Shown here: one piece after another, positions 1 to 64,000 of the stretch | Layout: every line of letters starts with the position of its first letter | How positions within the stretch are numbered: position 1 is the stretch's first letter | Source: Bifidobacterium choladohabitans | GTDB taxonomy: Bacteria; Actinomycetota; Actinomycetes; Actinomycetales; Bifidobacteriaceae | NCBI RefSeq assembly: GCF_016102005.1 | Contig: NZ_JACFPL010000001.1 | Coordinates: 248,001 to 312,000 of the forward strand | DNA length: 64,000 bases | Reading direction: 5' to 3' | Position numbers and translations under genes: made by a program | Notes under the pieces: generated by a model | What the model was told of the DNA's origin: nothing | Databases searched by the model: none | Seen by the model: the letters and a program-made list of their open reading frames with translations, nothing else

Positions 1-703
1 CTACGATGGCATCCTCCACGTCGTGGACGCTGTAGGCGATGTCATCAGCCAGGTCCATGACCTGGCACTCCATAGGCGTGCTGGCCTGAGGCGCCCCCTG
101 CTTAAGCCAATGGAAGACCTCCCGGTCGTCGGGATAGACGCAGAACTTGGCGGTCCTCTCCCCCTTGGGATGAGCCGAGGCCTCGGCCAGGGTCCAGGGA
201 TATTTGACCGCAGCGTCCAGGGCGGCCCTGGTCAGGTTGACTCCTGCTGAACGTCCGTCCGGATGGAAGACCTTGGGCTCCAGTCTGGTCAGCAGTCGGA
301 GGGTCTGCGCATTGCCCTCGAACCCCCCAATATCCGAGGCCAGCGAGGACAGGGCACGTTCGCCGTTGTGGCCAAAGGGCGGATGACCCAGGTCATGGGC
401 CAGACAGGCGCAGTCCACCACATCGGGGTCGCAGCCCAGCATGGTCCCAATCTGCCGACCGATCTGGGCCACCTCCAAAGTATGGGTCAGCCGTGTGCGG
501 GCAAAGTCGTCAGTGCCGGCGACCAGGATCTGCGTCTTGGCCCCCAACCTACGGAGCGCCGAAGAATGGACCAGACGCGCCCGATCCCGTTCGAAGGGAG
601 TCCTGCCGCTGGTCTTTGGAGGCTCTGGAGCCCACCGTTCCTGATCCCGGGCGGAGTAGCCCTCGGCCAGCAGGCGGGATCCGCCCTCCTCGTCAGTGCC
701 CAT
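1..703 (-). CDS. dgt: dGTPase (deoxyguanosinetriphosphate triphosphohydrolase), 3' part missing
   Basis: Hydrolyses dGTP to deoxyguanosine and triphosphate in the cytoplasm. Reading back from an ATG at 703, the protein begins [12 protein letters not shown] and carries the family stretch [20 protein letters not shown], followed by the HD-domain residues: [11 protein letters not shown] gives the first His and [16 protein letters not shown] gives the HD pair with its [10 protein letters not shown] loop. About 234 residues are visible; the gene runs off the left edge, so the C-terminal half is unseen. The start lies 18 bases after the stop of the Ohr gene, so the two are probably cotranscribed. 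The family assignment is firm; substrate preference within HD dNTPases is inferred. Confidence 0.9.
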
Positions 704-721
704 CAGGCCCGTCCGCTCCGT

Positions 722-1180
722 TCAGTCCAGATTGTCCACGACCACCACTTCAGTGGGCACATTGCCCGCCGTGGCCTTGGAGTAGGGGCAGAGTTCCTGG
801 GTGCGTTCCACCAGGCGGGTGGCCAGATCACGATCGACGCCGGGCAGGCAGACCTCGATCAGAGCCTTGATACCGAAGGACTCGCCTTGGTCGCCAAGGG
901 AGATATGGGTACGTACCCTGCTCTGGGCCAGCTTGGTGGCCGGCACGCGCAACTCCTTGCCGGCCAGTCCCATGGCTCCCTGGAAGCAGGCGCCCCAACC
1001 GATGGCGAAGAGCTGCTCGGGGTTGGTGCCTTGGCCCTTGCCCCCCATGGCCTTGGGTGTGTCCAGGTCCAGGGAGAGATCGGGCTCGTGGCTGTCCGCA
1101 TGGCCCTCACGGCCACCGGTGATGTCAGCTACGGCTGTGTATGAGATATTGCTTGGTTCATTTCCTGAATATGTAGTCAT
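722..1180 (-). CDS. ohr: Ohr/OsmC family organic hydroperoxide resistance protein
   Basis: A 152-residue cytoplasmic thiol peroxidase that reduces organic hydroperoxides. Both redox-active cysteines are present in family context: GWGACFQGAM in the first half and ELCPYSKATAGNV near the C-terminus. The second motif, CPYSKAT, favours the Ohr branch over OsmC. Length matches the family (about 140 residues). The ATG at 1180 has a GAGG-type site just upstream. It is followed at 18 bases by the dGTPase gene on the same strand. Ohr genes are often paired with an OhrR repressor; none is adjacent here. Confidence 0.9.
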   Translation of the reverse strand: MTTYSGNEPSNISYTAVADITGGREGHADSHEPDLSLDLDTPKAMGGKGQGTNPEQLFAIGWGACFQGAMGLAGKELRVPATKLAQSRVRTHISLGDQGESFGIKALIEVCLPGVDRDLATRLVERTQELCPYSKATAGNVPTEVVVVDNLD

Positions 1181-1264
1181 AACCTCATCTCACCACTTAT
1201 ATTGCCCCTTGACAAGGCCCCAAGCCTGGGTTCGACCTGTGATAGTGGTCTCAAAATCGTGGTC

Positions 1265-2659
1265 TCAAAGAATCGATTCAGGGGCAATCAGGTGCAGGTC
1301 GGAGGGGTTGACCACATCATGCACGCCCAGGTAGAGCCGTGGAATCCTACTACGCAGGCAAGTGAAGACCTCATAGCTGATGGTGTCGGCGGCCCGGGCC
1401 CAGTCATCAGCAGTTGGCTCAGCCCGATCCTCCCCCTGGCCTGGCCCAAAGAGAACAACGGTATCGCCCTCGCGCACTCCCAAGTCAGAGGCCATGCCTT
1501 CTAGATCAAGTACACACTGGTCCATGCAGACCCTGCCAGCGACGCGAACCAACCTGGGCCCTTGAAGAGTCATCAGACGGACGGGGCCGCCCAAGTGCTC
1601 TCGGCCTATAGCACCCTCCCGGTCGAAGCCCGAGGCTGACCGATGGATTCCGTCGGCGTAGCCCAGGGGCATGATGGCCGTGCTTGTCGGCTGCTGTGTC
1701 AGATAGGTGCGTCCATAGGATACGCCATGACCGGCCGGCATGTCCTTGACGGTGCCCAGCTGGGCCTGAAGGGTCATTGCCGGACGCAGACCATAATCGG
1801 CCGAAACCCCCATGGAGGGATCGGGCTCGTATCCATACAGGCCGATGCCCGGACGGGTCAGGTCGTAACGTATCCCGGGACGGGTGAGTGTGGCAGCGGT
1901 ATTGGCCAAATGCCGGATTTCGGGTTTCATACCTGCGGCCGTCATCCTATCGGAGAACTCCTCGAAGAGGGCGATTTGCTCGTCAGTGGACGACACGAAC
2001 TCGTCCACGCCAGGCATGTCGGCCACCGCCAGGTGGCTGAAAAGCCCCACAGGCTCCAACAGACCCTGGGCGGCCAGACGGGAGAGCTCGCGCAGGGCAT
2101 CCCCGAAGGTTTCGGGAGTAAAACCGTTGCGTCCGAAGCCGGTGTCCACCTTGATGTGGACGCGGGCAGGCCTGCCGACCTGATCTGCCGCCTGCGCCGC
2201 CATGTCCATGGTCTTCAGGGAACCAACACCCAGGTCGATGTCAGCCTGAATCAGCTGATCGAAGGGGGCGCGATCCCCGTTGAACATCCAAGACAGAATC
2301 CGGGAACGGTCGGGGCCGATGCCTGCACGACGCAGACGCAGGGCCTCGCTGGACTGGGCCGTGCCCAGCCAGGTGGCCCCGCCAGCCAGTGCAGCCAGGG
2401 CAACAGGGATGAGCCCATGGCCGTAAGCATCGGCCTTGACCACACCCATGACTGCAGCACCGGGGTTCGTGGAATGAACCAGCTTAACCAGGGTGGCCAT
2501 ATTGGCCTTCAAGGTCCGCAAGTCCACGATGATCTGCCCAGGATAGGCCCGAAGAGCTTGCTCGTAATGCCGCTGGCCCTCGGGCCCGGAGAACTGCCAT
2601 GCCGGTGCTGCACTCAAAGTCATGGCTCCATTGTGCGACGCCGCTGCGACGGTCGGCAC
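1265..2659 (-). CDS. alr: Alanine racemase
   Basis: PLP enzyme interconverting L- and D-alanine for peptidoglycan. The PLP lysine lies in the family motif AVMGVVKADAYGHG near residue 74, and the catalytic Tyr region is seen in GHGVSYGRTYL. Two-domain fold: TIM barrel (about 40-290), then the C-terminal beta domain with RVCMDQCVLDL. At 464 residues it is long for the family (about 360-380), with an N-terminal extension of about 35 residues. The GTG at 2659 lies 6 bases after the upstream GNAT stop; an ATG 12 codons further in (2623) is an equally plausible start. The GNAT-alr pair looks like one transcript. Confidence 0.93.
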   Translation of the reverse strand: MPTVAAASHNGAMTLSAAPAWQFSGPEGQRHYEQALRAYPGQIIVDLRTLKANMATLVKLVHSTNPGAAVMGVVKADAYGHGLIPVALAALAGGATWLGTAQSSEALRLRRAGIGPDRSRILSWMFNGDRAPFDQLIQADIDLGVGSLKTMDMAAQAADQVGRPARVHIKVDTGFGRNGFTPETFGDALRELSRLAAQGLLEPVGLFSHLAVADMPGVDEFVSSTDEQIALFEEFSDRMTAAGMKPEIRHLANTAATLTRPGIRYDLTRPGIGLYGYEPDPSMGVSADYGLRPAMTLQAQLGTVKDMPAGHGVSYGRTYLTQQPTSTAIMPLGYADGIHRSASGFDREGAIGREHLGGPVRLMTLQGPRLVRVAGRVCMDQCVLDLEGMASDLGVREGDTVVLFGPGQGEDRAEPTADDWARAADTISYEVFTCLRSRIPRLYLGVHDVVNPSDLHLIAPESIL

Positions 2660-2665
2660 CCGCCC

Positions 2666-3316
2666 TCAGACGGCGATCAGGCGCCTGGCGGCTCTTTCGC
2701 GCTCAGCCAGGTCAAGGGGCCGATCGTGCCGCTGGTAGGCCACCCGCACGTTCTCGATCTCCTTGTTCTCAGGCATGATGATGTTGCCGCAGCGAGTGAA
2801 GCCATGGGTCTCCAGGATGTGCTGCATGGCATAGTTCTTCAGTCCCGTGTCGGCGCGGATATTCTCGTACCGGCGCATGCTCCAGTCAAGCAGGTCCCCG
2901 GCCGCGTGACGCCCCAGTCCCGAGGCAGCCACCCGATGGATGGTGGTATAGGGCCGGTCGTCAAGCCAGCTGCCATCAATGACCTTATAATCGGGTTCCG
3001 GGTCATGGAAGAGGGCGAAGACGCCGATGATGCGCTCGTGACTGCCCTTGTGCTCGTCCAACTCAGGTTCAGGGTAGACGGGATCCTCAGGGATTTGATC
3101 CATACCAGCTGCATCGTCAACCAAGAGCATGGTGTGACCCCCGGCGATGTCCTCGCGGATGCGTTCGGGCAGGGGGTACTTGTCCCCCCACTGACGGGGG
3201 TTGCCGGTCTCGGCCATCCGCTTTCTGGCGTAGGCGTAGACGGGCATGATCGCCTCAAAGTCGTCCATGGTGGCATGACGGATCCAACGTGCAGTTTCCA
3301 TCGCGTACCTGCTCAC
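2666..3316 (-). CDS. GNAT-family N-acetyltransferase
   Basis: A 216-residue protein of the GNAT type. It begins with a family-like strand-helix start (WIRHATMDDFEAIMPVYAYA). The centre carries the acetyl-CoA region: RVAASGLGRHAAGDLLDW around residues 130-147 stands in the position of motif A, followed by LETHGFTRCGNI, the usual 'longer name, F-x-x-C/Y-G' end of GNAT domains. The substrate cannot be told. Start: GTG at 3316 with AGAGG 8 bases upstream; an ATG at 3301 also has an AGCAGG site. It directly precedes alr (6-base gap), which suggests cotranscription but not a wall-related function by itself. Confidence 0.8.
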   Translation of the reverse strand: MSRYAMETARWIRHATMDDFEAIMPVYAYARKRMAETGNPRQWGDKYPLPERIREDIAGGHTMLLVDDAAGMDQIPEDPVYPEPELDEHKGSHERIIGVFALFHDPEPDYKVIDGSWLDDRPYTTIHRVAASGLGRHAAGDLLDWSMRRYENIRADTGLKNYAMQHILETHGFTRCGNIIMPENKEIENVRVAYQRHDRPLDLAERERAARRLIAV

Positions 3317-3447
3317 TGTGGCTACCTCTTTCTCGACCGGTGCGGCAGGGGCAAAACCCGCCCCCGCGATTGCCGAAGTACGAGTGTATCCATCAGGAAG
3401 CTGTCACGAAGTGAGTACGCATTGAGCGAATCGGGGAATAGTTTGGG

Positions 3448-4503
3448 CTATTGTGCGGTCTCTTGAACCCGACTTTCCGAGCGCAGATGACGGGCACGGG
3501 TCAGATTGACCACGCTGTGTCGGCTGACCAGTCGAGTTGGCATGACCACATGCCGCTGGAACTCCTTGCCTTGGCGTGCATCAAGAATCATTCCCACCGC
3601 CATCCTGGCCATCAAATCAAATGGCTGGTCCACCGTGGTAAGTGAAGGCATCAGATAAGAGGATGGATAGACGTTGTCGAATCCGACCACAGACAGGTCC
3701 CGCCCGGGCTCCAGTCCACGTTCGCGCGCTGCTCTGTAGATATTGACGGCTGTCAAGTCGTTGCATGCCAGAATCGCAGTCGGACGATGAGCACGGTCCA
3801 GCAGATCACAGGCAGCTTGGTACCCTCTGTCAGGCAGATAGTCTCCCTGCTGAACCATACCCGACGGCAGGCTGGCACCGATGGCTGCCAGTGCTGCTCG
3901 GTATCCTGCAAGTCTGGCTTGCGCGGATTGCACATTCGCCGGTCCAGCGATGACGCCTATGCACCGGTGTCCGGCATCCAGAAGACATTTGGCCGCTTGG
4001 TATCCGCCAGTCCAATTGTCGAGCGTTATGCTCATGTCCTCATCGCTGACCAAGTCCACCGGATCGACCGCCACCAAGGGGATACCCCTTGCTTTGAGCA
4101 CGTTCTTGCCCTCCTGGTCTATGGAGGACATCTGAGTGATCACACCCAGCGGGTTTCGATCAATGATCCCCCTCAGACATTCCTCGGCACGCCGCTGGTG
4201 GTCAGTCTGTGTCACCGTCAGAGCCAGACCGGCATCCAAAGCCCACTTTGAGGCATAGCGTATCATCTCGATGGTGCCATTGTTGGCGATATAATCCACC
4301 ACAAGTTCAATGGTCTGGGCGATTTTGGTACTGACGAGCGGATGCGCATAGCCCTGATCGGCTAAAGCCTTTTCGACTCTCCGACGGGTTTTTGCCGCCA
4401 CACCCGGTCGACCGTTAATCACCTTGGAGACGGTCGACGCTGAGATGCCGAGCTGCTCGGCTATAGCGCCGACGTGCGGATTGCCGGGTTCCTGTCTGGC
4501 CAT
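3448..4503 (-). CDS. LacI-family transcriptional regulator, candidate L-fucose operon repressor
   Basis: DNA-binding repressor of the LacI/GalR family. The N-terminus carries the helix-turn-helix IAEQLGISASTVSKVINGR and hinge helix (KTRRRVEKALADQGY), followed by a periplasmic-binding-protein-like effector domain with the usual ILACNDLTA and SVVGFDN segments. Three in-frame ATGs (4518, 4509, 4503) precede it; the 4503 start is preferred because GAAAGGA lies 5-6 bases upstream. It is divergent from the fucose operon with 150 bases between them, so it most likely controls that operon. The effector (L-fucose or a pathway intermediate) is inference. Confidence 0.9.
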   Translation of the reverse strand: MARQEPGNPHVGAIAEQLGISASTVSKVINGRPGVAAKTRRRVEKALADQGYAHPLVSTKIAQTIELVVDYIANNGTIEMIRYASKWALDAGLALTVTQTDHQRRAEECLRGIIDRNPLGVITQMSSIDQEGKNVLKARGIPLVAVDPVDLVSDEDMSITLDNWTGGYQAAKCLLDAGHRCIGVIAGPANVQSAQARLAGYRAALAAIGASLPSGMVQQGDYLPDRGYQAACDLLDRAHRPTAILACNDLTAVNIYRAARERGLEPGRDLSVVGFDNVYPSSYLMPSLTTVDQPFDLMARMAVGMILDARQGKEFQRHVVMPTRLVSRHSVVNLTRARHLRSESRVQETAQ

Positions 4504-4588
4504 GTGCATCCTTTCCATTACCCACTTATCGTAACCAACGAAGCTGCAATAGTACCCACGCTGGATTTAGAATTTTTATATTCTTAAT

Positions 4589-4628
4589 TTTCAAATTTCT
4601 ATTTCTGCGCCTATACTGACGTATACGT
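4589..4628 (+). promoter_or_regulatory. Candidate promoter and LacI operator of the fucose operon
   Basis: Seen directly: a perfect 10-base palindrome ACGTATACGT at 4619-4628, just after a TATACT hexamer at 4612-4617 that fits a -10 box. A weak -35 candidate, TTTCAA, lies at 4589-4594, giving a 17-base spacer. The palindrome would sit over the transcription start, a normal position for LacI-type repression. The surrounding 4565-4610 is strongly AT-rich. Assignment to the divergent LacI protein is inference. Confidence 0.5.
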
Positions 4629-4653
4629 TCACAAGATTGGCAAAGGAGCCACG

Positions 4654-5937
4654 ATGAGTACTATCACTGCGGTGAAAACGTATGACTTTCGTTTTCCCAC
4701 TTCTCTGACCCTGTCAGGATCGGATGCCATGAACAAGGACCCCGACTATTCAGCCGCCTATGTGGAAATACACACCTCGGCTGACGACGGGATCAAAGGC
4801 TGTGGTTTGGTCTTCACCATCGGACGAGGCAACGATGTTGTTTGCAGAGCCATAGATTCCATAGGAGAGACTCTGCATGGCCTAGAGGTTGAACGTCTGC
4901 TGGACAGCATGGGTCTGGCCTGGGACCTATTGGTCCATGACTCACAGCTGCGCTGGCTGGGGCCCGAAAAGGGAGTCGAGCACATGGCCATTGGCGCACT
5001 GCTGAGCGCCCTTTGGGACATGAAAGCCAAAAGGGCGAGAAAACCCTTGTGGTTGCTGCTGGCTGAAATGGATCCTGAGGATCTTGTCAGCACATTGGAC
5101 TTTCGATATCTGTCTGACGCCCTGCGCCCCGAGGAGGCCATAGACATCCTCAAGGATGGGCAATCCGGCAAGCAGGAGCGCATCGAGGACATTCGCCAGC
5201 ACGGGTACCCCGGTTATTCGACAGCACCAGGCTGGCTTGGCTATAGCGACGAAAAAATGGTGGAGATCGCTAAACGGGAGACGCAGGAAAAGGGCTTTAA
5301 GCAGATCAAGCTCAAGGTGGGCCAGAACCTCGATGATGACATACGCCGCCTGGGACTGGCCAGGGATGCCATCGGTCCCGACGTCCGCCTGGCCGTCGAC
5401 GCTAATCAGGTCTGGGATGTCCCGCAAGCCATTGATTGGATCAACCATTTCCATGACTTCGACCTGGCATGGGTCGAAGAGCCCACCAGCCCCGACGACA
5501 TCATCGGCCACGCAACCATTGCCAGGGCCATCAATCCCATCCCCGTGGCAACCGGCGAACAGATGCAGAACCGCATCATGTTCAAGCAATTCCTGCAGGC
5601 TAACGCCTTCGGCATCATGCAGATCGACGCCACCAGAGTGGCAGGCCCCCAGGAGATAGTTCTGGAATACCTTCTGGCTCGCAAGTTCCACAAGATAGTC
5701 TGCCCCCACGCCGGCGGGGTCGGATTGTGCGAGATGGTCTGCCACTTCGCCATGTTCGACTACGCAGCCGTCTCCTGCACCACACAGGGCCGAATGATCG
5801 AATACGTAGACAACCAGCACGAATATTTCGTGAACCCCGTGCGTATCAGCCAAGGCATGTATCAGGCACCGACCGCTCCCGGCAATGGGGCTGAAATGAC
5901 CGTGGAGACTGCACAGCGCTACCTCCATCAGAAGTGA
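4654..5937 (+). CDS. L-fuconate dehydratase (enolase superfamily)
   Basis: Dehydrates L-fuconate to 2-keto-3-deoxy-L-fuconate. A 427-residue mandelate-racemase-type enolase: capping domain to about 140, then the barrel. The KxK base motif is at K219/K221 (IKLKVG), the metal ligands at D249 (AVDANQVW), E275 (WVEEPT) and E302 (TGEQMQ), and the family His at H352 (CPHAGGVG). The double-Glu EEPTSPDD segment and CPHAGGVGLCE are typical of fuconate dehydratases. Start ATG 4654 has AAGGAG 6 bases upstream. First gene of a five-gene cluster whose other members fit the same route, which strengthens the substrate call. Confidence 0.9.
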   Translation: MSTITAVKTYDFRFPTSLTLSGSDAMNKDPDYSAAYVEIHTSADDGIKGCGLVFTIGRGNDVVCRAIDSIGETLHGLEVERLLDSMGLAWDLLVHDSQLRWLGPEKGVEHMAIGALLSALWDMKAKRARKPLWLLLAEMDPEDLVSTLDFRYLSDALRPEEAIDILKDGQSGKQERIEDIRQHGYPGYSTAPGWLGYSDEKMVEIAKRETQEKGFKQIKLKVGQNLDDDIRRLGLARDAIGPDVRLAVDANQVWDVPQAIDWINHFHDFDLAWVEEPTSPDDIIGHATIARAINPIPVATGEQMQNRIMFKQFLQANAFGIMQIDATRVAGPQEIVLEYLLARKFHKIVCPHAGGVGLCEMVCHFAMFDYAAVSCTTQGRMIEYVDNQHEYFVNPVRISQGMYQAPTAPGNGAEMTVETAQRYLHQK

Positions 5938-6018
5938 CCTCGGGCCACCTCAATCAAAATCCGGTCCAATCACTGGACCTCTAACAAATCATCCATCCAT
6001 ATAGACAAAGGAGTTCTC

Positions 6019-6810
6019 ATGGATTTGCATCTCAAGAACAAGGTATTCATCATCACCGGTGGCTTCAAGGGCATCGGCAGGGGCATAACCCTACAACTGG
6101 CCCAGGAGGGCGCCATAACCGCAGTCATAGACCGTGACGAGTCAGCCAGGGACCAGTTCTGCAAAGACATCGAGGCCTATACCGATACCTACCGGACCTT
6201 CATTTTGGATCTGAATGACACCGACGGCATAGCCCCCATTGTGGAGCAGGTACACAAGGAATTCGGCCATATCGATGGCATAGTCAACAACGCTGGAGTC
6301 AACGACAACAAAGCTTTGGAAACCACTGACTGGCGGGAGTTCGAGCGTTCCGTACACGGCAATCTCACCCACTACTACGAGCTCATGCATGCCTCTTGTG
6401 CCTACCTCAAGGAAAGCCACGGATCCGTCATCAACATCACCTCCAAAACCGCCGTGACCGGTCAGGGCAAGACCAGCGCCTACGCGGCAGCCAAGGGCGG
6501 AGTTCTGGGCCTGACCAGAGAATGGGCTGCGGCCTTGGTGCACGATGACGTACGAGTGAACGCCATCGTGGTCTCGGAATGCTGGACCCCGCTCTATGCC
6601 GACTGGATCAAGACCTTTGGCGATGAAAAGGCCCAGCAGGCCCGTCTCTCAGTCATCACAGACAAGATTCCTCTGGAACATCGCATGACCACACCCGAGG
6701 AGATCGGGAACACCGCCACTTTCCTGCTCTCTGATCGCGCATCACACACCACCGGCCAATGGGTGTTCGTCGATGGCGGATACGTCCACCTGGACCGGGC
6801 ACTGAATTGA
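6019..6810 (+). CDS. Short-chain dehydrogenase, probable L-fucose dehydrogenase
   Basis: NAD(P)-dependent oxidation of L-fucose to fuconolactone is the likely first catabolic step. A 263-residue classical SDR: TGGFKGIG cofactor loop at 13-20, NNAG at 90-93, catalytic S142, Y155 and K159 (YAAAK), and C-terminal FVDGGYVHLD. AAAGGAG precedes the ATG at 6019. It lies 81 bases after the dehydratase and is followed by the fucose permease. Substrate is inferred from context; the alternative is 2-keto-3-deoxy-fuconate 4-dehydrogenase, but the aldolase at the end of the cluster makes a second oxidation unnecessary. Confidence 0.85.
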   Translation: MDLHLKNKVFIITGGFKGIGRGITLQLAQEGAITAVIDRDESARDQFCKDIEAYTDTYRTFILDLNDTDGIAPIVEQVHKEFGHIDGIVNNAGVNDNKALETTDWREFERSVHGNLTHYYELMHASCAYLKESHGSVINITSKTAVTGQGKTSAYAAAKGGVLGLTREWAAALVHDDVRVNAIVVSECWTPLYADWIKTFGDEKAQQARLSVITDKIPLEHRMTTPEEIGNTATFLLSDRASHTTGQWVFVDGGYVHLDRALN

Positions 6811-6818
6811 GCTCTGCC

Positions 6819-8087
6819 ATGGAAAATACAAATACACGAAACAAGGGCGGGTCCAAGGCCACTGTCGCCATAACCCTGGTCATCGGACTCTTCTTCATCT
6901 GGGGATTGACCATGAATCTGGTCAACGCCCTCAACAGCCCATTCAGCAACTACATGGAGCTGAACAGCACCCAGGCATCGCTGCTGCAGGTGGCCTACTA
7001 CGGAGCCTACTTCGTCATGGCCATCCCAGCAGGAATCATCTCCAAGCGCTTCGGCTACAAGGGCGGGGTCATTTCCGGACTGATACTGTTCGCGGTTGGA
7101 GCATTCATCGTGGTGCCAGCCACAAATATGGCCAGCTACGGACTCTTCTTATTCGCCATGTTCGTGGTAGCGCTGGGAGCCTCCTCGCTGGAGACCAACT
7201 GCAACCCTTATGTCACCAAGCTGGGCGACGAAAAAGGCGAATCCTTCAGACTCAATCTGGCACAGAGCTTCAACGGCGTCGGCAACGTGGTAGGGCCTCT
7301 GATTTTGGGCAGAGTCCTGTCCAAAACCCTGACCCCAAAAGAGCCGGGCTTTGAGCAAGCCAAGGTCAAGTTCCTGTCTGATACCAGAATGATCTATATC
7401 GTCATCGGCATCGTCCTGCTGCTGGTGTTAGCTGTCTTCATCGTCTTCAAACTGCCAACACCGCCCGGCGATGACGAGCAGGAGGGGGAAACTGGCACCG
7501 GTTCCGGCACCTCAAGTCTGTTGAAACGCCCTTACTTCGTACTGGGCGTGATTGCCGAGTTCATTTTTATCGGCTTGCAGGTGGCAGGCATGGCCATGTT
7601 CTCCGCTTATGCCCTCAAACACTGGGGCGCCGGCATCACCGCCGGTCTGGCTGCCACACTGTTGGCCTTGCTGTCGCTACTGTTCACCCTTGGGCGGTTC
7701 CTGACCACTCCGTTAATGACCAAATTCGATGCCGGCAAGATACTGGGCATCTACATGTGCATCACAGCCGTGCTGATGGTTCTGGTATTCCTAGGTCTGG
7801 GACGATTCTCGGTCATTTGCTTCCTGGTTGCCTATCTGTTCATATCAATCGGCTACCCCACCATCTTCTCGCTGACGCTCAAGGGCATCAGGGGCAACGA
7901 TGCCAAGACCGGCTCTTCGGCGCTGGTCATGAGTATTGTCGGAGCAGCCCTGATCCCGCTGCTGCTGGGTGCCATTCAGGATGCCATGGGCATCGAAATC
8001 GCCATGCTGGTGACCGTGCCCGGATTCCTCTACATCGCCTGGTATGCCTTCCGTGGGTGCCGCATAGGTCTTAAGCAGGGAGCCTGA
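6819..8087 (+). CDS. fucP: L-fucose permease, major facilitator superfamily (FucP type)
   Basis: Sugar:proton symporter in the cytoplasmic membrane. About 422 residues with 12 predicted membrane segments. Family marks include GLFFIWGLTMNLVNAL in helix 1, LLQVAYYGAYFVMAIPAG in helix 2 and the LETNCNPYV segment, all characteristic of the FHS/FucP group. A hydrophilic Gly/Glu-rich loop separates the two halves. The ATG at 6819 begins 8 bases after the dehydrogenase stop; an in-frame earlier codon at 6759 lies inside that gene and is rejected. The lactonase gene starts one base after its stop, so the set is translationally tight. Confidence 0.9.
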   Translation: MENTNTRNKGGSKATVAITLVIGLFFIWGLTMNLVNALNSPFSNYMELNSTQASLLQVAYYGAYFVMAIPAGIISKRFGYKGGVISGLILFAVGAFIVVPATNMASYGLFLFAMFVVALGASSLETNCNPYVTKLGDEKGESFRLNLAQSFNGVGNVVGPLILGRVLSKTLTPKEPGFEQAKVKFLSDTRMIYIVIGIVLLLVLAVFIVFKLPTPPGDDEQEGETGTGSGTSSLLKRPYFVLGVIAEFIFIGLQVAGMAMFSAYALKHWGAGITAGLAATLLALLSLLFTLGRFLTTPLMTKFDAGKILGIYMCITAVLMVLVFLGLGRFSVICFLVAYLFISIGYPTIFSLTLKGIRGNDAKTGSSALVMSIVGAALIPLLLGAIQDAMGIEIAMLVTVPGFLYIAWYAFRGCRIGLKQGA

Positions 8088-8088
8088 C

Positions 8089-8886
8089 ATGACACGACAA
8101 CTACAGGTCATCGATGCTCACTTCCATATGTGGGATCTTGAGCGGCAGCATCTGCCTTGGCTGGACGGAATGCCCTTACTGAACCGAAGCTTTCCCCTTC
8201 ATGAGCTCGAAAACGAGTACGAGCAGCTGGGAGCGGAATTTCTGGGCGGAGTCTATGTGGAAGTAGACTCGGATGACCCCCTGTTAGAGGACCGCTTGGT
8301 CTATGAGAACAATGACCCCAAAATCCTTGCCCGAATGCTCCGAGCCCAGGTAGGGCCCTATATGAGAGTGCCCATCAACGCTACGGGCATCAGAGAGCCA
8401 CTGCATACTGACTCTGCCCCTCGCGGCCGTTGCATGGAACCCTCCTTCATCGCTGGGCTCCGCGCCATGGCTGATAAGGGCCTGCCCTTTGAGCTATGCA
8501 ACCGGGGGGTAGAACTGCCGGACATGGCTCAGGCTTTCTCTCAGGTTCCTTCCCTGACTGTCATCATGGACCATCTGGGCAACATGCCCGACTTGTCGCC
8601 GGCCTGCAGAAAGGCCATGCAGGCCATGGCGGCCCTGCCGCATTGCTATATCAAGGTGTCAGGCGACTTGCCGGTCGATCGCGATATCGTCGCCTTCGTC
8701 AGAGACACATTTCCCCCGGATAGGATCCTCTATGCCTCCAACTGGCCGGTCGTCACCGTGCACTCCTCACTCAGGGAACACTGGCAACTGATGCTGGACA
8801 TCTTTGGCCCTGATGAGGACTTCTTCAAGCACAATGCCATGAGGGCCTATGGGATCGATGCCGATATGCTTACTGTGAAAGGGTGA
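8089..8886 (+). CDS. Amidohydrolase-family L-fuconolactonase
   Basis: Likely opens L-fucono-lactone to L-fuconate. A 265-residue member of the Amidohydro_2 group: the N-terminal metal motif is VIDAHFHMWD (D9, H11, H13), a further His lies in MDHLGNMPDL, and the C-terminal SNWPVVTV segment matches the position of the S/D-N-W-P motif seen in sugar lactonases of this family. Begins one base after fucP. Its stop overlaps the region just before the aldolase start. Assigned by family plus pathway context. Confidence 0.86.
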   Translation: MTRQLQVIDAHFHMWDLERQHLPWLDGMPLLNRSFPLHELENEYEQLGAEFLGGVYVEVDSDDPLLEDRLVYENNDPKILARMLRAQVGPYMRVPINATGIREPLHTDSAPRGRCMEPSFIAGLRAMADKGLPFELCNRGVELPDMAQAFSQVPSLTVIMDHLGNMPDLSPACRKAMQAMAALPHCYIKVSGDLPVDRDIVAFVRDTFPPDRILYASNWPVVTVHSSLREHWQLMLDIFGPDEDFFKHNAMRAYGIDADMLTVKG

Positions 8887-8888
8887 AC

Positions 8889-9788
8889 ATGAGCACATCA
8901 TCAGCCAAATTCGAGGGAATATTCTGCCCATCGATAACCGTCAGCGACGATCAAGGAGTCATCGACACCGACCTGTGGGGACGACATCTGGACCATCTGA
9001 TCCAGGCTGGCATTAATGGGGTGCTCCTGTTCGGAAGCATCGGCGAGTTCTATGCCTATGATCTCCAAGAGAAGCGCTCAGCCCTGCAATTCGCCGTCGA
9101 CCATATACGGGGGCGCATGAAAGTATTCGTCGGAGTAGGCGACACTGACATGGACCGGGTTATGGATCTGACCAAGTTTGCTGGACAAATCGGCGCCGAT
9201 GCCGTGGTGGCTGTCAGTCCCTATTATTTCGGTCCTTCGGAACCGACCGCTTACCGATATTTCATCAGCATCGCCCAGGCCTCGGCTGTACCGGTGATCC
9301 TCTACAACTTCCCTGCTCGTACAGGTAACGACTGCTCACCGGAGTTGGTCGCGAGACTGGCTCAGGAATGTCCAAACATCGTTGGCATCAAAGACACGGT
9401 GGACACAATCAGCCACACACGTCGGGTCGTATCAGCAGTCAGACGTGTCAGCCCTGAGTTCTCGGTGTTCTCTGGATTCGACGAATACTATATGGTCAAC
9501 CGCATTTGCGGAGGCAACGGTGTTTTATCGGGCCTGACCAACGTGGAGCCGGAAACCTTCGTTGCCATGCATCGGGCCTATCAAGAGGGCGATTACCGGA
9601 CTGCGCTAGACAAGGCCCGACGCATCAACCACTTGATGGCAATTTACGACACTGCGGATTTGTTCGTATCGGCCATCAAGGGAGCCGTGCGACTGCAGGG
9701 TCTGCCCATCAGCACACGCATCCGCGAACCTGCCATGCAGATTGATGACGACCAGATGAAACAGATCGAAACCATACTGCGTAGTTGA
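8889..9788 (+). CDS. 2-keto-3-deoxy-L-fuconate aldolase (DHDPS/NAL family)
   Basis: Class I aldolase expected to split 2-keto-3-deoxy-L-fuconate into pyruvate and L-lactaldehyde. The 299-residue (beta/alpha)8 protein shows the family substrate loop GSIGEF (49-54), the catalytic Tyr (ILYNFPAR, Y139) and the Schiff-base Lys (VGIKDT, K168). A GTG at 8883 is possible, but the ATG at 8889 has GAAAGG 7 bases upstream and is preferred. Last gene of the cluster, followed by a strong terminator. The same fold serves dihydrodipicolinate synthase; context argues against that here. Confidence 0.87.
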   Translation: MSTSSAKFEGIFCPSITVSDDQGVIDTDLWGRHLDHLIQAGINGVLLFGSIGEFYAYDLQEKRSALQFAVDHIRGRMKVFVGVGDTDMDRVMDLTKFAGQIGADAVVAVSPYYFGPSEPTAYRYFISIAQASAVPVILYNFPARTGNDCSPELVARLAQECPNIVGIKDTVDTISHTRRVVSAVRRVSPEFSVFSGFDEYYMVNRICGGNGVLSGLTNVEPETFVAMHRAYQEGDYRTALDKARRINHLMAIYDTADLFVSAIKGAVRLQGLPISTRIREPAMQIDDDQMKQIETILRS

Positions 9789-9806
9789 GCTTTCGTCTCT
9801 TCATTG

Positions 9807-9862
9807 AACCGGGCTTAAGGAAGGGAACCCACCCTTCCTCAGGCCCGGTTGTTTGTCTGTCA
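9807..9862 (+). terminator. Rho-independent terminator of the fucose operon
   Basis: Outer arms AACCGGGC (9807-9814) and GCCCGGTT (9843-9850) with inner arms AAGGAAGGG and CCCTTCCT form a long stem, followed by the T-rich GTTTGTCTGT. It separates the operon from the convergent luxS gene. Confidence 0.88.
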
Positions 9863-9866
9863 GCGC

Positions 9867-10349
9867 TCAGACCAGCTTGCGCTCGTAAGGATCGGAGCTG
9901 ATGCCGGCAGCGACGATGTCACGGCTCCACTGCTTGGCCGAGAAGAGCGAATGGTCGCGGTAGTTGCCGCATGAGGTGATCTCGGTGCCGGGTACGTCGT
10001 CCCAGGTGGCCTTTTCGGCGATGAACTCCAGCGACTCCTTCAGTGCCTTGGCCACATCCTCGGTTGAATGACGGCCCCAGGCGAGCAGGTGGAAGCCCGT
10101 CCGGCAACCGAAGGGAGAGCAGTCGATGTAGCCGGGGATGCGCTCGCGCAGGAGCACGGCGATGGTGTGCTCGATGGTGTGCAGGCCTGCAGTTGGAATG
10201 GCGTTCTGGTTGGGCTGGACCAGGCGCAGATCATAGTTGGAGATGATGTCTCCCTGGGGACCCTTTTCCTCGTCGATCAGACGAACGTAGGGCGCCTTGA
10301 CCTTGGTGTGATCCAGCTGGAAGCTCTCTACAATAGGTTTGTCAGCCAT
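9867..10349 (-). CDS. luxS: S-ribosylhomocysteine lyase (AI-2 synthesis)
   Basis: Cleaves S-ribosylhomocysteine to homocysteine and DPD, the autoinducer-2 precursor. The 160-residue protein has the metal site HTIEH (H57, E60, H61) and C127 (TSCGNY), plus the catalytic Cys in FGCRTGF (C82). Full family length. AGGAAAGG lies upstream of the ATG at 10349. It lies 78 bases downstream of recQ on the same strand, with a small perfect stem GGTAGG/CCTACC (10417-10432) over the recQ stop; without a T-run this is probably not a full terminator. Confidence 0.97.
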
Positions 10350-10427
10350 TGTTATTTCCTTTCCTGTCGGGCGCCCGGTATGAAAGGCAACCTTGATGAA
10401 GTCATGTATATCTCATGGTAGGCCGAC

Positions 10428-12431
10428 CTACCTATCAGATCCGGCGGCACCCATGACCACATTCACTGCTTTTCTGGCCGAGAACTCTGAGATGACCCCC
10501 ATGAACTGGGGCCCATACTGCTCCAGCTTGTGCTGCCCCACTCCGTTGACAGCCAGGAAGGTCGCATCATCGACGGGCCGAAGGCGACACATATTTCGCA
10601 GTGCCTTGTCGGAGAAGACGATGTAGGGAGGCTTGCCGATCTTGCGGGCTATGCTGGTCCGCAGATCGCGCAGCTTCTGGAAAAGTTCCTCATCCTCTGG
10701 GCTGGCATCGCTTGCACCGGCCTGGTCGAGACCATCATCGTCGTTTGTTGAAGAGGATCTGCCGCCGAAGACCTTGCCCGAGGCACGTGGTCGTTCCGTC
10801 CGCTTGATTTCGTAGTGAAAGTCCGGACTGACCGTCTGCGCGGCCTTGGGCCCGAAATGGACCATGGGCAGCCGTCCTTCGGTGATATACAGATACCCGT
10901 CCGAGGCCATCTGGTTGAGCACGTCGCGAATCCGCGCCTCTGGAACCTGGGCCAGAGCGCCATAGCTGGGGCACCTATCCAGCCCGCGCCGAAGAAGGTC
11001 CTGCGAGCGCGAACCCCGAAGGATCTGGGCGATCTTGCCGGAGCCGAACCCCTGGTTCACATCATGCACACACCTGCTGATGGCACGGGCCACGTCGCTG
11101 ACGTCGATGGTCGTGAAGGTGCTCAGACAGTTGGAACAGTTCTGACAGCCGCCGCTGCCCGTGTCGGGATGCCCGACCGGGACTGATTTGCCCTTGTCGG
11201 CCTCGGCAGGCGAAAGACCCGCGGCAGCCTGGTCCACCTCCTCACCGAAGTACCGCAGCATGTACTGGTGAAGGCAGCCGGTGGTCCTGCAGTAGCCGAT
11301 CATGACGTTGAGCAGACGCCGGTGTTCGGCCCTGACCGCTTCGGCCTGCTCACCGGTCAGTCTGTCATTGCCGTTGTCCATGTCCAGCAGGCGCCTGCGG
11401 GTGACGATGTCGCTCTCGTTCCACAGCAGTGAGCATCTGGCGGGCTCGCCGTCGCGTCCCGCCCTGCCTGCCTCCTGGTAGTAGGCCTCGATACTCTCAG
11501 GCATGTTGTGATGAATGACATAGCGCACATTGGACTTGTCGATGCCCATACCGAAGGCGTTGGTGGCCACGACCACCTGCACCTTGTCGTTGACGAAGTC
11601 CCGTTGCGCCTGCTCCCTGTCCTGGGTATCCATGCCAGCGTGATAGCTGACAGCGCTGACACCGGCCTTGGTCAGATCATCCGCCAGGGCTTCGGTCTCC
11701 TTGCGGGTGGCGCAGTAAACGATGCCCGAATCGTCTCCATGCTTCAGGGCGTACCGGACCACCCAGCGATTCTTGTATTTGCTCTCCAGCTTGATCACGT
11801 CGAAGAAAAGGTTGGGCCTGTCGAATCCCGTCACTGCTACGTAAGGATCGTTCAGACCCAGCATGTATACGATATCGCGCCGGACCTTCTCGGTCGCCGT
11901 AGCGGTGAAGGCCGCCACCGTGGGCCGGTTAGGCAGGGACCTGATGAAGTCGCCGATGCCCAAGTAGGCAGGGCGGAAGTCCTGACCCCACTGGGATACG
12001 CAGTGGGCTTCATCCACTGCCAGCAGGGAGATTTTCGTATGCTGGGCGAAATCTCTGAACCTGGGGGCATCCAGCCGCTCGGGGGCCACGTAGAGGATCT
12101 TGCTGCGTCCCTGGGCAGCCTGAGCCAGGGCCAGGGACTGCTCATCCATATCCTGGGTGGAATTGACGAAGGAAGCCGGGATGCCGGCATCCTCCAGCCC
12201 GTCCACCTGGTCCTTCATCAGGGAGACCAAGGGAGAGATGACGATGGTCAGACCGTCCAGGAGGGTGGCAGGAATCTGATAGCAGATGGACTTGCCGGCC
12301 CCGGTCGGCATAACACCCAGGCAGTCCCGCCCATTCAGGATGGCCTTGACCAGATCCTCCTGACCCGGGCGAAAGGACTCATATCCGAAATACCGCTTCA
12401 GCGCCTGCCCTGCATCCTGGATGTCCACCAT
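10428..12431 (-). CDS. recQ: ATP-dependent DNA helicase RecQ
   Basis: 3'-5' DNA helicase of recombinational repair. From the ATG at 12431 the order is: N-terminal FGYESFRPGQ motif 0, Walker A MPTGAGKS, AVDEAHCVSQWG box with the RecQ aromatic-rich loop, helicase C domain with QEAGRAGRDG, zinc-binding cysteines (CRTTGCLHQY and CQNCSNC), winged-helix RQC domain, and a C-terminal HRDC domain (LRDLRTSIARKIGKPPY onward). 667 residues. A longer frame reaches 12551, but its extra 40 residues have no family likeness and GGGGAA precedes the 12431 start. Confidence 0.96.
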   Translation of the reverse strand: MVDIQDAGQALKRYFGYESFRPGQEDLVKAILNGRDCLGVMPTGAGKSICYQIPATLLDGLTIVISPLVSLMKDQVDGLEDAGIPASFVNSTQDMDEQSLALAQAAQGRSKILYVAPERLDAPRFRDFAQHTKISLLAVDEAHCVSQWGQDFRPAYLGIGDFIRSLPNRPTVAAFTATATEKVRRDIVYMLGLNDPYVAVTGFDRPNLFFDVIKLESKYKNRWVVRYALKHGDDSGIVYCATRKETEALADDLTKAGVSAVSYHAGMDTQDREQAQRDFVNDKVQVVVATNAFGMGIDKSNVRYVIHHNMPESIEAYYQEAGRAGRDGEPARCSLLWNESDIVTRRRLLDMDNGNDRLTGEQAEAVRAEHRRLLNVMIGYCRTTGCLHQYMLRYFGEEVDQAAAGLSPAEADKGKSVPVGHPDTGSGGCQNCSNCLSTFTTIDVSDVARAISRCVHDVNQGFGSGKIAQILRGSRSQDLLRRGLDRCPSYGALAQVPEARIRDVLNQMASDGYLYITEGRLPMVHFGPKAAQTVSPDFHYEIKRTERPRASGKVFGGRSSSTNDDDGLDQAGASDASPEDEELFQKLRDLRTSIARKIGKPPYIVFSDKALRNMCRLRPVDDATFLAVNGVGQHKLEQYGPQFMGVISEFSARKAVNVVMGAAGSDR

Positions 12432-12600
12432 GGTTCCCCAGTCTATTGCCCCGGCAGGAGTCAAGCAGTGGGCGAACGACCATGTGGTCGATCGTCTCCG
12501 AGCTTCACGATTCCCCGGTAGCCAATCCAGAAGGTCGTATCCTTGGATCACGGGCAGCTATCGATGACTGGTATTCCGATTGCCTGACAAAGACGGATAC

Positions 12601-13449
12601 CTACAGGGTTGCAGCTGCCAGCAACTGCCGGGTATAGGACTGCCTGGGATGATTGAGGATGGCTTTCACCGGACCCTCCTCCACCACCTTCCCCTGGACG
12701 AGCACCATGACCCTGTCTGCTATGTTCTGGACCACGCCCAGATCATGGGAGATGATGATCATGGACATGCCACTTGACAAATCACTCCGCTGCCTGGACT
12801 GGGTCATGATGGATTGAAGGGTATGGAGGATCCCGACGCGTGCCGAGACATCGATGGCGCTCATGGGCTCATCGGCCAAGAGTATCCGGGGCTTGACGAT
12901 CAGGGCCCGGGCTATGGCCGCCCGCTGAGCCTGGCCTCCAGACAGATCCGAGGGATAAGCCGTCATGATCCTGCACGGATCAAGCTGAACCTTTGACAAG
13001 ACCTCGGCCACCCGCTCAGCAAGGTCTGTCCCACCCTGACGACGATGCCATAGGTGCCCGCTCCCCCTGCGTCTGGCAGCCAGAAGAGGCTCAGCGACTG
13101 ACCGGCCAATGGTCCACCGGGGGTCGAGGGAGGCAAAGGGATTCTGAAAGACCAGAGCAGAGTCCCGGGCAAGCGCCTTGGCGGCCGGAGAACCGTGGAG
13201 AACCGGTCTGCCCTGATACATCACCTGTCCGCCATCAGGCCTCAACTGCCCTAGAAGCAGGCGGGAAAGCGTGGTCTTCCCTGAACCGGACTCCCCTATG
13301 ATCGCCAGGCACTCCCCTGGCAGGAGGGAGACATCGATTCCGTCAACCGCGGCCTTTCGAGCCATGCCGCTTCCGGCGGGAGCATAGACCTTGGTCAGGC
13401 CCTTCCCGACCAGGATCGGGTCGACCTGTGCACCATCAGTCGTCCTCAT
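12601..13449 (-). CDS. Oligopeptide/dipeptide ABC transporter ATP-binding protein (OppF/DppF type)
   Basis: One of two ATPases energising peptide import. It shows Walker A GESGSGKTT, signature LSGGQAQR, Walker B ILLADEP and the switch His in IIISHDLG. The ATG at 13449 has GGAGG 5 bases upstream; the earlier ATG at 13461 is also in frame. The 5' end overlaps the 3' end of the OppD-like gene. Last gene of the five-gene importer, transcribed SBP-permease-permease-ATPase-ATPase. Substrate (peptide, or nickel as in related systems) cannot be fixed from sequence. Confidence 0.9.
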   Translation of the reverse strand: MRTTDGAQVDPILVGKGLTKVYAPAGSGMARKAAVDGIDVSLLPGECLAIIGESGSGKTTLSRLLLGQLRPDGGQVMYQGRPVLHGSPAAKALARDSALVFQNPFASLDPRWTIGRSVAEPLLAARRRGSGHLWHRRQGGTDLAERVAEVLSKVQLDPCRIMTAYPSDLSGGQAQRAAIARALIVKPRILLADEPMSAIDVSARVGILHTLQSIMTQSRQRSDLSSGMSMIIISHDLGVVQNIADRVMVLVQGKVVEEGPVKAILNHPRQSYTRQLLAAATL

Positions 13450-14233
13450 GCTTGCCTCCATCCGCGCGCAGCGTCAATTCTCTGGCCGCCCTCACCAGGG
13501 TCCTGCCCTGTGGACTGGATGGGTCGCGCAGAATGCTCTGCGTCTGCCCGCTTTCCACCACTCGGCCCGCGTCAAGGATGTAGCAGTAATCAGCAACCCG
13601 GGCCAGGACGGAGAAGTCATGGGTGATGAACAGGAGGGAGGCCCCGCTCTGGTCGACCAGGGAGACCAGCAAGTCCACAATCTGCCGCTGGGTGATGGCA
13701 TCCAGGGCTGTGGTGGGCTCGTCTGCCAGTATCAGTCTTGGCTTGGTGACGAGGGCCGTGGCTATAGCCGCCCGCTGTTGCTGACCCCCGGACAGCTCAT
13801 GCGGATAGGAGCCAGCCAGATCCGCATCCAACCCGACCTGTTGCAATATCTCCATGACCCGTCTGCGCCTTTCCTGGGCGCTCAGGCGATAGTGGCGGCG
13901 AAGAGGGAGCTCCACCTGGCTGTAGACCTTTTTGACCGGGTTCAGGGCCGTGGAAGGATTCTGAAAGATCATGCCCATCCGGGAACCGCGCAGGTCCGCC
14001 AGGGACCGGTCATCGGAACCAAGAATCTGGAGCCCGTCCACCAGAATGGAGCCGGACAGGGAGGCCGTCAGTGGTGCGGTACCCAGAACGCTGCGGGCGA
14101 TCATCGACTTTCCGGAGCCCGAGGAGCCGATCAGGCCGACCCGTTGACCGTCCGCCACCCTGAGGTTCACCCGGTCAAGAATGGTGCGACCACCGATGGA
14201 CAGACCTAGGCCGTCAATAACCAGCGACATCAT
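13436..14233 (-). CDS. Oligopeptide/dipeptide ABC transporter ATP-binding protein (OppD/DppD type)
   Basis: Partner ATPase, 265 residues. Walker A GSSGSGKS, the OppD-type MGMIFQNPSTALNP Q-loop, signature [10 protein letters not shown], Walker B LILADEPTTALD and FITHDF switch. AGGAGG lies ahead of the paired ATGs at 14233 and 14230. Its start overlaps the permease stop (coupled translation). It lacks the long C-terminal oligopeptide extension with conserved cysteines found in many OppD proteins. Confidence 0.9.
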   Translation of the reverse strand: MMSLVIDGLGLSIGGRTILDRVNLRVADGQRVGLIGSSGSGKSMIARSVLGTAPLTASLSGSILVDGLQILGSDDRSLADLRGSRMGMIFQNPSTALNPVKKVYSQVELPLRRHYRLSAQERRRRVMEILQQVGLDADLAGSYPHELSGGQQQRAAIATALVTKPRLILADEPTTALDAITQRQIVDLLVSLVDQSGASLLFITHDFSVLARVADYCYILDAGRVVESGQTQSILRDPSSPQGRTLVRAARELTLRADGGKHEDD

Positions 14234-15267
14234 CGACCTCCTTCGCCTGTATGGATCGCATTCTCGACGTGATGACCGGAGTCATCCGATTGCGCAGAAG
14301 GTGTCTGGCGCTCAGACTGGAGAGCGGATCGTCCGGAGGCAGCCACGGCGACCCTGAACCTGGGGTTGGTGACCGGATCGATGGCATCACGCAAGGCATC
14401 ACCGAACAGGTTCAGCGCCACCACAACCATGGTGACCACCAGGCCAGGCCAGAGCACGGTCAGCGGAAAGACGTTGATGAACTTGACCGAGGTGGTCAGC
14501 GAGTGCCCCCAGGAGGGCAGGCCGGATGGAACACCCACCCCCAGGTAGGTCAACCCTGCTTCAGCCAGAACGGAGGTCCCCGCCGACATGGAAAGCTGCA
14601 CGCACAGGACCGGAATGATGTTGGGCACCAGATGGGTGCAGAAGATTCTGAAGGACCCGACCCCGCTGTGCCGGGCGGATTGCACGTAGTCCGACTCTGC
14701 CGCCAGGAGCGCCTGGGGCCTTACAATCCGGGCCAGGTTGAGTCCGTAGCCGAATCCGCAGGCCACGACGACCACGGCGATGCTGGGTCCCAGGGGGACG
14801 GCCAGAATCAGGGCCAGCAGAACCGTGGGCAGGGAAATCAGGGCATCTACCAGGACCACGACCGTCTGCGATACTCCAGAACTGCGCGAGACCATGGCCA
14901 TGACCAGAAGAAGCCCCAATACGCCCGACAGGATGACCGCCAGAAGGCTGATGACCAGGTTGGTTGCCGACCCCGCCATCAGCCAGGAGAGGATGTCTGC
15001 TCCGGTACCATCCGTTCCCAGAAGGTGGGTGCGGCTGGGGGCCTGCCAGATCCGGTACCCGTCGGTGGTCCAGATAGGGACCGGGGTCCAGAACCTGGAG
15101 ACCAGGGAGACCAGGATCCATATGGCCAGAACAATCAGCGAGTACCGCCCCGAGGCCTTGCACCACATGCTGACCAGCACCACCCGCATCCGCCCGAGGA
15201 ATCCCAGTCGGCCGGGGAAGGCGGCCTTCAATCCCAAGCGAGGCCTGTCTGTATGCTCCCAGCTCAT
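14230..15267 (-). CDS. Peptide ABC transporter permease (OppC/DppC type)
   Basis: Membrane subunit of 345 residues. An N-terminal membrane helix (SLIVLAIWILVSLVSRFW) is followed by the family segment HLLGTDGTGADILSWLMAG, then five more helices. The coupling region with the ARIVRPQALLAAESDYVQSAR stretch includes the EAA-like loop. The start ATG at 15267 overlaps the stop of the upstream permease by one base. The C-terminal tail is basic and hydrophilic. Confidence 0.9.
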   Translation of the reverse strand: MSWEHTDRPRLGLKAAFPGRLGFLGRMRVVLVSMWCKASGRYSLIVLAIWILVSLVSRFWTPVPIWTTDGYRIWQAPSRTHLLGTDGTGADILSWLMAGSATNLVISLLAVILSGVLGLLLVMAMVSRSSGVSQTVVVLVDALISLPTVLLALILAVPLGPSIAVVVVACGFGYGLNLARIVRPQALLAAESDYVQSARHSGVGSFRIFCTHLVPNIIPVLCVQLSMSAGTSVLAEAGLTYLGVGVPSGLPSWGHSLTTSVKFINVFPLTVLWPGLVVTMVVVALNLFGDALRDAIDPVTNPRFRVAVAASGRSALQSERQTPSAQSDDSGHHVENAIHTGEGGR

Positions 15268-16250
15268 CAGTCAGCCACCTCCTGCCTGGCCACACCTCGA
15301 AAACGCGGATCGATCAGCCTATGGACAACGTCCACCAGCAGTCCCAGGAAGAGGAAGAAGGCCGCCAGAAGAAGCAGTTCGGACTGAACGGCCGGAAGAT
15401 CCCGGTTGCCCACGTCAGTGACCAGCATGGAGCCAAGTCCCGGCAGGGCGAACAGGTTCTCGCTGACCATGACCCCGGTGACCATCTCGGCCATGGTCAG
15501 CCCAATCACCGAGACCAGCTGGGGGGAAGCCAGCCGCAGACCGATCCGCAGGGCGGCCTGGGTTCGCGTCATCCCGCAGGCCATGCCCATGTCCACATAC
15601 CCCGAAGAAAGCATGTCGCCCAGCAGAGAGCGGGTGTACCGCATGATGCCAGCGCCCACGATGATTCCGGTGGACAGAGCGGGCAGAATCAAAGCTGCCA
15701 AGGCCTGCCCAGGCTGAGCCCAGCCGAGAGCAGGAAAGCCCTGGGAGGGCAGCAAACCAATCAGGCCGCTTCCCTTGGCGAAGAGCATGATCAGCAGCAG
15801 TCCTGACCAGAGGGCCGGTACTGATCCGCCCACGATGGCTGCCATGTGGCTGAAGGACTGCATCCGCGGCGAGCGCGCCAGGGCGGCTGCGCAACCCAGG
15901 GGGATGCCCAGCAGCAGGGCCATGCCCAGTCCCAAAAGAATCAGCGGGAAAGTGATCTGGGCCCGGATACCCACCTGGGAGGCGATGGAACGGTTGGTCA
16001 GAATGGACCTGCCCAGGTCCCCTTGCAGAAAGCCGCTGATCCAATCCAGATACTGCCGGGGATAGGAGCGGTCCAGGCCCATCTGCCGACGCAGCCGGTC
16101 GACCCGCTCAGGCGGGGCATCCAGCCCGGCCATGACGGCGGCCACATCCCCTGGCAGGATACGCAGGGCCAGGAAGATCAGCAGGGAGATGCCCATCAGT
16201 GCCAAGATGAAGAGCACCAGACGGCGCATCAGGAATCTGGCCATGGTCAT
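15267..16250 (-). CDS. Peptide ABC transporter permease (OppB/DppB type)
   Basis: A 327-residue membrane subunit. It begins with the standard OppB pattern RFLMRRLVLFILALMGISLL, then LRILPGDVAAVMAG and the GLDRSYPRQYLDWISGFLQG periplasmic segment, then five more membrane helices and the VDVVHRLIDPRFR C-terminus typical of the family. Starts at 16250 (ATG overlapping the SBP stop as ATGA) or 16244, the latter with GAGG six bases upstream. Confidence 0.92.
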   Translation of the reverse strand: MTMARFLMRRLVLFILALMGISLLIFLALRILPGDVAAVMAGLDAPPERVDRLRRQMGLDRSYPRQYLDWISGFLQGDLGRSILTNRSIASQVGIRAQITFPLILLGLGMALLLGIPLGCAAALARSPRMQSFSHMAAIVGGSVPALWSGLLLIMLFAKGSGLIGLLPSQGFPALGWAQPGQALAALILPALSTGIIVGAGIMRYTRSLLGDMLSSGYVDMGMACGMTRTQAALRIGLRLASPQLVSVIGLTMAEMVTGVMVSENLFALPGLGSMLVTDVGNRDLPAVQSELLLLAAFFLFLGLLVDVVHRLIDPRFRGVARQEVAD

Positions 16251-17893
16251 CCTCGCCTGTAGATCAGGTCGGACAAGGGCATGAGGGACTGGTTCAGGTC
16301 GACCGGGAAGCCCTCCAGCCCCGTCCGCCAGGCCGTGGTCACCCGGTAGTTGAAGAGCCAGTCCGCCGCCGCATCGCTGCTGACAATCCGTGCGGCCTGG
16401 GCCAGGAGCCTGTCGGAGTCATCGGCGGAGGTCGTGGCCATGGCCTGCCTATAGAGCTCCTGGACCTGACGATTGTCATAGTTGTAGTAGTAGCCGGGGT
16501 TGGCCCACTGATGGAAGTCGTGGCTCTCGCCATGATCCACCAGAGACAGGTCGTAGTCCTTGTTGGCATGCACGTCCTGGAGCCAGACCGAGAACTCCAC
16601 CACCCTGACATCCAGGTCGATGCCCACTTGACGCAGCTGCGAGCGCAACTGATCGCCCAACTCGCTGCCATAGGTATTGGCGTAGGTCAGCCGAAGCTTG
16701 AGCCGGTGCTCGGGACCGTACCCGGCCTGGGCCAGAAGCCTCCGTGCCTGCTCCGGATCGTGGGGGTAGAGCCCGGTCAGATCCCGATAGCCGGGATCCA
16801 GGGAGGGTATGGGCCCACCCAGGGCACTGTCCGATCCGCCCCGGGAGGCAATCAGCTGCCGATGGTCGATGGCATGGCGGATGGCCTTCCGCACCCGCGG
16901 GTCGGATGTGGCGGCGCCCTTGCCGTTCATGGCCAGGACGTACTTGTCGGTGTCATTGCCCGCCTTGACCTGGAAATTGGGACTGTTCCGGAAGGGGCTG
17001 GCCAGATTCTCAGTGACCGGAGCCAGGACCTGCACATCCCCGCTGCGCAGGGCGTTGACGGCAGCATTGTCGTCATTGAGGTAACGGATGACGATGGTTG
17101 GCGTCTTAGGCTTGTCGCTGCCCCAGTAATGCGGATCGGCCTTGAGCGTGACCGAGTCGTTTGGGCGGAAGCTTTCCAGCAGATATGGACCGGAACCCAC
17201 GGCTTGGGTCTTCATGTCGTAATGGGCCCGCCGGTCAAAGACCAGGCCAGCCCGGCCGCTCAGCTGCCAGAGCAGGTCCTGGTAGGGCCTGGACAGCGTC
17301 AGACGCACCGTCAGCGGATCCGTGGCATCAACGCCCTGGAAACCCTCCAGCATCTCGCTACCCTGATAGTGGCCTGCCATAAGCCCGCGTATGGAGTCGA
17401 CCACGTCCTGGGCCCGAAGAGCATGATTGTTGGAGAAACGGATGCCCTCATGCAGGTGGAAGGTGTAGACCAGCCCGTCCTCGGAGACATCCCAGGTCCT
17501 GGCCAGGCCCGGACGCACCCGGTTCCGGGAATCCCGTGACACCAGGCCCTGATAGACGTTGCCGATCAGAAGCTGATCCAGCGCCGTGCCCGACTGGTTG
17601 CGGATGTCCAAGTTGGTGGGAGCCAGCTTGAGCCCCACCGTGACCGTGTCCGCCAAGATTCCTCCCTCGGCCTGACCTACGGCTCCGCGATGCCCGGTCC
17701 ACAGGGAGAGAGCCAAGGCCAGAGCCAGCAGGAGGCTGAGCAACTTCCAGGGCAGGGTGTTGCCACCCGACCTCATGGGCCTGATCCTGGCGTTGAGTTC
17801 GGGATCGGTGCTGGCTCCCGACTCCTGGGCCGCGTCTGTATCTGTTGCGGTCACGCTGCCGTGGGCATGCGTGCCGTGTCGATCTGCATTCAT
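16247..17893 (-). CDS. Peptide-type solute-binding protein (family 5) with N-terminal membrane anchor
   Basis: Extracytoplasmic substrate receptor for the importer genes downstream. About 548 residues from the ATG at 17893, chosen because AAGGA lies 8 bases upstream; an earlier codon at 17938 has no ribosome-binding site. The family-5 domain is clear (KADPHYWGSDKPK, LNDDNAAVNALRSGDVQV, HRLKLRLTYANTY). Unusually, there is no lipobox Cys: about 47 hydrophilic residues precede a hydrophobic stretch LLSLLLALALALSLW (about 51-65), so it is probably membrane anchored or cleaved after a very long N-region. Confidence 0.88.
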   Translation of the reverse strand: MNADRHGTHAHGSVTATDTDAAQESGASTDPELNARIRPMRSGGNTLPWKLLSLLLALALALSLWTGHRGAVGQAEGGILADTVTVGLKLAPTNLDIRNQSGTALDQLLIGNVYQGLVSRDSRNRVRPGLARTWDVSEDGLVYTFHLHEGIRFSNNHALRAQDVVDSIRGLMAGHYQGSEMLEGFQGVDATDPLTVRLTLSRPYQDLLWQLSGRAGLVFDRRAHYDMKTQAVGSGPYLLESFRPNDSVTLKADPHYWGSDKPKTPTIVIRYLNDDNAAVNALRSGDVQVLAPVTENLASPFRNSPNFQVKAGNDTDKYVLAMNGKGAATSDPRVRKAIRHAIDHRQLIASRGGSDSALGGPIPSLDPGYRDLTGLYPHDPEQARRLLAQAGYGPEHRLKLRLTYANTYGSELGDQLRSQLRQVGIDLDVRVVEFSVWLQDVHANKDYDLSLVDHGESHDFHQWANPGYYYNYDNRQVQELYRQAMATTSADDSDRLLAQAARIVSSDAAADWLFNYRVTTAWRTGLEGFPVDLNQSLMPLSDLIYRRG

Positions 17894-18038
17894 TGACAAA
17901 TCCTTATGCTGCGGTTGACCGCCGTTCTGGTCGATCACCGCCCACCAGCATACTCCCCGAAGCCATCACCTGGGCTTATGCGCTTAGGATGGATTCGGAA
18001 AGCGCCACGCGCCCGGACGACGGCAGGGAGGAAAAGAC

Positions 18039-20982
<2,944 letters not shown>

Positions 20983-21005
20983 TTATGTCCCACCAGGCTG
21001 ACTGT

Positions 21006-21758
21006 TCAGGCTTCTTCTTGAGAATCGAAGGGAACGGAGGAGGTGAAGATGCGTTTAACTCCGGTGAAGGGGTCGGTGAACTCCAGACGACGGGCCACCA
21101 ATTGCAGTGGCCGGGAGAAGTCCTCGTAGGCCCGGGTCTGGATTCTGGGGTAAAGATCGTCGCCCACGATGGGCAGGCCCAGAGCGTTCATGTGCACACG
21201 AAGCTGATGGGTCTTGCCGGTCTGCGGATAGAGGGTGTAAATAGCCAGACATCCCCGGCCCGCCGTCAGCTCGACCCTGGTGACGGCATTGACCGGTCCA
21301 CGCTCCTCCCAGGCCTGGAGAATCCCTCGGCGTTTGATCACCCTGGAGCGGCGCTCCAGCGGGAAGACCCGAGGCGGATCCAGGCGTCGCACAATGCCGG
21401 TCCGCGGGCGAACCATGGGTCGCACCGGCGCCAGGCACTGGTAGACCTTGCGCACGCGATGCTCCTGGAAAAGCATCTGGTAGGCCCGCCTGGCAGCCGG
21501 ATCTCGCACCAGGACCAGCACGCCCGCAGTGGCCCTGTCGAGCCTGTGGGCGGGTATGATGTCGGGCTCCCCATACAGCTGGCGCATTCGAATCAGTACG
21601 GTGCCCGCGTACCACATCCCCCTCGGCATGGTAGCCAGAAAGTGGGGCTTGTCAACCACAATGATGCGACGGTCCTCGTAGATGACTCTGGGTTCGAAGG
21701 GAATCAAGGGCTCATCCAGAACGATCCGATGCCCCCGCTGCTCGGACCCGACGACCAT
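21006..21758 (-). CDS. RluA-family pseudouridine synthase
   Basis: Isomerises uridine to pseudouridine in RNA, probably rRNA or tRNA. The 250-residue protein carries the catalytic Asp in AHRLDRATAGVL (D74), the preceding IIVVDKPHFLATMP segment and the C-terminal TGKTHQLRVHMNALGLPIVGDDLYP motif of the family. No S4 domain is present at the N-terminus. The ATG at 21758 has AGAGG six bases upstream and lies 9 bases after the glmS stop, so it is probably cotranscribed. The target uridine is unknown. Confidence 0.9.
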   Translation of the reverse strand: MVVGSEQRGHRIVLDEPLIPFEPRVIYEDRRIIVVDKPHFLATMPRGMWYAGTVLIRMRQLYGEPDIIPAHRLDRATAGVLVLVRDPAARRAYQMLFQEHRVRKVYQCLAPVRPMVRPRTGIVRRLDPPRVFPLERRSRVIKRRGILQAWEERGPVNAVTRVELTAGRGCLAIYTLYPQTGKTHQLRVHMNALGLPIVGDDLYPRIQTRAYEDFSRPLQLVARRLEFTDPFTGVKRIFTSSVPFDSQEEA

Positions 21759-21767
21759 GGACAGCCT

Positions 21768-23660
21768 CTATTCCACAGTGACCGACTTGGCCAGGTTGCG
21801 GGGCTTGTCCACGTCCAGACCCTTGAGCCTGGCCATGTCCAGGGCGAACAACTGCAGGGGGACCACATCCACCAGAGGGCTGAGCAGGGTCGGGCAGGGC
21901 GGCCGCCAAAAGACCACATCAGCATAGCGGTCGGCATCCGGATCGCCCTCCTCAGCCACGACGATGGTGAAGGCCCCGCGGGCCTTGACCTCCTCGATGG
22001 CCGAGATGACCTTGTCGTGCAGCACATTACGGCCCCGGGCGCTGGGGACGATGACCACCACGGGCTCACCCGGCTCCACCAGGGCGATGGGCCCGTGCTT
22101 GAGCTCGCCGGCGGCGAACCCCTCGGTGAAGATGTAGGCGATCTCCTTGAGCTTGAGCGCCCCCTCCAGTGCCACCGGATAGCCCACATGCCGCCCCAGG
22201 AAGAGGAAGGAGCGGGCCTTGGACATGCGCTGAGCCGTCTGGCTGATGACCTCGGCCTGGCTGTCCAGCACCTTTTGGATCTTGGCAGGCATGGCCTTGA
22301 GGTTGTCGATGGTCTGGTGGATCTCGTCCCGGTACATGGTTCCCTTGACCTGGGCCAGGTAGAGCCCCAGCAGGTAGGCCGCCACAATCTGGGCCAGGAA
22401 GGCCTTGGTGGAGGCCACAGCCACCTCGGGGCCGGCGTGCGTGTAGAGCACGGCATCGGACTCCCTGGGGATGGTCGACCCCTGGGTGTTGCAGATGGCC
22501 AGAACCCGTGAACCCTGTTCGCGCGCATGCCGAAGCGCCATCAGCGTGTCCATGGTCTCCCCGGACTGGGAGATGGCCACGACCAGGGTGCGCGGGGTCA
22601 GAATGGGATCACGGTAGCGGAACTCGTGGGCCAGCTCGACCTCCACCGGGATGCGAACCCAATGCTCGATGGCGTACTTGGCCACCAACCCTGCGTAGGA
22701 GGCCGTTCCGCAGGCCACGACAATGATCTTGTCGATCTGGCGGAAGACCTCCTCATCGATGTGGACCTCATCCAGATCCAGGTCGCCCGACTCGTCGTAC
22801 CGGCCCAGCAGGGTGTTGGAGACCGCCGCGGGGTCCTCGTGGATCTCCTTGTCCATGAAGGAGTCCCATCCGCCCTTTTCGGCAGCCGAAGCATCCCAAT
22901 CAATGGTGTAGCGGCGGGGATGCTCCACAGGATGCCCCTGGAAGTCGGTGACCAGGACCTGGTCCGCGCTGATGCAGACAGCCTGGTCCTGCCCCAGCTC
23001 CATGGCCTGACGGGTATAGGCCACGAAGGCCGCTACATCGGATCCCAGGTAGTTCTCCCCGTCCCCCAGGCCGACCACCAGCGGTGAATCGTGTCGGATG
23101 CCCACCACCAGATCGGGCTGCCTTGAGTCCACGGCCAGGATGGTGAAAGCTCCTTTGAGCATGCGGGCCAGCCGCCTGATGGCTTCGAAGATGTCGGGCT
23201 GGCCGGTGGCATCGATAATCTCCTGGGCGATCTTGCCCAAAAGCTTGGCGGCCACCTCGGTGTCCGTGGAGGATACGAAGGTGTACCCCTCGGCCTCCAG
23301 GTCCAACCGCAGCCTGGAGGCGTTCTCGATGATCCCGTTGTGGATCAGCGCGACCTTGCCGTCACGGCTGATGTGGGGATGGGCGTTGACGTCAGTGGGT
23401 TCGCCATTGGTGGCCCAACGTGTGTGGCCGATACCCACCGTGGCCTCGGGCATGGGCTTGGCCTTCAAATCTGCAATCAGGTTGCCCAGGCGCCCGGCCT
23501 TCTTGCGCACGGCCACCCGCGCCATCCCAGGGGCAGCCAGGGCCACTCCGGCCGAGTCATAACCCCGGTACTCCAAGCGTTCCAGACCCTTGAGGCAGAC
23601 CTCCAGGGGCCTGCCGCAGGCCGTCCGTACCGATCCCGCATAACCGACGATTCCGCACAT
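21768..23660 (-). CDS. glmS: Glutamine-fructose-6-phosphate aminotransferase (isomerizing)
   Basis: Makes glucosamine-6-phosphate from fructose-6-phosphate and glutamine for cell-wall precursors. The start is set at the ATG at 23660 so that the nucleophilic Cys is residue 2 (MCGIVGYAG); an in-frame ATG six codons earlier would bury it. A class II glutamine amidotransferase domain (about 1-240) with GHTRWATNGEPTDVNAHPH is followed by two SIS domains (ISQSGETMDTLMALRHA and LFLGRHVGYPVALEGALKLKEI) and the C-terminal LAKSVTVE. 630 residues. No glmS ribozyme signature was recognised in the short upstream gap. Confidence 0.97.
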   Translation of the reverse strand: MCGIVGYAGSVRTACGRPLEVCLKGLERLEYRGYDSAGVALAAPGMARVAVRKKAGRLGNLIADLKAKPMPEATVGIGHTRWATNGEPTDVNAHPHISRDGKVALIHNGIIENASRLRLDLEAEGYTFVSSTDTEVAAKLLGKIAQEIIDATGQPDIFEAIRRLARMLKGAFTILAVDSRQPDLVVGIRHDSPLVVGLGDGENYLGSDVAAFVAYTRQAMELGQDQAVCISADQVLVTDFQGHPVEHPRRYTIDWDASAAEKGGWDSFMDKEIHEDPAAVSNTLLGRYDESGDLDLDEVHIDEEVFRQIDKIIVVACGTASYAGLVAKYAIEHWVRIPVEVELAHEFRYRDPILTPRTLVVAISQSGETMDTLMALRHAREQGSRVLAICNTQGSTIPRESDAVLYTHAGPEVAVASTKAFLAQIVAAYLLGLYLAQVKGTMYRDEIHQTIDNLKAMPAKIQKVLDSQAEVISQTAQRMSKARSFLFLGRHVGYPVALEGALKLKEIAYIFTEGFAAGELKHGPIALVEPGEPVVVIVPSARGRNVLHDKVISAIEEVKARGAFTIVVAEEGDPDADRYADVVFWRPPCPTLLSPLVDVVPLQLFALDMARLKGLDVDKPRNLAKSVTVE

Positions 23661-23747
23661 GGGCCCCAGTTTAGCCATGGGAATTCCGCCGCTGCCCGTC
23701 CGAAAGGCTTCTTGCCGGAATTTCTACAACCTGAACCCTGCCTGCTT

Positions 23748-24560
23748 CTAGAGCACGGTATGCAGGAATTCAGCGAACCTCTCGGTATGAGGATGGTCGA
23801 TGATGTCAGGGCCTCCCTGTTCCACCACGACGCCCTGGTCCATGAAGACGATCTGCTCGGCCACCTCGCGGGCGAAGCCCATCTCATGGGTGACCACCAC
23901 CATGGTCATGCCCTGTTGAGCCACCTGCCGCATGACCCCCAGGACCTCCCCCACCAGCTCCGGATCCAGGGCCGAGGTGGGCTCGTCGAAGAGCATGATG
24001 TCGGGGTGCATGGCCAGTGCTCGCGCGATGGCCACACGCTGCTGCTGGCCGCCGGAGAGCTGGGCGGGATAGTAATCCATCCTGTCCTCCAGCCCCACAC
24101 GTTCCAGCTGGGCCTGTGCCTCCTTGCGGGCATCGGTCTTGGGAACCCGTCCCACATGGACCGGCGCCTCCATGACGTTCTCCAAGGCGGTCATATGAGG
24201 AAAGAGGTTGAAACGCTGGAAGACCATCCCGATCTTGGAGCGCTGCCTGGCAACGGCCTTGTCATCCAGGGTCTGCAGCACAAAGCCCTTGCCGGTATCG
24301 AGCTTCCGGTATCCGGTCAGCTCGCCGTCCACATAAATCTCGCCGGCTGTGCGGGTCTCCAGCTGGTTGATCAGCCGCAACAGCGTTGACTTGCCTGAAC
24401 CGGAAGGTCCCAGGACTGCCGTTACCGTGCCGGGCATGACTTCCAGGTTGATTCCCCGCAGCACATGCTGGTCGCCGAATACCTTGTGCACATTCCTGAT
24501 GACGATGGCCGGATCCTTGCCGCCTTGACCGTCCTTCTTGATCTGCCTGTCCTCGTCCAT
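23748..24560 (-). CDS. Polar amino-acid ABC transporter ATP-binding protein (GlnQ/HisP type)
   Basis: ATPase of the importer encoded with the next two genes. Walker [11 protein letters not shown]-loop [19 protein letters not shown], signature [15 protein letters not shown], Walker [15 protein letters not shown] and [14 protein letters not shown]: the full GlnQ pattern. 270 residues. AGGAGGAG lies before the ATG at 24560. A short insert (about 75-97, [19 protein letters not shown]) between Walker A and the Q-loop is longer than in GlnQ itself. Confidence 0.93.
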
Positions 24561-24576
24561 GATTCTCCTCCTGCGC

Positions 24577-25551
24577 TCAGGCGTTCAGCCCGGCCATCAT
24601 GACCTTGTTGACCTTGTCAGTCTCCTGACGGGTCTGCGGGTCCTCGCCATCCTTGCCGTCCTTGGTCCCCGACCCGGCCAGGGGCCGCGAGTCGAAGCCC
24701 TTGCCATAGTGCTTTTCCAGCTGGGCCTGGATGACCATGAGAACGGAGGTGATGACCAGGTACCAGATGCAGGCCACAATCAGCAGCGGGATGGTCTTGT
24801 AGATGCGGTTGGCGATGGCGTTGGTGGCGAACTGAAGTTCCAGGGTGAAGGGCACGGCAAGAGCCAGGGATGTGGTCTTGAGCATGCCGATGGTCTCATT
24901 GCCGGTGGGCGGCACGATGATGCGCATGGCCTGAGGCAGGACGATCCGCCGCATGATCATGGACGGCGGCATGCCCAGTGCCTTGGCTGCCTCCTCCTGG
25001 CCGGGGTCCACAGCCTCGATGCCGGCACGCACGATTTCGGAAAGATAGGCGGCCTCGTTGAGTCCCAGGCCCAGCACCGTGGCCACGGTGGCGTTCAGCA
25101 CGGTCTTGGTATCGATGCTCCAGAATTCGGGACCGAAGGGGATCCCGATGGCCAGCTTGGGAATCAGCACGGAAAGCAGGCCCCAGAAGACCAGCTGGGT
25201 ATATACAGGAGTACCGCGGAAGAACCAGATGAAGAACCAGCTGACCCAGCGCAGGACCGGATTGGACGATTTGCGCATGACCGCCAGGATGATGGCCAGG
25301 ATTGTGGCCAGGACCATGGCGTAGACGGTCAGCAGAAGGGTCCACTTGATGCCGTCCAGGACGTGCTCGTTGAAGAGGTACTTCCAGACCGTGGGCCAAT
25401 CGAAGTTGGGATTGGTCACCATGCCGTGGATCAGCATGGCCACGAAGATGGCCACGATGACGGCAGCAACGATCGGCCCCGGCTTGCGCACCGGCCTGGC
25501 ATGTATTCTGCCGGGGATCTGAATCTGGTCCGTCCCCTTCTTGGTATGCAT
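24577..25551 (-). CDS. Polar amino-acid ABC transporter permease (HisM/GlnP type)
   Basis: A 324-residue membrane protein. After a basic N-terminus and one helix ([17 protein letters not shown]) comes the conserved [17 protein letters not shown] start of the HEQRo permease domain, [14 protein letters not shown], and the EAA loop [18 protein letters not shown]. The C-terminus is a hydrophilic tail of about 35 residues. A single permease gene implies a homodimer. It lies 16 bases before the ATPase gene. Confidence 0.92.
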
Positions 25552-25657
25552 CTCCTGCTTCCTTCCGCACTGCTGTACTTGTTGAGGCCTGATCTACTGC
25601 CTAACCACCTGCTGAGGCGCGGGTCGCCCGATATGACGACCCGCGCCTGGCCTTGCC

Positions 25658-26596
25658 TCAGTCAGAGACCGCAGGGTTGATCTCGGCCTTTTCGATCGCA
25701 CCGCTCTGGACGCCCCAGTTCTTGAGAATCTTGGCGTAGACGCCGTCGTCAATCAACTTCTGAAGAGCCGCCTGGGTGGCTTCGGCCATGCCGCTGCCCT
25801 TCTTCAGAGCGGCACCTTGCAGGACGATATCGGTATCCTTGCCCAGCTTCTCCAGCTGTCCATCGGTCTGCTTGATGGCATACCCGGTCACCTGGGAATC
25901 GGCGTAGAAGACGTCGATCTTGCCATTGACCACTGCCGTGGCGGCATCGGTCTGCTGCTTGTATGACTGCACATCCACCGGCTTCTTGCCCTTGGCCTTG
26001 CAGTCGGCCGAGATCTTGTCGGCTGCCTGCTGCTCTTCGATGGTCCCGGTCTGCACGCCGACCTTGACGCCGCAGATGTCGTCAGGATTGATCTTGGAGG
26101 GGTTCCCCTTCTTGACGGCAAAGGCCGTGCCCGCCTTGAAGGTGGTGACGAAGTCGACCGACTGCATCCGCTCCTTGGTGATGGTGAAGCTGGAGATGCC
26201 CGCGTCATACTTGCTGCCGATGGCCGGGATGATGGTATCGAAGGAGGCGCTGACCATCTCCCCCTCGAGCCCCATGACCTTGGCAATGGCGTTCGACAGG
26301 TCCACGTCATAGCCGATGGGGGTCTTTCCATCCTCATTCATGAACTCGCCAGGCGCATATGAGGTCTCCATACCCACGGTCAGCTTGCCGTCCTTGGAAA
26401 CCGACTCGGGCACCTTGGCCGCAATGGCCGGATCCTTCTTGATGCCACTGACGTCAAAAGCCGCTGGATGGGAGCTGGTGGTGGCCTTGCCCGACGCACT
26501 GCTGGTGTCCGCCTCGTCAGTGGTTCCGCAGGCTCCGATGGAGGCCAGCAGGGTGATACTCAGAGCCGCCGCCAACACCGCCTTGATCTTGCCCAT
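25658..26596 (-). CDS. Amino-acid ABC transporter substrate-binding lipoprotein (family 3)
   Basis: Extracellular receptor of the importer. The 312-residue protein has a lipoprotein signal (hydrophobic AVLAAALSITLLASIGAC with the lipobox IGAC, Cys23), a Ser/Thr/Ala linker and a PBPb domain with KLTVGMETSYAPGEF, IGYDVDLSNAIAKVMG and VGVQTGTIEEQQA. The amino acid bound is not determined. AGAGGAG precedes the ATG at 26596, and a repeat-rich region lies upstream. First gene of the three-gene unit. Confidence 0.93.
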   Translation of the reverse strand: MGKIKAVLAAALSITLLASIGACGTTDEADTSSASGKATTSSHPAAFDVSGIKKDPAIAAKVPESVSKDGKLTVGMETSYAPGEFMNEDGKTPIGYDVDLSNAIAKVMGLEGEMVSASFDTIIPAIGSKYDAGISSFTITKERMQSVDFVTTFKAGTAFAVKKGNPSKINPDDICGVKVGVQTGTIEEQQAADKISADCKAKGKKPVDVQSYKQQTDAATAVVNGKIDVFYADSQVTGYAIKQTDGQLEKLGKDTDIVLQGAALKKGSGMAEATQAALQKLIDDGVYAKILKNWGVQSGAIEKAEINPAVSD

Positions 26597-26650
26597 GTCT
26601 TCTCCTCTTCCGGACCGCCCCGAAGCGACCCCTCATTGCTCTTGAGTGAC

Positions 26651-26689
26651 ATGCACTATTATGCACACATTTGTATTTTTATGCATACA
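26651..26689 (-). promoter_or_regulatory. Phased ATGCA repeats in the promoter region of the amino-acid importer
   Basis: ATGCAC at 26651 and 26661 and ATGCAT at 26681 are spaced by exactly 10 and 20 bases; the longer pair is TTATGCACACA (26659-26669) and TTATGCATACA (26679-26689). Read on the minus strand, CATAAT within these repeats can serve as a -10 box for the binding-protein gene about 55-60 bases on. Helical phasing suggests one protein face; the regulator is unknown. The rest of the 277-base gap (26597-26873) holds only a small stem GCCTGC/GCAGGC at 26811-26827. Confidence 0.4.
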
Positions 26690-26873
26690 GATGAAGGTTA
26701 ACTAGTTATTGCAGACCGCTTACCCTGGTGTTTTTGGCTCTATAGCAGGCCAAAGGCGCTATTCGACACTGTCGATCGCCATCAGCCCCGGGCGTGTCGA
26801 GCCTGCATAGCGCAGGCAGACTTAAACGGGCGACTGTCGGTTTGTTGAGGAATTGGAAAATTGATCTGTGAAC

Positions 26874-27350
26874 TCAGCCGCGCCTGTTGCGGTAGCGCAT
26901 GGCCCTTTGGGCCTCGCGGCGATCCTGCTCCTCCCGAAGAGACTGGCGCTTGTCATACTCGCGCTTTCCTCGGGCCACAGCGATCTCGACCTTGACCTTG
27001 CCGTCCTTGAAATACAGACTCAAAGGAACGATGGTATAGCCCTTGGCCTGAATCTGCCGCTCCAAGCGAACAATCTGCCGGGCGTGGAGGAGCAGCTTGC
27101 GCTTGCGCTTGGGTGCGTGGTTGTTCCAGGTGCCATTGAGGTACTCGGGGATGTTGGCGTTTTCCAGCCAGACCTCGTGCCGCCTGTCAATGCTGACGAA
27201 CGACTCGGCCAAGGAGGCACGCCCCTCGCGCAGAGACTTGACCTCGGTCCCGGTCAACGCGATGCCGGCCTCATACCGATCCTCAATCTGATAGTCATGA
27301 CGGGCCCTGCGGTTCTGGGCGATCATCGACGTGCCGGTTTCCTTAGCCAT
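26874..27350 (-). CDS. smpB: SsrA-binding protein SmpB
   Basis: Partner of tmRNA in ribosome rescue. The 158-residue protein matches family length and motifs: NRRARHDYQIEDRYEAGIAL at the start, GTEVKSLREGRASLAESF, and the basic C-terminal tail KREYDKRQSLREEQDRREAQRAMRYRNRR that mimics the anticodon arm. GGAGGATATT precedes the ATG at 27350. The last gene of the prfB-ftsE-ftsX-hydrolase-smpB block. No tmRNA gene was recognised next to it. Confidence 0.97.
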   Translation of the reverse strand: MAKETGTSMIAQNRRARHDYQIEDRYEAGIALTGTEVKSLREGRASLAESFVSIDRRHEVWLENANIPEYLNGTWNNHAPKRKRKLLLHARQIVRLERQIQAKGYTIVPLSLYFKDGKVKVEIAVARGKREYDKRQSLREEQDRREAQRAMRYRNRRG

Positions 27351-27442
27351 AATATCCTCCTCCTGATCGCGCCAAGGAGGCTACCTGGCACTCCGGACAG
27401 CGATAATACCGTTCCAAGCGACGGACCTGGCCCGCAGCGGCA

Positions 27443-28867
27443 TCAGTAATGAACGTATTGGTAGTTGCCTGCCCCATAGACCGTTTCATAGGTAGGGAAG
27501 GATGCGAAGCCGGTGCCCCCTTCGGAGATGAGCACCGATCCATCCGAATTGACCCGCTCGACCACAGCCACGTGGCCATAGGTCCAGTTGGCGTTCCAAC
27601 GAGTGACCCGCTGGCCACGGGCGAATACCATGGCAGCACCGACATGGGGGGTGTTGTTGACCAGATAACCCAGACCACGTGCCGTATTGGCCCAATCAGC
27701 CCCATTGCCCATATAGGAACCCACAGGCAGAGCCAGCTGCGAGCGACGGATGTAGGCCCAGAGCGTGCATTGACGAGCGGGGTAGGCGTTACCTCCAACC
27801 CTGCTGTCGTAGCCAGTGCTATGGCCATAGCAGAATCCGGAACCTGAGGGACAACTGCCCGGCACTGCGTAATTCATGCCGGAGGCGCCGCCACCGTTGC
27901 CTCTGCCGCTATTGCCACCGCCGCCATTGTTTCTGGGCGGATTAGGCCGTGAATTCTGTGCTGGACGGGATCCGCCGCCATTGCTGATCTGCTGGGCTCC
28001 TCCGGCATGCGGGTCGGCGCTGCCGCCCGGATTGCCGGTGTTCAGAGAGTCGATCATGGATTCGGTGGCCACGATATCTGCGGCTTCACGAGCCGACTGT
28101 GTGGTCAGGGCAGCCTTTTGGCTTTCCAGCTGCTTGCGGGCTGCGGTCCCCTGGTCACGCAGGGCCTGCAGGTGGTCCTGCTTGGCCTGGGCCGCCGCTA
28201 CAGCCTGCTGGGCTACCGCCTGCTGTTGATCGGCCTTGGCCTTCAGCGTGCTGATCTGCTCCTCGATAGCATCCAGACGCTGCTTCCGGTTCATGGAGGA
28301 GTTGAGGGTGTTGGCCGCATCATTGGCCGTATTGGCTTCGGACCTGGTCACAGCCGCATCGGACTGCATCTTGTCTACAAAGTCCTGGGTGCTTGAGGAC
28401 TTGGTCACCACATCCATGATCTGAGAAGTCTCGGACCCGTGGAAACTCTTTCTGGCCATCTGAGCCACGCCAGCCTTGGCATCGTCATAATCGAGGCCGG
28501 TCTGACGTATCTTGGCCTCCAGATCTGCGCGATCCTTGCGGGCCGCCTCCAGGCGATCGTTGGTGGCCTGGACCAGGCTGTCGGCCTGCTCGGCCTTCTG
28601 CTGGGCATCGATGGCACTCTGCTGCGCAGCCGGAATCTGATTGGAGGTCAGATCATCGAGACTTAGTATCTGGTTGGCAAGTTGGGCGCTGACACCAGCC
28701 AGCTTGCTCTTCAGGGCCGCGTGGTTCTGGACTTTCTGCTGGTAGCTGCTCCAGTCGGCACGCGCCGGTTCAGGCGCTACGGACAGTCCGAGGATTCCGC
28801 CGCCCAGCATCATGGCCAACGATCCGACGAGGCCGCAGATAGCCTCCCACCGTTTGGTACGATTCAT
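27443..28867 (-). CDS. Secreted coiled-coil peptidoglycan hydrolase with C-terminal CHAP domain (PcsB-like)
   Basis: Likely cell-separation hydrolase acting outside the membrane and activated by FtsEX, as for PcsB/RipC proteins. From the ATG at 28867 (GAGGG eight bases upstream): signal peptide ending near PARADW, a long Ala/Gln/Lys-rich coiled coil (about 40-270), a Gly/Asn/Pro-rich linker and a CHAP domain with catalytic Cys in RQCTLWAYIRR and His in YGHVAVVE. About 474 residues. Its position immediately after ftsX is the context that supports the role; cleavage specificity (amidase or endopeptidase) is not known. Confidence 0.9.
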   Translation of the reverse strand: MNRTKRWEAICGLVGSLAMMLGGGILGLSVAPEPARADWSSYQQKVQNHAALKSKLAGVSAQLANQILSLDDLTSNQIPAAQQSAIDAQQKAEQADSLVQATNDRLEAARKDRADLEAKIRQTGLDYDDAKAGVAQMARKSFHGSETSQIMDVVTKSSSTQDFVDKMQSDAAVTRSEANTANDAANTLNSSMNRKQRLDAIEEQISTLKAKADQQQAVAQQAVAAAQAKQDHLQALRDQGTAARKQLESQKAALTTQSAREAADIVATESMIDSLNTGNPGGSADPHAGGAQQISNGGGSRPAQNSRPNPPRNNGGGGNSGRGNGGGASGMNYAVPGSCPSGSGFCYGHSTGYDSRVGGNAYPARQCTLWAYIRRSQLALPVGSYMGNGADWANTARGLGYLVNNTPHVGAAMVFARGQRVTRWNANWTYGHVAVVERVNSDGSVLISEGGTGFASFPTYETVYGAGNYQYVHY

Positions 28868-28952
28868 GGTCAAGTCCCTCACTATCACTATCCATGCTAG
28901 TCATCATTATGACAGAGATTGCGCCCCAAATCGATTGGCCGGTCGCCACAAA

Positions 28953-29876
28953 TCAGGTCCGCAAATACCGTCGCAGGGAGATGGAGGAGGCCAGCGCGGA
29001 CAAGAGCATGGCCCCCAGAATCAAGGCTGGGGCTATGAGCAGGACCGTGGACTGGTCCACGTAGGGCATCCATTGGACCGTGCGAGCCAGCCAGTCGGTA
29101 ATGAAGAGCTTGACGATGGCGCTCAGGGCTCCGACAGCCAGAAGCGAACCCAGCAGGGAGGCCACCACGCCCTCCAGGATGAAGGGCAGCCGGATGGTCC
29201 AGTTGGAGGCTCCCACCAGTCTCATGATCTCCGTCTCGTTCCGACGTGCGGCAGCGCTCATTCTTATGGTGGTGCCGGTCAGCAGAATGGCTACAATCAC
29301 CATGACCACGGCCAGGACCAAGGTAACCGCCGTGGCCCTGTTGAGGATTTTGAAGACCGGATCGAATATCTGACGCTGGTCGGAGACCTCCTCCACCCCA
29401 TCGCGTCCGGACAGCACCTCGGAAACCACCTGGTACTTGGTCGGGTCCTTGAGCTTGAGCCGCAGGGAGCCCTGCATGTCCGCCGCGGTCATGGTCCTTC
29501 CCTCGTAGGTACCGTCAGGGTACTGCTTGAGGAAGGTGTTCTTGAAGAAGTCCTCACGGCTCTGATAGGTGATCTTGGCCACGGAGTCGCTCAGCTCGGT
29601 ATTGATGGTGTTCTCCAGCTTGACGATCTCGTCATTGGTGGGCGCCTTGCCGGTCGCACACGAGGCCGCCTGGCTGGTGCCGTCCGGGCAGAGCCAGACC
29701 ACCACCTCCACCTGGTCGTACCAGTCTCCCTTGGCCTTGCTGATCTGAGCCTGCATAAGGCCCGAGGCGCCTATGAAGAGAAAGGAGATGAAGGTGACCA
29801 GCATGACCGAGAGGATCATGGACCCATTGCGGCGCAGGTTGTCCCAGGTGCTGGAAAGGATGAACCGCAGTCTCAT
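28953..29876 (-). CDS. ftsX: Cell division protein FtsX
   Basis: Membrane half of the FtsEX complex that relays ATP hydrolysis to wall hydrolases. The 307-residue protein begins MRLRFILSSTWDNLRRNGSM, has a first membrane helix, a large extracellular loop (about 45-170), then three helices with GASNWTIRLPFILEGVVASLLGS, the standard FtsX core. Two cysteines in the loop (WLCPDG and ASCATG) could form an extracellular disulfide. Start overlaps the ftsE stop by 4 bases (ATGA). Confidence 0.95.
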   Translation of the reverse strand: MRLRFILSSTWDNLRRNGSMILSVMLVTFISFLFIGASGLMQAQISKAKGDWYDQVEVVVWLCPDGTSQAASCATGKAPTNDEIVKLENTINTELSDSVAKITYQSREDFFKNTFLKQYPDGTYEGRTMTAADMQGSLRLKLKDPTKYQVVSEVLSGRDGVEEVSDQRQIFDPVFKILNRATAVTLVLAVVMVIVAILLTGTTIRMSAAARRNETEIMRLVGASNWTIRLPFILEGVVASLLGSLLAVGALSAIVKLFITDWLARTVQWMPYVDQSTVLLIAPALILGAMLLSALASSISLRRYLRT

Positions 29877-31681
29877 CGTGCTGCCTTCTTCTTGTCATCA
29901 TGCTCATCCCGAGCCTGTGCGTCGTTCTCTCCATGGGACTTCCTGGCCGCCTTGGGGATTTCAGGCGGAGCAGGAGGAGCCGGCGGGGCTCCCATGGGCT
30001 CAGCATCATGATGATTTTCGCTCATTGATACCTTTTTATCGGCCCTGGCCTTGTTGGAGGACTGTTTTGAGGGTTTGGGGACGCCCTGCTTCTTCCGGCC
30101 TGCAGTCTGATCTGATTTGCCGGTCGGCTCTGCCGGGCTGGAGCCATCGGACTCCGAAGACTGATCGGGCCTCTTGAACCGTTGTTCAGAATCAGAGGAT
30201 TTGGCTGAAGAGCTCTTCAAGTGTGGACGTTCCTCGGTCTTTTCATTCTTCTGAGGCTGGCCATCACTGTCTCGTTTATCCCCCTGGCCACGGTCAATGC
30301 CTTGTTTTCCGTCCTGCTTCCGAAGGCCCGGATCTTCAGTCTGCCGATCCCGGGACCCGCTTTCAGCGGTCGCCTTGGGTTCGGCAACATCCGAACCAAA
30401 TGCGGAGTTCCGAGATTTTCTGGAGGCTGTACGTTCCACACGGGGATGATTGGCGGACTCATCACGATCAGTTCCTGCCTTGTCGCGGTCCCTGTCCCTG
30501 TCCCTTGATTGACCTGACCGACCCTGGCTGCCCTGGGCCGCAGGCCTGCGGAACCGCTCATCCGAGTCAGAGCCTTTGCTCCGATCGGGCTGCCCTGCAG
30601 CCGTGTCTTCGTGCTGGCTGGAATCTTCCTGGGCGGACTCAAGGCTGCCCAGACCCTTGCCCCAGGTCAGGGTGTCCTCCACCGAGGTGAAGACCTGTCC
30701 ATAACGCCCGGTTCTGCCCGAATGCATGGACTTGGCCAGACGCGCGATCCCCTCGTCGCCATACTGACCCTGGTTGACGGCCTGTGCAACCGCTTGGACC
30801 ACCTGCTTGGCCCCCTTGGTCCCATCCGCGATGGGCTCGGTAGCCGAGCTGTTCCCATCCTGCACAACGACCTGCACCGGACGGCGCCCTGCAACTCCAG
30901 CCTTACGCACACGATCCAGGGCATCGCCGTCAGCGGGATCCCCGATGGCATGATGGGAGCGTGCAGCCACTTCTGCATCGGGGAAGAAGCGAGAAGAATC
31001 ATAGGAGCCGTGGGCCTCATCACGCATGATCCGACCTGTATGCAGCTCCACCACACGCTTGCGCATGGAGTTGACGATCTCCTCGTTGTGGGTGGCCATG
31101 ACCACGGTGGTACCGGTCCTGTTGATGGCGTCCAGGACCTCCATGATGCCCAAGGAAGTGGTGGGATCAAGATTGCCGGTAGGCTCATCCGCCAGCAGAA
31201 TTTCCGGGTTGTTGACGTAGGCCCGGGCCAGAGCAACACGCTGGGCCTCGCCGCCGGAGAGCTCGTGGGGATAGTTGTGCTCCTTGCCGGTCAGTCCCAC
31301 AGTCTTGAGTACCTGGGGCACCAGGGTCTTGATGGTGGACCGACGGGCGCCGATGACCTCCAGCGTGAAGGCCACGTTCTGCCATACTGTCTTGTTGTTG
31401 AGCAGTTTGTAATCCTGGAATACAAAACCAATGGAACGCCGATAGCCGGGAATCTCGCGGTTGCGCAGACGTCGCAGGTCATTGCCGGCCACGCGGATCT
31501 CCCCCTCGGTGGCCTCCTCCTCGCGCAGGAGCAGACGCAGCAGAGTGGTCTTGCCCGACCCGCTGGCACCCACCAGAAAGACGAAATCCCCGCGATTGAC
31601 ATCCAGGCTGATGTTGTCCAAGGCTGGACGGGACCCCTTGGGGTAAATCTTGGTCACGCCCTTGAGCGAAATCAACGCCAT
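29873..31681 (-). CDS. ftsE: Cell division ATP-binding protein FtsE with a ~370-residue charged C-terminal tail
   Basis: ATPase of FtsEX. The core is a normal FtsE (1-225): Walker A GASGSGKTT (38-46), Q-loop GFVFQDYKLL, signature ELSGGEAQRVA (140-150), Walker B ILLADEPTGNLDP (161-173), H198. Known FtsE proteins are about 220-230 residues; here 602. The tail holds a conserved-looking stretch (about 265-345), then low-complexity Ser/Asp/Arg/Lys sequence with two near-identical decapeptides SDSDERFRRP (371-380) and SDSEQRFKRP (496-505), an RDRDRDRD run and a Pro-rich end PPAPPAPPEIP. The frame is unbroken and couples to ftsX, so the tail is coding. Confidence 0.94.
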   Translation of the reverse strand: MALISLKGVTKIYPKGSRPALDNISLDVNRGDFVFLVGASGSGKTTLLRLLLREEEATEGEIRVAGNDLRRLRNREIPGYRRSIGFVFQDYKLLNNKTVWQNVAFTLEVIGARRSTIKTLVPQVLKTVGLTGKEHNYPHELSGGEAQRVALARAYVNNPEILLADEPTGNLDPTTSLGIMEVLDAINRTGTTVVMATHNEEIVNSMRKRVVELHTGRIMRDEAHGSYDSSRFFPDAEVAARSHHAIGDPADGDALDRVRKAGVAGRRPVQVVVQDGNSSATEPIADGTKGAKQVVQAVAQAVNQGQYGDEGIARLAKSMHSGRTGRYGQVFTSVEDTLTWGKGLGSLESAQEDSSQHEDTAAGQPDRSKGSDSDERFRRPAAQGSQGRSGQSRDRDRDRDKAGTDRDESANHPRVERTASRKSRNSAFGSDVAEPKATAESGSRDRQTEDPGLRKQDGKQGIDRGQGDKRDSDGQPQKNEKTEERPHLKSSSAKSSDSEQRFKRPDQSSESDGSSPAEPTGKSDQTAGRKKQGVPKPSKQSSNKARADKKVSMSENHHDAEPMGAPPAPPAPPEIPKAARKSHGENDAQARDEHDDKKKAAR

Positions 31682-31778
31682 TTACACTCCGTTCCTCGGT
31701 ATTCCCATACAGAGGCTATCAAGAAGACCGACACTACTCACCCATGAAACACCGACCGGACCTGAGCCGGACGAAGCT

Positions 31779-32912
31779 CTACTTGTCGGCTTCCTCCTCG
31801 CGGGCCTGGACCCGCTGCTGGTGCCGCCAGCGAATGCCGGCCTCGATGAAGGCGTCAATGTCACCGTCGAAGACCCCCTGGGTATCCGAGGTCTCGTATC
31901 CGGTGCGCAGGTCCTTGACCATCTGGTAGGGATGCAGCACATAGGAGCGCATCTGGTCGCCCCAGCTGGCCTTGATGTCGCCGGCCAGCTCCTTCTTCTT
32001 CTTGGCCTCCTCCTCATGCCGCAGAACCAGCAGCCGGGACTGCAGAACGGCCATGGCAGCCGCGCGGTTCTGGATCTGGCTGCGCTCATCCTGCATGGTG
32101 ACCACGATGTTGGTCGGCAGGTGGGTGATGCGCACAGCCGAATAGGTGGTGTTGACACCCTGGCCGCCGGGGCCGGAGGAGCAGTAGGTATCCACTCGGA
32201 TGTCCGAGTCGGGGATGTCGATGTGGTCGGTGGGCTCCACCAGGGGGATGACCTCGACAGCAGCGAAAGAAGTCTGCCGCCTGCCCTGGTTGTCAAAGGG
32301 CGAGATCCGCACCAGACGATGGGTGCCGCCCTCCACCGACAACCGCCCATAGGCATAGGGGGCGTCCACCTGGAAGGTGGCCGACTTGATGCCGGCCTCC
32401 TCCGCGTAGGAGGTGTCCATGACCTTGGTAGAGAAGCCGTGCCGTTCAGCCCATCGCATGTACATTCGCAGGAGCATCTGGGCCCAGTCGGCCGCATCCA
32501 CCCCGCCGGCGCCCGAGCGGATGGTGACCACGGCAGCGCGCTCGTCGTACTCCCCGTCCAGCAGGGTCTGAATCTCCATGTCATCCAGGTCGGACCTCAA
32601 AGAGTCGATCTCCTTACGGGCCTCCACCAGGGTGTCCTGATCATGCTCCTCCTGGCCCAGCTCCTCCAGTGCCTGGACATCGTCCAGCCGTGAGGAGGCG
32701 GACTCCAGGTGCTTGAGCTGGGATTGCAGGGCCGAGAGCCTGCTGGTCACCTTCTGCGCATTCTCCTGGTCGTCCCAGAGTCCGGGCGCGCTGGCCTGAC
32801 GCTCCAAATCAGCAATCCGCGAGCGCAGACCCTCCGGGTCCAGCGCCTTGGAAATCATCTCGTACTTGGCCTTGGCCTGCTCCAATGCTTGAGCAAAATC
32901 CATCTCTGCCAT
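31779..32912 (-). CDS. prfB: Peptide chain release factor 2
   Basis: Recognises UGA/UAA stop codons and triggers hydrolysis of peptidyl-tRNA. The codon-recognition tripeptide SPF is at 204-206 and the catalytic GGQ at 249-251 ([12 protein letters not shown]). 377 residues, uninterrupted from [12 protein letters not shown]: the +1 programmed frameshift found in many bacterial prfB genes is absent. Start ATG 32912 or 32903. It leads the ftsE-ftsX block with a 97-base gap. Confidence 0.96.
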
Positions 32913-33019
32913 ACCGTCTCACCGCTTTCCAGACCGGCTCCGCACGAGCCGGCCACCGTCTTCATTCCTGTTTGCCTTTGCCTGTGACGGCCGAATTCCC
33001 GCCGACCGGACGGGCCGGG

Positions 33020-33151
33020 TCAAAGGCCGCTGAAGATGGCAGGGATGACGAGACTGGCCAGCAACGCCACGGCGATGACCAGGCAGACCGCCCTGGCCGT
33101 ATTGCGACGCCGGCGCTCCCGGCGCTCCCGCTCATGACTGTAGGCACTCAT
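33020..33151 (-). CDS. Small single-pass membrane protein, 43 residues
   Basis: An ATG at 33151 opens a 43-codon frame: a strongly basic N-terminus (HERERRERRRRNTARA, residues 6-21) followed by one hydrophobic helix (VCLVIAVALLASLVIPAIF, 22-40) and a TGA. This is a plausible N-in membrane peptide by the positive-inside rule. It sits just ahead of prfB on the same strand. The only ribosome-binding candidate, AGGT, is about 14 bases upstream, which is far. Not recognised as a named family. An overlapping 61-codon frame in another phase has no such features and was not chosen. Confidence 0.55.
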   Translation of the reverse strand: MSAYSHERERRERRRRNTARAVCLVIAVALLASLVIPAIFSGL

Positions 33152-33298
33152 AGTTGATGATTTTACCTATCGGCTGGGACCTGGCTGACGACGATCCAGA
33201 CCCGGCTGTCGGACGGACCGCCCGTGTTTGAGCATCACCCGGTTTATCCTGTAAGACAACTTGATGTCAACACGACTGCACCGCCTGAAGGAGGAACG

Positions 33299-34258
33299 AT
33301 GAGCACAGCACGCACCGCATGGGGTTGGGGCCTGGCCAGCCAGGACGAACAGGGCCGGACCCTGGACGTCTGGTACCCCAAGGCCGAGATCTCCACACCG
33401 CCGACCCCGGCGAACCGTCCCAACCACGACTTCGGCGACCAGGTTCACAACCAGCCCGACGCCCGCGGCATCCGCAGGGTGCCTGTCTTCACCGTCGCCG
33501 ATCTGGATGGCCCGATAGCCGATGCCGCCGACGCCTATCTGCGGCTTCACCTGCTCAGCATGCGCCTGACCCCGCCCAACAGCATGAACCTGGATGGGAT
33601 CTTCGAACAACTGACCACGGTGGTCTGGACCAACTACGGACCCTTCGCCGTGGAGGACTTCGCCCTGCGTAGGTCAGGGGTCATGGATGCAGCCAGCCGG
33701 TCCATGCCGGGTATCCCGGTGACGCAGGTAACGGTGATGAGCGTGGACAAGTTCCCACGTATGGTTGATTACGTGGTTCCCGAGGGAGTCCGCATCGGCA
33801 ATGCCGATCGGATTCGGCTCGGCGCCCACCTTGCGCCGGGAACGACGGTGATGCATGAGGGCTTCGTCAACTTCAACGCCGGAACCCTGGGCCATTCCAT
33901 GGTCGAGGGGCGAATCTCCCAGGGGGTTGTGGTCGGCGACGGTTCGGACATCGGCGGCGGGGCCTCCATCATGGGCACCCTGTCCGGTGGAGGCCGCCAT
34001 CGGGTCTCCATCGGTGAGCACTCCTTGCTGGGAGCCAACGCCGGCATCGGCATCTCCCTGGGCGATGACTGCGTGGTCGAAGCCGGGCTCTATGTCACCG
34101 CTGGTACCAAAATCGGCCTGGGCGACCAAGTGGTCAAAGGAGCGGAGTTGAGCGGACGGGATCATCTGCTCTTCATCCGCGACTCCCGCACCGGCCAGGT
34201 CAAGGCCCTGCCCCGGAAGAAGGGGATCGAGCTGAACGAGCGGCTGCACGCCAACTGA
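33299..34258 (+). CDS. dapD: 2,3,4,5-tetrahydropyridine-2,6-dicarboxylate N-succinyltransferase
   Basis: Succinylates tetrahydrodipicolinate in the lysine/diaminopimelate route. The 319-residue protein belongs to the actinobacterial DapD type: an N-terminal domain, then a left-handed beta-helix with hexapeptide repeats ([58 protein letters not shown]). GGAGGA precedes the ATG at 33299; the frame upstream to 33224 is not needed. It is convergent with gltA, with only 19 bases between the stops and no clear terminator in the gap. Confidence 0.93.
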
Positions 34259-34277
34259 GCCCAGGCGCTCATCGGAC

Positions 34278-35567
34278 TCAGCGCTGCTCCATGGGCAGGT
34301 AGTCACGTGGACCCTGGCCGGTATAGACCTGCCTGGGACGCCCGATTTTCGTGTCAGGATCGTCCAGCATCTCCCTGTACTGGGCGATCCATCCGGGGAT
34401 GCGTCCTAATGCGAAGAGCGTGGTGAACATCTCCGGGTCGAAGCCGATGGCGCGGTAGATGAGCCCGGTGTAGAAGTCCACATTTGGATAGAGGTGGCGC
34501 TCGACGAAGTAGTCGTCATGCAGGGCCAGGTCCTCCAGTTCCAGAGCCACGTCGAAGAGTTCCGCATCCTCGGCATTCCTATCCTGGTCGGGTTCGTCCA
34601 TGAGCTTGTAAAGCCACTGCTTGGCTATGGCCGCGCGCGGATCATAGGACTTATAGACCCGGTGGCCCAGACCCGCGATTTTTCGCCCCTCGCTCTTGGA
34701 CTGGTCCACATACCCCCGCACGCCCAGACCGGAATCCCGTATGCTCTTCAACTGACGCAGCACGGCCTCGTTGGCCCCGCCGTGCAGGGGACCTGACAGG
34801 GTATTGATGCCGGCGGCCACTGCCGAATACAGGTTGGCCCGGGCCGAACCGGCAATCCGCACCACTGAGGTGGAGCAGTTCTGTTCATGGTCGGCATGGA
34901 TGATCAGAAGCTTGTCCAGGGCCTGCACCTTGAGAGGATCGGCCTGATAGGGCTGGTAGGGCATGGCGAAACTCATCCGCAGGAAGTCCTCCACATAGCC
35001 CCAGGTCCTGTCCGGGTAAAGCAGCGGCTGGTCACGGCGACGACGGTGAATCAGGGAGACGATGGTGCGCACCTTGGCCATGATGATGGCACTGGCCTCA
35101 TCCAGCTGATCGGAATCGTCAACATTACAGGTATCCGGGTGGAAGCCGGCCAGAGCATTGACCGCCGCAGCCAACACACTCATGGGATGCGCCTGGCGGG
35201 GGAAGGAAGAGAGCAGATGGCGGAAGTCCTCCCCTACGACCGTGTAGCCCAGGACATGGCTGCGGAACCGCTGGTACTGCTCGGCATCAGGCAACTCACC
35301 GTGGGACAGCAACCAGGCCACTTCGAGGAAATTGGACTGGGCACATAGGTCCTCTATGGCATAGCCTCTGTAGCGCAGTATGGACCGCTTGCCGTCAATG
35401 AAGGTGATTCCCGAGACGCACTGGGCAGTGGTCTGGAAGCCGGGATCCAGCGTGACCCAGCCGTCGTTGCGCAGGGAGGAGACCAGAATGCCGTCGGGCC
35501 CTTCGGTGGCGCGAACCAGGGGAAGATCAACCTGTTCGGAATCGATGGACAACCGTGCTGTGGACAC
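34278..35567 (-). CDS. gltA: Citrate synthase
   Basis: Condenses oxaloacetate and acetyl-CoA; in an organism with an incomplete citrate cycle this mainly feeds glutamate synthesis. 429 residues of type I synthase: ISGITFIDGKRSILRYRGY, HADHEQNCSTSVVRIAGS with the first catalytic His, GPLHGGANEAVLRQL with the second, and GLGHRVYKSYDPRA. Start is a GTG at 35567, six bases after AGGAGG; a longer frame to 35681 adds 38 residues without family likeness. Confidence 0.95.
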   Translation of the reverse strand: MSTARLSIDSEQVDLPLVRATEGPDGILVSSLRNDGWVTLDPGFQTTAQCVSGITFIDGKRSILRYRGYAIEDLCAQSNFLEVAWLLSHGELPDAEQYQRFRSHVLGYTVVGEDFRHLLSSFPRQAHPMSVLAAAVNALAGFHPDTCNVDDSDQLDEASAIIMAKVRTIVSLIHRRRRDQPLLYPDRTWGYVEDFLRMSFAMPYQPYQADPLKVQALDKLLIIHADHEQNCSTSVVRIAGSARANLYSAVAAGINTLSGPLHGGANEAVLRQLKSIRDSGLGVRGYVDQSKSEGRKIAGLGHRVYKSYDPRAAIAKQWLYKLMDEPDQDRNAEDAELFDVALELEDLALHDDYFVERHLYPNVDFYTGLIYRAIGFDPEMFTTLFALGRIPGWIAQYREMLDDPDTKIGRPRQVYTGQGPRDYLPMEQR

Positions 35568-35839
35568 CACGCACCTCCTGTCAATCAACCAGTGAGGTGC
35601 CAGTGAGAGTCGACGGCCATGCCGGATCAGGCTACCGGCACCTGTACCGGCGTGGAATTGCCGACATGCTAGCAGAAACAACCACGACTTCGATTACCGG
35701 CTTGTAACCACAAGCATGAATCCGTCACCTCCACCCACGACGCGCAGGTCCAGGCCAGTGCCGTCCTCGTTCCCACACCAGCCTGGGGGCACAAGGCCAG
35801 GGAAGAAAAGGCCGGTGTCAAACAGGGCAGGTATCAAAG

Positions 35840-35882
35840 AGGGACCCAGGAGCATCCACATTGTGGACATTCCTGGGTCCCT
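35840..35882 (-). terminator. Long hairpin downstream of map
   Basis: AGGGACCCAGGA (35840-35851) and TCCTGGGTCCCT (35871-35882) are a perfect 12-base pair of arms, with a nested TCCACA/TGTGGA stem in the loop. On the minus strand it is followed by CTTTGAT, a weak U-tract. It is the likely end of the map transcript. The rest of 35568-35916 shows no gene; it contains the gltA upstream region. Confidence 0.65.
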
Positions 35883-35916
35883 TATAGTCCTAGCTCGGCC
35901 GCGAGCAACCTATGAC

Positions 35917-36693
35917 TCAGTCCCTGGTCGTCAGGATGACAGGCCCCTGCTCGGTGATGGCGATGGTGTGCTCGCTGTGGGCGCCGCGCGATCCGTCTGC
36001 AGAACGCAGGGTCCAACCATCCTTGGGATCCTGGTAAATCTGATCGGTGGTCGCCAGGAACCAGGGCTCAATGGCGATGACCAGGCCCGGGCGCAGCTTG
36101 TAGCCGTGATGAGGCGTGCCGTCGTTGGGCACATGGGGGTCACCGTGCATAATCCGCCCTACTCCGTGTCCGCCGAACTCCAGGTTGACGCTGTATCCGT
36201 TTTCATGGGCAACCTGACCGACTGCGGCGGAGATATCACCCAGGCGGTTACCGGGCTGAGCCTGGGCGATGCCCGCCTTCAGGGCCTCTTCCGTGGTTCG
36301 AATCAGGCGCAGATCCTCTGGATCTGCATGCTCGCCCACCACGAAGCTGATGGCCGAGTCGCCCACCCAGCCGTCCACGTTGATGGCCAGGTCCAGGGAG
36401 AGCAGATCGCCATCCTTGAGGTTGTAGTCATATGGCACCCCGTGCAGGACGGCATCGTTGACGGACAGACAGATGTAGTGGGCGAAGGGGCCGGTGCCGA
36501 AATCAGGCGCGTAGTCCACATAGCAGGAGGTGGCTCCCTTACGGGAGTTGATCCTGTCCTTGACGTAGTCGTCCAGCTCCAGCAGGTTGACCCCGGGTTT
36601 GCTCATGGCCTTGAGCTCCTTGAGGATGCTGCCGACAAACCTGCCCGCCGGCTTCATCTGTTCGATCTCCTGCTTGGTTTTGAGCTCGATCAT
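35917..36693 (-). CDS. map: Methionine aminopeptidase, type I
   Basis: Removes the N-terminal Met from new proteins. 258 residues with the five metal ligands in family context: DLLSLDLAINVDGWVGDSAI (two Asp), GGHGVGRIMHGDPHVPN (His), LVIAIEPWFL (Glu) and GAHSEHTIAITEQGP near the C-terminus (Glu). No N-terminal zinc-finger linker, unlike the longer actinobacterial form. AGAGG lies immediately before the ATG at 36693. The 103-base gap upstream leads to the HdeD-like gene. Confidence 0.94.
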   Translation of the reverse strand: MIELKTKQEIEQMKPAGRFVGSILKELKAMSKPGVNLLELDDYVKDRINSRKGATSCYVDYAPDFGTGPFAHYICLSVNDAVLHGVPYDYNLKDGDLLSLDLAINVDGWVGDSAISFVVGEHADPEDLRLIRTTEEALKAGIAQAQPGNRLGDISAAVGQVAHENGYSVNLEFGGHGVGRIMHGDPHVPNDGTPHHGYKLRPGLVIAIEPWFLATTDQIYQDPKDGWTLRSADGSRGAHSEHTIAITEQGPVILTTRD

Positions 36694-36796
36694 CCTCTGC
36701 GTCCTTTCATAATTGGTGCCCGCGGGTGCCGCCCCTCAGAATCCTGCCCAAGTACTACCACTCAGTATTATCGGGTCGGTCGGACGAGTCCGGCTC

Positions 36797-37510
36797 TCAG
36801 TTCCGACCGAAGGTGAAGGCCCTGATGATGGAGACGACTCCCAGCACCAGAAGTGCACACCCGCTGAAAATGACCAGGAAGATGACGGAGCTCAGCGGGT
36901 AGATCATGACGATGATCCCGGCGATGATGGAGACAATGCCCGAGAAGATGGCCCAGCCTGAATGCGGGAGCCCCCAGGATGCGGCCAGACTCATCACGCC
37001 CTCCATGATCCAGCTGATGCCCACGATGATGGTGACTAGTAGGGTCAGCGCTGAAGCGGACAGGGCCGTGTTCCTGACGATGACAATGCCGCCGACGGCG
37101 ATCAGGGCGCCAAAGAGGACACCGAGCACCCGCCAACCGCCAGGAAGCCCCTTGGACACGATGGAGGTGGCCAGACGGACCACGCCGGAGATGATGAAGT
37201 AGATGCCCAGCACCACAGTCACGGCAATGAGGGTCTTGTCCGGTCTGAGCAGAAGAGCCAGGCCCAGGATGACGCCAATCACGCCCATGACGCCCATAAT
37301 GATGCGGATGGCCCGCAGGGTTCTGAATCCCAGATCCTCTGCGATCATGGAGAATGGATCCATCCGTGGCGGGCGCCCCTGGTAGCCGGGGTATTGCCCA
37401 TACTGACCATAATTATTCTGTCCGTAATAATTCTGGTATTGGCCGTTATTCTGCGAAGAATCCTGACCACCGTACTGATTGGGCTGACCGCCCTGCATGG
37501 GATCCGTCAT
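36797..37510 (-). CDS. HdeD-like (DUF308) membrane protein with Gln/Asn/Tyr-rich N-terminus
   Basis: 237 residues. Residues 8-47 are low complexity, dominated by Gln, Asn, Gly and Tyr (repeats of the type GQY/NYYGQ), and are predicted cytoplasmic and disordered. Then six hydrophobic segments in three hairpin pairs, each with the DUF308 pattern (LLLRPDKTLIAVTVVLGIYFIISG; GIVSIIAGIIVMIYP). HdeD proteins are linked with acid stress in enteric bacteria; the role here is unknown. AGAGGACGGT precedes the ATG at 37510. Confidence 0.85.
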   Translation of the reverse strand: MTDPMQGGQPNQYGGQDSSQNNGQYQNYYGQNNYGQYGQYPGYQGRPPRMDPFSMIAEDLGFRTLRAIRIIMGVMGVIGVILGLALLLRPDKTLIAVTVVLGIYFIISGVVRLATSIVSKGLPGGWRVLGVLFGALIAVGGIVIVRNTALSASALTLLVTIIVGISWIMEGVMSLAASWGLPHSGWAIFSGIVSIIAGIIVMIYPLSSVIFLVIFSGCALLVLGVVSIIRAFTFGRN

Positions 37511-37684
37511 ACCGTCCTCTTTCGCTCACTCAGGGCGACCGAGCGGCCGTCCTGTTACCGTCTACCAAGTTTAAATCACCAAGGAGGCAATCGCAGCTTT
37601 TCCTTCGGCGGATGGTTCGCCGGTCCGCTGATTCCCGGCGACCCCGGGGCATGGCATGTCACCAAATATGGCTAGGCTTGTGGC

Positions 37685-39778
37685 ATGGCACAATCTACAG
37701 AATCCACGACCTCCTCCGGACTCGATCCGGCCTCCTTCTCCTCGGTCATTCGCCCCCAGGACGACCTCTTCCGCTTCGTCAATGGCCCCTGGATCGACAC
37801 CTACAGTCTGCCCGAGGACCGTTCCCGGTTCGGCTCTTTCGACAAGCTCGCCGAGGATGCCGAGGCCCAGATCCATGAAATCCTCGAGGACCCGGAATCC
37901 CCGGCTGTCAAGTCAGCCCTGCTCTATCGCAGTTTCCTGGACACCGAGGCCATCGAAGCCGCTGGAATGGAACCCATTCGCCCAGACCTGCAGGCCATTG
38001 ATGCCGTGACCGACAAGAAGGCACTGACCAGCCTGCTGGGCCGGCTCAATCCCACTGGCGGCCCCGATCTGTTCGGCATTGCCATCTATGGCGACCCGGG
38101 CAACGCCGGTGTCAACGTGGCCCATATGGAACAGGCCGGGCTAGGGCTTCCCGACGAGGCCTACTACCGGGAGAAGAGCTACGCTCCAGTCCGCCAGGCC
38201 TACACCGACATGGTCGCCTCCCTGCTCAGGCTCTCCGGCTACGCCGGCGACCAGGAGGATGCCCACAGGCAGGCGGAGTCCTTCCTCGAGATCGAGACGC
38301 GCATAGCGGCACGCCACTGGGACAACGTGTCCACCAGAGATGAGGATCGTACCTACAACCCCACCACCCTGACTGACCTGGAATCAACACTCGCCGATTT
38401 CGACCTGCACACCTGGATCGAGTCCTGGCAGAAGGCATACGCAGCCAGCCCTGTCGCCAATCTGCAGCCGGTCGATCTGAGCTCGGCCCTGTCCAGGACC
38501 ATCGTGCACGAACCCTCCTTCCTGCAGGGTTTGAACGAGCTCTGGAAGACCAGCGACCTGGAGGATCTGAAACTCTGGGCCCGCGTGCACACCCTGATCG
38601 AGTGGGCAGGTCTGCTCAGCGGCGACTTCGATCAGGCCAGGTTCGACTTCTATGGCAAGGTCCTTTCAGGCACGACCAAGATGCGTGACCGCTGGAAGCG
38701 AGCCGTCTCCCTGGTCAACGGCATTTGCGGCGAGGATGTCGGACGCGAATATGTTCGTCGGCACTTCCCAGCCTCCAGCAAGGCCCGGATGGAGGCTTTG
38801 GTCTCAGACCTGATCGACGCCTATCGGGTCTCCATCACCTCCAGCGACTGGCTGGGCGAACAGACCAAGGTCAAGGCTCTTGCCAAGTTGGACAAATTCT
38901 CGCCCAAGATTGGATACACCGAGCACTGGCGCGACTATACGGCACTGGCTGTGGATGAAAAGCTGGGTCTGGTCGACAACGTGCGGCGGGCCAACCTCTA
39001 CGAGTCCGGCTACCAGTTCGGCAAGGCCGGTAAGCCTGTGGACAAGGAAGAGTGGCTCATGAACCCTCAGACGGTCAACGCCTACTACGAGCCCACTCTG
39101 AACGTCATCGTCTTCCCCGCGGCCATCCTGCAGCCGCCCTTCTTCGATCCTGAAGCCGACGACGCCGTCAACTACGGAGGCATCGGTTCGGTCATCGGTC
39201 ACGAAATCGGCCACGGATTCGACGATCAGGGCTCCAAGTACGACGGCGACGGACGTCTGCAGGACTGGTGGACCCCGCAGGACCGTGAGAACTTCGAGCA
39301 GCGGACCAAGGCACTCATTGAGCAGTACAACGGATTTGTCCCCCAGCAACTTGCCGAGAAGTACGCCGACAAGCCCGAGCAGGCACCTCATGTCAATGGA
39401 GCTCTGACCATCGGCGAGAACATCGGGGACCTGGGAGGCGTCAACATCGCCATCAAGGCCTACGCCCTCTCCTTGCAGAAGAAAGAGGGCGGCACAGAAG
39501 GGACGGACGATGCCGCCATGGACCGGGCACTGGCCTCGGCTCCGGTCATGGACGGCTACACCGGCCTGCAACGGTTCTTCCTGTCCTATGCCTCCATCTG
39601 GAGGACCAAGAACAGGGATCAGCTGGCCGAACAATATCTGCAGATCGACCCCCACTCCCCTGCTGAATTCCGTACCAACGGCATCGTCAGGAATGTGGAT
39701 CGCTTCTATCAGGCCTTCGGGGTCACCGCCGACGACGGCATGTGGCTGGAACCCCAAGCACGGGTCAAGATCTGGTAA
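37685..39778 (+). CDS. pepO: M13-family (neprilysin-like) zinc metallopeptidase
   Basis: Oligopeptide endopeptidase. The 697-residue protein has the zinc motif HEIGH at 506-510 within VIGHEIGHGFDDQGSKYD, the third ligand in GENIGDLGGVNIA, and the M13 substrate motif NAYYEPTLNVIVFPAAILQPPFF. No signal peptide or membrane helix is present, so unlike animal neprilysin it is cytosolic, as in other Gram-positive PepO. Only weak AGGC precedes the ATG at 37685. A terminator follows the stop. Confidence 0.95.
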   Translation: MAQSTESTTSSGLDPASFSSVIRPQDDLFRFVNGPWIDTYSLPEDRSRFGSFDKLAEDAEAQIHEILEDPESPAVKSALLYRSFLDTEAIEAAGMEPIRPDLQAIDAVTDKKALTSLLGRLNPTGGPDLFGIAIYGDPGNAGVNVAHMEQAGLGLPDEAYYREKSYAPVRQAYTDMVASLLRLSGYAGDQEDAHRQAESFLEIETRIAARHWDNVSTRDEDRTYNPTTLTDLESTLADFDLHTWIESWQKAYAASPVANLQPVDLSSALSRTIVHEPSFLQGLNELWKTSDLEDLKLWARVHTLIEWAGLLSGDFDQARFDFYGKVLSGTTKMRDRWKRAVSLVNGICGEDVGREYVRRHFPASSKARMEALVSDLIDAYRVSITSSDWLGEQTKVKALAKLDKFSPKIGYTEHWRDYTALAVDEKLGLVDNVRRANLYESGYQFGKAGKPVDKEEWLMNPQTVNAYYEPTLNVIVFPAAILQPPFFDPEADDAVNYGGIGSVIGHEIGHGFDDQGSKYDGDGRLQDWWTPQDRENFEQRTKALIEQYNGFVPQQLAEKYADKPEQAPHVNGALTIGENIGDLGGVNIAIKAYALSLQKKEGGTEGTDDAAMDRALASAPVMDGYTGLQRFFLSYASIWRTKNRDQLAEQYLQIDPHSPAEFRTNGIVRNVDRFYQAFGVTADDGMWLEPQARVKIW

Positions 39779-39832
39779 ACCGGTTCGATTGAGATCGTTG
39801 GTTGGTTGACGGTTTCAATCAGCCCGCTGATC

Positions 39833-39878
39833 AAGGCGGGAGGTCGACGGGAATCAGTTGGCCTCCCGCCTTCGTCTT
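39833..39878 (+). terminator. Terminator between pepO and ssb
   Basis: Perfect 11-base arms AAGGCGGGAGG (39833-39843) and CCTCCCGCCTT (39862-39872), followed by CGTCTT. Both flanking genes converge on it and it may work in both directions. Confidence 0.75.
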
Positions 39879-39900
39879 GCTCGGCCTCAACAACTTTTGC

Positions 39901-40416
39901 TCATCCGGCATTGGAATTCTTCACCGATGTACGATCGTCTGCAGATGACACAGATGAGGCAGGAGCCGATTCAGTTTCGGACGGCGAAGATGACGGCGGC
40001 GTGGTCCACGGATCCGGACCGTCGGCCCCCTCATCAATAGACGCATCACCAGATCGGATCCTGGTGAAGGTGTCCTGTCCACGTGCCAGGTCGTGACCGA
40101 TGCCATCCGCCACCAAGACCAGGCTGCTATGCGGCTGACCGTCACTGGTCCACTCCTCCGTTACCAAGGAGCCGGAAACCATTACCGGATCACCCTTGTG
40201 CAGACAGGCCAGGGCATTGACCGCCAGAGTCCTGAAGGCTTTGACCGTCAGCCAGGTGGTGGATTTTCGTTTCCACACCCCAGCTGCAGCATCGTAATAG
40301 GACGGTGTAGAGCCCAATCTAAAGGAGCAGACAGGGGTGGACCCCGACTGTCCCAAACGCGTTGGCTGGGTCCCCATGAAGCCGAAGACGGTTGTTTTTA
40401 TTTCGTTGATGGACAT
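39901..40416 (-). CDS. Single-stranded DNA-binding protein paralogue without the acidic C-terminal tip
   Basis: A 171-residue OB-fold protein: TTVFGFMGTQPTRL, SFRLGSTPSYYDAAAGVWKR, TTWLTVKAFRTLAVNALACLHKGDPVMVSGSLV and EEWTSDGQPHSSLVLVADGIGHDL follow the SSB strand order. The tail (about 120-171) is Ser/Asp/Glu-rich but ends SVKNSNAG rather than the DDDIPF-type tip that recruits partner proteins, so it may be an auxiliary SSB. AGAGAGG precedes the ATG at 40416. It is divergent from the AP endonuclease gene, with a large inverted repeat in the gap. Confidence 0.83.
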   Translation of the reverse strand: MSINEIKTTVFGFMGTQPTRLGQSGSTPVCSFRLGSTPSYYDAAAGVWKRKSTTWLTVKAFRTLAVNALACLHKGDPVMVSGSLVTEEWTSDGQPHSSLVLVADGIGHDLARGQDTFTRIRSGDASIDEGADGPDPWTTPPSSSPSETESAPASSVSSADDRTSVKNSNAG

Positions 40417-40496
40417 ACCGGAACCTCTCTGTTGTTGTTATGAATCCGACGCTGTAAATCTGCCAGTTGATTCCTGATCCTGCAGCGGTGAGGCCA

Positions 40497-40577
40497 TTCG
40501 ACGGAGGATCCCCGACCGGAGCGCGGATAATCGGAGCGGGGGAAGGGACTGGCCCCAGCCAGGAACCCTCCGTCGAA
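40497..40577. repeat. 81-base inverted repeat upstream of ssb
   Basis: Perfect 11-base arms TTCGACGGAGG (40497-40507) and CCTCCGTCGAA (40567-40577) enclose 59 bases that contain a nested CCCCG/CGGGG stem (40510-40514 with 40537-40541). It lies 81 bases before the ssb start and about 210 before the AP endonuclease start, in a 369-base gap (40417-40785) with no convincing gene. It could be a folded 5' leader of ssb, an operator, or a small RNA; nothing in it matches a riboswitch known to me. Confidence 0.6.
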
Positions 40578-40785
40578 CGGTGAATCCATCCTGCCTCCGC
40601 CCACGTCTCCGCACCTGACCCGCAGACCAATGTGGTCGAACGGGCTCGGTCTGGTTCCCGTGGTGGACAAGCCGCCCCCATGGCTGGGTTCCGAATGCCC
40701 CTCCACTGTCCAGGACCATTGAGCATTGGCCTGGGCTAAACTGTGAGAGCAGATACATCGGTACGGTTTGGAAGGACCCGCAGTC

Positions 40786-41640
40786 ATGGTTCACACGCTG
40801 GTCAGTTGGAATATCGATTCGCTCAACGCCGCCCTGCTGGGCAAGAGCAGCCGCAGCGCCCTCTCCTTGAAGGTGGTGGAGTCCATACGGGATTTGGACC
40901 CCGATGTCGTAGCCATCCAGGAGACCAAACTCAACGGTGACCAGAAGAAATCCGCGGGCATCCTTAAGGCGCTCATGCGCTACTTCCCCGATTATCAGGA
41001 GGTGGACCGCCGCTCCGAGGCCCCGGCCCGCACAGGCTATGCAGGCACGCTCATGCTCTACCGCAAGAGCCTGCCGGAACCTACAGTGACCCGTCCCCGC
41101 ATCGGCGCTCCGGACACCATGGACGACGAGGGCCGCATGCTCACTCTGGAGTTCCCGGACTGCTTCGTCACCACGGTCTACACCCCCAATTCAGGATCGG
41201 GACTGGTCAGGCTCAAGCCGCGCGGCGTCTGGGACGATCGCTACCGTCACTACCTGCAGGAACTGGATGCCCGCAAGCCGGTCCTGGCCTGTGGCGACTT
41301 CAACGTGGCCCATGAGGAGATCGACATCGCCAACCCGGCATCCAACCACCATTCCGCCGGCTTCACTGATCAGGAGCGCGAGAAGTTCGGCCTTCTGCTG
41401 GATACAGGCTTCACCGACACCTTCCGAAAGATCCATGGCGATGCCGCCGGATTCTACGATGACCACCGCAGCATCTACACCTGGTTCGCTCAGCGGGCTC
41501 CAAAGAGCAAGATCAACAACTCCGGTTGGCGCATCGACTACTGGCTGACCTCCAACAGAATCGCTGACCAGGTCAGCACCAGCGAACCCGTGGACACAGG
41601 CGAGCGCCAGGACCACCTGCCCATCCTGCTGCGCATCTGA
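40786..41640 (+). CDS. Exodeoxyribonuclease III family AP endonuclease
   Basis: Mg-dependent repair enzyme that cuts at abasic sites. The 284-residue protein has the EEP-fold motifs: LVSWNIDSLN at the start, DVVAIQETKLNGDQ (metal Glu), TVYTPNSGSGL, ACGDFNVAHEEIDIANP, WRIDYWLTSNRI and the final His in GERQDHLPILLRI. ATG 40786 with GGAAGGA ten bases upstream; a codon at 40768 is also in frame. A strong terminator follows. Confidence 0.93.
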   Translation: MVHTLVSWNIDSLNAALLGKSSRSALSLKVVESIRDLDPDVVAIQETKLNGDQKKSAGILKALMRYFPDYQEVDRRSEAPARTGYAGTLMLYRKSLPEPTVTRPRIGAPDTMDDEGRMLTLEFPDCFVTTVYTPNSGSGLVRLKPRGVWDDRYRHYLQELDARKPVLACGDFNVAHEEIDIANPASNHHSAGFTDQEREKFGLLLDTGFTDTFRKIHGDAAGFYDDHRSIYTWFAQRAPKSKINNSGWRIDYWLTSNRIADQVSTSEPVDTGERQDHLPILLRI

Positions 41641-41678
41641 CCGGATAGGTTCCCGAACCAAAACCGATGCAACCAAAA

Positions 41679-41740
41679 GGGTGGGGCCTTGGTCGCATAG
41701 ATCATGACGCGGCCAAGGCCCCACCCCTCTATATTTATAT
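41679..41740. terminator. Bidirectional terminator between the AP endonuclease gene and proS
   Basis: Perfect 14-base arms GGGTGGGGCCTTGG (41679-41692) and CCAAGGCCCCACCC (41713-41726). On the plus strand the T-rich CTCTATATTTATATT follows; on the minus strand TTTTGGTT follows. It serves both convergent genes. Confidence 0.9.
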
Positions 41741-41774
41741 TGGTTGCGGCAGGCAACTATAAGTGCGGCATATC

Positions 41775-43574
41775 CTACTGCAGAGCTGCAATCCGATCCA
41801 CGATCACCTGAGCGGCCTGATCGGCAGGAACTGCTTGCACCTCCGAGCCGTCGCGGTTGCGAATCTCGATGGTGCCGTTGGCGATGGTGTCGCGTCCGGC
41901 GATGGCGACCAGGGGGACCCCGATCAGCTCGGCATCCTTGAACTTGACCCCTGGAGACACCTTGGGCCGGTCGTCGTAGAGGACCTCCACGCCACGGTCC
42001 TCCAGGTCGGCAACCAGTTTCTCAGCAGCATCGAAGGCCTCCTGCTTCTTGCCGGTGGCCACCACATGAACCGCAGCAGGAGCGACAGCCTTGGGCCAGG
42101 CCAGACCCTTGTCATCGTGATGCATCTCGGCGATGCAGGCCAGCACACGGGAAATGCCGATGCCATAGCAACCCATCCAGACCGGCACCGCCTTGCCATT
42201 GCGGTCCAGAACCTTCAGACCCAGTGCGTCAGAGTATTTCAGTCCGAGCTGGAAGACCTGGCCGATCTCCACGCCACGCTCGAAGCTGAGCGGCCCTGAT
42301 CCGTCAGGGCTCATGTCACCGTGACGGACCTCGGCGGCCTCCACCACTCCGTCGGCTTGGAAGTCACGACCGTAGACCGCATTGGCCAGGTGCACGCCTT
42401 CGGCATCAGCACCGGTCACCCAGTCTGAGCCAGGCGCCACATGGGCATCGAGGAAGTAGCGGATATGGGCGGCAGACTCGGTGTCCGAACGCTGAGGACC
42501 CAGCACACGGGGACCGATGTACCCCTTGACCAGCTCGGGATGCGCCGCAAGGTCAGCCTCACTGGCCTCCTCGATCTCGGCCGGGGCGAACTGGGCCTCC
42601 AGCCGCTTCATGTCCACCTGACGGTCGCCCGGCAGGCCGACGGCCACCAGCTCCCGCCAGCCCTCGGGATGGTCATCATCCGCAGGGTGCTTGACGGCTA
42701 CAATCAGGTTCTTCAGGGTATCGGCAGCGGTCCAGTCACGGCCATCCTCACGAGGATGCAGCTGGTTGAACCGCTCTACCAGGGTGTCGATGGTGGTCGA
42801 GTCGGGGGTGTCCAGCTCCTGCATGGCCGGGGTCTCGGCATAGTCGACGGAATCGGGACGCGTGGTGGTCAGCGCCTCAACATTCCATGCCTTGCCCGAG
42901 GGAGCCAGGGCAAAGGTGTCTTCGCCTATGGGCAGCGGAGCCAGGAATTCCTCGGACTCGGATCCCCCCATGGGCCCGGAGACCGCATGGACGATTACGT
43001 AATTGACACCCAGTCGCTTGAAGATCCGCTCATAGGCGCCGCGCTCATCCTGGTAGGCCTTCTTCAGCCCCTCCTCATCCACGGTGAATGAGTAAGCATC
43101 CTTCATAATGAATTCGCGACCCCTGATCAGCCCGGCGCGGGGACGGAACTCGTCGCGGTACTTGGTCTGGATCTGATAGAGAACCACCGGCAGGTCCTTG
43201 TATGAGGAGTACATGTCCTTGACCAAAAGGGTGAACATCTCCTCATGGGTGGGAGCCAGCAGGTAATCAGCGCCGTGCCTGTCCTGGAGGCGGAAGAGAT
43301 TCTCGCCGTACTCCTCCCATCGGTGGGTGGCCTCGTAGGGCTCGCGAGGCAGCAGGGCCGGGAAGTGGACCTCTTGGGCGCCAATGCCGTTAATCTCCTC
43401 ACGGACCACGGCCTGGACCTTGTCAAGGACTTTCAGACCCAGTGGCAGCCAGGTGAAGATGCCCGGGGCCACCTTGCGGACGTATCCGGCACGCTGAAGG
43501 AGTTTGGCCGAGTCCACATCGGCGTCGGCCGGATCCTCCCTGAGGGTCCGCAGAAAGAGGGTTGACATGCGCAT
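41775..43574 (-). CDS. proS: Prolyl-tRNA synthetase (bacterial type with editing insertion)
   Basis: Charges tRNA-Pro. About 599 residues: class II motif 1 region ([18 protein letters not shown] ... [16 protein letters not shown]), motif 2 ([23 protein letters not shown]), a large insertion (about 220-400) forming the INS editing domain, motif 3 ([19 protein letters not shown]) and the anticodon-binding domain. Start is uncertain among in-frame ATGs at 43589, 43574 and 43568; GGGAGG is one base before the first and 16 before the second. 43574 is a compromise. Confidence 0.94.
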
Positions 43575-43903
43575 GGCTTTGGTTCTCATACCTCCCAAAG
43601 ATATGCGCGCAAAGGGACAAGCAACCATAAAAGATGACCTGTGACAATTTGCTGCAGGAGAGCCCGAAATCTGGAAATTATTGATCGCGCCCATCATACA
43701 TAGTTCTGGCGGCCACGCCTCGGATCATCTCTTGAGATCAATCGAGACGCTGCGGAATACGGAGACCGCAACTTCTTAGAACAATTCCGAATACCGTTCA
43801 TGAGCTTTGTCAAGCACACCGATTTGACTCGGGCAGTTGTGTAATGTAGAATTAAATGAATTTTGAAGTAAAATTAGTTCAATCTTTTTATTAGTTTGGT
43901 TCA
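43575..43903. other. AT-rich leader of the ABC cassette
   Basis: 329 bases without a supported gene. The last 80 (about 43825-43903) are much richer in A+T than anything nearby and hold a short direct repeat, GTTCAAT at 43877 and 43897 in a TTAGTT context. No Shine-Dalgarno sequence precedes the ATG at 43904. A weak TTGAAG at 43863 could be a -35 box. The change in composition marks the left edge of the cassette. Confidence 0.5.
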
Positions 43904-44689
43904 ATGGTGAATTATAAAGTAGACGTTTCCCTCTCGCACGTGTCTTTCTCCTACGGCCGTAAACAGGCGTTGTCGGATGTGTCCTTGAGCTTCGGCAATG
44001 GCGTATTCGGGCTCTTGGGGCCCAATGGTGCCGGCAAGACGACACTGATGAATATTGTGACCACCTTGTCACGTCCTTCCTCGGGCAGTGTAAGGATAGC
44101 CAGGGCGAATGTGCTGACAAGCGCTGGACGACGTCGGGCCAGGAGCCGAATCGGATATTTGCCGCAATCGTTCGAGTTGATGAATGCTTCCAGCCTGATG
44201 CGCAATGTACGGTACGCCGCATGGGCGCGCGGTCTGTCCTGGAAAGCTTCCTGTGATGCAGCGGTGTGGGCCCTGGAGCAGGTGGAATTGTCCGGGGAAG
44301 CTCGCCGCCCGGTGCGCAGCCTGTCCGGTGGCATGCGTCAACGGGCGGGCATCGCGTGTTCAATTGTCGCCCGTCCCGACGTGCTTGTCTTGGACGAACC
44401 GACCGTTGGCCTTGATCCGGTGCAGCGCATTGAGGTGCGTAAATTCCTCGACGCATATGCGGACAGCCACACAGTGCTGGTGAGCACGCATTTGGTCGAG
44501 GATCTGGCCGCAATCGCCGACCGCGTGCTGGTACTCGACCACGGGCATCTGCTCCTGGACGGACGCATGGATGATCTCGCCGCCTTGGCCGATCCTGAGG
44601 AGTCAATGGCATCGCCTTGGGAATCCGGTTATCGACGGCTGCTGACGGGATCCGGACACCTGCCATTTGACCAGGGTGAGGTCTCATGA
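43904..44689 (+). CDS. ABC transporter ATP-binding protein of an exporter-like cassette
   Basis: 261 residues with Walker A GPNGAGKTT (39-47), Q-loop IGYLPQSF, signature LSGGMRQRAG (140-149), Walker B VLVLDEPTVGLDP (160-172) and H196. The LSGGMRQR signature and absence of a peptide-type extension are those of ABC-2/antibiotic-efflux ATPases. The ATG has no ribosome-binding site, so the mRNA may be leaderless or start at another codon. Its stop overlaps the next gene as ATGA. Function (peptide export, self-immunity or wall-stress response) is inferred only from type. Confidence 0.87.
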   Translation: MVNYKVDVSLSHVSFSYGRKQALSDVSLSFGNGVFGLLGPNGAGKTTLMNIVTTLSRPSSGSVRIARANVLTSAGRRRARSRIGYLPQSFELMNASSLMRNVRYAAWARGLSWKASCDAAVWALEQVELSGEARRPVRSLSGGMRQRAGIACSIVARPDVLVLDEPTVGLDPVQRIEVRKFLDAYADSHTVLVSTHLVEDLAAIADRVLVLDHGHLLLDGRMDDLAALADPEESMASPWESGYRRLLTGSGHLPFDQGEVS

Positions 44690-46188
44690 TGGCCCGTCTG
44701 CTCAATCCCTTGTCACCGGTGAGCTCGCTGGTGTTCTTTCTGTCAATGATGGCATATCCGGCCGCATTATCGGTGCGCAACTACGGAGTCGGCCAATCAG
44801 ATGCGTCCCCGTGGGCACTGACAGATGCGGCCTTGCAGTTCGACCTGACCTGGATGCATCTGGTGACGGATGTAATCGCCTGCATGTTCGGCGCATGGAG
44901 CGCCTGGAAAGCGTGTTCCCCGCGATCCATGGTCGCGCCGCCCTGGATCGGGGGCCCGTCTGTCCGCAGATATGGTGTGCCTGTCCTCAAGGGTGCCGCA
45001 TTGAGTTCCCTGGCCTATGTGGCAGGTTGTCTTCCCGCCATCGTCCAGACACTGCGGTTCACAGGCGGGTCGGTTCCCGTGGGAGCCTTGCTCATGGGTA
45101 TGGCAGTGCCGGCGGCCATGTTCGCCCTCGGCTATGCGCTCGGGGCCATCATGGGCAGCCGCTGGTCCCTGGTGCCGGCCACGCTTTTGCCTGCTGCCCT
45201 GTGTTGGGGCAGCTTAGTGCTGCTGATGCCGCGCATACCCAAGGGTGACGTGTTTCCCCGAGCCTGGGGGTCGCCGCTGGCCGTGGTGATGCCGATGATG
45301 GACACGGGCATCGGTGCCGAACCGGGACTCAGTATTAACCTTTCAGCGGTGACAGTGCGCTGGATCTTGGTCGCAGTAGTGCTGGCCGCATCCACAGCGG
45401 CATGCACGCTGACCGCACACCAGTGGCAGCCCGGCCTGTCTTGGATAGTCGCCCCATTGGCTGTGCTTCTTTTAGTTCCGACTGCTGCCGGGGGCCTGGT
45501 AGCCATGTCCGGCCCGGCGGAATGGCGACGATCCGCTCCGTTCACCCCGGTGTGCAAAAGCATAGACGGCGTGCCGCTGTCAGTGTGCTCCCACCCGGAT
45601 GATGGCGCCCACCTGAGACGCTACATGCGATATATGCGGTCGGTCGCCTCATGGTTCCCCAAGGACAGTGTGGAAGGCAGCTCGGGTCTTGTGCTTTTGC
45701 TGGGCAACGCCTTTACGCCTACGTCCCACGGCCAGGCGTGGAATCTCACCGGCCAAGGCCTGGCCGAACTGGAACACTTGGGCGGCAAGAAGATACAGAT
45801 AATGACCGACACAGTCACCGAACGCACTGGACGATACAGTGACCTAGCTGATGTCACACAGGCCATCGTGAAGGAATTCGTCCATGCTGACTGCGCGGCT
45901 ACGGCACTTAAAAACGTGTATAAACAACGGACATTGGATGATGGTGCCAGCGTGTCCGCCTTCGTGCTGGAGCAGTTGCCCCAGCGCATGAGAGAGACCG
46001 CCTACGAGGCGTTGGGCGGAGGAAACGGGAGCTCTGGGATGGGAAGCGCCAGAGGCCCTGCCGCCGATCTACTTAACGACGCCACTAATGAAGAGTTTCA
46101 TGCCTACGTGCGTCGCAACCTCTCTGAGATCGAACGCTGCGCCGTCACGCCGTCCGATGTCATCGATGATCTGGGGAAGAACCCCTGA
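44686..46188 (+). CDS. Multi-spanning membrane protein of the ABC cassette, unknown family
   Basis: 500 residues (or one fewer, as ATG ATG). About six hydrophobic segments lie in 12-30, 105-122, 132-155, 163-181, 226-240 and 252-273. A hydrophilic C-terminal half (about 275-500) follows, with C290 and C301 in a C-x10-C-S-H-P arrangement. That Cys-His-Pro pattern resembles ABC-associated actinobacterial membrane proteins I recall as a DUF; this is unverified. The C-terminal half has no motif I can name. Overlaps its neighbours at both ends (ATGA and TGATG), so it belongs to one transport complex. Confidence 0.75.
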   Translation: MMARLLNPLSPVSSLVFFLSMMAYPAALSVRNYGVGQSDASPWALTDAALQFDLTWMHLVTDVIACMFGAWSAWKACSPRSMVAPPWIGGPSVRRYGVPVLKGAALSSLAYVAGCLPAIVQTLRFTGGSVPVGALLMGMAVPAAMFALGYALGAIMGSRWSLVPATLLPAALCWGSLVLLMPRIPKGDVFPRAWGSPLAVVMPMMDTGIGAEPGLSINLSAVTVRWILVAVVLAASTAACTLTAHQWQPGLSWIVAPLAVLLLVPTAAGGLVAMSGPAEWRRSAPFTPVCKSIDGVPLSVCSHPDDGAHLRRYMRYMRSVASWFPKDSVEGSSGLVLLLGNAFTPTSHGQAWNLTGQGLAELEHLGGKKIQIMTDTVTERTGRYSDLADVTQAIVKEFVHADCAATALKNVYKQRTLDDGASVSAFVLEQLPQRMRETAYEALGGGNGSSGMGSARGPAADLLNDATNEEFHAYVRRNLSEIERCAVTPSDVIDDLGKNP

Positions 46189-46967
46189 TGGGCGGTCGGC
46201 ATCGACGTGGTTCCATGAAAGGCGGAATCTCAGTCGGATGGTTGGCTGGGCGCCACTCATGGGCGGCCTTGGCATTCATCGCGCTGGCTGCGGCCGTGCC
46301 CTTCCTGCTCGCCTCCGTCTCCGCTTCCGCTACCGGCGGAGAGATCTATGCTCGATCAGCATATTACGGGTACGTCTGCCTTCCTGATCCACATGCGGTT
46401 GTATTCAGCGACGCCGTACATACCCAATGCCCACAAGGCAAAAGCGCCGTGCCCAGTATGGTGCCCATGGCCGAGCTGGCCTACGCGGCGTTCAGCGCAT
46501 GCGCCTTGGTCATGCTTGCCCCGCTTATGCCCACCTGGGAGCGCCTGAACCTGGCACGCGTCCGTTGGCGAGCCCTGGCTGCCGGGACAGGCGTGCTGAT
46601 GCTGCCGTTTCTTTTCAGCCTCCTCCTTACCATACCTAGCTCCCACGGCGACCCGACCAACGCGCAGTCGCTACTTAGGCTGGCTTCCTGCAACGGCCTG
46701 GTCGACGCATCATTGGTCATGCTCGGCATCGCATTACTGGGCCGTTTCTACGGGCTTGGGCTGGGCGTAGGGCTGGCAGTGATCAATATCGCCAGCCAAG
46801 GTATGCAGGTAGGCATGGGGCTGACGCTTCGTCTATACCCCGAGGACATCAAACCGCCAGTTCCTGGACAGGGGATCTGGCCGGCGATTGCCACGGTCTT
46901 GACGGTCTTCGCCGTCATACTCTGGACGGTCACCGGAGGCCGGGGAATGATCATGGACAAGAAATAA
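46188..46967 (+). CDS. Membrane protein of the ABC cassette, probable permease subunit
   Basis: 259 residues; the TGA of the previous gene and this ATG share one base. Hydrophobic segments near 25-45, 95-113, 132-150, 172-190 and 232-250 suggest five or six helices. An extracytoplasmic loop after the first (about 50-90) carries two cysteines (YVCLPDPH and HTQCPQGKS). No recognised domain motif. An alternative start ATG at 46215 has GGTTCC only. Together with the two genes before it, this makes an ABC system without a binding protein. Confidence 0.75.
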   Translation: MGGRHRRGSMKGGISVGWLAGRHSWAALAFIALAAAVPFLLASVSASATGGEIYARSAYYGYVCLPDPHAVVFSDAVHTQCPQGKSAVPSMVPMAELAYAAFSACALVMLAPLMPTWERLNLARVRWRALAAGTGVLMLPFLFSLLLTIPSSHGDPTNAQSLLRLASCNGLVDASLVMLGIALLGRFYGLGLGVGLAVINIASQGMQVGMGLTLRLYPEDIKPPVPGQGIWPAIATVLTVFAVILWTVTGGRGMIMDKK

Positions 46968-47213
46968 AGAGCCAGCATAGCTGCTTTTGAGAGGTGCAAG
47001 AACCTGCCGGCCTTAACACTGCAGGAGTTTGCCCGAGTCCACCTAGCCGTCAGCCGAACCCGAAACCAAACGGCGCATGCAGGAAAAGGTCAGTAAATCC
47101 GCAACCTGACATCTGGCATCTATCCAGATCTACCCTCGGCCATGAGGACAGCCAAGATATGATGGTTATGTACGAACAGGTTTTCTGCTTTTACAAGGAC
47201 AAGGCGGGCACCT

Positions 47214-47684
47214 ATGTCATCAGAGCCAGGTGTGACCATCCAGACCTTCACCGACCTTGACGCAGAGCACATGACGCTCCTCCTGGAGGCCGATCCTTCG
47301 GAACGGATAATCCATGACGTTTTCACCCATTCCCGCGCCTATGAAATCCGAGTGGGACAAGCTCTGGCCGGTGCCATGCTGCTTATCAGACCTGTTACGG
47401 ACGCCTTGGAAATCGCCGATATCAGCGTGAACCGCGCTTTTCGCAGACAGGGACTTGGAAGCAGATTAATAGAACGAGCCAAGATGGAAACTGTCGGGCT
47501 GGGTCTGAGCAGACTGGAAGTAGGCACCGGATCCACCAGTTTTGGAGCCCTTTGCTTCTACCAGACATGCGGATTTCGCATGGACCGCATTGTGCGGGAT
47601 TATTTTGTAGACCGCTACCAGCAGCCCATTGTCGAGAACGGAATCACCCTTAAAGACATGGTCCGTCTGTCATGGTGTCTCTAG
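47214..47684 (+). CDS. GNAT-family N-acetyltransferase
   Basis: 156 residues with a clear GNAT fold: ADISVNRAFRRQGLGSRLIERA (acetyl-CoA motif Q/R-x-x-G-x-G/A), then ALCFYQTCGFRMDRIVRDYF, the F-Y-x-x-C-G-F end of the domain. The substrate is unknown. AAGG lies about eight bases before the ATG at 47214. It follows the ABC cassette after 246 bases that hold no gene I can support, and converges on the helicase gene with 45 bases between. Confidence 0.85.
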   Translation: MSSEPGVTIQTFTDLDAEHMTLLLEADPSERIIHDVFTHSRAYEIRVGQALAGAMLLIRPVTDALEIADISVNRAFRRQGLGSRLIERAKMETVGLGLSRLEVGTGSTSFGALCFYQTCGFRMDRIVRDYFVDRYQQPIVENGITLKDMVRLSWCL

Positions 47685-47729
47685 CGACCCGAACGACCGT
47701 ACCGAGCCAAGACAAGTAAGGCCGACCCT

Positions 47730-49136
47730 TCAGAACAGCTGGTCCTGGCTGAATTCGTCTTCTGGTTCCTGACCGACGGCACGCTTGGTAAAGGACTCAG
47801 GACCTTCATCCTGCAGACGGGCACAGGCCGCCTTGGACTCAGCCCTCAAACCAGCATCCAGAACGATAGCATCGGGAGAGACCAGGAAGGCGTGCTCATT
47901 GATGCCTGTCAAGTAGAGCCCATCCAGACTTTCCACACGGGAGAGGGCCACGTATCCCATCCCTGGCGCAAAGGTCCGTCTCAGGTCCATGACCGCCCTG
48001 TCCAAGGTCATCCCCTGGGACTTGTGGATGGTGATCCCCCAGGCACAGCGAAGAGGCACCTGGTTGACGGCGGCCAAGACCGTGTCCCCGTCCATGGTCT
48101 CCCAGGCGGCCGGCTTCATGGTGACCACGTTGCCGTTCTGGAAGGAGACGATCGGCCATCCCCCCTTGGCCGAGCTGGTGAATCCGCTGACTGTACCTAT
48201 AGAGCCGTTGACATATTGATGATCCTGGTCATTGCGCAGGGCCATGACTGCGGCTCCGGTCTTCAGGGCCAGATCCTCGGGAGCCAGCATGTTCTTCTTC
48301 AGACGCTCCACAAGTCTGGCCTCGCCCCGGGATGTGGCCTGGTAATGGTGAGCCTCTTCGTCAATGGAGGCCAGGCGTTTGTCGTTGAGCGTGTCGGCCT
48401 GCTTGTTGACCGGGAAGAGGTGGACCGCCACCTGACCGGGGGCGGGCACTGCGCCCACACGGGCGGCCAGGACATCATGGTCCTCCTGGGTGACGCCGCC
48501 CTCCCTGATATCGGTCAGGACGGTCAAGAGCTGGCCATCATCCTGGCGGTGCTGTTCGGTCAGGTAACAGATGACCGGGTCCAGGTCCTGCCAGACCAGT
48601 GATTCGGTTACAAACCCGTCCGGATCCTTACCGGCCTGGGCATAGCGTTCCCGGGCAGCCTGGAATTCAGGGCTGGGTAGTATTCCTGCAGCTCGGTTGG
48701 ACCGAGTCACCGGTGGCAGCTGGAAGAAGTCCCCGGAAAGGACCACCTGGATTCCTCCGAAGGGTTCGGGGCTATGACGGACGGCCCGGCATGCCTGGTC
48801 CACCATGTCGAAGAGCCAGGCATGCATCATGGAGACCTCGTCGATGACCAGGATGTCGGTGCCCTCAATCTGCCTGCGACGGCGGGTCTTGATCCGCTTC
48901 AAGAGCGATTCGGTCATGCAGGTGGCGATGCCTACTCCGCTCCAGGAGTGGATGGTCTGGCCGTTGATGTGCGTGGCGGCGATGCCAGTCGAGGCTGTCA
49001 CTGCGACAACCGCCCCGGCCTGACGAGCCTGAGCGACGAACTCATTGAGCACAAAGGTCTTGCCTGACCCGGGGGCGCCTGTGATGAAGGCATTGGCCCC
49101 AGCACTCAATATGGTCAAGGCTTCGGATTGCTGCAT
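47730..49136 (-). CDS. PIF1/RecD-like superfamily 1 DNA helicase
   Basis: About 468 residues. Walker A GAPGSGKT (20-27), ILVIDEVSMM box, VVLSGDFFQLPPV (motif III), and C-terminal RCAWGITIHKSQGMTLDRAVMDL with GMGYVALSRVESLDGLYLTG (motifs V-VI) match the PIF1 group. 5'-3' polarity is expected from the family. The ATG at 49136 lies after the orn stop; GGAGG is only one base before it, so the start could be misjudged. The upstream frame to 49388 overlaps orn and was rejected. Confidence 0.9.
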   Translation of the reverse strand: MQQSEALTILSAGANAFITGAPGSGKTFVLNEFVAQARQAGAVVAVTASTGIAATHINGQTIHSWSGVGIATCMTESLLKRIKTRRRRQIEGTDILVIDEVSMMHAWLFDMVDQACRAVRHSPEPFGGIQVVLSGDFFQLPPVTRSNRAAGILPSPEFQAARERYAQAGKDPDGFVTESLVWQDLDPVICYLTEQHRQDDGQLLTVLTDIREGGVTQEDHDVLAARVGAVPAPGQVAVHLFPVNKQADTLNDKRLASIDEEAHHYQATSRGEARLVERLKKNMLAPEDLALKTGAAVMALRNDQDHQYVNGSIGTVSGFTSSAKGGWPIVSFQNGNVVTMKPAAWETMDGDTVLAAVNQVPLRCAWGITIHKSQGMTLDRAVMDLRRTFAPGMGYVALSRVESLDGLYLTGINEHAFLVSPDAIVLDAGLRAESKAACARLQDEGPESFTKRAVGQEPEDEFSQDQLF

Positions 49137-49176
49137 GCCTCCATGGTGCCACGTCAGAGGTACATGGCCACGCCTG

Positions 49177-49878
49177 TCAGTAGTCGGTCTTCTCGGGCTT
49201 GTTGGCATCCTCGACCGGATTGCCGGACTCTTCGTAATGGCGCAGCAGGCTGGTCTGCTCAATCTGTTCCGCACCGGCCTTGGACTGGGCCTGGTCGGGT
49301 CCGGGAGCCGGAAGGAAGAACATGGAGCGGTAGTAGCGCAGTTCGTCCATGGACTCGATGATGTCGGCCAGGGCCCTGTGGCCGCCATGCTTGGCCGGCT
49401 TGTTCTTGTAGACGTCCGGGTACCAGCGGCGTGACAGCTCCTTGAGGGTGCTCACGTCGATGACCCGGTAGTGCAGAAGAGCCATCAGGTCGGGCATGTA
49501 CCGGTCGAGGAACTTCTTATCGGAGCCCACGGAGTTGCCTGCCAGATGGGCCTTGCCGTTCTTGGGCAGGAAGGGCTTGACGTACTCGATTACCTGACGC
49601 TGGGCCTCCTCAAGGTCCAGGCCGGTTTTCATCTCTTCGATCAGACCGGAGGAGGTGTGCATCTTCCTGACGAAGTCCCCCATATGGTCCAGGGCCGCCT
49701 GGGAGGGCTTGATGACCAGATCGATGCCCTTGTCCAGAGCCTTCATGTTGAAGTCGGTGGGTACCACGGAGACCTCGCACAGCTCGTCATGGAAGATATC
49801 CAGACCGGTCATCTCGCAGTCTATCCAGATCATGCGGGATTCCTCCGCCGAGAAAGTCAGATCATTCTTATCGCTCAT
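49177..49878 (-). CDS. orn: Oligoribonuclease
   Basis: Degrades 2-5-mer RNAs and pGpG to nucleotides. DEDDh exonuclease: [10 protein letters not shown] (first Asp/Glu), [18 protein letters not shown] (second), [18 protein letters not shown] (His-x4-Asp). 233 residues: about 50 longer than E. coli Orn because of a Pro/Gln/Glu-rich C-terminal tail (185-233). AAAGGCG precedes the ATG at 49878. The helicase gene follows after 40 bases and is probably cotranscribed. Confidence 0.95.
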
Positions 49879-50021
49879 CTGTACGCCTTTCAGATCCGGG
49901 TTGCCTCCCGGATCGCTCCTTCCGCCGCCTTGGACGGAACATTACAAGATACCGCCAGCACGTGACCGGCAGAGGATTCGTCAGCCCGTCCGACCGGACC
50001 GTAACGGGCGCGAGATATGCA

Positions 50022-50055
50022 ATCGGCGCAGGTCCTGATGAGATCCTGCGCCGAT
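50022..50055 (-). terminator. Hairpin downstream of guaB
   Basis: Perfect 11-base arms ATCGGCGCAGG (50022-50032) and CCTGCGCCGAT (50045-50055) with a 12-base loop, 18 bases after the guaB stop. No U-tract follows, so it may be a transcript-end stabiliser rather than a strong terminator. Confidence 0.5.
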
Positions 50056-50072
50056 CACCTGCCCATGTAGGC

Positions 50073-51629
<1,557 letters not shown>

Positions 51630-51686
51630 CTACAAGTGCTTCTTGACCGTTAAGAGTATCGTGTCCGTACTGTTTCATCCAGCGAA

Positions 51687-52877
51687 TCAGCTGTCCTCAT
51701 TGTTATCGTGGCGGCTCCTGCGATGCCAAGGCGGTCTGGCAGCATGCTGCGAGCCCTGGGCGGCGAGAAGGGCGTTCTCGCGCCTGATCTCGGGAAGTCG
51801 ACGGCGGTAGTAGGGGTAGAGGGTGGCGAAGGTCAGCAGTATGGCGGCCAGAGCCAGACCGATCAAGACATATCTCAGTCGGAAGAAAAGAATAAAGAGT
51901 GAGCCGAAGGCGATCAGGGCGGCCCAGCCCCAAAGAATAAGGACAGCGGAACGAACCGTGTGGCCTATGCGCAGCATACGGTGGTGCAGGTGCATGCGGT
52001 CGGGGTGCATGGGTGATTGCCCGTGGCTGAGCCGCCGGACGATGGCCAGGCACATGTCCAGAACAGGCAGGAAAAGCACCAGGATGGGCAGAAGAATGGG
52101 CATGAAGGCCGGCAGATAGATGCTGGCATGAATGGTGGCCGGATCCAGCCGGCCGGTGACCACAATGGAGGCGCAGGTGATCAGGTATCCCAGCAGCATG
52201 GATCCCGAGTCGCCCATGAAGAGCTTGGCCGGATGCCAGTTGTGCAGGAGGAATCCCACGCAAATACCCACCATGGCCACGTCGATCAGGGTGGCCAGGG
52301 AGGCGTAGTCGGGCGAGATGCGGGCGATGATATAGGAGTAGATGGCGAAGGCGATGCCCCCGATGGCCACGATGCCTGCAGCCAGGCCGTCAAGTCCGTC
52401 CACGAAGTTGACCGCATTGATGGAGGCCACGATCAGGAATGCCGTGATGGCCATGGACAGGCTGGGCGAGGCCGCCACCAGGGATCCCAGCGGCAGGGAG
52501 ATGATCTGGATACCACCCCAGGAGACGAAGACCGAAATCAGCAGCTGGCCGGCCAGCTTGAGCATCCAGTCCAGGTCCCAGAGGTCGTCGGCTATGCCCA
52601 GCAGGCAGATGGCTACGGCCCCGGCCAGGATGACCCAGGCCTGATGGCCGGACTGGAAGAGGCCTGTGATGAAGGGAATGCGGGAGGCGAAGCACATGGC
52701 CACGGCAAAGCCGATCAACATGCCCAGGCCGCCCATACGAGGGGTGGGCACCTTATGTACGTCGCGAGCGCGGACCACGCCTACGGCGCCAACCCTGATG
52801 GCGAGGTGACGAACCATGGGCATGACCAGCCAGGTGGCCCCGCCAGCGATGGCGGCAATGAACAGGTATACCCTCAC
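51687..52877 (-). CDS. Undecaprenyl-phosphate sugar-1-phosphate transferase (WecA/TagO/MraY superfamily)
   Basis: Begins a lipid-linked wall or teichoic-type glycopolymer by moving a sugar-1-phosphate to undecaprenyl phosphate. 396 residues, about 11 membrane helices. Cytoplasmic catalytic motifs: VHKVPTPRMGGLGML, GIADDLWDLDW (Asp pair), NFVDGLDGLAAG, LFMGDSGSMLLG and HPDRMHLHHRML (the His-rich WecA motif that separates it from MraY). A GTG start at 52877 with GGGAGG upstream overlaps the tsaC stop. The basic C-terminal tail is Arg/His-rich. Confidence 0.92.
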   Translation of the reverse strand: MRVYLFIAAIAGGATWLVMPMVRHLAIRVGAVGVVRARDVHKVPTPRMGGLGMLIGFAVAMCFASRIPFITGLFQSGHQAWVILAGAVAICLLGIADDLWDLDWMLKLAGQLLISVFVSWGGIQIISLPLGSLVAASPSLSMAITAFLIVASINAVNFVDGLDGLAAGIVAIGGIAFAIYSYIIARISPDYASLATLIDVAMVGICVGFLLHNWHPAKLFMGDSGSMLLGYLITCASIVVTGRLDPATIHASIYLPAFMPILLPILVLFLPVLDMCLAIVRRLSHGQSPMHPDRMHLHHRMLRIGHTVRSAVLILWGWAALIAFGSLFILFFRLRYVLIGLALAAILLTFATLYPYYRRRLPEIRRENALLAAQGSQHAARPPWHRRSRHDNNEDS

Positions 52878-53542
52878 TGGCCCTCCCCTCCGCTGGACCG
52901 GCCCGACAGAAGAGCACGGACCCGGGCCTCGCCGATGACGCCCTGCCGCAGCACGTGTATTCCGTCAGGATCGGTCCTGTCGGCTTCCACCACCGTGCTG
53001 GCCACTGAGCCTGGGGTCGGCCCCCCGTCCAGGTAGAGATCGACGCTGTCACCCAGCTCGGCTCTGGCCTGCTGGACGGTCTCCACACTTGGGTTACCCG
53101 ATCGATTGGCGCTTGAAGCAGCCAAGGGGCCGGTCACCTGCAGGAGTGTCCGGCAGATGGGCGAGTCGGGTACTCTGACGGCCTGGGTAGGACCCTCGGG
53201 CTCCATCCGAGGAGTGCGCAAGGGGCAGGACCTTCCTACCAGGGCAATGGGCGAAAAGGGACCGGGCAGCAGCTCGTCAGCCAGGCGATCAAGAGGAGCA
53301 GGCAGGCTAAGATCCAGCCGGTCCATGGTCTCGACCCCATCCAGCAGCACCTGGATGGACTTGGTCCTGGGACGGTGCTTGGCCTGGAAGAGCCTATCGA
53401 TGGCCGCATCATTGCATGGATCACAGACGATGCCATAGACCGTGTCGGTAGGAATGACTGCCAGTCCTCCGGCAGCCACCACCCGGGCCAGCAATTGCGG
53501 CGAGCGACTGTCATAGGTCATCACCCGGCTCATACCCTGCAT
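52874..53542 (-). CDS. tsaC: L-threonylcarbamoyladenylate synthase (Sua5/YrdC family)
   Basis: Makes threonylcarbamoyl-AMP for the t6A modification of ANN-decoding tRNAs. The 222-residue YrdC domain shows GGLAVIPTDTVYGIVCD, LFQAKHRPRTKSIQVL, LLPGPFSPI, AVRVPDSP and GPLAASSANRSGNPS. The ATG at 53542 has GAAAGG five bases upstream; ATGs at 53569, 53563 and 53533 are alternatives. No C-terminal Sua5 domain. Sits between prmC and the WecA-like gene, with which it overlaps. Confidence 0.93.
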   Translation of the reverse strand: MQGMSRVMTYDSRSPQLLARVVAAGGLAVIPTDTVYGIVCDPCNDAAIDRLFQAKHRPRTKSIQVLLDGVETMDRLDLSLPAPLDRLADELLPGPFSPIALVGRSCPLRTPRMEPEGPTQAVRVPDSPICRTLLQVTGPLAASSANRSGNPSVETVQQARAELGDSVDLYLDGGPTPGSVASTVVEADRTDPDGIHVLRQGVIGEARVRALLSGRSSGGEGQ

Positions 53543-53585
53543 CACGACCTTTCGGCTCGACATGTTCATGTGACCAGCTACCAAT

Positions 53586-54548
53586 CTATCCCAGGACCAT
53601 GGCAGGCCGCCAGGCCGCCAGATAGCGGTCGCGGCCAGCCAGGTCCCGATGAGTGCGTGCCCGAACATACCCCCGCTCCAGTGCAGCAGCGACCATGGCC
53701 GGCCCCTGGGAGGCATCATGTTCCATGACCAGCAGACCGCCGGGAGCCAGCAGCACCATGGCCCTGTCCAGAATGCGGCAGGGCAAGAGACACCCGTCAG
53801 GCGAACCCCCATAGAGGGCCAGGTCCGGATCCCAGTCACGCACCTCAGGCTGGCTGGGAATCGCATCCATGGGGACGTAGGGAGGGTTGCTGATGACCAG
53901 ATCCACCCGGCCATCCAGATCAGACAGGGTGGCGGCATTTGCGGCATCGGCCAGCATCAGCTGATAATCGGATCCAACCTCCCGGATGGCGGCCTCCTGA
54001 GCGGCGGCATTCAAGGCGCCCCACCGATACGCCTCCTTGTCGACCTCCACGGCCCGGACCCGCGCTCCTGGAACCTCTGTGGCCAGGGACAGGCCGATGG
54101 CCCCACTGCCCGAGCACAGATCCACTGCCAGTGGATGATCCACCCTGGTCAAGGCATCCACTCCCGCCTGGACCACCGTTTCGGTCTCAGGACGGGGAAT
54201 AAAGACCCCCGGTCCCAGGCGGAGATCCAAATAACGGAAGTAGGCATGGCCAAGAATGTACTGCAGGGGTTCGCGTCCGGCCCGCCGTTGCAGATGGGAC
54301 CGATAACGGTCCAGGGCCGCCGACTGAAAACCATCAGCCTGTCTACGACCACCTTCATTCGTCAGCAGTTCCTCAGCTGTCCGGTCCAAGAGCAGGGCCT
54401 GATCCAGCTGATGAAGATCGCATCCAAGGGCATCGGCCAGCAGCAGCCTGGCATCATTGAGCGGCGTAGGCACACCGGCCTGGGCCAGCAGGCGATGGCC
54501 CCTATCGACCAGCTCAGCCATACTGGTCCCATGCTCCTGCTGATTCAC
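53586..54548 (-). CDS. prmC: Peptide chain release factor N5-glutamine methyltransferase
   Basis: Methylates the Gln of the GGQ motif in RF1 and RF2, both of which are encoded in this window. 320 residues: N-terminal helical domain (about 1-85), FIPRPETETVV, AVDLCSGSGAIGLSLA (S-adenosylmethionine loop) and the catalytic VISNPPYVP. An internal stretch (about 55-75) looks inserted relative to short homologues. Start GTG 54548 overlaps the prfA stop by four bases, indicating coupled translation. Confidence 0.94.
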   Translation of the reverse strand: MNQQEHGTSMAELVDRGHRLLAQAGVPTPLNDARLLLADALGCDLHQLDQALLLDRTAEELLTNEGGRRQADGFQSAALDRYRSHLQRRAGREPLQYILGHAYFRYLDLRLGPGVFIPRPETETVVQAGVDALTRVDHPLAVDLCSGSGAIGLSLATEVPGARVRAVEVDKEAYRWGALNAAAQEAAIREVGSDYQLMLADAANAATLSDLDGRVDLVISNPPYVPMDAIPSQPEVRDWDPDLALYGGSPDGCLLPCRILDRAMVLLAPGGLLVMEHDASQGPAMVAAALERGYVRARTHRDLAGRDRYLAAWRPAMVLG

Positions 54549-55633
54549 CCCTGTGATGCCATTCTGCGGGCCTCGTCGGCCTGAATATCGGAGTCGATAA
54601 CGGCCTGCAGGTCGCCGTCCAGCACCTGTTCCAGGTTGTAGGCCTTATAGCCTGTTCGGTGGTCCACGATCCGGCTCTCCGGGAAGTTGTAGGTCCTGAT
54701 ACGCTCGGACCGATCCAGGGAACGGACCTGGGAATGGCGCATGTCGGCGGCCTGGGCGGCCTCCTCCTCGTGCTTCATGGCCAGCAGACGGGACTTGAGC
54801 ACCCGCAGGGCAGCCTGGCGATTCTGTATCTGGGATTTCTCATCCTGCATGGAGACCACGATGCCGGTGGGAATGTGGGTCATGCGCACAGCCGAGTAGG
54901 TGGTATTGACGGACTGTCCTCCCGGGCCGGAACTCATGAAGATGTCAACCTTGAGGTCCTTGGGGTCGATCTCGATCTCGTCGTCGTCCTCGTCGGCCTC
55001 AGGAAAGACGATGACTCCGGCGGCTGAAGTCTGAATGCGGCCCTGGGACTCGGTGACGGGAATACGCTGGACCCGATGGACGCCGCCCTCGTACTTGAGT
55101 GAAGCCCAGACGCCGTCGGCAGGAGCCACCTGGCCGCGAGCGCGAATGGCCAGCTGGGCATCCTTGACACCGCCCAGCTGGGTACGGTTCTCACTCATGA
55201 TTTCGGTGGTCCAGCCACGTTTTTCGGCATACCGCACGTACATGCGCATCAGATCGCCGGCGAAGAGGGCCGCCTCCTCGCCGCCGCTGCCGGCCTTGAT
55301 CTCCATGATCGTGTCGCGGCCGTCATCGGGGTCGCGCGGAATAAGAGCGGTGCGCAGGGTCTGCTCCAGGTCCGGTATCCGGTCAGCCATGGCCTTGGCC
55401 TCTTGCGCGAAGTCAGGATCCTCCCGTGCCATCTGCTCGGCCGCCTGGCTGTCTTCCAAGGCGCTCTGGTAGGCCTTATAGGCTTCAACGATGGGAGCAA
55501 GCTCAGCATGTCTGCGACCCAACTTGCGGATCTGCGCCGGATCTGAAGCCGTTTCGGGTTGACTCATCTGCTTTTCCAGGCGACCGTACTCCTCGACGGC
55601 AGCCACTGCCGCCGGAAACTGCTCCTCGCTCAT
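54545..55633 (-). CDS. prfA: Peptide chain release factor 1
   Basis: Recognises UAG/UAA. 362 residues with the anticodon-like PVT at 192-194 (QRIPVTESQG) and GGQ at 238-240 (GPGGQSVNTT). The ATG at 55633 has GGAAGGG five bases upstream; the longer frame to 55846 passes through the terminator of rpmE and was rejected. First gene of prfA-prmC-tsaC-wecA-like, transcribed after its own start past the rpmE terminator. Confidence 0.96.
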   Translation of the reverse strand: MSEEQFPAAVAAVEEYGRLEKQMSQPETASDPAQIRKLGRRHAELAPIVEAYKAYQSALEDSQAAEQMAREDPDFAQEAKAMADRIPDLEQTLRTALIPRDPDDGRDTIMEIKAGSGGEEAALFAGDLMRMYVRYAEKRGWTTEIMSENRTQLGGVKDAQLAIRARGQVAPADGVWASLKYEGGVHRVQRIPVTESQGRIQTSAAGVIVFPEADEDDDEIEIDPKDLKVDIFMSSGPGGQSVNTTYSAVRMTHIPTGIVVSMQDEKSQIQNRQAALRVLKSRLLAMKHEEEAAQAADMRHSQVRSLDRSERIRTYNFPESRIVDHRTGYKAYNLEQVLDGDLQAVIDSDIQADEARRMASQG

Positions 55634-55674
55634 CTGCACCCTTCCCGTCCGCTTATCCGCATGGTTCAAGTCAT

Positions 55675-55729
55675 AAAAAACGCCAGTCCCCACCGGGCAT
55701 AGCAGAGCGACCCGGAAGGGACTGGCGTT
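55675..55729 (-). terminator. Terminator after rpmE
   Basis: Arms CGCCAGTCCC (55681-55690) and GGGACTGGCG (55718-55727) with inner CCGGG/CCCGG pairing. On the minus strand it ends in six or more U residues (55675-55680). It separates rpmE from prfA, so prfA needs either read-through or its own promoter. Confidence 0.92.
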
Positions 55730-55736
55730 GGAAGTG

Positions 55737-55949
55737 CTACTTGGTCCTCTTGCCGTAACGGGCTTCGAACCGAGCCACGCGACCACCGGTGTCCAGAATC
55801 TTCTGCTTGCCGGTGTAGAAGGGGTGGCAGTGCGAGCAGACATCAACCGTCATATGATCGCCGGGAGCGGTCGAACGGGTGATGAAGGTATTGCCGCACG
55901 AGCACGTGACCTCAACGGGATGATAATCGGGATGAATTCCCTGCTTCAT
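55737..55949 (-). CDS. rpmE: 50S ribosomal protein L31, zinc-binding form
   Basis: 70 residues. [19 protein letters not shown] at the start and [17 protein letters not shown] carry the two Cys pairs (C16, C18, and the CxxC at about 37/40) of the zinc-bound L31 form, so it is expected to be made under zinc-replete conditions. AGGAGTAACC precedes the ATG at 55949. The longer frame to 56063 is upstream read-through. Confidence 0.96.
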
Positions 55950-56105
55950 GGTTACTCCTAGATCCAAGGGCCCCGGGTCGACCGCCCCTGTGGCGGACGT
56001 GAACCGGCAACCGCATAATAGTCTAGCGCAACCCGAAGAGATTACGGCACCCTTGCGCCACACGCCGAATCAATCAACCGAGGTGGCCGGTCGAGCGTCC
56101 TCTAG

Positions 56106-56930
<825 letters not shown>

Positions 56931-56958
56931 TTCTGTAGCAAGGATTCGCCCGCATATG

Positions 56959-57001
56959 ATGGACCCCCGCCGATCGGTTCCGCCCGACAGCGAGGGTCCA
57001 T
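56959..57001. terminator. Hairpin between the SDR gene and malY
   Basis: Arms ATGGACCC (56959-56966) and GGGTCCAT (56994-57001) between two convergent genes. The loop is 27 bases and no clear U-tract follows on either strand, so termination strength is uncertain. Confidence 0.5.
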
Positions 57002-57018
57002 GATCATCAAGGGATCAT

Positions 57019-58230
57019 TCAGGCGTTGAAGACGTACTTGTCCAGACGATCCATGGCCTCCTGGACACGGCTCAAAGGCAGGGCCAGGTTCATACGGATG
57101 GCGCAGGGAGCCTTGAACTGTCGCCCGTCCTGGACGGCCACGCCCACATCCCAGGCCCGCTTCAGCAGCTGATCCAGACTCAGATCATGGTCCTTGCACC
57201 ATTGCGTGCAATCGAGGAAGAGCATGTAGGTGCCCTGGGGCTTGGAAAGCTCGACTCCCTTAAAATGCTGCCGGAAGTAACCGTAGGCGTAGTCCACATT
57301 GCCGGTCAGGACCTGCCGGAGTTCATCCACCCATTCCTGGCCTTGGGGCTTGTAAGCTCCGATCAGGGCATGCATGGACAGCACGTTCATGTCGTTGTAG
57401 TGGGCCTTGGACCCCTTGGCCACAATCCTGTCGCGCAGGTACTTGTTGTAGATGATGTGGTAGGAGCCGACCAGCCCGGCCAGGTTGAAGGTCTTGCTGG
57501 GTGCATAGAAGGCAGCCGTCCTGTTGCGGGCATCCTCGCTGACCGACTGGGTGGGGATGTGCTTGTGGCCCGACAGGATCAGATCCGACCAGATCTCATC
57601 GGAGATGACCACGCAGTCGTTCTCCTTATATACCTCCATGGCCTTCTCGATCTCCCACTTCTCCCAGACGCGGCCGCAGGGATTGTGCGGGCTGCAGAAG
57701 ACCGCCACATGGATGTTGTTCTCCTTGAGCTTGCGGTCCATGTCTTCGAAGTCCATCCGCCAGACACCCTGCTCGTCCTTCTTCAAGGGGCTGTGCACGA
57801 TGTGGTAGCCGTTGTTCTCGATGCAGGAGGTAAAGCCGACATAGGTCGGGCTGTGGAGCAGCACCGCATCACCCGGAGCAGCAAAAGCAGTCAAAGTCGA
57901 GACCACACCGCCCAGGACCCCGTTCTCATAGCCGATGGCCTCGGCCGTCAGGCCCTCCACACCATTGCGGGTGCGCTGCCAATTGATGATGGCATCGTAG
58001 TACTCGTCAGTGGGATTGAAATAGCCGAAGGCAGGATGCTTGGCACGCTCGATGATGGCCTCGGGTATGGTCGGCACCGTAGGAAAATTCATATCGGCCA
58101 CCCACATGGGAATGACATCGAAGCCCTCCTTGGGAGGTTCGGGGGCGAATCCAGGCTCGGCACCCAGGCCGTCTACAGCAATGGCGTCCTTGCCGTGCCT
58201 ATCCATGATGCTGGTGAAATCGTATGTCAT
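57019..58230 (-). CDS. PLP-dependent C-S lyase/aminotransferase (MalY/PatB type)
   Basis: Cystathionine beta-lyase-like enzyme. 403 residues of fold type I: DFTSIMDRHGKDAIAVD opening, the Asn of PHNPCGRVW, the Asp/Tyr region VISDEIWSDLILSG, and the PLP Lys in FYAPSKTFNLAGL. Likely releases homocysteine, pyruvate and ammonia from cystathionine. It lies divergent from a YheO-like regulator across 141 bases, a layout that suggests sulfur or amino-acid control. Also possible: a true aminotransferase. Confidence 0.9.
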   Translation of the reverse strand: MTYDFTSIMDRHGKDAIAVDGLGAEPGFAPEPPKEGFDVIPMWVADMNFPTVPTIPEAIIERAKHPAFGYFNPTDEYYDAIINWQRTRNGVEGLTAEAIGYENGVLGGVVSTLTAFAAPGDAVLLHSPTYVGFTSCIENNGYHIVHSPLKKDEQGVWRMDFEDMDRKLKENNIHVAVFCSPHNPCGRVWEKWEIEKAMEVYKENDCVVISDEIWSDLILSGHKHIPTQSVSEDARNRTAAFYAPSKTFNLAGLVGSYHIIYNKYLRDRIVAKGSKAHYNDMNVLSMHALIGAYKPQGQEWVDELRQVLTGNVDYAYGYFRQHFKGVELSKPQGTYMLFLDCTQWCKDHDLSLDQLLKRAWDVGVAVQDGRQFKAPCAIRMNLALPLSRVQEAMDRLDKYVFNA

Positions 58231-58371
58231 TAGTCAACCTCTCATCCGGTGCAGATGCGCTCGCAGCGACCTTCCGCCAGTCTACAGCCGTGGGCTCCGC
58301 CCGAGTGTCTGCGTCCAATACCAGAGCAGCGATGGTACTATCTGGCTTTAGTCAGTGGATGGGGTGACAGA

Positions 58372-59127
58372 ATGAGTGCATCAAAGCCCGTTTCATCTTC
58401 TCTGCAGCTTTTCGTCCCGCTAGTGGACTTCCTGGGCAAAATCCTCGGGCCCAAGACGGAAGTGGTGCTTCAGAATGTCAAGGATTTCTCGCATTCGGTG
58501 GTTGCCATCGCCAACGGCAATCTGAGCGGACGCACCATAGGCAGCCCAGCCACCGACCTGGTCCTGCATATCTGGCAGAACCACGAATACGACCGGCATG
58601 ACTATCTGACCCATTATGCTGGCTACACCATCCAGGGGCATCCCGTGGTCTCCTCCACCCTGTTCGTGCGGAATTCCAGAGGACGGGTGATCGGCTTTCT
58701 CTGCATCAATTTTGACAATTCCGCCTTTCGACAGGCCAGCCAAGAGCTCAGGCGGGCAAGCGCTTATCTGGACGCTCTGGGACTGGCCGATCCCACTGCC
58801 GAAATGAAAGACAATGAGGCCACGCCAGAAGAACCGGAGGCCGAGACCGGAACCGACCAATCGGTCCATGAAGTCCTCTCCGTCAACGCAGACGAAGTGG
58901 TTACGCATAATATCGACAAGTTCGCCACAGAGCTTGGTATTTCTCCGGCAAGGATGAACCTGCAGGAGCGAATGCAGCTTATTACACGACTGGATGGGTC
59001 AGGAGTCTTTCTGGTCAAGGGCTCAGTGGACACGGTTGCCCAGGCTCTCGGGATCTCCTCCCCCAGCGTCTACCGCTATTTGCATACGATACGCAATGCC
59101 GCTGTAGGCCCTGATCAGAGCACCTAG
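58372..59127 (+). CDS. YheO-like transcriptional regulator (PAS_6 plus HTH_22)
   Basis: 252 residues. Residues 1-120 fit the YheO PAS-like sensor: FVPLVDFLGKILGPKTEVVLQNV, then NGNLSGRTIGSPATDLVLHIW and RGRVIGFLCINFD. A Glu/Thr-rich linker (about 145-175) leads to a C-terminal helix-turn-helix (LITRLDGSGVFLVKGSVDTVAQALGISSPSVYRYL). The ATG at 58372 has GGGG about 8-10 bases upstream; the frame to 58249 has no site. Divergent from malY, its probable target. Confidence 0.87.
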   Translation: MSASKPVSSSLQLFVPLVDFLGKILGPKTEVVLQNVKDFSHSVVAIANGNLSGRTIGSPATDLVLHIWQNHEYDRHDYLTHYAGYTIQGHPVVSSTLFVRNSRGRVIGFLCINFDNSAFRQASQELRRASAYLDALGLADPTAEMKDNEATPEEPEAETGTDQSVHEVLSVNADEVVTHNIDKFATELGISPARMNLQERMQLITRLDGSGVFLVKGSVDTVAQALGISSPSVYRYLHTIRNAAVGPDQST

Positions 59128-59144
59128 GCTCGCCCTGCTCAGCT

Positions 59145-59172
59145 TTGACACACCCCCTCCAGGGTGTATGAT
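59145..59172 (+). promoter_or_regulatory. Near-consensus promoter with a dyad in the spacer
   Basis: TTGACA (59145-59150), a 16-base spacer and TATGAT (59167-59172). The spacer is an inverted repeat: ACACCC (59150-59155) and GGGTGT (59162-59167). A second perfect repeat TATACG/CGTATA (59183-59188, 59194-59199) lies where transcription would begin. Two dyads of this kind at one promoter suggest tight repression. Confidence 0.65.
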
Positions 59173-59250
59173 TGAAAACAGATATACGGGGGACGTATAC
59201 ACGATGGACCTACAGGGGCTGAATTATTTTCAGTCTCAGAGGAGATGTAC

Positions 59251-59334
59251 ATGCGTATAGTTTCCCGGCATATGCCGACGGCTCCCACTCGAGCTCGTCC
59301 CGTATTCTTTTCCCTGATAAATTCTCATACTTAG
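59251..59334 (+). CDS. Possible 27-residue peptide ORF
   Basis: ATG at 59251 preceded by AGAGGAG with a six-base spacer, about 75 bases downstream of the promoter at 59145. The peptide is MRIVSRHMPTAPTRARPV then a hydrophobic patch VFFSLI and INSHT, followed by TAG. Basic (two Arg-rich stretches), no signal peptide. It could be a leader peptide or a small effector, or the site could be chance; no family is recognised. Confidence 0.4.
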   Translation: MRIVSRHMPTAPTRARPVFFSLINSHT

Positions 59335-59454
59335 CGGTTCTACGGAAACGCTTCCGGATCATTGTCACGTGCACAGATCTTATGGCTGTCTACGTATGCA
59401 CATTTGGGGCACCGAGAAGTGGATATACACCGAGGGTGCTCTATGATCCGACAT

Positions 59455-59577
59455 AAAAAACGCGCCTAGCTCTTTTCCCCCGGCTTACATGTGAAGCCAT
59501 ACATATTGCATCGGTGAATCATGGATGCTAGAGCTAGGCGACGAGAGGATGGCCCCGACAATAGCCGGGGCTGTCCT
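59455..59577. ncRNA. Candidate structured RNA, three-way junction plus hairpin
   Basis: Outer 11-base arms CGCCTAGCTCT (59463-59473) and AGAGCTAGGCG (59530-59540) enclose two stems: GGCTT/AAGCC (59482-59486, 59494-59498) and GCATC/GATGC (59508-59512, 59524-59528). Next to it is a 12-pair stem AGGATGGCCCCG/CGGGGCTGTCCT (59546-59557, 59566-59577) whose two G-U pairs fit the plus strand. On the minus strand the outer stem ends in six U (59460-59455), fitting a terminator. Strand is therefore unresolved. The remaining 59128-59768 holds only the promoter, the short ORF and further small stems. Confidence 0.45.
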
Positions 59578-59718
59578 TCTACTAAGACTATCAAGAAAGT
59601 TCGGGGTACAAAACCCTGACCAGCCCACTGGCAGTCATCGAAGACGTGAACCAGTGTTGCGCCAAGTTTCCCATTTGACTTTGAGATAAGAGATTTTGAT
59701 CTTACCCGATTGAATCTA

Positions 59719-59765
59719 TCCATAAACAAACCCCGGAACCTTTAGAAGGTCCCGAGGGCTTGTTT
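59719..59765 (-). terminator. Terminator after tRNA-Met
   Basis: Hairpin from 59725 to 59765 with inner ACCTT/AAGGT and outer AACAAA-side pairing (one bulge, G-U pairs on the minus strand). It begins 4 bases after the tRNA and is followed by TTTATGG on the minus strand. Confidence 0.75.
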
Positions 59766-59768
59766 GTG

Positions 59769-59842
59769 TGGGGCCTCAGGGGCTTGAACCCTGGACCGAA
59801 CGATTATGAGTCGTTTGCTCTAACCGACTGAGCTAAGGCCCC
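59769..59842 (-). tRNA. tRNA-Met (anticodon CAT)
   Basis: 74 bases on the minus strand: 5' GGGGCCT acceptor arm, D-arm with AGCTCAGTCGGTTAGAGC, anticodon stem AACGA/TCGTT closing the loop CTCATAA, TTCAAGC in the T-loop and the matching AGGCCCC plus discriminator A at 59769. No encoded CCA. The 5' pair G-C at position 1 points to an elongator tRNA (initiators have a mismatch there). A tRNA-Ile with lysidine-modified CAT is an alternative. Confidence 0.95.
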
Positions 59843-59912
59843 GCGCCGAACATATCGGCCAGAGTCATGGTATCAAAACGACTCGTCATCAGCCAGGTCC
59901 GGGTCGTCGGAC

Positions 59913-61541
59913 CTACTTGGTGACCTGATTGTAGACAGGCAGACCCATGTATCCGAAAGGAGCCTGCCGAACCTGCTTTCCGGCCACTGCAGAGACCTTC
60001 CTGTACCAGAGGGGCAGCACCGGAAGATCCTTGAAGAGGACGGCCTCGGCCTGGCGGTAATCCTGCATGGCTTCTTCCTGATCGGTCTTGGACGCGGCGC
60101 AGGAAAGAATGGCATCATATTCCGCGCTCTTGTAGTCCCCGTTATTTAGCCCCTTGCCATCGGCCTGGCTGGAGGCATATCCCTGAACCAGGTAGCCTTC
60201 GGGGTGGGGATAGTCCGAGGTGATGCCCGAATTGAAAATACTGTTGACCTGACGGTTATGAACCGCCGTATTGAATTCCTTACCCGTCGGGAAGATATTC
60301 GGTGCCGTCTTGATGCCCAGAACCTGGGCGTACTCATGCAGAACCGCATCAACCCAGTCCTTGTCGGTCCCGTCGGCGCTGTAAGCGATGCGAAGCGTGC
60401 CCTCCCAAGGAGCGATGGCGTCAGCCTTCTTCCAGAGTTTGCGGGCCAGGTCCGGATCGTGGTCCAGCACCTCCCTGCCTTTGATGTCGGAGGCATGCCC
60501 CCTGATGGTCGGGGCAAGGAAATCAGTGGCCGGCGTAACTGAGCCAGCGAAGACCTTGTCCGCTATTTTCGCGCGATCCAGGGCATATGACAGTGCCGCC
60601 CGGCGAAGGGCGCCTTCCTGCCCCTGGAAATGCTGCAGACCTTGCGGAATGGTCAGCGACCGGAAGGCCGGCCCCGGCTTGATCAAGGGTTGCAGGCCCG
60701 AATCGGTATGGAAGGTTTTCAAACGGGAGACCGGAACCGTATCGAGCACGTCCAGGTGGCCGGCTTGGACATCGGCATAGGCGGCATCAAGACTCTGGTA
60801 GTCTCTGAACTCCAGGCTTCCGTTACGGGCCTTGCGCGGTCCCTTGTATGAGGGGTCCTTCTCCAGCTTAATACCCTGATTGGGTACCCATGATTTGAAG
60901 CGGTAGGGCCCGTTCCCGATCGGTTTCCTGCCGAAGGCCTTGATGTCCTTGTAGGCGGATGCCGGCAGCGGCAGGAAGGCCACATCTCCCACCTTGTAGG
61001 GGAAGGAGGAATCCGGCTTGTCCATGGTCACCTCCAGGGTCAGGTCGTCAACCACCCGAAGACCGGATAGAGGGGCCTTGGGGTCGCCATGCTCATCCTG
61101 CACCTGCTGGTACCCGGCGATGGTCGAAAAAGCCGAGGCCCCCAGCTGTCCATTGGCCGCATTCGCCGCAAAGGACCAGGAATCCGCATAGGTCTTGGCT
61201 GTGATCTTCTCCCCGTTGCTGAAGGTAAGCCCCGGCTTGAGGACAATCGTGTACCGGCTGGCATCCTCATTGGGAGTAATCGATTTGGCCTGAACCAGGG
61301 TCATCCCGCCCTTGGCATCGAAGGTGACCAAACCATCGAAGAGCTGGGTCACCACCTTCCAGCCCGCAGTGTCGTTGGTGCTGGAGGGAATCAGGGGAGC
61401 TGTAGGCTCGGCATTGTTGACGCTGATGGCGGCCTGTGGGTCGACCCGGTCTTCCTGGGGAGCCTGGGAGGTGCCACAGGCGCCCGCTGCCAGGACGAGC
61501 GGAAGCACCACTGCTGCGATGTAGGAACGAAGCTTGGTCAT
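59913..61541 (-). CDS. Oligopeptide-binding lipoprotein (solute-binding family 5)
   Basis: 542 residues. Lipoprotein signal with YIAAVVLPLVLAAGAC (lipobox AGAC, Cys22 from the 61541 start), then family-5 domain: NNAEPTAPLIPSSTNDTAGWKVVTQLFDGL, RYTIVLKPGLTFSNGEKITAKTYADSW, GNGPYRFKSWV and YLVQGYASSQADG. GGAAGGG precedes the ATG at 61541; the frame to 61577 is less likely. No permease or ATPase gene accompanies it, so it would have to serve a transporter encoded elsewhere. A stem AGGTCCG/CGGACCT (59895-59914) overlaps the stop. Confidence 0.93.
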   Translation of the reverse strand: MTKLRSYIAAVVLPLVLAAGACGTSQAPQEDRVDPQAAISVNNAEPTAPLIPSSTNDTAGWKVVTQLFDGLVTFDAKGGMTLVQAKSITPNEDASRYTIVLKPGLTFSNGEKITAKTYADSWSFAANAANGQLGASAFSTIAGYQQVQDEHGDPKAPLSGLRVVDDLTLEVTMDKPDSSFPYKVGDVAFLPLPASAYKDIKAFGRKPIGNGPYRFKSWVPNQGIKLEKDPSYKGPRKARNGSLEFRDYQSLDAAYADVQAGHLDVLDTVPVSRLKTFHTDSGLQPLIKPGPAFRSLTIPQGLQHFQGQEGALRRAALSYALDRAKIADKVFAGSVTPATDFLAPTIRGHASDIKGREVLDHDPDLARKLWKKADAIAPWEGTLRIAYSADGTDKDWVDAVLHEYAQVLGIKTAPNIFPTGKEFNTAVHNRQVNSIFNSGITSDYPHPEGYLVQGYASSQADGKGLNNGDYKSAEYDAILSCAASKTDQEEAMQDYRQAEAVLFKDLPVLPLWYRKVSAVAGKQVRQAPFGYMGLPVYNQVTK

Positions 61542-61646
61542 AGTAGGACCCTTCCTGCCCGGTATGGGCCTTGTCACAGCTGCACAAGAAACACCGAGTC
61601 ATTAAACATATGGTCAATACAGTCGGTTTGGCGAGGATGCCGATAT

Positions 61647-62273
61647 TCAGACCTGCCTGACATCCTGCCCGGATGCCAGCCGATCCAGGGCACCGGTGCT
61701 GCCGATGGCCCGGAAGAGGAACCAGCTGACCAGTCCAGCAAGAACCACTCCACTGATCAGCTCGCAGATGGTGCCGATGATCCCCCTCGGGCTGAGGAGG
61801 GAGACCCCCTGATAGTAGAAGGCCAGGAGAAAAGCGTTATAGACCAAGGCTATCAGGATACCCCCCAGAACGGTCGTTCCCAGGGTCCACCGGCGGTAGC
61901 GGAATATTCCGAAGGCCAGCTCCGCGCAAAGGGCCTCAACGATGGCCTCCACCAAAATCATCGGCACGTTATAGGCGTTGCCAGGCAGAATCTCGACCAG
62001 GACACTGATGATGCCGACATAGACGGCCGCGCCGGGCTTGCGCAGTATCAAGAGGGACAGGGTACAGGGAAAGTAGAAGACCCCATGCAAAAGGGCCGCC
62101 GCCCCGGGAAGAAGGGCCGTCATCAGCGGGAATATCCACGAGGCGAGCAGGCTGGCCAACCAGTAAATCAACCCCGACACCGCGCCCAGGCCGGCACCGA
62201 CCGCAATGTCAAGCGGCCTCCAGCGCAACCGATGAGATGCGGAAACCCGACCCTGTTGCTGTTTTACCGTCAT
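61647..62273 (-). CDS. ECF transporter S component, YkoE (HMP/thiamine) type
   Basis: 208 residues, five or six hydrophobic segments: DIAVGAGLGAVSGLIYWLASLL at the N-terminus, FPCTLSLLILRKPGAAVYVGIISVLVEILPGN, IVEALCAELAFGIFRY and GIIGTICELISGVVLAGLVSWFLF. The E-x3-PG-N and E-A segments fit the YkoE group that binds thiamine or its pyrimidine precursor. GGGAG precedes the ATG at 62271-62273. The ATPases and T component are not adjacent. Ligand is inferred from family only. Confidence 0.8.
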   Translation of the reverse strand: MTVKQQQGRVSASHRLRWRPLDIAVGAGLGAVSGLIYWLASLLASWIFPLMTALLPGAAALLHGVFYFPCTLSLLILRKPGAAVYVGIISVLVEILPGNAYNVPMILVEAIVEALCAELAFGIFRYRRWTLGTTVLGGILIALVYNAFLLAFYYQGVSLLSPRGIIGTICELISGVVLAGLVSWFLFRAIGSTGALDRLASGQDVRQV

Positions 62274-62578
62274 CGATACTCCCTTACGACCGTCATAGAG
62301 CCGACGGCCCGTTCCTCATGCGCACAGCGATGGGAAGGGACCCGCCCAAGCCGGCAAAGGCCCATCCGGCGTTCCTTGACCTGCGCATACCGGGCGGGAA
62401 CGTCGACTCAAGGCTACCCCGACTACGGCGGCAGAACCAGGGTCTGGTCATAGGTCTTGTTTATAGGTGGCCATCCGCCTGACTGACCTTGCTTATCAGC
62501 CCGGCGCATAAGTCAGAAGTTCCCACTACCATGAATGCAGTTTGCACTGTCTTTTCTATGGTTCTGTGAGGTAGCTTC
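62274..62578. other. Divergent intergenic region, ykoE-like gene and ettA
   Basis: 305 bases without a gene. On the minus strand (leader of the YkoE-like gene) it can fold strongly: CGTTCC/GGAACG, CCCGCCC/GGGCGGG and GCCGG/CCGGC pairs at about 62340-62400. A thiamine-pyrophosphate riboswitch would be expected for a YkoE gene, but its CTGAGA and terminal GAACCTGAT signatures are not seen. On the plus strand GAGG lies before the ettA start. Confidence 0.4.
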
Positions 62579-64000
62579 TTGGCCGAATTCATTTATCAGA
62601 TGATCAAGGCGCGCAAGTCCTTCGGCGACCGCGTCATCCTGGACGATGTGACCCTGAGTTTCCTGCCCGGCGCCAAAATTGGCGTGGTGGGCCCCAACGG
62701 CATGGGCAAGTCCACCCTGCTGCGGATCATGGCCGGCCTGGACACTGTCAGCAACGGCGAGGCACAGCTCACCCCCGGCTATACGGTAGGCATCCTCCAG
62801 CAGGAGCCGCCGCTGGACGATGACAAGACCGTCGGCGAGAACATTCGCATGGCCTTCGGCGACATCATGAGCAAGGTGGACCGCTTCAACCAAATCGGCG
62901 AGCAGATGGCAGACCCCAACGCCGATTACGACGCCCTCATGACCGAGATGGGCCAGCTTCAGGAGCAGATCGATGCCGCCAACGGCTGGGACCTTGACTC
63001 CCAGCTGGACCAGGCCATGGATGCCCTGCAGTGCCCCGACCCGGACACCCCGGTCTCGGTCATTTCGGGAGGCGAGCGCCGCCGCGTGGCTCTATGTCGG
63101 CTGCTGCTTGAGGCCCCCGACCTGCTCCTGCTGGACGAGCCCACCAACCACTTGGATGCCGAGTCCATCCTCTGGCTGGAACAGTACCTGCACACCTACA
63201 AGGGCGCCGTCCTGGCCGTGACCCACGACCGGTACTTCCTGGACAACGTGGCTGAGTGGATCTGCGAGGTGGACCGTGGCCACCTCTACCCCTACCAGGG
63301 CAACTACTCCACCTACTTGGAGACCAAGGCCAAGCGTCTGGAGGTCCAGGGCCAGAAGGATGCCAAGCTGGCCAAGCGTCTCAACAGCGAACTGGAATGG
63401 GTCCGCTCCTCACCCAAGGCCCGGCAGGCCAAGAACAAGGCCCGTCTGGAGCGCTACGAGCAGATGGAGAACGAGGCGCGGAACAACAAGAAGCTGGACT
63501 TCTCCGAGATCCAGATTCCGCCGGGGCCCCGCCTGGGCTCCAAGGTGCTGGAGGCCGAGCACATCCACAAGGCCTTCGGCGACCGCGTCCTGATCGACGA
63601 CCTGAGCTTCACCCTGCCTCGAAACGGCATTGTGGGCGTCATCGGCCCCAACGGCGTGGGCAAGTCCACGCTCTTCAAGACCATAGTGGGCCTGGAACCG
63701 CTGACTTCGGGCACCCTGGAGGTCGGCGACACGGTCAAGATCTCCTATGTGGATCAGAACCGCGAGGGCATCGACCCCAACAAGAACCTCTGGGAGGTGG
63801 TCTCCGGAGGGCTGGACTTCATCGAGGTCGGCGGCGTCGAGGTGCCCACCCGCGCCTATGTGGCCTCCTTCGGCTTCAAAGGCTCGGACCAGCAGAAGCC
63901 GGCTGGCGTCCTCTCCGGCGGAGAGCGCAACAGGCTGAACCTGGCACTCACCCTCAAGCAGGGCGGCAACCTGCTCCTGCTGGACGAGCCCACCAACGAT
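62579..64000 (+). CDS. ettA: Energy-dependent translational throttle protein EttA, 3' end missing
   Basis: ABC-F ATPase that gates the ribosome by cellular energy state. Start is a TTG at 62579 with GAGG about six bases upstream: AEFIYQMIKARKSFGDRVIL. First ABC domain: GPNGMGKST, VISGGERRRVALCRLL, LLLLDEPTNHLDAESILWLE. Then the arm/linker region (SPKARQAKNKARLERYEQM) and second domain: GPNGVGKST, VLSGGERNRLNLAL, LLLLDEPTND at the window end. About 474 codons are present of a normal ~555. The ESILWLE and LSGGERNR patterns match EttA rather than other ABC-F subtypes. Confidence 0.93.
   Translation, partial: MAEFIYQMIKARKSFGDRVILDDVTLSFLPGAKIGVVGPNGMGKSTLLRIMAGLDTVSNGEAQLTPGYTVGILQQEPPLDDDKTVGENIRMAFGDIMSKVDRFNQIGEQMADPNADYDALMTEMGQLQEQIDAANGWDLDSQLDQAMDALQCPDPDTPVSVISGGERRRVALCRLLLEAPDLLLLDEPTNHLDAESILWLEQYLHTYKGAVLAVTHDRYFLDNVAEWICEVDRGHLYPYQGNYSTYLETKAKRLEVQGQKDAKLAKRLNSELEWVRSSPKARQAKNKARLERYEQMENEARNNKKLDFSEIQIPPGPRLGSKVLEAEHIHKAFGDRVLIDDLSFTLPRNGIVGVIGPNGVGKSTLFKTIVGLEPLTSGTLEVGDTVKISYVDQNREGIDPNKNLWEVVSGGLDFIEVGGVEVPTRAYVASFGFKGSDQQKPAGVLSGGERNRLNLALTLKQGGNLLLLDEPTND

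Follow-up and report, generated by a model that had tools for sequence, protein, structure and literature searches.

FtsE of bifidobacteria carries a long C-terminal tail with conserved islands, a putative docking element

Background

What positions and switches FtsEX in FtsA-less bacteria is, to our knowledge, unsettled. In Bifidobacterium choladohabitans, the window analysed here (the whole stretch of 64,000 nucleotides) contains on its reverse strand, at 29873-31681, a frame that is open for 602 codons and encodes an FtsE of 602 residues. The question raised by this locus is what the part beyond the ATPase core is for.

The accessible portions of two papers describe that in E. coli the FtsZ tail is bound by FtsE and FtsA is bound by FtsX (PMC7343993; PMC11627006), and the accessible part of a review lists actinobacteria as lacking FtsA (PMC3989709). 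The C-terminal part of FtsE is not mentioned in the available excerpt of a paper on M. tuberculosis FtsEX (PMC10694151), and the "C-terminal extension" in the excerpt of another paper that includes FtsE and FtsX (PMC11466899) refers to TagG. In the titles and abstracts of the open-licence papers searched, nothing was found on an FtsE tail or on the function of bifidobacterial FtsEX.

Results

An FtsE of 602 residues coupled to FtsX

The TIGR02673 model of FtsE matched residues 3-217 with 272 bits, above its curated cut-off of 264.85, and what we take to be the P-loop, the LSGGE signature and the DEPTGNLD stretch were all intact in the core. Among solved chains the best match, 8idb_A (labelled FtsE, 230 residues, presumably from M. 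tuberculosis), aligned to residues 3-229 with 280 bits; because this alignment stops at residue 229 of 602, about 375 residues are extra. The E. coli FtsE chains in the structure table, as we take their source to be, were also short (about 222 residues). The protein thus exceeds the compact size of about 230 residues, but its membership in FtsE (TIGR02673) stands despite this length, short length being customary and not defining. The stop of ftsE and the start of ftsX share the sequence ATGA (29873-29876), the operon arrangement with ftsX that is looked for in FtsE. The closest named records were those of Bifidobacterium sp. 7101, B. asteroides and B. mellis.

A tail beyond the core and a four-base coupling to ftsX had been described in the initial annotation, and both were confirmed by the 602-codon frame, the TIGR02673 match and the ATGA overlap. 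The stop or frameshift near codon 225 that would have spoken against the tail was absent from the frame in the window and from the 12 other clade members compared. Among 109 FtsE loci, a break near this codon was found in one draft record, B. minimum LMG 11592 (L112), where the core and the part with C1, C2 and PPAPP lie in different reading frames at about 3660-4010; it is either a sequencing error or a real break. In another draft record (L076) the frame was broken between C2 and the Pro-rich part. Assembly error as the source of the tail was ruled out by the presence of C2 in 168 of 189 family genomes, and the extended FtsE tail is real.

Table 1. Features of the ftsE locus, with coordinates in the window
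Feature	Coordinates	Strand	Basis
CHAP-domain hydrolase gene, after ftsX	27443..28888	-	PF05257, E 6e-20, residues 366-457
ftsX	28953..29876	-	NF038346 FtsX_actino, 375.9 bits (cut-off 250); 4-base overlap with ftsE
FtsE low-complexity charged tail, residues 346-602	29876..30646	-	Composition; linker dN/dS 0.19-0.64
FtsE C3, APPAPPAPP, residues 565-573	29963..29989	-	PPxPP count; dN/dS
FtsE F motif copy 2, SDSEQRFKRP, residues 496-505	30167..30196	-	Clade-limited, decaying
FtsE F motif copy 1, SDSDERFRRP, residues 371-380	30542..30571	-	Kept in 13/13 clade members
FtsE C2, residues 307-345, YGDEGIARLAKSMHSGRTGRYGQVFTSVEDTLTWGKGLG	30647..30763	-	Invariant columns, family spread, dN/dS 0.033
FtsE variable linker A, residues 242-306	30764..30958	-	dN/dS 0.166; poor conservation in 85 relatives
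FtsE C1, residues 223-241, AHGSYDSSRFFPDAEVAAR	30959..31015	-	dN/dS 0.006; aligned relatives
FtsE ATPase core, residues 1-222	31016..31681	-	TIGR02673, 272 bits; invariant columns in 43 relatives

Neighbouring genes and division setting

The CHAP protein has a long N-terminal part before its domain. Of the 79 named loci, some of which are truncated at a contig end, 70 contained a similar CHAP domain. The CHAP gene fell short of the PcsB model (NF046104), with 50 bits where the cut-off is 450. It is likely that the CHAP protein is a wall hydrolase under FtsEX control. Mycobacterial FtsEX works with an NlpC/P60 enzyme, whereas bifidobacterial FtsEX may control a CHAP enzyme instead. A search that recovered FtsA from E. 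coli and B. subtilis as controls found it in none of 13 congeneric genomes; in six other genomes of the order, three had matches below the cut-off. The FtsZ and SepF genes are adjacent in this genome.

Four conserved islands in a variable tail

Comparison was based on 85 sequences, namely 93 distinct FtsE minus eight: five truncated at a contig end (L031, L049, L080, L081 and L092), the two with broken frames (L076 and L112) and a non-family Agrococcus sequence without C2 (L116). Some FtsE matches contained internal TGA codons (e.g., G102, G085, G082 and G148). In two loci that were inspected (L024 and L035), the frame was open through C2 and later ended in ATGA, the internal TGA arising because the match extended beyond the gene end.

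The tail consists of four conserved islands, C1, C2, the F motif and C3, amid a fast-evolving, disorder-like linker; the linkers cannot be aligned across the 85 sequences, and the islands stand out in them. C1 is a longer form of the GVYG-type FtsE ending seen in other families of the order. After C2 the protein becomes poor in order-promoting residues (W/C/F/I/Y/V/L/N), which make up 7% of residues 346-602 vs 38% of the core, and charge there is balanced (52 K/R vs 49 D/E). The length past C2 ranged from 13 to 274 residues (median 119), with Phe being scarce (67 in 11462 tail residues). Since FtsE stops 13 residues past C2 in Aeriscardovia aeriphila and 23 in Scardovia wiggsiae, these two species manage without the long low-complexity part.

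The Pro-rich end had been mentioned in the initial annotation; beyond that, we found PPxPP conserved in 74 of the 85 tails (mean 2.36 and maximum 8 in shuffled tails), starting 15-79 residues before the C-terminus. However, 11 of the 85 tails lacked PPxPP and, outside the B. asteroides clade, 58 of 72 had no strict F motif, so many species can dispense with these two motifs.

C2 as the strongest tail element

C2 is the strongest element of the tail, with the consensus DEGIARLAxSVHSGRTGRYGEAFxPVExTLTWGKGL and ten invariant columns among 43 relatives (L, G, G, F331, E, T, T, W340, G and G); its charge is close to neutral (5 K/R, 4 D/E). The more complex segment proposed earlier at residues 265-345 holds for 307-345, which is conserved, but not for its beginning, as 242-306 is a variable linker. 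The expectation that this segment would be kept while linkers vary was borne out by the near-invariance of C2 within it.

No match to C2 was obtained at 0.1 in PHROGs or NCBIfam profiles. Against Pfam one of 43 members matched, at 0.091 only, with no family assigned, and against PDB sequences one chain at 0.6 only, with no structure match; among other proteins of its own genome, the next matches had E 0.07 and 0.57. In viral contigs, 18 pattern matches were seen and none confirmed. In genome G084 a 43-codon frame directly after several stops (L184) resembles the middle of C2 (E 3.6e-4); this second C2 match in that genome was taken as chance or a decayed relic.

AlphaFold with the 43 relatives gave a mean pLDDT of 60.9 and a badly modelled core, the alignment comprising near relatives only; C2 appeared in this model as short helices with pLDDT near 40 and no confident placement. 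Modelling of C1-C2 alone gave a mean of 54.3. As weak evidence, such low confidence would argue neither for nor against C2 folding on binding.

The F motif

The decapeptides SDSDERFRRP and SDSEQRFKRP of the initial annotation are indeed present. The first belongs to a wider, Phe-centred motif, D-x-D-x-[RK]F[RK]xP (F motif). Outside the B. asteroides clade, 1) [RK]F[RK].?P occurred in 14 of 72 tails, against a mean of 0.08 and a maximum of 2 in 1000 shuffles, and 2) D-x-[DNE]-x-[RK]F[RK] occurred in 10 of these tails, Pseudoscardovia included, against a mean of 0.01 and a maximum of 1, these being counts on related sequences with patterns picked after inspection. At the level of sequence, they show that the F motif exceeds what composition alone would give, and say nothing on the number of origins.

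None of the 72 tails had two [RK]F[RK] (14 matches in 14 tails). Copy 2 was confined to the B. asteroides clade, where its Phe is gone in 3 of 13 members, that of copy 1 being kept in all 13. The earlier idea of a short linear motif gains from the recurrence of RF(R/K)RP beyond the clade, but a motif bound twice was ruled out by the single copy per tail elsewhere and the Phe loss in decaying copy 2.

Judged by eye against the FtsZ end of its own genome, DPGYLDIPDFLR, the F motif did not have the form of an FtsZ-type C-terminal docking peptide, and its origin as a copy of that end was set aside, the spacing being different. Among other proteins of the genome, a 13-window profile of the motif gave copy 1 (E 6.6e-4) and one 60-codon frame (E 2.1), copy 2 not being among the matches listed; a profile this short may miss others.

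Selection on the islands

For the 13 members of the B. asteroides clade (Nei-Gojobori, pooled pairs), dN/dS was 0.018 for the core, 0.006 for C1, 0.033 for C2 and 0.092 for C3 (residues 563-577), and 0.166, 0.189, 0.465 and 0.513 for the linkers, with 0.643 for the last 25 residues; all parts of FtsE were thus under 1. Synonymous differences were 0.23-0.40 per site throughout (pS 0.24-0.39 in C1, C2 and C3). The dN/dS of the islands is therefore far under that of the linkers at similar synonymous divergence, which argues for selection on the protein. The two F motifs with their flanks, taken as stretches of 16 residues, had values of 0.273 and 0.412, overall no tighter than linkers A and B; only their central residues are more constrained.

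Distribution inside and outside the family

FtsE was matched at 1e-85 in 173 of 189 Bifidobacteriaceae genomes and C2 at 0.001 in 168 of 189, covering 9 of 16 genera; the 168 are the 173 minus five genomes of genera g4 and g10. C2 lay inside ftsE in all 85 aligned proteins. The 21 family genomes without C2 comprise nine with FtsE (g4, g9, g10 and g16) and twelve with no FtsE match at 1e-45. FtsE of g4 has other tails, with 116-159 residues after position 225; four of them (L130, L131, L133 and L136) have recurring pieces of their own, e.g., RIPK and, close to the C-terminus, F-x-T/S-x-x-FDA. In g9 and g10 only 18-38 residues follow position 225, and in g16 the ftsE frame leaves the contig end. 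Two of the twelve genomes without FtsE are incomplete, and the other ten, from g12 and g13 (G174-G183), are small (0.6-1.4 Mb), also with no FtsX above the family cut-off; FtsEX seems to have been lost in these two genera.

C2 was matched at 0.01 in 32 of 396 genomes sampled from the order with the family included, and 31 of the 32 were family members; the remaining match (E 0.008, 19 positions) was taken as chance. C2 was not seen in 20 non-family FtsE, chosen among the longest open frames; 14 of them end 6-7 residues after position 225 with the GVYG-type ending, and the other six have tails of 40-137 residues. Five FtsE of other families of the order (L157, L158, L159, L169 and L176) have tails of 78-137 residues, several sharing a YGRREDILP start. 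Judging from these sequences, the C2 tail seems to have arisen inside Bifidobacteriaceae.

Discussion

We consider it somewhat probable that a lineage-specific putative docking tail tethers FtsEX to cytosolic division proteins where FtsA is not found. An ordinary FtsE ATPase would have gained a cytosolic docking tail within Bifidobacteriaceae, in which C1 would complete the ATPase fold, C2 would be a peptide that folds upon binding a partner protein, the F motif and PPxPP would serve as short linear motifs for extra, weaker contacts, and the linkers would act as tethers. The tail might thereby keep FtsEX at the site of division without FtsA and, via FtsX, the secreted CHAP hydrolase as well. 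The likely partner would be FtsZ, SepF or, through its cytosolic part, a membrane division protein. With FtsE contacting the FtsZ tail and FtsX contacting FtsA in E. coli, as given in the accessible part of the source (PMC7343993), a tether could plausibly sit on FtsE, and by analogy the cytosolic tail may be well placed to act as one. The docking reading draws on the family-wide retention of C2, its ten invariant columns and low dN/dS, and motifs occurring above the level of shuffled tails. Points against it are the two species in which FtsE ends soon after C2, the FtsE of g4, g9 and g10 that have none, the many tails that lack PPxPP or the strict F motif, and the break in B. minimum LMG 11592. 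For the interpretation of the tail given in the initial annotation, the tail itself, C2 and a recurring motif stood, and the double binding of that motif did not.

The main rival is regulation in cis, in which C2 would fold back, either onto the FtsE dimer or onto the side of FtsX that faces the cytosol, to gate ATP hydrolysis, the rest being spacer; C-terminal regulatory parts of some other ABC ATPases act in this way. C2 is constrained like the core (dN/dS 0.033 vs 0.018), has no match outside FtsE, and is joined to C1 by a link of 65 residues, long enough to reach back. However, AlphaFold put C2 nowhere on the core, albeit with a poor core and FtsX absent, the conserved F motif and PPxPP farther out are left unexplained, and in sister genera an FtsE lacking C2 operates with FtsX of the same family, so that we regard gating in cis as rather unlikely.

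Two other explanations were considered. The richness of the post-C2 part in Ser, Asp, Glu, Arg and Lys would suit a putative electrostatic or phosphorylation switch, with the tail binding nucleic acid or being a Ser/Thr kinase substrate, but residues 346-602 are balanced in charge and not strongly basic, the charged linkers change fastest (dN/dS 0.47-0.64) and the conserved part, C2, is nearly neutral, which makes such a switch improbable. Reading the tail as no more than an entropic spacer or the product of sequence drift, with C2 kept by a DNA-level overlap, or as an assembly error, appears very improbable. Unrelated FtsE tails do occur in 6 of the 20 non-family genomes, and frames are broken before C1 in L112 and between C2 and the Pro-rich part in L076, but C2 is present throughout most of the family, C1, C2 and C3 differ at synonymous sites as much as other parts do and yet keep their amino acids, and dN/dS is under 1 in every part; the conservation of C2 at the protein level contradicts this reading. 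A spacer role may apply to the linkers alone.

Docking through the tail can be compared with known systems. The actinobacterial FtsE 8idb_A shares the ATPase core and the order of ftsE then ftsX, but ends at 230 residues without C2, F motif or PPxPP. In E. coli, FtsE as the cytosolic link to the Z-ring corresponds to the role proposed here (PMC7343993, in the part available), whereas FtsX there also binds FtsA, a protein that went undetected in all 13 genomes searched from this genus. Streptococcal FtsEX-PcsB is similar in that FtsEX has beside it a gene for a CHAP protein whose N-terminal part is long, but the PcsB model scores the CHAP gene far below its cut-off and FtsX control is putative here. 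Other lineages of the order and g4 also have extra C-terminal residues past the FtsE core (40-137 and 116-159, respectively), but these tails are without C2 and, by eye, unrelated in sequence.

C2 represents a compact handle of 39 residues: nine genera and 168 genomes of the family retain it, and ten of its positions are invariant among the 43 sequences compared. We raise tentatively the idea that C2 is a new, lineage-specific division-docking element and that the FtsE C-terminus may be an evolvable port for tethers that actinobacterial lineages add on their own (C1, C2, the F motif and PPxPP in bifidobacteria, tails of 40-160 residues without relation to these elsewhere), rewiring the coupling of wall cutting to the ring without FtsA. 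If C2 is a docking site, it should lead to a bifidobacterial division partner; if it acts in cis, it would represent a new mode of regulating the FtsE ATPase.
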